Shown: positions 1 to 27,911 of the stretch, piece after piece
Numbering within the stretch: the first letter of the stretch is position 1
How the letters are laid out: the number at the start of each line of letters is the position of its first letter
From: a virus
Virus record (IMG/VR): IMGVR_UViG_3300025122_000114
Span: 1-27,911 of that record
Direction: 5' to 3' (one strand)
DNA: 27,911 bases
Translations under genes and position numbers: made by a program
The notes under the pieces: generated by a model
Told to the model about the DNA's origin: nothing
The model's database searches: none
What the model saw: only the letters and a program-made list of their open reading frames with translations

Positions 1-89
1 TCCTGGGGTAGCAGGATGCCGCTGTCTTCTGTGTCTACATCCTCAACCGTCTTGACGACGAGGTAATTATTAACTGGTGTAAGTCTCAT
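1..89 (-). CDS. GroES-like co-chaperonin, partial (N-terminal 29 residues)
   Basis: The gene runs off the left edge of the window, so only its first 29 codons are visible. They read MRLTPVNNYLVVKT followed by an acidic stretch and SGILLP. This matches the first strands of the GroES/Cpn10 barrel (start, 'P..d.vlVk..e.e', then a 'GGIiLP'-type turn). An AAGGAG ribosome site sits 5 bases before the ATG, inside the 3' tail of the ribonucleotide reductase gene, so the two are probably co-transcribed. A phage co-chaperonin would work with host GroEL to fold capsid or other large phage proteins, as T4 gp31 does. With so few residues the family call is an inference. Confidence 0.5.
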   Translation of the reverse strand, partial: MRLTPVNNYLVVKTVEDVDTEDSGILLPQ

Positions 90-99
90 TTGTTCTCCT

Positions 100-2520
100 T
101 TATCCACACTTGGCAAAGCCGCAGTTCCTACAGGTAACACAGCCCTCAACATAAATAAGGCCTTCAGTTTTACATTCAGTACAAGTCTTCTCGGTGGCTG
201 TTTGGCCGTCGGGAATATAGTTCTTTAGGATTCGCGAAATGCACTTGGCAAAGCTAAACATATCGCTATCACGATCCTTTTGTAGTTGCTCAACTACGTA
301 TTGAATGTTGGATCCATGGCGGAGCCCGAGTGAAATCATGCGGGTGAAGGCTGAATGATTAGGATTATCAAAAACTTTAACGAGATCCTTTACAATAACA
401 TGATCACCGTTCTTACCGACCTTTAGATCGTAAATAGAATTCATTGTCTTCCTTGGGTTCTTCACTAGGATGCCTTCGGCCTTATCACGAGGAATTTCAA
501 TCAGGTTAGAGAGCCCTCCCATAACTTCGTAAGGTTTGTCGTCCATAAGGCCCACTACAATGATCCACTTCTCACCTTGTATTGTGGTGTGATGAATACT
601 ACAGGGAAGTTCAATAGGACGTTTTGGCGCGCGATGTTGGGGGAAATTCGGGCCCTTGTTGGTAACCAGTACGCCCGAACGCGAGCCGTCTACGTAAACA
701 GTGAGCCCCTTAAGCCCTTGGCGCCACCCTTCGGTATAAAGCTGCCCAACTAGGGCTGGACTAGTTCCCTTTGGGAGGTTGATTGTAGAGCTGATGCTAT
801 GATCTATATTCTGTTGGATAACAGATTGAACTGCGATGCGCTGTTGCCAATCAATATTGTTAGATTCCACAAAAAATGCGGGAAGAGGCCCGGGGTCCTT
901 GAAAGGATGCCAATCTAACCATGCTTGAGCGTTATGGTGGTGAACAGTATATTCTAACCAGCGATCACCTACATCGTCAACATGGTCGGCCTCAAGATGT
1001 TGCTCGTCGTGCGACAGTTTGCGACGTCGAATATAAGAATTTCTAAAAACGGGCTCCAATCCAGAAGAAGTTTGAGACATAATAGAAACAGAGCCAGTGG
1101 GTGCATTTGTAAGAATGGAAATATTACGGCGGCCGTGCTTAGCCATCATTACTCTTAAATGTTCCGGCAAGCGCTGGATAAACTCGTTGCTCTCTTCAAC
1201 ACTCCAGTCAAAAGCCGGGAAATGTCCCCTCTCTTGTGCTAGATGGATACTTTCCTCGTAGGCGGAGTCTCTTAGTGTGCGATAAATCTTCTCAATAACT
1301 ACCAGCGCTTCGTCACTATCATATGCAAGATTGAGACATGCCAACGTATCGGCTAATCCATGAGTTCCTAATCCCGTCCTGCGCCCATTGGAAGCTGCGA
1401 TCTGCAGCTTGCTCCACAGGGCATCCTCGTCATCGCTATCCGCAACGCGACGGATGTTCTCAAGCTTCTCTAATTCCAACTCCACCAGGTCGTCAGAGAG
1501 GCGCATCCCCACGGCGGCTACTTGACGTAATTTCTCAAAGTCAAAGTCTGCATTTTTTTCAAAAGAATTTTTTACGAGACTTTTTAAATTCAAAGACAAA
1601 AGCCTACAGGAATCGTAGGCAGAAAGCGGTATTTCCCCGCATGGATTGGTGGTCTTCGTTTTAAAGTCTTCATATTCATGAGCTGGGAGATTCTTGGTAA
1701 TGTTATCCCACATAAGAAGCCCGGGCTCCGCAGTTTTGGTGGCCGACTCAATGATCGCAGTCCACAAAGTGACGGCATCTACTTCAACTGTATATTCAGG
1801 CGTCGTTGCATCTACGGGAAACTGCAGAGTAAACGATTCGTTATTTTCAACAGCTTCCATAAAACTGTCGCTTATTTTAACTGAGATATTAGCGCCCGTT
1901 ACCTTCGTAAGGTCGTGCTTCATCTTTATAAAACTTTCAATGTCCGGATGTCGTATGTCCATAGAAATCATAAGGGCGCCGCGGCGTCCATTCTGTCCGA
2001 TCATACGACAAACGTATGAATAGAAATCAGCAAAACTCCAAGCCCCAGTAGTAGTCCGAGCAGAGTTGTTAACGGGAGCGCCCTCGGGACGCAAATTAGA
2101 AATATCAAGCCCGACACCACAACGACGTTTAAACAAGTTAGCAAGATCTTTGCCAGTGTCCATAATGGACGAAACACTATCCTCTGGATTGTCAATGACA
2201 ACACAGTTAGATAAAGATACATTAACATAATCATTTCCTATTCCCATCATCGGAGAACCCTGAGGTACTATGTACTTGAAATCTTTGAGAAAAGAATAAA
2301 TCTCCTCCTCTGTCAGGTGATTTGACTTGCGCGTAATAAACTTATCTTCCATGCGCGCGAACTCTTTAGCGAGTCGATGATGCATTTCATCCGGAGTCTT
2401 TTCCATGAAGTTACCCTTCTTATCACGCAAACAATACTTCGTGATAAAAACATTTGTAGCCAATTCGTCTCCATCAAAATACTCAAGAGTTGCCTCTTTC
2501 ACTTCGGTTTTCTTAAACAT
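100..2520 (-). CDS. nrdJ: Class II (adenosylcobalamin-dependent) ribonucleotide reductase
   Basis: This protein reduces ribonucleotides to deoxyribonucleotides for phage DNA synthesis. The 806 residues show the ten-stranded barrel signatures: Cys106 in LSNCVV, the NPCGE active-site motif at about 292-296, and PTGSVSI at about 474-480. The C-terminal tail carries CTEC, GCVTC, RNCG and a final KCG, the zinc-ribbon and redox-cysteine tail usual in NrdJ. No small (NrdB) subunit gene is in the window, which fits a class II enzyme. The open frame continues 54 codons further upstream, but I start at ATG 2520: a GGAGG site at 2529-2533 fits it, and the extra segment overlaps the helicase gene and is basic, low-quality sequence. 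The helicase stop lies 4 bases upstream of this start. Confidence 0.94.
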   Translation of the reverse strand: MFKKTEVKEATLEYFDGDELATNVFITKYCLRDKKGNFMEKTPDEMHHRLAKEFARMEDKFITRKSNHLTEEEIYSFLKDFKYIVPQGSPMMGIGNDYVNVSLSNCVVIDNPEDSVSSIMDTGKDLANLFKRRCGVGLDISNLRPEGAPVNNSARTTTGAWSFADFYSYVCRMIGQNGRRGALMISMDIRHPDIESFIKMKHDLTKVTGANISVKISDSFMEAVENNESFTLQFPVDATTPEYTVEVDAVTLWTAIIESATKTAEPGLLMWDNITKNLPAHEYEDFKTKTTNPCGEIPLSAYDSCRLLSLNLKSLVKNSFEKNADFDFEKLRQVAAVGMRLSDDLVELELEKLENIRRVADSDDEDALWSKLQIAASNGRRTGLGTHGLADTLACLNLAYDSDEALVVIEKIYRTLRDSAYEESIHLAQERGHFPAFDWSVEESNEFIQRLPEHLRVMMAKHGRRNISILTNAPTGSVSIMSQTSSGLEPVFRNSYIRRRKLSHDEQHLEADHVDDVGDRWLEYTVHHHNAQAWLDWHPFKDPGPLPAFFVESNNIDWQQRIAVQSVIQQNIDHSISSTINLPKGTSPALVGQLYTEGWRQGLKGLTVYVDGSRSGVLVTNKGPNFPQHRAPKRPIELPCSIHHTTIQGEKWIIVVGLMDDKPYEVMGGLSNLIEIPRDKAEGILVKNPRKTMNSIYDLKVGKNGDHVIVKDLVKVFDNPNHSAFTRMISLGLRHGSNIQYVVEQLQKDRDSDMFSFAKCISRILKNYIPDGQTATEKTCTECKTEGLIYVEGCVTCRNCGFAKCG

Positions 2521-2524
2521 TATT

Positions 2525-3904
2525 TTAGCCTCCGTTATTCTTTTTAAACTTCTTATACTTCTCAACCAAATTCTCTTTTTGTTTTTTAGCGCTAACTTCC
2601 ACGAAGGCATCTTCTTCGGAGGCCTCCAATACCTTGATGCAAACATTCGCCGTATCCATAAAAAGAGGATAGACCAAGCCATCAGGGCCGTTACGATTCT
2701 TCGCTATAAACACTCTGCCACCATTTGTTGTTTTATCTTCAATTGTGCGAGAGATAGTAAAAATAAAATCTGCAACGAAGCACTTGTTAAATGCTTCGGA
2801 GATTGACTCCATCGTTATCACTTCTGCATTTAATCCCGAGCGATTAGTCTGTGACGCGGTCCACACTGGGACCTCATACTCTGTCGCGATAGCTCGTAAT
2901 TCTTCATAGATAGACTCTAGCTCATTTCTCTTCTCTTTGAGATATCTTAGTGGGCGTAACAAATCACCATAATCAATGATAACCATATCTGGATCAACGT
3001 CGCGCATCTTCAGTTTTTCTAAGTGATTACGAATAGATTGAGTAGTCGCAGTCTTGGTGGGGTATTCTTTAATAATTAATTTCCCCGCAACGTCACTCAC
3101 TTCTTCATAGATTTTTTCTTTAAAGGTCGTTAGGTCCTTCAAAGCAATCTTAGTAAGGCAAGAATCATAGCGGGTTGCAACTACTGTATCCTGGAGTTCT
3201 AAAGTATAGTGGATAACAGTCTTACCCTCTTTCAAGGCCTGCGTTCCCAAATGAACGAGGGCCATTGACTTACCGGCACCAGTTGGGGCGATAACAACGC
3301 CCAATTCCTTTTGCCCCAACCCTCCCTTGCATACGTCATCAATCAACGGCCACCCAGTTGGGGTGGGATTACGAAAGCGTGGCTTAAATCGTTCTTCAAA
3401 ATCTTTCTTGTAATCATATCCTTCATCGCCATTTATCCCCAATTTAAGGGAATCATTAATAACCTGAGATATTTCATCAAATGATGAGTTTTGCAGAAGG
3501 CCAATAGATTTCACCATAGCAGATTTAAGGTTTTGTTTTTTACAAAAATCTAACGAAGTGTCTTTAATATATTCTACATCACTTACGGCAGTTATCTGGC
3601 TTCGGACATAATATTCCCGGGTTTGTTTTGCGGTCAGTTCATTCTCATTGTCAAGTTCCGAACGCAGAATAGTTTTCATTATATCGCGAGACGGATGGAC
3701 ACCGTACTTCTTGCGATAATCAAATATTTTGTTTAAAAATAATTTTAAGTAATTAAGTTCTAAAAAATTAACGTCCAGGACTTCTTCAATTTGATCTGCA
3801 AAAGAACGATCGTCCAGAATGACCATACAGAGCTTCTCCTGAAATGACTTCCCATATTTTGAGAAATTCATCGGCTCACCGTTTATTTTCATTGCTGTCC
3901 CCAT
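2525..3904 (-). CDS. DnaB/gp41-type replicative DNA helicase
   Basis: This is a ring helicase that would unwind the replication fork on the lagging strand. The 459-residue protein has an alpha-helical N-terminal region (about 1-160), then a RecA-type motor. The motor has Walker A APTGAGKS at 206-213, a catalytic-Glu strand HYTLEL at about 232-237, Walker B MVIIDYGDL at 307-315, and SQTNR at 351-355 as sensor. No primase domain is fused and no primase is in the window. Two starts are possible: ATG 3904, or ATG 3892 (MKINGE), which has GGGGA just upstream. The promoter at 3911-3939 would place the RNA start almost on ATG 3904, which favours 3892 or a leaderless message. The lysine-rich C-terminus (KKFKKNN) is probably disordered. 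Confidence 0.9.
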   Translation of the reverse strand: MGTAMKINGEPMNFSKYGKSFQEKLCMVILDDRSFADQIEEVLDVNFLELNYLKLFLNKIFDYRKKYGVHPSRDIMKTILRSELDNENELTAKQTREYYVRSQITAVSDVEYIKDTSLDFCKKQNLKSAMVKSIGLLQNSSFDEISQVINDSLKLGINGDEGYDYKKDFEERFKPRFRNPTPTGWPLIDDVCKGGLGQKELGVVIAPTGAGKSMALVHLGTQALKEGKTVIHYTLELQDTVVATRYDSCLTKIALKDLTTFKEKIYEEVSDVAGKLIIKEYPTKTATTQSIRNHLEKLKMRDVDPDMVIIDYGDLLRPLRYLKEKRNELESIYEELRAIATEYEVPVWTASQTNRSGLNAEVITMESISEAFNKCFVADFIFTISRTIEDKTTNGGRVFIAKNRNGPDGLVYPLFMDTANVCIKVLEASEEDAFVEVSAKKQKENLVEKYKKFKKNNGG

Positions 3905-3910
3905 TACCCG

Positions 3911-3939
3911 ATATTACTACTTCTGGAGTGCTTTGTCAA
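3911..3939 (-). promoter_or_regulatory. Sigma-70-type promoter before the helicase gene
   Basis: On the minus strand TTGACA (3934-3939) is followed by a 17-base spacer and TAATAT (3911-3916, four of six matches to TATAAT). The -35 lies inside the last codons of the exonuclease gene. Transcription would start at about 3904, on or just before the first possible helicase start codon. It is weaker at -10 than the other promoters in this set. Confidence 0.45.
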
Positions 3940-4882
3940 GACAAATACGGTTCATGGTTGCGTGAAGATCATCCCAATTGAAGACACCGAAGCCGTCCTG
4001 GTTCATCATACGGATAATCTCCGTCTTATTGTAATCGTATTCAAAGTTATTGAGGGCATAGTGTACCTTATCGCGGCACTGCAAAGATAGCGCGGGATTA
4101 TATAATTGCATGAGTTTGTAGTTCTCTATAATTACATCTCTGTACTCCAAAACGTTCGTGAAAAACTTAGCTTTTGAATCACTCTTGAGACAAAAATCAA
4201 AAATCTCCTGCAATGTCGCATCCTTATCTTCTCTAAGAAATTTTAAGTTTTTTGAAATACTTTTCAGGCCGGCCCGGGGGACACCCTTAAGATTGTCTGA
4301 GGGGTCCCCAGCTATAGCGCGAGCCATTGCAAAGTTTCGTGGATGAATATCAAAATCCTCCACAATATTAACCTGAGTATGCACCTTCTTTTGGATGGGA
4401 CGAAAGAGGACTGTCTCCCCATCACACAGCTGAAGGAAGTCCTTATCGCTAGACACAATCACCTTCTCCCAGCCGTCAAACTGCTCCATACCTGTGGCGT
4501 ATGCAATCACATCGTCGGCCTCCACTTCGTCGAAGCGAAGCTGGATGACAGGGAGTTCATTTAGATATTCAATCAATCGAAGCTGCTGCCACACCATATT
4601 GGAGCGCTGTTGCTCGTCGGTCATGTCAGTCTGTCGATTGACGCGGATTGGCTTTCTTCCCGCCTTGTAGTTCTTATTCTGTTCGCGGCGCTTGCGGCTG
4701 CCGCCAGGACCATCCCAGATAATCATTACAGTATCTGGCTTAATGTCTCGGCAGAGCTTCTGCAAGATGCCTAGGAAGCCCTTGAGACCCCCGATGGGCT
4801 GTCCGTGAGTAGACAGGCTCGGGTTGACGATAAACGCCCTGAAATAGGCGTTGAGAGCGTCAACGATCATTACTCTTTTCAT
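3917..4882 (-). CDS. 5'-3' exonuclease / flap nuclease (PIN-like, RNase H type)
   Basis: The protein belongs to the T5/T4 5'-nuclease family, which removes RNA primers and 5' flaps. The 321 residues carry the acidic two-metal site in the expected order: Asp8 (IVDALN), Asp57 (IIWDG), the cluster EVEADD at 119-124, SSDKD with Asp146 and Asp148, and GDPSDN at 192-197 followed by a helix-hairpin-helix-like KGVPRAGLKS. The region between 60 and 90 is basic and fits the helical arch. It has its own near-consensus promoter (4913-4941) and an AGGGGA ribosome site before ATG 4882, so it heads a transcript with the helicase and reductase genes. Confidence 0.92.
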   Translation of the reverse strand: MKRVMIVDALNAYFRAFIVNPSLSTHGQPIGGLKGFLGILQKLCRDIKPDTVMIIWDGPGGSRKRREQNKNYKAGRKPIRVNRQTDMTDEQQRSNMVWQQLRLIEYLNELPVIQLRFDEVEADDVIAYATGMEQFDGWEKVIVSSDKDFLQLCDGETVLFRPIQKKVHTQVNIVEDFDIHPRNFAMARAIAGDPSDNLKGVPRAGLKSISKNLKFLREDKDATLQEIFDFCLKSDSKAKFFTNVLEYRDVIIENYKLMQLYNPALSLQCRDKVHYALNNFEYDYNKTEIIRMMNQDGFGVFNWDDLHATMNRICLDKALQK

Positions 4883-4912
4883 GTGTATCCCCTAACGTAT
4901 GAAACTCCTATG

Positions 4913-4941
4913 AGTATACCTCACGGGAGCTTCAGTGTCAA
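4913..4941 (-). promoter_or_regulatory. Strong sigma-70-type promoter before the exonuclease gene
   Basis: TTGACA (4936-4941), an exact 17-base spacer, then TATACT (4913-4918), five of six for the -10. It is the only member of the set that lies fully between genes, about 30 bases upstream of the exonuclease ATG. It also lies just beyond the second copy of the recA-end repeat. Confidence 0.8.
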
Positions 4942-4952
4942 GGGTTGTTTTC

Positions 4953-4978
4953 TATTCTTTATCTACGTCGTAGAAATC
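4953..4978 (-). repeat. 26-base direct repeat, copy 2 (duplicate of the recA 3' end)
   Basis: These 26 bases are identical to 5433-5458 and lie exactly 480 bases from them. Read in the recA frame this copy still codes DFYDVDKE followed by a stop (TAG here, TAA in the recA copy). The 144-residue gene enters the copy in another frame and takes its own stop (4963-4965) from it. Confidence 0.95.
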
Positions 4979-5397
4979 AGCAGCTGCGGGGCCTGTTGGT
5001 ACTTTTTAAGAAGCATCTGAACCTGCCCCTGGAGAAACTGGCGCACTCGATCGTTCCGCGGGGCAAGAGCGACGTGCAGGGCAAGGTCACTGGGGAGATC
5101 ATTGCCTTGGGGGAGATTGTTGAGAATTTGGGCATCCTTAGTTTTGTCGAACGCGATGGCTATTCTGCTGGACAACGGGGTGTTGGGGTAAGCTGCGTCG
5201 ACAATGCTTAGAAAAGCTTTCAAACGAGCGTTGTCCTTGCGACTAATTGTTTGAATAGTTTGCTCGAAGCTTCCATCGGAAACGCCTGCTGAAGGGGCGG
5301 CGCCTGAGCGCGAAGGGTGGCCATAAATGCGGCGCGGGCGTTCTGCCTCTTTCACAAACTTTTCCCAGTTTTCCATTATAAGTTTCATATCAGACAT
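4963..5397 (-). CDS. Small unknown protein bracketed by direct repeats
   Basis: A 144-residue protein of unknown function. It begins MSDMKLIMENWEKFVKEAE. After that comes a low-complexity Ser/Gly/Pro stretch (about 25-42), then a largely helical region with AFLSIVDAAYP and VRQFLQGQVQMLLKKY. The last residues (ISTT) and the stop come from the copied recA end, so the original C-terminus may have been cut or replaced. The start has AGGAG about 10 bases upstream; the Met at codon 4 is an alternative. It lies between recA and the exonuclease promoter. No catalytic motif or membrane segment is visible. I remember LIMENW-like N-termini in other phage proteins but cannot verify this. Confidence 0.75.
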   Translation of the reverse strand: MSDMKLIMENWEKFVKEAERPRRIYGHPSRSGAAPSAGVSDGSFEQTIQTISRKDNARLKAFLSIVDAAYPNTPLSSRIAIAFDKTKDAQILNNLPQGNDLPSDLALHVALAPRNDRVRQFLQGQVQMLLKKYQQAPQLLISTT

Positions 5398-5431
5398 CGC
5401 GCAGGTCTCCTAAGACGTATAATAAATAGTC

Positions 5432-6553
5432 TTATTCTTTATCTACGTCGTAGAAATCCTGGGCACTGCCTTCGCGTGTATCAAACTTACGAATGATCTG
5501 TTCATCCATGATCTCAAGCACTCGGGTTTTGAACTTCTTGTCTTTAAGTTTTTCAATCCAATGGGCGCTCTGGAACTTCTCTTCCTTACCGTCCTTGTGG
5601 ACCAGCGAGAACCAAGCGCCGGCTTGCTTGAGATTGTCGGAGCCTTTGATTGCTTCCAACCAACTCTCCTGATCCTGGATGCCAACCTCTTCGGTGCCCC
5701 ATAGAATCTTGAACGCGCAATTGCGTCCCTGCGTGCCGAAGCGAGACTTCTCAAGCTTGACCTTCACCTCGGAGCCGATGCGGAAACCACTTTCATCCTC
5801 GATGAAAGCAGACTTGGCCTTGCGCCCCGTCAGCCAGATGCGCAGAGAATATACATAATGCATGGCCTTTCCGCCCGGAGTAATGAACGGTGTCGTCATT
5901 GCGACGATGCGTGCGTTCGGTCCCTGTGGAATATTCGTCTTCAACTGGTTGAGAACCAGGAAGGCAGACTTCGTATTCGCAATCGGGATTGTCAGCTTGG
6001 ACATTCCCTTCGAGAGAATGCGGGCCTTCATGGCCATGGTGGATTGAGGATTGAAATCCCCCTCCACATCAGAAACGGTAGGAGTCAGAGCCAGCGAGTC
6101 CCAGATAAACAGAGTCCTCTCGGCTCCAGAGTTTAGAATACTCTCAACAGTCTCTAGAACGTGCTCCACCGACTGAGCCTGAACGTAAATGAGTTCGTCA
6201 AGATTACATCCAGTTCGTTCTAGGAATCCTGGGTCAATCGCTGACTCTGAATCCATATATATTACCGTCATGCCCATCTTCTGGGCGTTTGCTGCTACTT
6301 GCGCAGCCATAAAAGATTTGCCGGTTGATTCCAAGCCGGCAATCTCTGTGAACTTGCCAATTGGGACACCCCCCAATTTCCCCCGACACACAATAGAATC
6401 CAACCAGCGCGAGCCGGTTGGAATCCATTCTTTCACCTCTGTCGGGTTAGCCTTCTTGAGGTTATGTGCAACGTCAAGGCCAGACGTTTTATTGATAAGT
6501 GTTCTCAGCCCATCAATTGAAATCTTGCCTGCCTTGGATTTGCTCTTAGCCAT
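5432..6553 (-). CDS. recA: RecA/UvsX-like recombinase
   Basis: A strand-exchange ATPase for recombination-dependent replication and repair. The 373 residues include Walker A GLESTGKS at 73-80, the strand VIYMDSESA with the catalytic-type Glu (about 97-105), Walker B LFIWDSL at 148-154, NQLKTN (about 202-207) and the DNA-binding-loop region with PGGKA at 226-230. The length is close to both bacterial RecA and T4 UvsX; the Walker A is closer to RecA's GPESSGKT. The acidic C-terminus DFYDVDKE resembles the regulatory acidic tail of RecA. The same tail-coding bases are repeated 480 bases downstream. The start lies 3 bases after the preceding gene's stop, with only a weak AGG site, so translation is probably coupled. 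Confidence 0.93.
   Translation of the reverse strand: MAKSKSKAGKISIDGLRTLINKTSGLDVAHNLKKANPTEVKEWIPTGSRWLDSIVCRGKLGGVPIGKFTEIAGLESTGKSFMAAQVAANAQKMGMTVIYMDSESAIDPGFLERTGCNLDELIYVQAQSVEHVLETVESILNSGAERTLFIWDSLALTPTVSDVEGDFNPQSTMAMKARILSKGMSKLTIPIANTKSAFLVLNQLKTNIPQGPNARIVAMTTPFITPGGKAMHYVYSLRIWLTGRKAKSAFIEDESGFRIGSEVKVKLEKSRFGTQGRNCAFKILWGTEEVGIQDQESWLEAIKGSDNLKQAGAWFSLVHKDGKEEKFQSAHWIEKLKDKKFKTRVLEIMDEQIIRKFDTREGSAQDFYDVDKE
5433..5458 (-). repeat. 26-base direct repeat, copy 1 (native recA 3' end)
   Basis: This copy encodes the last residues of RecA (DFYDVDKE) and part of its stop. It is identical to 4953-4978. The bases immediately outside the 26-base match differ on both sides. Confidence 0.95.
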
Positions 6554-6556
6554 TCT

Positions 6557-7042
6557 TTAGCCTAGGGTCAATAATCCGTTGTCAGTTTGAACAACGACAT
6601 CAAAGCCAGCCACAAAATTGGCTGCATTGCTCCCGAGAGCATACAGCTCGTGTGCGCGTACTTTAACGTTGGCCGCAATCTCACAGGTACCACGCTTATG
6701 GTCATGACGCTCAGTTGAAATGGTGAGAAGATCCCATTGATAGGCTTCCTGTTGAAGCGTTTCCGTCAGATATCCTTCAAACCATCCTTCGCGGTCGTAA
6801 TCTTCCAGAAGATCGTTGTCTCGCATTTCTGCTAGAATATCGTCTTCATAACGTGAATAAACCGTTATATTTGGAGTCGCCAACAGGCGCGCAAGCATGG
6901 CGGCGGTGTCAGTTTCTCCCAGAGCACTCTCCACATAATCATCCGAAATGTGCCAGACGCCGGCGTGGTCTTCATAATTGAGATAAACAAAATCATCTCC
7001 ATTTACATTTAACCCCTTAAGGGTTTCTATAATATTTCCCAT
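6557..7042 (-). CDS. Unknown acidic protein upstream of recA
   Basis: A 161-residue acidic protein that I do not recognise. It has no signal peptide or membrane segment. Aromatic and acidic residues dominate the middle (YSRYEDDILAEMRDNDLLED, then WFEGYLTET at about 107-115). The C-terminal part looks like beta strands (IAANVKVRAHELYAL, FVAGFDVVVQTDNGLLTL). AAAGAAG precedes the ATG. It sits between the Hc1-like gene and recA, probably in the transcript that begins at the 7317-7345 promoter. A role as a small early, host-interacting or replication-accessory protein is only a guess from position. Confidence 0.8.
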   Translation of the reverse strand: MGNIIETLKGLNVNGDDFVYLNYEDHAGVWHISDDYVESALGETDTAAMLARLLATPNITVYSRYEDDILAEMRDNDLLEDYDREGWFEGYLTETLQQEAYQWDLLTISTERHDHKRGTCEIAANVKVRAHELYALGSNAANFVAGFDVVVQTDNGLLTLG

Positions 7043-7066
7043 CTTATTCTTCTTTCGTTAATTATT

Positions 7067-7255
7067 CTATTGGGTATTCTTGTTCTCTTGTACTTCAAGA
7101 CGTAGTTCTTGGGCCAAAGCCTTCACTTCTTGCATGGCCTTACGGACACGCGTTCCTGCAGCATTATTGCCGCGCTCAAAGAACTTGTCATGATCATCGC
7201 GAGTATCTTGGAGAAGCCTAATTAGCTCCTCAAGTAGGTTCGTTTCAGTAGTCAT
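7067..7255 (-). CDS. Histone H1-like DNA-binding protein (Hc1 family)
   Basis: A 62-residue basic/helical protein. The stretch KFFERGNNAAGTRVRKAMQE followed by VKALAQELRLEVQENKN matches the conserved part of the bacterial Hc1 family (histone H1-like, known in Chlamydia and Bacteroidota), where a 'KGNkAAGTRvRK.mqelk.laqeiR' segment is typical. The lysine-rich C-terminal tail of chlamydial Hc1 is missing, as in many short family members. I choose ATG 7255 over an upstream ATG at 7282 because an AGGAAG site at 7262-7267 fits it and the extra nine residues fall in the leader repeat. The gene has its own strong promoter. It may bind or compact phage or host DNA; the role here is inferred from family. 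Confidence 0.82.
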   Translation of the reverse strand: MTTETNLLEELIRLLQDTRDDHDKFFERGNNAAGTRVRKAMQEVKALAQELRLEVQENKNTQ

Positions 7256-7261
7256 ATAATT

Positions 7262-7267
7262 CTTCCT
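7262..7267 (-). promoter_or_regulatory. Ribosome binding site that sets the Hc1-like start
   Basis: AGGAAG (minus strand) lies 6 bases before ATG 7255. No comparable site precedes the alternative ATG at 7282. Confidence 0.6.
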
Positions 7268-7274
7268 TTCTATA

Positions 7275-7308
7275 TGAGACACCTGATAACCCTGTGCCTC
7301 CCTGTGGG
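7275..7308 (-). repeat. 34-base direct repeat, copy 1 (leader of the Hc1-like gene)
   Basis: It matches 8609-8642 at 31 of 34 positions (minus-strand core CCCACAGGGAGGC, then GGGTTATCAGG and GTCTCA). It begins almost exactly where RNA from the 7317-7345 promoter would start, so it would form the first part of the 5' leader of the Hc1-like message. The two copies flank the DUF262-type gene. Confidence 0.85.
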
Positions 7309-7316
7309 TATTTTAT

Positions 7317-7345
7317 ACTATAACACTTTTTTACTTTAATGTCAA
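7317..7345 (-). promoter_or_regulatory. Strong sigma-70-type promoter before the Hc1-like gene
   Basis: TTGACA (7340-7345), a 17-base AT-rich spacer, TATAGT (7317-7322). The -35 lies within the last codons of the DUF262-type gene and the -10 just after its stop. The predicted RNA start is at about 7310, giving a leader of about 55 bases that holds the 34-base repeat. Confidence 0.8.
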
Positions 7346-8530
7346 CCTAAATCTGTTGGCAGTAGTAGCTAGCTCTGCGACAAGAGCGTCCCGTCGGGCT
7401 ATCCGAGCCGGAATCTCATGCGGCAGTTCAACGCGGCGATGATAATAATTGGAAACTTGAGGTGAGGGAAGCCCCTGGTTCTGCGCAGCGAGTTCGTCTT
7501 GCGCATACTGAGCTTTAGAGTCCATCTTAAGTTTCTCATCGATCTTTATTACCTCGCGATAAAACTGCTTAAGCGACTGAATAGTCTGACCACTATCATG
7601 AGCGTATTGAACCGCCCACAGAAGGGCCCACACCTCATTCTTGTCCGTCTTCTCGTTCTGCGCAGCAACTGCGCGCATGGTAGTATCAATTAAATCAGAA
7701 GCCCTAGACATTTCGGCAGTGTCGTAGCAACTATGAGCCATGTCAAAAGCATCATTCCCAATTCTATAAAAAATATCTAAATCCTTGGACCTAAAACTAA
7801 AGGGAGTCTGTACGTCCTCGGCATTCGGTCCCACCTTCTGAACGACCCCCATGGTCATCTTGGTAATTAATTCATTATCTTTCATGCGAGAAATATCCCC
7901 TTTAGTGTGTAGTTTGGTCGCGGCGCCAGACTTTTGATATTTCTGTGCACGGGTCTCCACCCAAACACTAAGAGGGGTGGGCTCAGCATGGCGTCTCTCT
8001 TGGGCCTTAAGGGGGCAGCCCCCATTATAACTTAGAAAAAACTTACGTAGATCATTAGAGGTGATTTCCTCTACAACTGCGACTGAAATTAGGGCGCCCG
8101 TGTTAAGCAGGTCACGCACACGCTGCGGTAGTTCATCAAAAGTGTGATTTGCGATTGTGTGCGTTTTGCCATCTGCGTCGCTCATGGTGCCCTTATAGTG
8201 TATATCGTTGCTCGCGAATTCATTCAAACAGAAGGTACGATTCTGGCCGTCCAATGACAAATATTTATATCCGGCGCTCGAGATGTCCTGAAAATATTCA
8301 TGCGAACGATTATCAGAGGGGTCCATCGCCTGACTGTACTCCAAACATGCGGCGACATCTGCCACCACAATATTCTGGTGTCGGACCCAGTTTTGAGAAA
8401 GACTGTGTAGATACTCTCTCTTATCTGCAAGATCCCAAACCTTGCGGCGCTGGAATCTCTTGTCTACTTTTACAGTAGCGTCATTAAACTTTCTTACGAA
8501 AGATCGTAAAGACATTGGTGGTTTACTCAT
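7331..8530 (-). CDS. DUF262-type (GmrSD/ParB-like fold) protein
   Basis: A 399-residue protein. Its N-terminal half fits the DUF262 family, known from the GmrS half of GmrSD type IV restriction enzymes and related ParB-fold proteins. It has KRFQRRKVW at about 24-32 (family 'fQR.yvW'), YLSLDGQNRTFCLNEF at about 90-105 (family 'lDGqQRl.tl..f'), and FFLSYNGGCPLKAQERRHA at 164-182 (family 'F.riN.gg.pL...E.r.a'). The C-terminal half is helical and unassigned; I see no HNH nuclease motif. In GmrSD this domain binds or hydrolyses nucleotides. In a phage it could serve modification, anti-restriction or nucleotide-sensing functions, none shown. A direct repeat flanks it on both sides. GAGAGG lies upstream of the ATG. 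Confidence 0.75.
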   Translation of the reverse strand: MSKPPMSLRSFVRKFNDATVKVDKRFQRRKVWDLADKREYLHSLSQNWVRHQNIVVADVAACLEYSQAMDPSDNRSHEYFQDISSAGYKYLSLDGQNRTFCLNEFASNDIHYKGTMSDADGKTHTIANHTFDELPQRVRDLLNTGALISVAVVEEITSNDLRKFFLSYNGGCPLKAQERRHAEPTPLSVWVETRAQKYQKSGAATKLHTKGDISRMKDNELITKMTMGVVQKVGPNAEDVQTPFSFRSKDLDIFYRIGNDAFDMAHSCYDTAEMSRASDLIDTTMRAVAAQNEKTDKNEVWALLWAVQYAHDSGQTIQSLKQFYREVIKIDEKLKMDSKAQYAQDELAAQNQGLPSPQVSNYYHRRVELPHEIPARIARRDALVAELATTANRFRLTLK

Positions 8531-8548
8531 TTTATTTTCCTCTCTATA

Positions 8549-8599
8549 TTATGAAACGATTACGATGCCAGCTTTCTTAAGCGCCAACAGTGAAATCAT
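8549..8599 (-). other. Possible 16-codon leader ORF (low support)
   Basis: In the 119-base gap before the DUF262-type gene an ATG opens a frame reading MISLLALKKAGIVIVS then TAA. It has no good ribosome site and may be chance. If translated it would be a short hydrophobic-basic peptide ending 18 bases before the DUF262-type ATG. Confidence 0.15.
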
Positions 8600-8608
8600 A
8601 AGTAAAGG

Positions 8609-8642
8609 TGAGACCCCTGATAACCCTAGGCCTCCCTGTGGG
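8609..8642 (-). repeat. 34-base direct repeat, copy 2 (between gp32-like and DUF262 genes)
   Basis: Matches 7275-7308 at 31 of 34 positions. It begins just after the stop of the gp32-like gene and is preceded by a run of C residues. No convincing promoter lies in front of this copy, unlike copy 1. Confidence 0.85.
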
Positions 8643-8649
8643 GGGGAGA

Positions 8650-9420
8650 TTAGAGAGAGCCCAGCTCTGCGAAAGCCTCGTCGACTGCATTGGTTTCAGT
8701 ATCAGTCTTACCATACTTCTGCGTTTCGGTGCTAACAGACTCCGGGTCGTCTACCTGAGAATTTACAAAATTCTTGAGAATAGTTTGAACATCGTCTGTC
8801 GTCTTGCGATCAAACAGCCCGCTGAATTCGGGAATGCTATCCAGAAGCTCTGCACACTTTTCGGGTGTCATCTCTTCACATAAAGGGGAAGATCGTCGGC
8901 GAGGCACAAGCTTCGTCTGCGGGAAGGAAGCTCCCGGGGGCTTTCCATAAGTCATCTGAAGATCAGTGCCTGTCTCGGTGTCGGTGATATCACCATATTC
9001 CGGGTTAAGCACGAGCGTCAGAAGGTTCTCATAGGCAGTCTTGCCATAGCCCCATACACGCACACCCTTCTCTTCCTCACCGCGAACCATCACGGGGCTG
9101 AAGAAGCGCTGTCGTACAAAGAGAGACTTCGCAGTCTTCTTACTATGCTCGTCGTTGTTGTCAACGCCTTCGCGCCAGAGGAACGAAGCATACTCGCACA
9201 CAGGACACTCGTCACTGAAGTTACGCTTGGGACATAGGAAACCGCCCTTCTCAACATTGTAGTGAAACCACATTTCCTTGAAAGGGTCTCCGTCCGCTGT
9301 TGGAACGATTCTAATAGTCTGGTCCCCATCCTCGGGGCGCCAGAAAGTGTCATTTGAGGAGTTTCCGTCTCCACGTAGTGACGAGAGCTTTTCTCTCATC
9401 TTATCTAAATTAATACCCAT
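8650..9420 (-). CDS. gp32-type single-stranded DNA-binding protein
   Basis: A 256-residue protein built like T4 gp32. A short basic N-terminal segment (about 1-16, KMREKLSSLRG) is followed by an OB-fold core with a zinc site His53, Cys63, Cys72, Cys75; T4 gp32 uses His-Cys-Cys-Cys with closely similar spacing. The Asp/Thr/Glu-rich C-terminus ends DEAFAELGSL, the type of acidic tail that recruits helicase, polymerase and recombinase. It would coat single strands at the fork and during RecA-driven recombination. Ribosome site AAGGAG before ATG 9420. A promoter inside the preceding gene (9664-9691) could raise its expression above that of its neighbours. Confidence 0.9.
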   Translation of the reverse strand: MGINLDKMREKLSSLRGDGNSSNDTFWRPEDGDQTIRIVPTADGDPFKEMWFHYNVEKGGFLCPKRNFSDECPVCEYASFLWREGVDNNDEHSKKTAKSLFVRQRFFSPVMVRGEEEKGVRVWGYGKTAYENLLTLVLNPEYGDITDTETGTDLQMTYGKPPGASFPQTKLVPRRRSSPLCEEMTPEKCAELLDSIPEFSGLFDRKTTDDVQTILKNFVNSQVDDPESVSTETQKYGKTDTETNAVDEAFAELGSL

Positions 9421-9454
9421 TTTTTTATCTCCTTATAGTTGGGTTAAAGTACGA

Positions 9455-10306
9455 TCAGCTAATATCCTGATCGTCTAAAAGTTCTGCATATGATTGTACC
9501 ATAGATGAATACTTAATGCAATAACAATATTTTTGTTCGTAGGTGGTTTTAAAAACTCCGTAAGAAATGTTCATGCCGTCATTGACCTTGGACTTAACAT
9601 AGTTCGTTATTGTCTTGAATAACGAACCGTTGCTCTCCAACTCTTCCTCATTGATACCATAATAGTATACCACATCTCTCACTCCTGTCAAGTCATAAAA
9701 CCATTTTTCTTGTTCTTTTTCCACGTCCACAATTCCGATTGTAGCAATGCGACTGAGGTTGGAGGGAGCGATAAAGCTGCCCAAAACAGGCTCCGTATTT
9801 TTAAACACGTTAATCATGTGCACGGTGTTAACAATTGCCTGATTGAGCACGTCGTAATAGCCCAGGATGGGCACGTCGCCAATCCCCTTCTCCACCATTT
9901 GATTGTCAAGCAACCAGATAGAGTCCACGAGGCCTGAGCGGGCATACTCTTGCAAAACATTTCTTACAATTTTTTCTTGCTTTTTTTGCACTTCGCTAGC
10001 CAAGGTCAAGTCGGGTTGGATGTAAAGGATGGTGATATCATTATTTTTAAGTTGCTCCAGAAGTCGCAAAATTCCCCCAGAAATCTGGCCGGCACCACAA
10101 ACGACCACATAAAGATCTTCATCACTAAATTTAAGTTTACGTTTAAGATTGGGAAAATGAGTATCATAATCTTCGTGAGTTTTTCTTTTTTTTATAGTGA
10201 TGTCGGCTTGTTTTTCCACATCAATCCCATATGTATCATACTGAGGGAATTTACCAAATGCCCGCGCAATGCTGCAGCCGGCTTTTCCAAGACCCACAAG
10301 TATCAC
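9455..10306 (-). CDS. FtsZ/tubulin-like protein with degenerate nucleotide loop
   Basis: A 283-residue protein whose order of elements follows the FtsZ/tubulin fold. It starts ILVGLGKAGCSIARAF (first nucleotide-binding turn), then YGIDVEKQA (FtsZ 'vNTDaq'). YVVVCGAGQISGGIL at 66-80 stands where FtsZ has 'iTaGmGGGTGtGaapv'. ILYIQPDLTLASEVQKKQE stands where FtsZ has 'vtkPF.fEg..r...a', followed by SIWLLDNQMVEK ('liviPNdrll') and a long helix with VLNQAIVNTVHMI. The G-rich tubulin signature is altered, so GTP hydrolysis or polymerisation may be lost or changed. The C-terminal domain (about 190-283) is shorter than in FtsZ. The start is GTG, overlapping the upstream stop (GTGA), so it is translationally coupled to the MazG-like gene. 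Confidence 0.68.
   Translation of the reverse strand: MILVGLGKAGCSIARAFGKFPQYDTYGIDVEKQADITIKKRKTHEDYDTHFPNLKRKLKFSDEDLYVVVCGAGQISGGILRLLEQLKNNDITILYIQPDLTLASEVQKKQEKIVRNVLQEYARSGLVDSIWLLDNQMVEKGIGDVPILGYYDVLNQAIVNTVHMINVFKNTEPVLGSFIAPSNLSRIATIGIVDVEKEQEKWFYDLTGVRDVVYYYGINEEELESNGSLFKTITNYVKSKVNDGMNISYGVFKTTYEQKYCYCIKYSSMVQSYAELLDDQDIS
9664..9691 (-). promoter_or_regulatory. Intragenic sigma-70-type promoter upstream of the gp32-like gene
   Basis: TTGACA (9686-9691), 16-base spacer, TATACT (9664-9669), inside the coding sequence of the tubulin-like gene (residues around YDLTGVRDVVYYYG). RNA would start near 9657, giving a leader of roughly 235 bases to the gp32-like ATG. Confidence 0.6.
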
Positions 10307-10626
10307 TCGTCCTCAACCCACTCTAAAATAAACCCCATTTCAAAGCCGCCGCGGGAAACACGCTTTGCGGTGGCTTCCGCTAAAATTGTACGCTCGTGAA
10401 TACCAAGCCGATTGCACAGAAAGTTCATTACTTCCATTATATCTGCCGCTTCTTGAGCACACGGATTCTCTACAAACTCCATCACTTCTTCTTGGAGTTT
10501 CCGCATAGCATAATCTTGGAGGCGCATGCCGCTTTCTTGGCGGACTTGAAAATCTTTTCCCGATTCTTGGATAATCTCTGGGATGCGGTCGCGGACCAGT
10601 TTATGGTATAATTTCTTCTCTTTCAT
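10303..10626 (-). CDS. MazG-like all-alpha NTP pyrophosphohydrolase
   Basis: A 107-residue protein. It begins with KLYHKLVRDRIPEII, the typical start of phage and archaeal MazG-like proteins annotated near phosphoribosyl-ATP pyrophosphohydrolase. The metal-binding helix pair follows as KLQEEVMEF (EExxEF type) and EAADIMEVM (ExxD type). The family hydrolyses nucleoside triphosphates to monophosphates; phage members have been linked to nucleotide pool cleaning or alarmone effects. It overlaps the polymerase stop (ATGA) and the tubulin-like start (GTGA), so the three form one tightly coupled unit. The C-terminal GGFEMGFILEWVEDE is also usual in this subgroup. Confidence 0.86.
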   Translation of the reverse strand: MKEKKLYHKLVRDRIPEIIQESGKDFQVRQESGMRLQDYAMRKLQEEVMEFVENPCAQEAADIMEVMNFLCNRLGIHERTILAEATAKRVSRGGFEMGFILEWVEDE

Positions 10627-11810
10627 AGTCTTAGTTCTTTCATCTCTCCGAGGTTTCTCCCAGCGGAGACGTTAACCTTGAACATATCATAGCGCGTTTT
10701 CTTGAATGTGTCAAGTAAATCTAATATTTCGTAGCGATCCTCTTCCGCGAGGTCAATGTATACAGCATCATGAATTAAAAATGCGATGTTGCTCTTTCTC
10801 CCCTTCAAAAGCTCATAGACTTTGTAAGCCTGCTCATGCACCATATCAATTGTGGTGCTTTGCACGATGTAATTGAGAGCATGATGCTCGTCTACGTTCT
10901 CTATTATTCTACCATAATCTGTCTCAATTTTACAGCCATCCCAGTACTTATTTCGCACTAAATCCTTGTTATAGAGGCGCCCTAACTGCTTGTTTTCCTT
11001 ACTAGAATACAGCCACGCGAAGGTTTTGACCTTGGCTTCCTCTCGGGTCAGCTTACTATCAAAAACGTTCTTCACATTCCAATCGTGGATGTCATTCTTG
11101 GGTTGCTCTACGCCAGCAAGGGCCAAAAGCATACGTAACTCCGCTGCATTAAAATCTAATTCTACAAGCCAATCATTCTGCGGTCCGACACATGCCCGAT
11201 ACTCCTTATTCATAGTTAGAATAGGAAAACTGTTGGGACTTGTGGCGAGACGGCCAGTGACAGTGCCCCATGGATTATAGTCACATATAGGTTTCACTGT
11301 CTGTAGAGTACGATGAAAGTTCTTCCCCCGAACTGAACTTAAAAGATGCTTAATGGGATCTATATCAATACTTAAAGGCTGCGCGCGAATCGTGCTAAGC
11401 ATTTCTATAAGATTATAGGTAAGCTGATAGTTCTTAGGTCGCGGATAAGTGTCCAAAACGTGTTCTGTAATTTTATTTTTCGCATTTAAGTACTCGAACA
11501 AAAAATACTCGGGTAGCACATCATAAAAACAATTCTCGTTCAACGAAAGTTGAGCCGTATTGAAAGCCTTGAGACAGGATTTAAGAGTGTTTTTAATTTC
11601 CTCCCAGTCCTGCTTCATATCTTCCGGACAAGCGTCTGTGAGGGAGGATCCGTGGCTGTAAATACGCCCCAATTCGTACTGTCTTCCTGGTAAGCGCGCG
11701 GAGTATTCCCAAGTGCTGCCTTCCGAAGGCAAAGGGGAAGTAGAGTTAATCAAATTGTCTGCATAATAGCCAACACAATCAGATTTATGATCCAACAGTT
11801 GAAAATACAA
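10623..11810 (-). CDS. polA: Short family A (Pol I type) DNA polymerase, no exonuclease domain
   Basis: A 395-residue polymerase, clearly shorter than a Klenow-type enzyme (about 600). It shows TGRLATSPNSFPI at 185-197, motif A VELDFNAAELR at 216-226 (canonical 'DYSQIELR'), motif B R256-x3-K260-x3-F264-x3-Y268, the Q-helix-like NYIVQSTTIDMV at about 313-324, and motif C IHDAVYID with His347-Asp348. The usual Glu after that Asp is Ala349. Both glycines after Phe264 and Tyr268 in motif B are replaced (Ala, Ser). No 3'-5' exonuclease motifs are present; the N-terminal 170 residues are unassigned. The start codon is TTG, set by AGGAG at 11816-11820. Two promoters lie upstream inside the preceding gene. 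Confidence 0.85.
   Translation of the reverse strand: MYFQLLDHKSDCVGYYADNLINSTSPLPSEGSTWEYSARLPGRQYELGRIYSHGSSLTDACPEDMKQDWEEIKNTLKSCLKAFNTAQLSLNENCFYDVLPEYFLFEYLNAKNKITEHVLDTYPRPKNYQLTYNLIEMLSTIRAQPLSIDIDPIKHLLSSVRGKNFHRTLQTVKPICDYNPWGTVTGRLATSPNSFPILTMNKEYRACVGPQNDWLVELDFNAAELRMLLALAGVEQPKNDIHDWNVKNVFDSKLTREEAKVKTFAWLYSSKENKQLGRLYNKDLVRNKYWDGCKIETDYGRIIENVDEHHALNYIVQSTTIDMVHEQAYKVYELLKGRKSNIAFLIHDAVYIDLAEEDRYEILDLLDTFKKTRYDMFKVNVSAGRNLGEMKELRL
10686..10714 (-). promoter_or_regulatory. Strong sigma-70-type promoter before the MazG-like gene
   Basis: TTGACA (10709-10714), 17-base spacer, TATGAT (10686-10691; five of six), inside the 3' end of the polymerase gene. RNA would start near 10679, about 50 bases before the MazG-like ATG, and would include the tubulin-like and gp32-like genes. 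Confidence 0.72.
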
Positions 11811-11815
11811 GAACT

Positions 11816-11820
11816 CTCCT
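11816..11820 (-). promoter_or_regulatory. Ribosome binding site supporting a TTG start for polA
   Basis: AGGAG on the minus strand lies 5 bases before the TTG at 11808-11810, and overlaps the stop of the upstream gene. No ATG or GTG with a comparable site lies nearby in frame. Confidence 0.6.
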
Positions 11821-13267
11821 AAGTAGAACGTGATACGAGCAAGTCTTTCACTGATCCTATTGTAACGGAAGCATTTTCCTCTGTCAAGTACTTTCGGAAG
11901 ATTCTTTCGTCATATAGATATGGCTTGAATAAGTTATGAACCGTGATTACGCCCTGGAGGGGCCCATATGCATTGGCCATTTCCAAGGCTCGTTGGAGGA
12001 GCTTTGCTTTGTTCCCGTATATAACACCCGTTTCGCGAGAGCGACAATCATAATAAAACGAAAGCCAAAAAGCCAATCCTAAAGCCGTCGTCTGATCGGG
12101 GTCTGCCTTTTGACGCACTGCAACAGTCCTAAATGATGGAGTGGGGCACCGAACGGTACCCGGGATGCTCTCTACAATGCGAGGGTTAGCTTCGGCAAAC
12201 TCATTCCATTTGCGCATAAGATGACTCATAAGAAGGGATACATCTAAAGTATATGTGCGGTCATAATAGGTGTCAAAAAAGCCTCCCAGCATCGCCCCTT
12301 TATTACCCGGGTCGGTCACGGCGGGGTCATAGGCGACCCCCATTACGCGGGCGTACCACTTTGTCACCATCGGTATGGAATATACATCAGCGAATATGCG
12401 CCACGGTCCATTCCGATCCACCCAAAACCCATATTTTCGGGCTGCCTTCACAAAATACCGAAAATTGGGGTCGGTTAAGTACGATTGATATTTCATCAAA
12501 TCGTCCGCATACGACTCTTTGGCAATTTCAATGGCAAGTCCAGACACCAAAGGAGTCATCGGCGACGATAAAACAACGCCAGTCAAAGTAATGGGCGCCG
12601 GGTAGATGCCGCTCCCCATAAAATCAATAAGGGCGGCGGCATAATCTTTAAAAGTTACAATAGTGTTAAATTTTCTCTTATCTATGGCGTGAAGATAACC
12701 ATTAAAGTTTTGAAATAGTAGATCTATAACACGACGATAACCATTTTCATAATTATACCACCCCGCCTTAGCCTCAATCTGTGAATAAACACTATTATCT
12801 CGGTCTATCGCATTAATGTCGCCGGCAATCTTTAAATTTCTTTTGAGAAGCTCATATCCTTCTGCTACAAAATCAAACACAAACACATTCGAACTCGCAA
12901 TCTGCACATAGAGGTCGTCCGCCTTTTTGGGTACGATAGCATTTTGAAAGCGATCTACTCTGCCATAAAAATTCTTATCGTAAAGTGTATCAATGGGCCG
13001 TATTCCCTTGGTTTTTCCTTCCCAATACCCAATTTCCCATTTCTCGCCGGCGGTAAAATAGTCAGCCTCTTTATAGCGAAGTCGCTCATAAAAATTGATA
13101 ACGAGCGGGTTTGTGTTATTGCCCATCGGAAGTTCCCCATAGGGATATCCCACAGGTAAGGGCTCTTCCTCCAGCATGTGCTCGCGAGCAAACTCCTCTA
13201 TGAGTTCGTCAGTACCCGGTGAAAAGTCGGTAAATAACTCTGGTTTACTAATTTCATCAACAGACAT
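11819..13267 (-). CDS. Large unknown protein at the late/early junction
   Basis: A 482-residue protein that I do not recognise. It has no signal peptide or clear membrane helix and is rich in Tyr, Phe and Trp (for example ADYFTAGEKWEIGYWEGKTK near 68-87). A long region has the mixed composition common in virion structural proteins. It follows the hub-like gene by 7 bases with GGAGG upstream, so it is probably translated as the last gene of the tail module and may be a baseplate or neck component. Two near-consensus promoters for the replication genes lie inside its 3' part, which marks it as the boundary between modules. Confidence 0.82.
   Translation of the reverse strand: MSVDEISKPELFTDFSPGTDELIEEFAREHMLEEEPLPVGYPYGELPMGNNTNPLVINFYERLRYKEADYFTAGEKWEIGYWEGKTKGIRPIDTLYDKNFYGRVDRFQNAIVPKKADDLYVQIASSNVFVFDFVAEGYELLKRNLKIAGDINAIDRDNSVYSQIEAKAGWYNYENGYRRVIDLLFQNFNGYLHAIDKRKFNTIVTFKDYAAALIDFMGSGIYPAPITLTGVVLSSPMTPLVSGLAIEIAKESYADDLMKYQSYLTDPNFRYFVKAARKYGFWVDRNGPWRIFADVYSIPMVTKWYARVMGVAYDPAVTDPGNKGAMLGGFFDTYYDRTYTLDVSLLMSHLMRKWNEFAEANPRIVESIPGTVRCPTPSFRTVAVRQKADPDQTTALGLAFWLSFYYDCRSRETGVIYGNKAKLLQRALEMANAYGPLQGVITVHNLFKPYLYDERIFRKYLTEENASVTIGSVKDLLVSRST
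11859..11887 (-). promoter_or_regulatory. Strong sigma-70-type promoter before polA
   Basis: TTGACA (11882-11887), 17-base spacer, TACAAT (11859-11864; five of six). It lies inside the final codons of the 482-residue gene, with RNA start expected near 11852, about 40 bases before the TTG start of polA. Confidence 0.75.
12248..12276 (-). promoter_or_regulatory. Intragenic sigma-70-type promoter, about 390 bases upstream of the polA promoter
   Basis: TTGACA (12271-12276), 17-base spacer, TATACT (12248-12253), inside the 482-residue gene (codons for FFDTYYDRTYTLDV). It is the first promoter of the early set when reading along the minus strand. It could fire in tandem with 11859-11887, or be coding coincidence. 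Confidence 0.5.
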
Positions 13268-13274
13268 ATTTTAA

Positions 13275-16238
13275 TTAGCCTCCACTCGAATTTTGTGGAA
13301 GAGCTGGCATTGCAACATGGAGTGCTTTAACGGTGGTTTCCCACCCTTCGGCAGAAATTTTGTTCGCTACGTCCACCACGAGGTGATAGCCCCCCATCCC
13401 CAGTAGTCGGGCGACACTTCCTTCAGTCCTGGGGCTACCGAAAATCATTTGATTAGGCTCTACATAAATGGCCTGGCCCGGGGTGAGTAGTGTATTCCCA
13501 TATAAAGTAAGATTTACATTATATAATTCACGCAGCTGAGTTACGCCCGATGAGCGCGATTTAGCAGTACGTGATTCACGGAGATGAGGCTGGTCTACTC
13601 TCACAAATTTTACGCTTTTAATAATGCCGCGGTCAAGTCCCACCACAAAATTGGGGATTCCCTTTAGTGTGTTCTCCTCATAAGCTCCACTGTAAGCTGC
13701 AAAATGACTTTGAAAAGAAATAATTTTTATAGTGGCTGCATCAGGCAAAGGCGACGCGTCGGAGTCGTCGTCACCGCCGTGGGCGGCGCGGGGAGGGACA
13801 TCGTCAATTGGAGCCAGGAAAGTACGATTGCGTGAGGCAACCGTCTGTGCCTGTTCGGTGGCAGTGCGAGCGACGATGTTATCGTCGTGCAAAAAATGAT
13901 CAATATCCCCTCGAACGGTATAGGTTTTATCGAAGAGGGGCTTGTTAAAGTTAGCCCCGGCTCGTTGCTTCGCGAGCGTCGGCAGAGTGAGAGGAAACAT
14001 GTCCGCCGGAACTACGTGAGATCTCGCACCTGAAGCCAGTGGGGTAGGGCCGACTTCGTAACCAAGATCGACGTCCTCGGAAAAAAAAGGAATACGACGG
14101 CTCGTTTCCACTGTGATAACGGAACCGATAGGAGTAGAAGGAGGCGTCCCCACGATTGAATTCTGTCGAAAAATAGGTTTCACAAATTCATTAACAATAT
14201 CGCCGATAAAGTCTTCTAAATAATAATTAACCTTTTGCTCACCCACAATCTTACGCTTTATAAAATCCATAAATAAATCTACACTAATGGGTATATTAGC
14301 AATATTGGTGGAAGACAAATACCGTTTCCTGAACTGTTTCGGCTGTCCCGAAAAGCCACACTTGATTTTCTGTAGTTCTATACCAGCCTTACGACCTGGG
14401 GATAATGGATTAACGGTGCCCCCACCAGGAAGGTTCGGATTGCGGAGCAATGTATAGATCTTGCGTGGATTAACAAACTCAATGTCTGTTAGAATAAAGC
14501 CCATCTCTTTCTTGTGGATATCTTCCAACAATGCTTGCTGTGTGAAAAACACTTCTATAATATCACCCAAGAAAAAGAACGGAATATCTATGCCATACGC
14601 CCCCGAGGTTGAATCATCGTTGTAAGATGCTTGAGCTAATTTCCCCCCGAGTTCGAGGAGATCAGTCTGGGTAGGCGCCCAATTGGCTGCATGCGGGCCA
14701 AGCGTTTCATCCATATACCCCGTACGTAGCGCCCCCGCCAGCGCCCCGGTCGCGTCGCGGCCGTAGCCGCCGCCAAGCGCCGTGGGGCCTTTGCACGTGA
14801 TATTACTAGCAGCCTTGTCGTATGCATCCTGAAGGGGCTTGATAACATCATCAAAAAATTGTTGGTTATAGCCCTGAGAGTTGTTAGAAAACAAATGGTC
14901 ATTAAGATCCTGAACGTTATTGACATTTCCATCCGCATTCCCACCAGCCTTTAAATCCAACATGTCATCGTTCTCTGAATTGATTAGAAGCAGTGTGGGA
15001 GGCAGCTTCGTGTAATAGACGTGCTTCGTGATCAGTTCTTGTATAATCTCTCTATATTTTTCCTTCATTAATTTCTCCAAAGAGTCTTTTTCTGATTCCT
15101 TTGTTTCTTCTTGCGCCTCAGTGGGGTCTTTTGCCATGTCAAGTTTGTCCAGATTAAGCATGTGCCGTTTAATGTCATCATCATCATCAAGGCGCAATAT
15201 ATCATATTTCTCATCAGTGAGAGAATAGCGCGCTCTATAATTAGCGGTCAGCGTGGCAGATCCGTCTTCCTCAAACTCAAAGGCATGATCAGTTAATTGC
15301 AAAAACAAAGATGTGCGTTGCGCTTCAATGTAAATTCGCTCCTCGTCTGTGAAAAGACCTCCTCCAACGAGCCCACTATAGTGATCCTCAGGAGGAGGGG
15401 TCCATCCCACCTCTACGCGAATTTCAAAAAACTTTCCCTCATATGTCTTCTCGGGACACGTTGTAAGGGTTTCCTGAGACCCCAGGCCTACTAAACTCGG
15501 AGCAAAAACCACCAAATCTAGAAAAGAAGCGCGCTTCTCAGCACCGGCGACCAAGTTCGGATTACGAAATTTATCCTTGAAAAGATCAGACACATTATTA
15601 AAATATATTTCTAAGGTTGCCTCAATATTATTATCTACCTCGCCCGGGTTGACCCCTTTCAACGCCCACTCAAAAGATTCAATACCTGTTCCCGATAACT
15701 TTCCTCGACGATTTTCTAAAATAGTGAGAACGTCATCGCTACGGGTGACCCCATCAAATTCAATCTCTATCTGCCTCTTAACTTTCCCCGCTTTTAAGGG
15801 GGTCTTTACTCCATCTCCACTCGTGTCATATTCTATTTTAAAAATACGAAGATGAGGTACTAGAAGAGCTTGTTGTGCAGAAGAAAGCTGAAATGTCATA
15901 AAATGATTTACTGCATGTGCCTTTCCCGCTATTTGAGAGACCAGCAAATCAGGTTCTTGGGGGGTTACCGATTGTATGGGAACAAAGGTGCGATAACCAG
16001 TGCGTCGCTTGGGCATTGCGTTGCGAGTAAGCTGCGTTATCTGAACCTGCGCATCTTTCTTAATAAGTCTATCGTTAACGTTGAACCTTTTATTAAAATC
16101 AGCTACGCGATCTATTACGTTTATCAACGCAAGCTGCGCATTCTGGAATAAAGATTGATAAAATTTATCTTTACCTTTCCCAATCCCGGCCTGTTGAAGA
16201 GCAGGCGCGCTTCCAAGATTTTTACTAGGGTCAGCCAT
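13275..16238 (-). CDS. Large baseplate hub-like structural protein
   Basis: A 987-residue virion protein. The C-terminal part (about 910-987) reads NVNLTLYGNTLLTPGQAIYV, then GYHLVVDVANKISAEGWETT. This resembles the 'GNp.l.pGq.i.v ... G.Y.V..v.h.i...G.ettl.a' segment of tail hub and late-control proteins (gp27/VgrG-like). The earlier 900 residues contain long beta-rich and acidic stretches, a Lys/Glu-rich helical segment near 370-400 (TEAQEETKESEKDSLEKLMK), and Gly/Asn-rich linkers. It overlaps nothing and follows the LysM gene by 3 bases with only a weak ribosome site. A role in the central baseplate or needle-tip assembly is inferred from the C-terminus and position after gp53-like and tape-measure genes. 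Confidence 0.75.
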   Translation of the reverse strand: MADPSKNLGSAPALQQAGIGKGKDKFYQSLFQNAQLALINVIDRVADFNKRFNVNDRLIKKDAQVQITQLTRNAMPKRRTGYRTFVPIQSVTPQEPDLLVSQIAGKAHAVNHFMTFQLSSAQQALLVPHLRIFKIEYDTSGDGVKTPLKAGKVKRQIEIEFDGVTRSDDVLTILENRRGKLSGTGIESFEWALKGVNPGEVDNNIEATLEIYFNNVSDLFKDKFRNPNLVAGAEKRASFLDLVVFAPSLVGLGSQETLTTCPEKTYEGKFFEIRVEVGWTPPPEDHYSGLVGGGLFTDEERIYIEAQRTSLFLQLTDHAFEFEEDGSATLTANYRARYSLTDEKYDILRLDDDDDIKRHMLNLDKLDMAKDPTEAQEETKESEKDSLEKLMKEKYREIIQELITKHVYYTKLPPTLLLINSENDDMLDLKAGGNADGNVNNVQDLNDHLFSNNSQGYNQQFFDDVIKPLQDAYDKAASNITCKGPTALGGGYGRDATGALAGALRTGYMDETLGPHAANWAPTQTDLLELGGKLAQASYNDDSTSGAYGIDIPFFFLGDIIEVFFTQQALLEDIHKKEMGFILTDIEFVNPRKIYTLLRNPNLPGGGTVNPLSPGRKAGIELQKIKCGFSGQPKQFRKRYLSSTNIANIPISVDLFMDFIKRKIVGEQKVNYYLEDFIGDIVNEFVKPIFRQNSIVGTPPSTPIGSVITVETSRRIPFFSEDVDLGYEVGPTPLASGARSHVVPADMFPLTLPTLAKQRAGANFNKPLFDKTYTVRGDIDHFLHDDNIVARTATEQAQTVASRNRTFLAPIDDVPPRAAHGGDDDSDASPLPDAATIKIISFQSHFAAYSGAYEENTLKGIPNFVVGLDRGIIKSVKFVRVDQPHLRESRTAKSRSSGVTQLRELYNVNLTLYGNTLLTPGQAIYVEPNQMIFGSPRTEGSVARLLGMGGYHLVVDVANKISAEGWETTVKALHVAMPALPQNSSGG

Positions 16239-16241
16239 ATT

Positions 16242-16580
16242 CTAACTCGTATAATATCCCAAAATAAGATTGAGGGGCTGAGGTATATATATCAAGTCCC
16301 CTGTCCGATAGTGAGCATCCGTAGGCTTACCGTTATAGCGTGCGATAATCCACCAGTAAGTGGGGCTCCCATATGCTCTAGAAGCAAGCTTATCCAGACG
16401 ATCGCCCGGTTGCCAATAAGTCTCTTCAATTGTAAGAGTATTTAGCTGACCGGGTGTCAAAGGACGATTGATGGCTGTAGTGTATTGGCGAATATAAGGC
16501 ACCCCACGCTCTTCAAACACATTCTCATACAATGGGTTATTATTAATAAAATATTTAACGTTGACGTATCTTCTGCTCAT
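16242..16580 (-). CDS. LysM-domain baseplate wedge protein (T4 gp53-like)
   Basis: A 112-residue protein. Its C-terminal half is a LysM-type domain: YWQPGDRLDKLASRAYGSP at about 55-73, then WWIIARYNG and GDLIYIPQPL at about 93-102. Short LysM wedge proteins (gp53 in T4, gpX-like in P2-type tails) clamp the baseplate wedges around the tube. The N-terminal half (about 1-45) is strand-rich and matches the expected length of gp53-like proteins in non-T4 myoviruses. It overlaps the preceding gene by ATGA, so it is translationally coupled to it. Confidence 0.85.
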   Translation of the reverse strand: MSRRYVNVKYFINNNPLYENVFEERGVPYIRQYTTAINRPLTPGQLNTLTIEETYWQPGDRLDKLASRAYGSPTYWWIIARYNGKPTDAHYRTGDLIYIPQPLNLILGYYTS

Positions 16581-17485
16581 GGTTTCTTACCGCTTAAGAC
16601 CCCATTCGTCGCGTTGTTGGTGGAGTTTTGAGCAGCCCCCGACGCGTTGCGGGAGGCGCCTGTCGTACGGGTGGTATTCGGTTGGGGAGAAGGCCCGTCA
16701 AACTGACTGACGCCTTGTGTATTAAAAGGAAAATTAGGCCCTTGACCGAATATAACATTTCCTCCCTTTCCTATCTCAAATCCCACTCGCTTATCCTTAT
16801 GCAATATGGTGCCACCTAACGTAATGGTATATCCCTTAGCACTAGCATAAAACCTTAAATCATTTACGTTACTAATTGCCAACTGAACTTCTTTCTCCTC
16901 CATTAAACTCGTGACTTTGAACTGATCGGGCGCAAACAATAGCCCATTTCCAAACTGAGATGCCGAACTACCGGCGTTAAAATTATCAGAATATGCAATT
17001 CCTTCAAGACTAAATTCCAACAGTGGCGCGCCGGCCATAAAGCCGGTACTGGTACCTTCTAGAGTATCATACACCGGATACATCATTTTGTAAAGATCAG
17101 CTAGCTTATGCATATATATATCGACTATTGCCGAGGTCGCCTGATAATACTCGCCGCCTGGCAATGCCTTAAATACGCGCGGTAGGACTTCCGCGAAAAT
17201 ACGCCGCGGATCGTCGGGATCCGGAAGCTTCTTGTCCGTTTCTGTGCCACTCACTAACGCGTTGTACTGGTCCGCTGTGAACTGATCGTCGCCGCCGGGG
17301 GTACGTAATATAGCCACGAACTTGCGCACGGTATTTTGATAGGTAAAGATCGGATCCATGCGCCCATAGACCTCAGTTGACGAAAACTTAGGACTCACGT
17401 CCATTTCAAAAGAAGATATAACCACTGGCATTATCAATTCTTGGTTGATTCCGATGTGTTTTAATTTAAGAACGCCTGTACTCAT
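16577..17485 (-). CDS. Baseplate protein between tape measure and LysM genes
   Basis: A 302-residue structural protein. The N-terminal region contains FSSTEVYGRMDPIFTYQNT at about 34-52, a pattern I associate with small baseplate proteins found next to LysM proteins in many contractile tails (they contact the LysM domain and the tube end). The middle is strand-rich (VQLAISNVNDLRFYASAKGY). The last 40 residues are Asn/Thr/Ser/Pro-rich and disordered. The GGAGG site 8-9 bases before ATG 17485 is strong. It follows the tape measure gene closely. The exact T4 counterpart is uncertain. Confidence 0.75.
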   Translation of the reverse strand: MSTGVLKLKHIGINQELIMPVVISSFEMDVSPKFSSTEVYGRMDPIFTYQNTVRKFVAILRTPGGDDQFTADQYNALVSGTETDKKLPDPDDPRRIFAEVLPRVFKALPGGEYYQATSAIVDIYMHKLADLYKMMYPVYDTLEGTSTGFMAGAPLLEFSLEGIAYSDNFNAGSSASQFGNGLLFAPDQFKVTSLMEEKEVQLAISNVNDLRFYASAKGYTITLGGTILHKDKRVGFEIGKGGNVIFGQGPNFPFNTQGVSQFDGPSPQPNTTRTTGASRNASGAAQNSTNNATNGVLSGKKP

Positions 17486-17511
17486 TGTTTTTTACCTCCG
17501 TCGCTCAGGCG

Positions 17512-20103
17512 CTACCGGCCGGCCTTTGTAATACTTAGTCCGGAGTTGGTTTTTAGTTTTTCTGTCGTGTCTTTTCTCACGTCGCCTTGTTTGATGAGTC
17601 CCTTGGCAATCACCTTGGTGCCTGCTGGGTCCATAACCAGATTGATGACTGTGTCGCCCCCGCCGGCCGCGGCTGTTCCGGGATCTGTGCCCAGCGCGGT
17701 CAGCAGGGCAATAATTTGTTGCCCCTGTTGTTGTGTGATGCCCCCCGGGCCCGATTTTCCAGCTGCACCAAGACGACGGCTCTCGGTTGCGCCGGCGGAG
17801 TGGACCGTGGTGCCGTCCTCAAGATGATCTACCCCCGTTTGGGTAATCGGAGTAACGTTGCCAAACCTGTCTTCCTTGCTTTCGCCTGCATGCGTTAATG
17901 CATCCTGTTCCGCGCGTGGGCCACCGGTGCCCACCTCGAAACTCGGCAACCAATTCCCGCTGGCAATACCACTAATGGTCCCCATAAGGGTGGCGGCTAA
18001 TGCACCCACCGCAACTCCCGCAGCGAGCAACAAAGGAACCCCAAAGCCCAGAGTTTCTGCGGCATGAAACGCGGCCCAGGCCGCTGCGCCGGCGATCAAT
18101 AGACCAATCACGACGCCCAAAATAACCCCCAGGCCCTCAAAAATCGCCATTACTGTTTTATACCCCGCCACGAGGCCCATGGCAAACGCAAAAGCCGACT
18201 TTGTTGACACGCCTAGGGCCACCATGCCGGCTGTCAGCCCATAAACCGAGGCTGTCATAAGGCCAATTCCAGCAATCATATCACTATCGGCGCCCATATA
18301 TTCAGCGAGCTTTCCAATGGGGTTCAAGACGAAAAGTAAAATATCAGCTAACACAGCCAACGCATCTACCAAGGGCGCGAATGCTATAGCTAACGTTTGC
18401 ACCACTTGAGTTAATTTCTCTTGAACTGCTTGAGCTTTTTGAGCTCTGTCTTTCATTTCTTCCATCTTCATATTATGGTCGGCAAACTCAGTAGTGGTCC
18501 CTCCGAAAAGCTTCATCGCCGTGCTCATATCATTAATACCCGCGGCAGACATGATCGCCTGTTTCTCGAACCTATTCATATTTTTAAACTGTTGGCCCGA
18601 CATCTTAATACTCTCGCGCATCGCCTTAATACGCTCTTCTTCTGTGGCATACACCATCTCAATTGCATTAAGATAGGGACCTCCTAAAATAGCATTCAGG
18701 CGCCCCACCGCATTTCCGGCGTCTTCAAAAGTATCAAACTGTTTTGCTATGCCCAACAGTTCTTGCATCCCTATGCCCGTCTGCTTGGATTGCTCTTCTA
18801 ACCCCTCAAATACCTCTAACATGTCGTCGCCATATTTCATCAGTTCGCCGGCTGCTTGCTGAAAATCTTCAGCAATAATCTTAGGGGGCATTTTTAATGA
18901 TTCCGAAATACCCATTAGTTGAGTACCCAGTTCTTCTAACTGTTCTGCATCATACCCAAGCCCTTTAGAAAAAGTGTTAAATATGTCGGCTGTTGTTTCT
19001 GCAGAAATGCCAAATTCCCCCATAAGGGCAGTCACCTGGAGGATCTGTTGAGACTGCTTCCGACTCATTGAAGTAAAGGAGGCCATCCCGCTTACCAATG
19101 CGTTCTGTGCGGCGAAGGCTTCTGTTAAAGTTACACCATATGCTAGATTCGCCCTTTGAACATTGACAACAGCTTGTTCCTGCTCGTGGAATCCATCGCC
19201 AACGAGGCCCGTGCTTTTGCGGAAGTTTGCAGCTGCTGTATCAAACTCTTTCATGAAAGCGATGGTGGATTCAAAAACTTTCATCAGCACCGAAAGTCCG
19301 ATATTTTTAGGACTAAAAGTGGCCTTCATGGTTTTCCCTATTTGGCCAAAAGCTTTACCAAAACCTCCCGTGGCTTGTTTGGATTTTATTATGCTGCCTA
19401 AAAATGAGTTACTTTGATCCGTAACTCCAGTAAAGGTCTTTAAAAAGCTCTTTGTACTGGCCTGCAAACTTTCATTAGAATCGCCAATATCTTGTTCGAT
19501 ATCTCGGCGTTCATGGAGAGAAGGAAGAGAATCTTCGGCCGCTTTCTTATTCTTAACCAATTGGCGCCCCAATTTAATATTGGCTTTTTGTTGACCTTGC
19601 GTTTCTGTGCGAGAGGCTTTGAGGGTATCAAGCTCTTCGTTCAGTTTTTTCTGGCGCTCTTTGTTGCCTTCGGCCCAAGCGGCCCCGATCTTAGCGTCGA
19701 GGTCTTTTTCTTTCTCGCGGATTTGGTTGAGTTTTTCTGCCAAATCAGCGCGCTGGGTTTCTTGCATGAGCTTCGCTTGCTCAAACTCGTTTATTGTTTG
19801 GTTGGCTTCTTTAATTTTGGTGTTATAGATTTCAATTTCGGCGCGCTGCATTTTATTATTTTGTGCAATAACTTCACCTAAATCTTTTTCTAATGTAAGA
19901 CGTTTATTAAGCGCTTCTACATAGCGCTCCGCATTTGCGAGTTGATCTTTATAATATTTGGCATTTTTCTCAATATAAATACCATGTTCTTTTAAAAGCT
20001 TTGTATGTTCTTCAGTGAGCTGCGCGCCTTCTTTCTGGTATTTGATAGCTTGTCTTAAAAGCTTTGTTTCCCGGGCACGTGATGCTGCATCATCGGTAGG
20101 CAT
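17512..20103 (-). CDS. Tail tape measure protein
   Basis: An 863-residue protein with the classic layout. Residues about 1-205 are charged, Lys/Glu/Gln-rich coiled coil. About 215-560 is helical with an Ala/Gly/Met composition. About 565-715 contains strong hydrophobic segments (ALAVLADILLFVLNPIGKLA, GLGVILGVVIGLLIAGAAAW, LLLAAGVAVGALAATLMGTI) that could insert into the host membrane. About 716-863 is a Gly/Thr-rich tail. It sets tail length and leaves with the DNA at injection. Length suggests a tail of roughly 130 nm by the usual 0.15 nm per residue rule (inference). Start ATG 20103 has AAGGAT upstream; an upstream small protein gene ends 11 bases before. Confidence 0.9.
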   Translation of the reverse strand: MPTDDAASRARETKLLRQAIKYQKEGAQLTEEHTKLLKEHGIYIEKNAKYYKDQLANAERYVEALNKRLTLEKDLGEVIAQNNKMQRAEIEIYNTKIKEANQTINEFEQAKLMQETQRADLAEKLNQIREKEKDLDAKIGAAWAEGNKERQKKLNEELDTLKASRTETQGQQKANIKLGRQLVKNKKAAEDSLPSLHERRDIEQDIGDSNESLQASTKSFLKTFTGVTDQSNSFLGSIIKSKQATGGFGKAFGQIGKTMKATFSPKNIGLSVLMKVFESTIAFMKEFDTAAANFRKSTGLVGDGFHEQEQAVVNVQRANLAYGVTLTEAFAAQNALVSGMASFTSMSRKQSQQILQVTALMGEFGISAETTADIFNTFSKGLGYDAEQLEELGTQLMGISESLKMPPKIIAEDFQQAAGELMKYGDDMLEVFEGLEEQSKQTGIGMQELLGIAKQFDTFEDAGNAVGRLNAILGGPYLNAIEMVYATEEERIKAMRESIKMSGQQFKNMNRFEKQAIMSAAGINDMSTAMKLFGGTTTEFADHNMKMEEMKDRAQKAQAVQEKLTQVVQTLAIAFAPLVDALAVLADILLFVLNPIGKLAEYMGADSDMIAGIGLMTASVYGLTAGMVALGVSTKSAFAFAMGLVAGYKTVMAIFEGLGVILGVVIGLLIAGAAAWAAFHAAETLGFGVPLLLAAGVAVGALAATLMGTISGIASGNWLPSFEVGTGGPRAEQDALTHAGESKEDRFGNVTPITQTGVDHLEDGTTVHSAGATESRRLGAAGKSGPGGITQQQGQQIIALLTALGTDPGTAAAGGGDTVINLVMDPAGTKVIAKGLIKQGDVRKDTTEKLKTNSGLSITKAGR

Positions 20104-20114
20104 AGAAGTAATCC

Positions 20115-20453
20115 TTAATTAAACGGCCACTTAATGCCAGTTTCGCGCTCAAAATTAGCTACCGCAGTGCTGAGCTCCGCTTTAGAATTAAAAGAGCGAG
20201 GGTCGTTCAAGCCATGGTTAAGAAAAGTTTGCATATACTTTTTTTCTTTTCCAAGAGCCTCTCCAAACGCAGCCACTTGGGAGGGAGTGCCGCGGACGGA
20301 GTATTTACTCGTAAACGGACCGGTGTCACCACGAAACATGGCTTTTAAAAACATTTCAATCGCGCCGCCAAACATGGCAAGCCAACTCTCATTAAGAAGT
20401 CCCTCTTTGGTCGCGTTCAAATTAATGATAATTGGTTGCAGTTCGCTAGACAT
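20115..20453 (-). CDS. Small conserved protein upstream of the tape measure
   Basis: A 112-residue protein. I recognise it as a type often found next to phage tape measure genes, but not by function. The pattern is AMFGGAIEMFLKAMF, then a segment with FGEALGKEKKYMQTF and HGLNDPRSFNSK, ending in AVANFERETGIKWPF. It could assist tail assembly or bind the tape measure. GGGGTGA precedes the ATG. It lies 51 bases after the end of the frame at 20505. Confidence 0.78.
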   Translation of the reverse strand: MSSELQPIIINLNATKEGLLNESWLAMFGGAIEMFLKAMFRGDTGPFTSKYSVRGTPSQVAAFGEALGKEKKYMQTFLNHGLNDPRSFNSKAELSTAVANFERETGIKWPFN

Positions 20454-20504
20454 AGTTCACCCCTACAGATATATAGTAATTAGTTCGGAATTACAACAAG
20501 GCGC

Positions 20505-20876
20505 CTATTTGCGAGGCTTTACTGATGGTGGTGCCGGAGCAGAGGGAGGAGCGTTCCCGCGACCAAGAGTAGTAGAGGCACTAGCGCCCGATTTTCCCTT
20601 AGACGCGTTCTTTGCAGCTTCAGCTTCTTCCTCTTTCTGCCGCATTAAACGCTTTACAAACCACTCCCGTAGTTTAACGGGGAGATTATACGCTTCCATG
20701 AGCCCCCAGCCCCCATGATATTTTAGAAAGAAAAATTGTTCGTAAACGTTTTCGCTATACGCGGGCGTCAGGCCAAAAAAATTGTATTGTAAAGGGAAAT
20801 ATGATGTCGTCTTCGTAACCGCATTCGTTACAGACAACCTCCTTTCGCAGGTTAACAGAGGGGGAGACTTTTTCAT
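20505..20876 (-). CDS. Downstream frame of the gp26-like gene (gp51-like; probably made by frameshift)
   Basis: The frame opens at ATG 20876, but the first 34 codons overlap conserved zinc-finger codons of the gp26-like gene in another frame and look unnatural. The believable part is about 89 residues after the T7 run at 20775-20781: ENVYEQFFFLKYHGGWGLMEAYNLPVKLREWFVKRL, written here in pieces as ENVYEQFFFLKYHGGWG and EAYNLPVKLREWFVKRL, then a Lys/Glu helix and an Ala/Pro/Ser tail. It resembles small baseplate-hub assembly proteins that follow gp26 in T4-like phages (gp51 type; from memory). Between the run and that region no ATG, GTG or TTG is in frame until the Met inside GLMEAY, so a separate start is unlikely. 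Confidence 0.6.
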   Translation of the reverse strand: MKKSPPLLTCERRLSVTNAVTKTTSYFPLQYNFFGLTPAYSENVYEQFFFLKYHGGWGLMEAYNLPVKLREWFVKRLMRQKEEEAEAAKNASKGKSGASASTTLGRGNAPPSAPAPPSVKPRK

Positions 20877-21633
20877 ATACGTCCCTCAAAAATCGTGAAT
20901 CTCTGAGCGGGAGAGAATCCACATAGCGAGCAATAAGCTCTCGTTCCTGATGGCCCATAACCGATACCAACATAAACCTGAGTTGATCTGTTATTAGCTG
21001 ATCATCTAACTTTTTCTTTTTACGTTTTTCCGCCAAGTCTAAAAGGGTGCGCTCGTCGTGGCCATTTAAAAGACGAAATTCCACTTCAACCGGTGAATTC
21101 GGGACATCTACTTTAAAAGTTCCTGCGCGATCCGACAATGTCACCCCCAGTTCATCTAACTCTTCTAAAGTCAGCGGACTCGTCGTTACGGCTTCTTCTA
21201 GATTATACTCATATGTGTCTGTGGTGCCACAGTCATGGCAGATAATTTTTGCACTGTAATCGTGGCCGTAGCCCGAGGCGCGCGCGGCAATCAAGATAGC
21301 ATTTCGATCAGCCACCAATAAGTCGCGGGAACGAATCTTTTTATCAACCAATAAGTTTTCAATCAATCTATCCAATACAAGTCCCTTCTCAATCAAAGAC
21401 CGAGAACTTAATAAGTCCTCTTCTTTGGCAGTCATGTATTTGATCTCAATTGATTCCGCGTTATGAAGGGGATGTTTTTCAGGATAATACAATCCCTGGC
21501 TCGGAAGTGCAACAAACTCCGTTGGAACAATAAATGATAACGGATCTGATTGCAATTCGGGGGAAGTTTCTGGAACTGTGGGGGCGTCTGGGTGTGGTGC
21601 GCCCAAACGCTCTGGATTATTTCTACGTGCCAA
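20755..21633 (-). CDS. T4 gp26-type baseplate hub protein with zinc finger
   Basis: A 292-residue protein. The core has FIVPTEFVALPSQGLYYP (about 34-51), a pattern common at the start of T4 baseplate (gp26 family) proteins. It also has four cysteines in two pairs: Cys132/Cys135 (CHDCG) and Cys268/Cys271 (CNECG), fit to bind one zinc. It ends FFWPDARV, just past a T7 run where a second frame begins. It would act in assembly of the baseplate hub. The start codon is TTG (21631-21633), supported by GAGAGG at 21640-21645; the next in-frame Met is residue 67, inside conserved sequence. Confidence 0.82.
   Translation of the reverse strand: MARRNNPERLGAPHPDAPTVPETSPELQSDPLSFIVPTEFVALPSQGLYYPEKHPLHNAESIEIKYMTAKEEDLLSSRSLIEKGLVLDRLIENLLVDKKIRSRDLLVADRNAILIAARASGYGHDYSAKIICHDCGTTDTYEYNLEEAVTTSPLTLEELDELGVTLSDRAGTFKVDVPNSPVEVEFRLLNGHDERTLLDLAEKRKKKKLDDQLITDQLRFMLVSVMGHQERELIARYVDSLPLRDSRFLRDVYEKVSPSVNLRKEVVCNECGYEDDIIFPFTIQFFWPDARV
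20775..20781 (-). other. Candidate frameshift site (T7 run)
   Basis: On the minus strand the gp26-like frame reads CAA TTT TTT TGG. Moving one base forward gives TTT TTT GGC CTG and enters the downstream frame; the Phe tRNA would re-pair perfectly. The shift needed is +1 (or -2). A single missing T would also join the frames, so a homopolymer sequencing error must be excluded. Confidence 0.5.
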
Positions 21634-21639
21634 TATGCA

Positions 21640-21645
21640 CCTCTC
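21640..21645 (-). promoter_or_regulatory. Ribosome binding site supporting a TTG start (gp26-like)
   Basis: GAGAGG on the minus strand, 6 bases before the TTG at 21631-21633. Confidence 0.6.
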
Positions 21646-21650
21646 TTTCA

Positions 21651-21664
21651 GATATAATTATATC
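21651..21664. repeat. 14-base perfect palindrome in the gap before the gp26-like gene
   Basis: GATATAATTATATC is its own reverse complement. It lies in a 78-base AT-rich gap, the longest in the tail half. The gap also holds TTTAAATA (21678-21685, minus strand), one base from the T4 late promoter box TATAAATA. A late promoter or binding site is possible but unproven. Confidence 0.4.
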
Positions 21665-21711
21665 ACCAAATAAGTTTTATTTAAATTAATATTAACGACA
21701 TCGACGCTATA

Positions 21712-24078
21712 TTATGCGTTGGGGTCGTAATACCCGCGCGAATTACTCCAGCGAAGGCCCCCTTCATTAATGACTCGCTCGCCAGTCTCGGGATCTGTGT
21801 GAGATGGGGGCACACACGAATTACCGATGCAATTAGGGTTACTTCCCATGCCGGGGGGATCCGGCTCTCCTGGCGTTGAACCTGCTGGATCTGAATTAGT
21901 GTTGCTGGCGCCGTTGCCACTCTGGTACTGGTCGTCACCACCAAGCTGACCACCAAGAGACTCTTGGGTAGCCTGATCGGCTAGCGAGCCTCCGGAGCCT
22001 TGGCCTGGTTGCTGCTCCAGCAATGCGTCAGTGCGGCCATATGCCTCGTCCACTTGATCTTGAGTCATGCCGCCGGGACCGGGGACAATCTCGTCATTAT
22101 CCCAGTCGTCGCCGCTGAGCATGTCAAGATCCTGGGGATCTGCGGAGCTTTCGCTGGTCGGACCATCCATCGTAGCATAGTCAGCAAACTCGTCATCGAT
22201 GTCATACCTATCCGAAATCTCCTGCATCGGAGAAGACGGACCCACGATCTGTTGCTGCTGCTCTGGCGTGAGCCCTGGCTCGTATGGTTCGCCCGACGGC
22301 GCGAACTGAGCCAACTCCCGCTCTTCGGGCGTCATGGCAAGAATATCGGCAGGATCTTGGCCAGAGGCCGCCAGCCGCTCGGCGACGGCCCGGTCTTCAT
22401 CAGACATATTCTGAATCTGCTGGGTGGTCTCAAAGTCCTCGTTAAACTCTTGCACTTCGGGGCTCTCGGCCCGGGCATGTTCACCCGCGACGTCCAAGTC
22501 TAAGGCCGCCATATCGCGCTCTTCGGGCGTCATGGCAAGAATATCGGCAGGATCTTGGCCGGAGGCCGCCAACTGCTGCGCATTGGCTCGGTCTTCATCA
22601 GACATATTCTGGATATCCTGGGTGTTCTGAAAGTCCTCGTTAAACTCTTGCACTTCGGGGCTCTCGGCCCGGGCCTGTTCGGCTGCGGCATCGGCTGCAG
22701 CCTTTGCGGCTGCCTCCTCTTCTGCGGCTTTAGCTGCTGCCTCTTCGGCAATCTGTTGAGCCTTGGTTTTAAGCAACGGTTCCAGCATGCCTGGACGTTT
22801 GTCTGGGGCCGTGCCATCAGCCTTCCCCATCACCTTATCAACTTTCTTATCGCGGGCGCCTAGGCGTTTTGCCGTCCGGTCGCTGATAGATCTTCGCAGC
22901 TTCGCCTTCGCCTCGTTCGCAAAGGGCTTTTGTTCACCTTCGGCATCAACACCAAGAGCGTCAGATTTAACAAAGAAGTTGGGGTACCTTGCATAAGTAT
23001 CAGCCAAATTCCATGCTAAATTGCGTGCATTAACACCGGGCCCGGGGACCCCGACCGTATAGTTGGCCGGGTCGGTGTCCTTGTCGTCGCGAGTCAGGCG
23101 CTTCGATTTCTGACTAACATAAGCTTCATAACTATAGCCCGAGAAAGCAGATCCGGCTGGCCTCAATGTTAAGGTAGTCATTAGAAATGAACTCCCTTCA
23201 TACGAGTATTCTCCAAAGGCGATATTAGTAACGTACGGCTGCAAAATTTTATGGATTCCAATAGGAACTGCATCCATAAACTCTGGTGGACTGAGTGCCG
23301 GTATTCCGGTATACGGATCTGGACGCGCTCCCATATCTAGAATGGTAAGAATGCGTGAGGCCTTAGGAAGGACCTCTCCCCAAATGGCCTCAGGAAACAG
23401 AGGAACCGCAAGGCCGCCGTCGGAAAGGTTGTTTTTCTGAGCTAGCTGAAATACCAAATTCATAGAAAAATGTAAATCATCCCTAACGGTGCTCACCAAA
23501 GTTATGGTTGCGTCATTTAATTTAGCGGTGGCGTCTCTGATTTGAGCAAAGGTCTCCTTACCGCCTGAGATCATGCCGTCAGGAACATTGCTTCCATAAC
23601 TAGGTGGAGTAAAAGAAGCTACAATATAAGTTTGAGGGCGAACCTTGAGATACTTGGCGACCAACGCCTTACGCGTTTTCTCGGATCTAACCCTAAGGCG
23701 CTTGCGACCAGAAGTGTTAGAACTGGGCGATTTCTCTTTTTTCGACGCGTCGGATGGCTTCTCACCAAGACTCTTTTTCCTTCGTCTTTTGGCGGCATTG
23801 CGGAACCTGTCGCGGATGTTCTGTTGAGTAGCTCCGGAGGAGCCCGCAGTCACGGTCCCTTTGGGATTCAGTATCTTTTTTAGTGCTCTGGTGTCATAAA
23901 CCCCGCTGCCCTCCGCGGGCATATAAACAGGGAAAGAACATAAAAATCTATGTTGCTGTTTGGGCTCTAACCAATAATCCGACCAGTCGGACTGAACATC
24001 TGTGGGATAGTCTATACCCGGAATAGACGCGTTTGCTCTCGTGGCAACGGAAACGTAGTTTGACTTGGCGGTGGCCAT
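21712..24078 (-). CDS. Tail tube-like protein with long disordered repetitive tail
   Basis: A 788-residue protein. The first 335 residues resemble the gp19-type tube protein encoded just upstream: WLEPKQQHRFLCSFP (38-50) parallels that protein's EPKRSHRFLVTFDLP, and PYVTNIAFGEYSYEGSSFL parallels NPWVTSIAYGTLDYSDEAL. A very basic segment (about 90-142, with KRRRKK and GRKRLRVR) is inserted in the N-terminal part. From about 385 on it is low-complexity: a Lys/Arg region, an Ala/Glu helix (about 440-466), two copies of a 54-residue unit (467-520 and 533-586), then Gly/Ser/Asp/Gln-rich sequence ending in a small CIGNSC and a GYYDPNA tail. It may be the tube terminator or baseplate-proximal tube ring (gp54-like position); that is inference. 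GGAGG precedes ATG 24078. Confidence 0.72.
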   Translation of the reverse strand: MATAKSNYVSVATRANASIPGIDYPTDVQSDWSDYWLEPKQQHRFLCSFPVYMPAEGSGVYDTRALKKILNPKGTVTAGSSGATQQNIRDRFRNAAKRRRKKSLGEKPSDASKKEKSPSSNTSGRKRLRVRSEKTRKALVAKYLKVRPQTYIVASFTPPSYGSNVPDGMISGGKETFAQIRDATAKLNDATITLVSTVRDDLHFSMNLVFQLAQKNNLSDGGLAVPLFPEAIWGEVLPKASRILTILDMGARPDPYTGIPALSPPEFMDAVPIGIHKILQPYVTNIAFGEYSYEGSSFLMTTLTLRPAGSAFSGYSYEAYVSQKSKRLTRDDKDTDPANYTVGVPGPGVNARNLAWNLADTYARYPNFFVKSDALGVDAEGEQKPFANEAKAKLRRSISDRTAKRLGARDKKVDKVMGKADGTAPDKRPGMLEPLLKTKAQQIAEEAAAKAAEEEAAAKAAADAAAEQARAESPEVQEFNEDFQNTQDIQNMSDEDRANAQQLAASGQDPADILAMTPEERDMAALDLDVAGEHARAESPEVQEFNEDFETTQQIQNMSDEDRAVAERLAASGQDPADILAMTPEERELAQFAPSGEPYEPGLTPEQQQQIVGPSSPMQEISDRYDIDDEFADYATMDGPTSESSADPQDLDMLSGDDWDNDEIVPGPGGMTQDQVDEAYGRTDALLEQQPGQGSGGSLADQATQESLGGQLGGDDQYQSGNGASNTNSDPAGSTPGEPDPPGMGSNPNCIGNSCVPPSHTDPETGERVINEGGLRWSNSRGYYDPNA
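22321..22482 (-). repeat. 162-base in-gene repeat, second copy
   Basis: Near-identical to 22519-22680 with a start-to-start distance of 198 bases (66 codons). Both encode ESPEVQEFNEDF, QNMSDEDRA, AASGQDPADILAMTPEER. Changes between copies include NTQD to TTQQ and NAQQ to VAER. Confidence 0.9.
22519..22680 (-). repeat. 162-base in-gene repeat, first copy
   Basis: First copy in reading order of the unit described at 22321-22482, encoding residues about 467-520 of the tube-like protein. A 36-base spacer (LDLDVAGEH region) separates it from the second copy. Confidence 0.9.
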
Positions 24079-24081
24079 TTA

Positions 24082-24624
24082 CTAGCCTCCGAATACGTAT
24101 TCAGCCCAGTCGTATCGCAATCCTATATCTACAGTCAATAATGCCTCATCGGAATAGTCCAAGGTTCCATAAGCTATGGAAGTAACCCACGGATTCTTCA
24201 AGATATGCGTACCCAAAACAATACCATCACCGTTGAGTTCAGAAACCCTCACGGCATCTCCGATAGCGCGTACGGCGCCGGCCTTATTGACAGTTGCTGC
24301 ATCTGAGGCCACCACAGAGGAGTTGGTGGACACTTGATTTGGCATACGATACCCCGATGCCAGCAGAACGGCCTGCAACTCAGCATCCATATCAGGATCC
24401 GACGAATTCACAAACTGCATGGTCACATCACTCCACGTGACGCGGCCAGGGTAGTAAAACGTTTTATCCAAGAATTGATGTTCCGTCACGCCGATAGTAT
24501 AACCGGGCTTCGTAAAAGTTCTTGCAAAAATCTGCGAAGGTACGTTGCCGGGTAAATCGAAGGTCACCAAAAAGCGATGTGAGCGTTTCGGTTCTGCTAA
24601 GGGGTTGTCCCAAAATAATGCCAT
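24082..24624 (-). CDS. Tail tube protein (T4 gp19-type)
   Basis: A 180-residue protein of usual gp19 length that forms the inner tail tube. Recognisable parts are FWDNPLAEPKRSHRFLVTFD at the start, the strand pair FARTFTKPGYTIGVTEHQFL, the YYPGRVTWSDVTMQFVNS segment that lines the tube, and NPWVTSIAYGTLDYSDEALL near the C-terminus. It lies directly after the tail sheath gene, the normal order for contractile tails. AGAGG before ATG 24624. The 57-base gap to the sheath gene contains a hairpin. Confidence 0.92.
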   Translation of the reverse strand: MALFWDNPLAEPKRSHRFLVTFDLPGNVPSQIFARTFTKPGYTIGVTEHQFLDKTFYYPGRVTWSDVTMQFVNSSDPDMDAELQAVLLASGYRMPNQVSTNSSVVASDAATVNKAGAVRAIGDAVRVSELNGDGIVLGTHILKNPWVTSIAYGTLDYSDEALLTVDIGLRYDWAEYVFGG

Positions 24625-24654
24625 TTTAAATTCCTCTGTTTAAATTAAATAGTG

Positions 24655-24673
24655 GGAGGGAACAAATCCCTCC
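24655..24673. terminator. Hairpin between tail sheath and tail tube genes
   Basis: A perfect 7-base stem (GGAGGGA / TCCCTCC) with a 5-base loop. On the minus strand it is followed by CACTATTTAATTTAAA, which holds no clean T run. It could be a weak terminator, an RNA stability element or a processing site that sets sheath to tube ratios. Confidence 0.4.
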
Positions 24674-24681
24674 GCTCCTTA

Positions 24682-27600
24682 TTAAAATTCTACTCCACTC
24701 CTTGTAATCACGAAATCTAGTGCAATAAATTCAATAGCTCTAGTAGGCTTAAGCAGAATCTTCGCATACATAATATTTCTGTCAACCAAATCCGGCGTTG
24801 TAGTGTTCGCATCCAGAATCACCCGATAGTCCGAGAGCCCGAAACGTTGCTGAATTGAGCTTAAGAACGGATCCACGCGATTAATGAAACGATTCCATGT
24901 AATCTGAACATTGGGATCAAACAAGATACCGTTGGAAATGATAGTAATCTGCTTTCGCAAGTAAATCATCAGGCGCCTCACGTTGATACGATCCAGCGCA
25001 GAAGGAGTAGCTTGTAAAGTCTTCTGTCCGAAAACTACAATTCCTTCTGACGGGAACGAGGCAATGGGGTTGATATTCACCTCATAAAGATTGTCTCTTT
25101 GTTTGGCCGTAAGCTTCTCCACCACATTGATAACGCTCAAACCCGCGTTGCCATTATTAAGGCCACCTCGATTAAAACCAGCCGGGGCGAACCAAAGTTC
25201 TGCTCTAGCCGCAGAGCTAGCCATCACGCCAAGGGCCACCGTAGATGGCGGTACCCATACGCGCGTGGACGCAACCGTATCGTTAATCTGCACCCACGGA
25301 TAGTATGCACATCCATAACTGGTGTTAAGATCGCGGTTTTGAATACTAGTAACAGTATTCGCGCTGGAGCCGCGGCGACTATTGAAAGCAACAGGGCCCG
25401 CGGAACTACCTTCGGTAACCGGCTGAAAGCCGCTTTCCAAATCAATAATTGCCAGGGTATCCTTTCGTTCCTCTGCCATGGACATAAGCTTGTTAGTAGT
25501 CTGCCGATCGGAAATACCCGGAATCGCGGCCATATTGATGTTAATCTGGTCCACGTCCGAAACAGAATCAATTGCCTTAACCAAAGTATAATACATTGGG
25601 TAATCCTTTGTAGACTTCGCATCGTTGGTGGCGCCCAAAGCGCGAGCATCATTGAAAGGATTTCTTTCCAGAATATCAAAGCCATCAAAGCCACCGTATA
25701 AGGGAAGCGTAAAGCGATCGTAGCCTCGGTCCAGAATACCAGTATAGGAGCCCGACACTGCCGTACAGGCGGTACCAGCACGGCGGCCGCCTTGTGGCGT
25801 ACCGCGGTAAACCGCATTAGATGACGCGTCACTCACGGAGGTGCCTCCAGCAATAGTGTCAAAGTAGAGGCCCAAGTCTGAGCCACTGTGTGTTGCGGTA
25901 CCTGCCGCAGCACTGTATACAAGATCATCCATCGAGAAGCCCGGAGATAAAATTAGGCTGCCAGCAGCCAGACCTTCAGGTTGACGGGCAATAACATCAA
26001 GTACGCTACCATCAAAAACTAGGGTGCCGCCGGCTTGATTGGTAGTCATACCAAAGAATGCATTCTTTATGTCCATCAAGCGGCCATCCGCGGACGAAGC
26101 GCGCATTGGCAATACAGGCATTACACTGGAGAAGGCGCTGAAACGAGACTCCGCGCCGTTGGCCCATTGTACAACTGTTACGTTAGCGTCGGACTCGGTA
26201 ATTGTAGTATTTCCATCGGAGCCGCCTTCGACTTGTGTCAAAGTGAGCTCTCCGGGGACGTCGGACGTCACTGTGATTGTTCCCAGGTGGCCGTTCGCAG
26301 ATTCAATGCAGGCAGCTAGAGATGCTGCTATTGCTGTGGCGCCGCCAGAGGCGCGTGCGAATTCAGGGGGCTCGGCCGTTAAATCTTCTGTTGTGGCGGC
26401 AGTATATGCCACACTGCGGCCATCGGTTGCAACTATTGTGATCGTCTCGGCGGCGCCGACGGAGCCGGCGATGGTTATTGTTGCAGTTGCGCTGGTTAGA
26501 CCACCGATCTGCACTTGCGAGGTCGAATCTGCCGGGATGGAACCGATGGCTGGGAGGGCTCCTGCCGGAATACTTCCAGTACCGGCGGCCTCGCCGACAA
26601 CAGACCTGCTGACGCCACCGGTGCCGAGGAGGCTATAGTCTTCAATGGTGCTCCCGCTAACCGCAGTAAAGCCGCGCCAGGTTGGCACACCCTTAAATCC
26701 AAAAGGAATCAGGGCTGCTTCTTGACCGCCGGCCTCTACCAAGTCCGTGCACTCAACGCGCACATACTTGGACCGAACATCGTACTGTCCATCAACGTTC
26801 CATTTCTTGTTAACGGTATCCCAACTAAAGCTGCGATCACCGATGCGCTTACTGATAAAGTTATTGGAGGTAGGATCCAGATTCAAATTATTGAACTGTT
26901 CAAGGATGACCGGATTTTCATCCGTGTCCTGCATTCCCCGAATAAGAAGGCTAAAAGAACCATAAGGCTCAAATTGAGCGTTAGGGGATGCCTTAATATC
27001 TGAAATAGAAACCTTGTAATTCTTTTGACTATACTCCACTCCTTCACGCGCATGAACTCGGAAAAGAGGCTCCACTGTGCTATTAACGTCAAAGCTAGCA
27101 GAATTATCTGAGAGATCCTGACCGACGATCCATGGTGTAGAAGGAACTTTGTAGTTGGTGCGGAAATTGCCTCCCCATCCAGTTGTACCATCGGAGCCGC
27201 TATTCAGAGCCAGAATACAAGCAACGGTGCCCGAAAAGTTCGTACGAGTAAGCGCTTGTTGGTCATCAAAAGTAGTCACAAAATTGACTACTGCGTTCTC
27301 ATACGACTGTCCTAAGAAATAATCTTGTAAGTTTGCAGTCGCGGTGACTGTATCATTAAGAAGGGTTGGATTGGTATTAAAAACTTTTCGAATATAGCGA
27401 CCAGATTTGGGATTAAAATTAAATGTGGTCTCCTGGACACCCTGCCGGCTTCCAGATATCCGAACCCGGAATTCCTGATTGGTGGAGGCTCCGACAGTCG
27501 AGGGCCTGATCGTTGTTGCGGCCATAGCGCCGTTTACACTGAGGCCTTCAACGGTGCCGCTTAATGTTATAGTAGGACCGCCCGTGGTGCCGGTGCCTGC

Positions 27601-27911
27601 TGAGCCTGTGGTATAGAAAATGGCCGCAAGCATCCCTTCGGCCATCGTGCCGACGGAGCCGTCGCCCATAATAAAAAGGCCATAGGCGCCGCCTTCGTTG
27701 GACTTCGAAACGGTGGGAACTTGCCAACCAGCTTCTCCGCCGGAGTTTTTCTGAGGATCCTGGTCGCCCACCAAACGAACATATGTAAGAGGAGCTCCAT
27801 TTGTAAGATAAGCTTGTGCGGCGTACGCGCCATACATGGGGTTAGACTTGTTGCCGTTTCTCCATGGATCGTTGTTACGGGCACTTCCCGGTTCGGGAGC
27901 ACCAAATAAAT
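24682..27911 (-). CDS. Tail sheath protein, N-terminus outside window
   Basis: At least 1,075 residues are visible. The frame is open to the right edge (APEPGSARNNDPWRNGNK upstream of the first in-window Met at 27837), so the true start lies outside. The C-terminal 200 residues are a standard contractile sheath: ELWFAPAGFNRG, NPIASFPSEGIVVFGQKTL, INVRRLMIYLRKQI, then DRNIMYAKILLKPTRAIEFI. The middle is far larger than a T4-type sheath (about 660 residues). It contains an inserted beta-rich module at about 26155-26500 (TITIAGSVGAAETITIV, AACIESANGHLGTITVTSD, GNTTIT). The module resembles decoration domains I recall in marine phage structural proteins. The sheath contracts to drive the tube through the envelope. 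Confidence 0.9.
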   Translation of the reverse strand, partial: LFGAPEPGSARNNDPWRNGNKSNPMYGAYAAQAYLTNGAPLTYVRLVGDQDPQKNSGGEAGWQVPTVSKSNEGGAYGLFIMGDGSVGTMAEGMLAAIFYTTGSAGTGTTGGPTITLSGTVEGLSVNGAMAATTIRPSTVGASTNQEFRVRISGSRQGVQETTFNFNPKSGRYIRKVFNTNPTLLNDTVTATANLQDYFLGQSYENAVVNFVTTFDDQQALTRTNFSGTVACILALNSGSDGTTGWGGNFRTNYKVPSTPWIVGQDLSDNSASFDVNSTVEPLFRVHAREGVEYSQKNYKVSISDIKASPNAQFEPYGSFSLLIRGMQDTDENPVILEQFNNLNLDPTSNNFISKRIGDRSFSWDTVNKKWNVDGQYDVRSKYVRVECTDLVEAGGQEAALIPFGFKGVPTWRGFTAVSGSTIEDYSLLGTGGVSRSVVGEAAGTGSIPAGALPAIGSIPADSTSQVQIGGLTSATATITIAGSVGAAETITIVATDGRSVAYTAATTEDLTAEPPEFARASGGATAIAASLAACIESANGHLGTITVTSDVPGELTLTQVEGGSDGNTTITESDANVTVVQWANGAESRFSAFSSVMPVLPMRASSADGRLMDIKNAFFGMTTNQAGGTLVFDGSVLDVIARQPEGLAAGSLILSPGFSMDDLVYSAAAGTATHSGSDLGLYFDTIAGGTSVSDASSNAVYRGTPQGGRRAGTACTAVSGSYTGILDRGYDRFTLPLYGGFDGFDILERNPFNDARALGATNDAKSTKDYPMYYTLVKAIDSVSDVDQININMAAIPGISDRQTTNKLMSMAEERKDTLAIIDLESGFQPVTEGSSAGPVAFNSRRGSSANTVTSIQNRDLNTSYGCAYYPWVQINDTVASTRVWVPPSTVALGVMASSAARAELWFAPAGFNRGGLNNGNAGLSVINVVEKLTAKQRDNLYEVNINPIASFPSEGIVVFGQKTLQATPSALDRINVRRLMIYLRKQITIISNGILFDPNVQITWNRFINRVDPFLSSIQQRFGLSDYRVILDANTTTPDLVDRNIMYAKILLKPTRAIEFIALDFVITRSGVEF

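Follow-up and report, generated by a model that had tools for sequence, protein, structure and literature searches.

A small gene between recA and an exonuclease gene, with the last bases of recA repeated exactly beyond it, raises the question of how the gene came to be there and what its product might do. The DNA analyzed here, referred to as the window, is a 27.9-kb (27,911 nt) virus record in which the genes in question lie on the minus strand, in the order recA, 144-aa ORF, 5'-3' exonuclease. A DnaB-type helicase gene neighbors this region and a tail sheath gene lies farther away. The features are listed in Table 1.

Table 1. Features of the recA-exonuclease junction in the window
Feature	Position	Strand	Matches
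5'-3' exonuclease, right-hand core flank of the junction	3917..4882	-	PF02739 5_3_exonuc_N, E 3e-26; phrog_107
Exonuclease promoter, TTGACA-17-TATACT (4936-4941 / 4913-4918), overlapping a conserved covarying dyad	4913..4941	-
Repeat copy 2, 33-nt recA 3' end of another allele (GCTGCTGATTTC...TAG), putative crossover footprint	4952..4984	-
144-aa cassette gene, MSDMKLIMENWEKFVKE... to QLLISTT	4963..5397	-	none in Pfam, PHROG or PADLOC
Body of the 144-aa protein, residues 38-142	4972..5286	-	45% identity to the middle part of the 389-aa L083 gene
78-nt patch within the body	5209..5286	-	92% DNA identity to the L083 head-cluster gene
N-terminal tag MSDMKLIMENWEKFVKE, common to unrelated cassette bodies, resembling a capsid-targeting sequence	5347..5397	-
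Cassette leader motif ACTATTTAT, immediately past the recA stop; candidate late promoter	5422..5430	-
Repeat copy 1, 3' end of the complete recA	5433..5458	-
recA, full-length UvsX-like recombinase, 373 aa, ending DFYDVDKE-TAA	5432..6553	-	Pfam PF00154 RecA, E 7.9e-38; phrog_97, E 1e-54

The direct repeat and the empty junctions of relatives

The exact 26-nt direct repeat occupies positions 4953-4978 and 5433-5458, 480 nt from start to start, as the earlier note had described, and a whole-record search located it at no further place. Only two exact direct repeats in the window are longer. Since the longest exact repeat in simulations with a first-order Markov model (n = 100) was 18 nt, a chance origin is excluded. 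Copy 2, read in the recA frame, does encode DFYDVDKE and a stop, and the small gene takes its own C-terminus (QLLISTT*) from the repeat in another frame, both as previously claimed. The exonuclease promoter (TTGACA/TATACT) stands directly after copy 2. Elsewhere in the window, two exact 44-45-nt repeats with a 198-nt period (22319-22676) lie inside a 788-aa ORF (24078-21712, minus strand) and encode a repeated NMSDEDRA..LAASGQDPADILAMTPEER segment; a 399-aa ORF (7331-8530) matched GmrSD_N weakly (E 0.028) and phrog_2598 (E 1e-10).

The viruses concerned form a group of T4-like viruses of microbes, uncultured and mostly from the sea, that exchange small genes, probably for proteins carried within the virus head, in the gap between these two replication genes. 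Searching with the recA protein yielded 80 loci (71-96% identity over the best segment; L numbers below), and a recA-tail scan added contigs. In the 68 complete junctions, which include a few near-copy contigs and are not all independent, the recA-exonuclease gap ranged from 51 to 2,813 nt. Nineteen were empty (51-79 nt), with the exonuclease promoter reached straight from the recA stop, and the remainder contained 237-2,813 nt of varied genes. The junction is a hypervariable hot spot where small genes come and go.

The comparison of relatives that the earlier note had proposed found the same full-length gene in none of the retrieved junctions, so its counter-scenario, in which all relatives carry the 144-residue gene, does not apply. 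The empty site of L008 reads TAG-AAAACAACCCTTGACA, identical to the sequence after copy 2, and the window flanks joined at the repeat differ from this natural allele by 1 mismatch per 100 nt. Recombination between the copies had been predicted to leave recA followed by the exonuclease promoter, which is what L008 carries; with natural empty alleles of this kind, the 144-aa gene is a single-gene cassette whose presence behind recA is optional, as the earlier note had supposed.

Genes for a dCMP deaminase and a Pyr_excise protein also lie close to the exonuclease. They follow a TTGACA promoter with its -10 element inside a dyad, so that promoter and dyad recur in front of these two genes as well as the exonuclease. 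No structure emerged from a MAFFT/RNAalifold consensus of the promoters, and the dyad pairs were counted directly instead: the arms covary around the -10 element, with two-sided changes in 7 of 13 pairs. The dyad at 4913-4941 could be an operator or a stem-loop. PeSLs are promoter and stem-loop elements linked to gene shuffling in T4-type phages; hyperplastic regions and PeSL mobile regulatory cassettes of these phages were reportedly described by Arbiol in 2010 and Comeau in 2014. The present locus resembles them in that genes are shuffled between conserved core flanks and a promoter with a dyad precedes different genes. It differs in that the exchanges are marked by a leader, a tag and the recA tail, and in that the scars are remnants of variable length.

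Second recA tails at the junction

All loci were screened with a set of recA 3'-terminal sequences. Copy 2 proved to be a 33-nt match (100%) to the recA allele of L010, and the stretch leading into the core reads GCTGCT-GATTTC in copy 2 and relatives versus GCCCAG-GATTTC in the upstream recA. Besides the window (33 nt), an incomplete second recA tail stands at the junction in five other contigs, with lengths of 21 (L006), 26 (L126), 39 (L119), 57 (L158, as which the single contig behind L035 and L100 was re-read) and 76 nt (L014). All six tails end at the recA stop and all start at different points. L119 combines a complete recA of the DHYSLDNE clade with a remnant from the DFYDVDKE clade, which indicates an exchange between lineages. 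From the remnant onward, several of the sequences match other loci where that DNA comes straight after a complete recA: (i) L126 matches L032 (95% over 1,189 nt), (ii) L158 matches L036 (96% over 229 nt), (iii) L006 matches L005 (85% over 1,273 nt), and (iv) the window matches L008 (82% over 1,038 nt). The notion that the element rebuilds the recA 3' end has to be abandoned: the upstream copy belongs to a full gene, and copy 2 is the remnant of another phage's recA.

The attachment-site logic suggested by the earlier note would make the cassette a small integrative element that attaches at the 3' end of recA, the repeat serving as att core and an integrase acting in trans. A gene flanked by a direct repeat, an intact recA and natural empty sites are in keeping with this, and L008 has the form of an excision product; a crossover between phages predicts the same empty site. 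An att core should have a constant extent, whereas the tails have six different lengths; moreover, copy 2 comes from another allele, the L119 tail from another clade, and most filled junctions have no second tail. Searches of 49 junction proteins with Pfam and PHROGs detected no integrase, transposase or homing-endonuclease family, and no integron integrase. Given the variable tail lengths and the absence of any recombinase family from these proteins, an attachment site is disfavored, and we consider it very unlikely. Attachment at a tRNA or other RNA is rejected because Rfam and tRNA scans gave no match. As to an attC-type folded site, as in integron gene cassettes, the general Rfam models matched nothing in 3800-6600, and one imperfect, distant inverted repeat was seen in 4500-6000. 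The locus shares with integrative elements that regenerate a 3' end a partial gene end beyond the inserted gene and an intact target, and differs from them in having no fixed core and no integrase among the 49 proteins.

The identical 26-nt core of the two copies would also follow if the phage had duplicated its own recA tail in tandem and the gene had then been inserted between the copies. The different bases before the core (GCTGCT versus GCCCAG), the match of copy 2 to another allele over 33 nt and the foreign clade of the L119 tail make such a history very improbable. The same low probability is assigned to a metagenome assembly chimera, a concern raised by the window being an uncultured contig without reads: the two parts meet upstream of the repeat, where they have about 4 nt in common, and misassembly driven by the repeat would fall elsewhere; the same architecture recurs in contigs of other samples; and the 95% match of L126 to L032 continues through the remnant and on into the cassette. 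All three alternatives were set aside on these grounds.

The case for a recombination history is strong. The simplest one would be a single unequal crossover joining recA and the cassette to the recA tail and junction of another parent. Such a crossover, between two co-infecting phages, would be non-homologous and probably guided by microhomology. One parent would supply the full recA and the cassette, the other the last 33 nt of its own recA, an empty junction and the exonuclease. Since the phage needs a whole recA, the only survivors would be recombinants with a complete upstream copy, and in these the truncated second tail would remain. Homologous recombination would remove a long duplicate, which may account for the occurrence of short tails only. 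The same event in phages that already bear cassettes would stack them. Of the readings offered previously, short-homology capture comes nearest.

The small gene itself looks as if it had been cut by the crossover, a few recA-tail codons forming its new end. Its homologue runs past the point of truncation (NPQLIVSE... versus APQLLISTT* in the window), and CAGCTG is common to both at the join. We infer a GCTG microhomology from this homologue, which is only 45% identical in protein.

Phage mosaicism is attributed to illegitimate or homeologous recombination (PMC2327257). The junction shares with mosaicism non-homologous joints near gene ends and the selection of viable recombinants, and differs in that recombination recurs at a single site and leaves an oriented, recognizable scar.

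Leader, tag and cassette protein

In almost all occupied junctions of the DFYDVDKE type, the motif RACTATTTAK follows the recA stop at once. In 10 relative contigs, it gave 47 matches on the coding strand versus 0 on the other, and at about half of 20 sites inspected it stood shortly upstream of an open start codon. Because of this strand bias and position, the leader may be a late promoter. The cassette type consists of the leader, a ribosome site, a short tag and an unrelated body. The tag occurs on unrelated proteins as MKLIMENWxxF..E or QLITENWRxFLxE; across 19 unrelated bodies its DNA is up to 92% identical, falling to about 26% farther on. Tagged genes are also present between the portal and prohead protease genes (L151, L152) and at another site of the L070 contig. 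The first gene of L126 and the deaminase and Pyr_excise genes carry no tag.

Three side observations concern tagged genes. In the other recA clade (junctions of L063-L067, L069 and L119), a second N-terminal tag, MKLSKQRLxxIIxEE, resembles the start of a 389-aa head-cluster protein (MRISRAHLDQLIEEE; L083 1030-2199). The tagged proteins of L005, L014, L028, L030, L158 and L174 contain an internal signal-peptide- or TAT-like stretch past the tag (GPAQAADV, SPAMANV, SRRGFLKNL), as if a delivered protein were then exported or inserted into the membrane. In L179 (G003:4500-8800), a second tagged-gene site follows a 92-aa ORF, GroES-like by eye, near the end of a ribonucleotide reductase gene.

No relative of the 144-aa protein was found among 50,697 phage records, and a search of phage records for the tag pair gave none; Pfam, PHROG and PADLOC gave no match to the protein, and a search of the genome contigs with its body returned no relative. 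AlphaFold, run on a two-row alignment, produced a mostly helical model of poor confidence (pLDDT 48). The kinship of the body is with the 389-aa L083 gene, which directly follows a Peptidase_S77 prohead protease gene.

In T4, an N-terminal capsid-targeting sequence (CTS) of 10-19 residues brings internal proteins into the prohead core, and the gp21 protease cuts after L/I-X-E, after which the proteins are injected (PMC9026906). The internal proteins of T-even phages are highly diverse defense proteins in which the targeting sequence alone is conserved (PMC3012670). A gp21-type prohead protease (PF03420) was detected in 9 of 13 relative contigs. Among 36 distinct tags, [LIVM]-x-E, a short motif, follows the tag tryptophan in 23, the window having V-K-E.

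By analogy with T4, the tag is likely to target its protein to the capsid, and the 144-aa protein is probably a capsid-targeted, injected protein of this kind. The tag would act like the T4 CTS, so that the protein would become part of the prohead core, be processed by the prohead protease and enter the host along with the DNA. The resemblance to the T4 internal head proteins (IPI-III, Alt) lies in a conserved short N-terminal leader on unrelated, dispensable and highly variable proteins, in the kinship with head genes and, in part, in a Glu-containing cleavage-like motif. The tag also agrees with a CTS in position and length. Its sequence differs (MKLIMENW), as does the locus, recA-exonuclease. 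The protein therefore probably works like a T4 internal protein, a more limited claim than that it is one.

The same recombination history could have spread a tag that serves some other shared localization, or that is a mere recombination leader. The DNA of leader and tag is itself the conserved stretch and head placement is reasoned by analogy, which would suit this reading. It is nevertheless rather unlikely, as the tag is constrained at the protein level, including the LITENWR form with different upstream residues, tagged genes are found within the head operon, and the body is related to a gene of the head cluster. Hot spot, cassette type, crossover scar and capsid-targeted function, taken jointly, probably explain the locus.

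Implications for the phage group

Hyperplastic loci and internal proteins have precedents; what is new here is the tag, its locus and the scars left by recA tails. The scars are oriented traces of how abundant uncultured phages captured genes, and the tagged genes point to a large, as yet unannotated set of probable injected proteins, recognizable by a tag of about 15 residues. We tentatively suggest a plug-in system for injected proteins, in which the portable leader may make captured coding fragments, including pieces of head genes, packaged and injectable, with the recA tail as a recurrent joint at which cassettes are stacked or swapped between lineages. If the tag is a capsid-targeting signal, the injected arsenal of these phages becomes searchable, and the T4 internal-protein idea reaches a locus and a phage group for which no earlier description was found in the literature searched.
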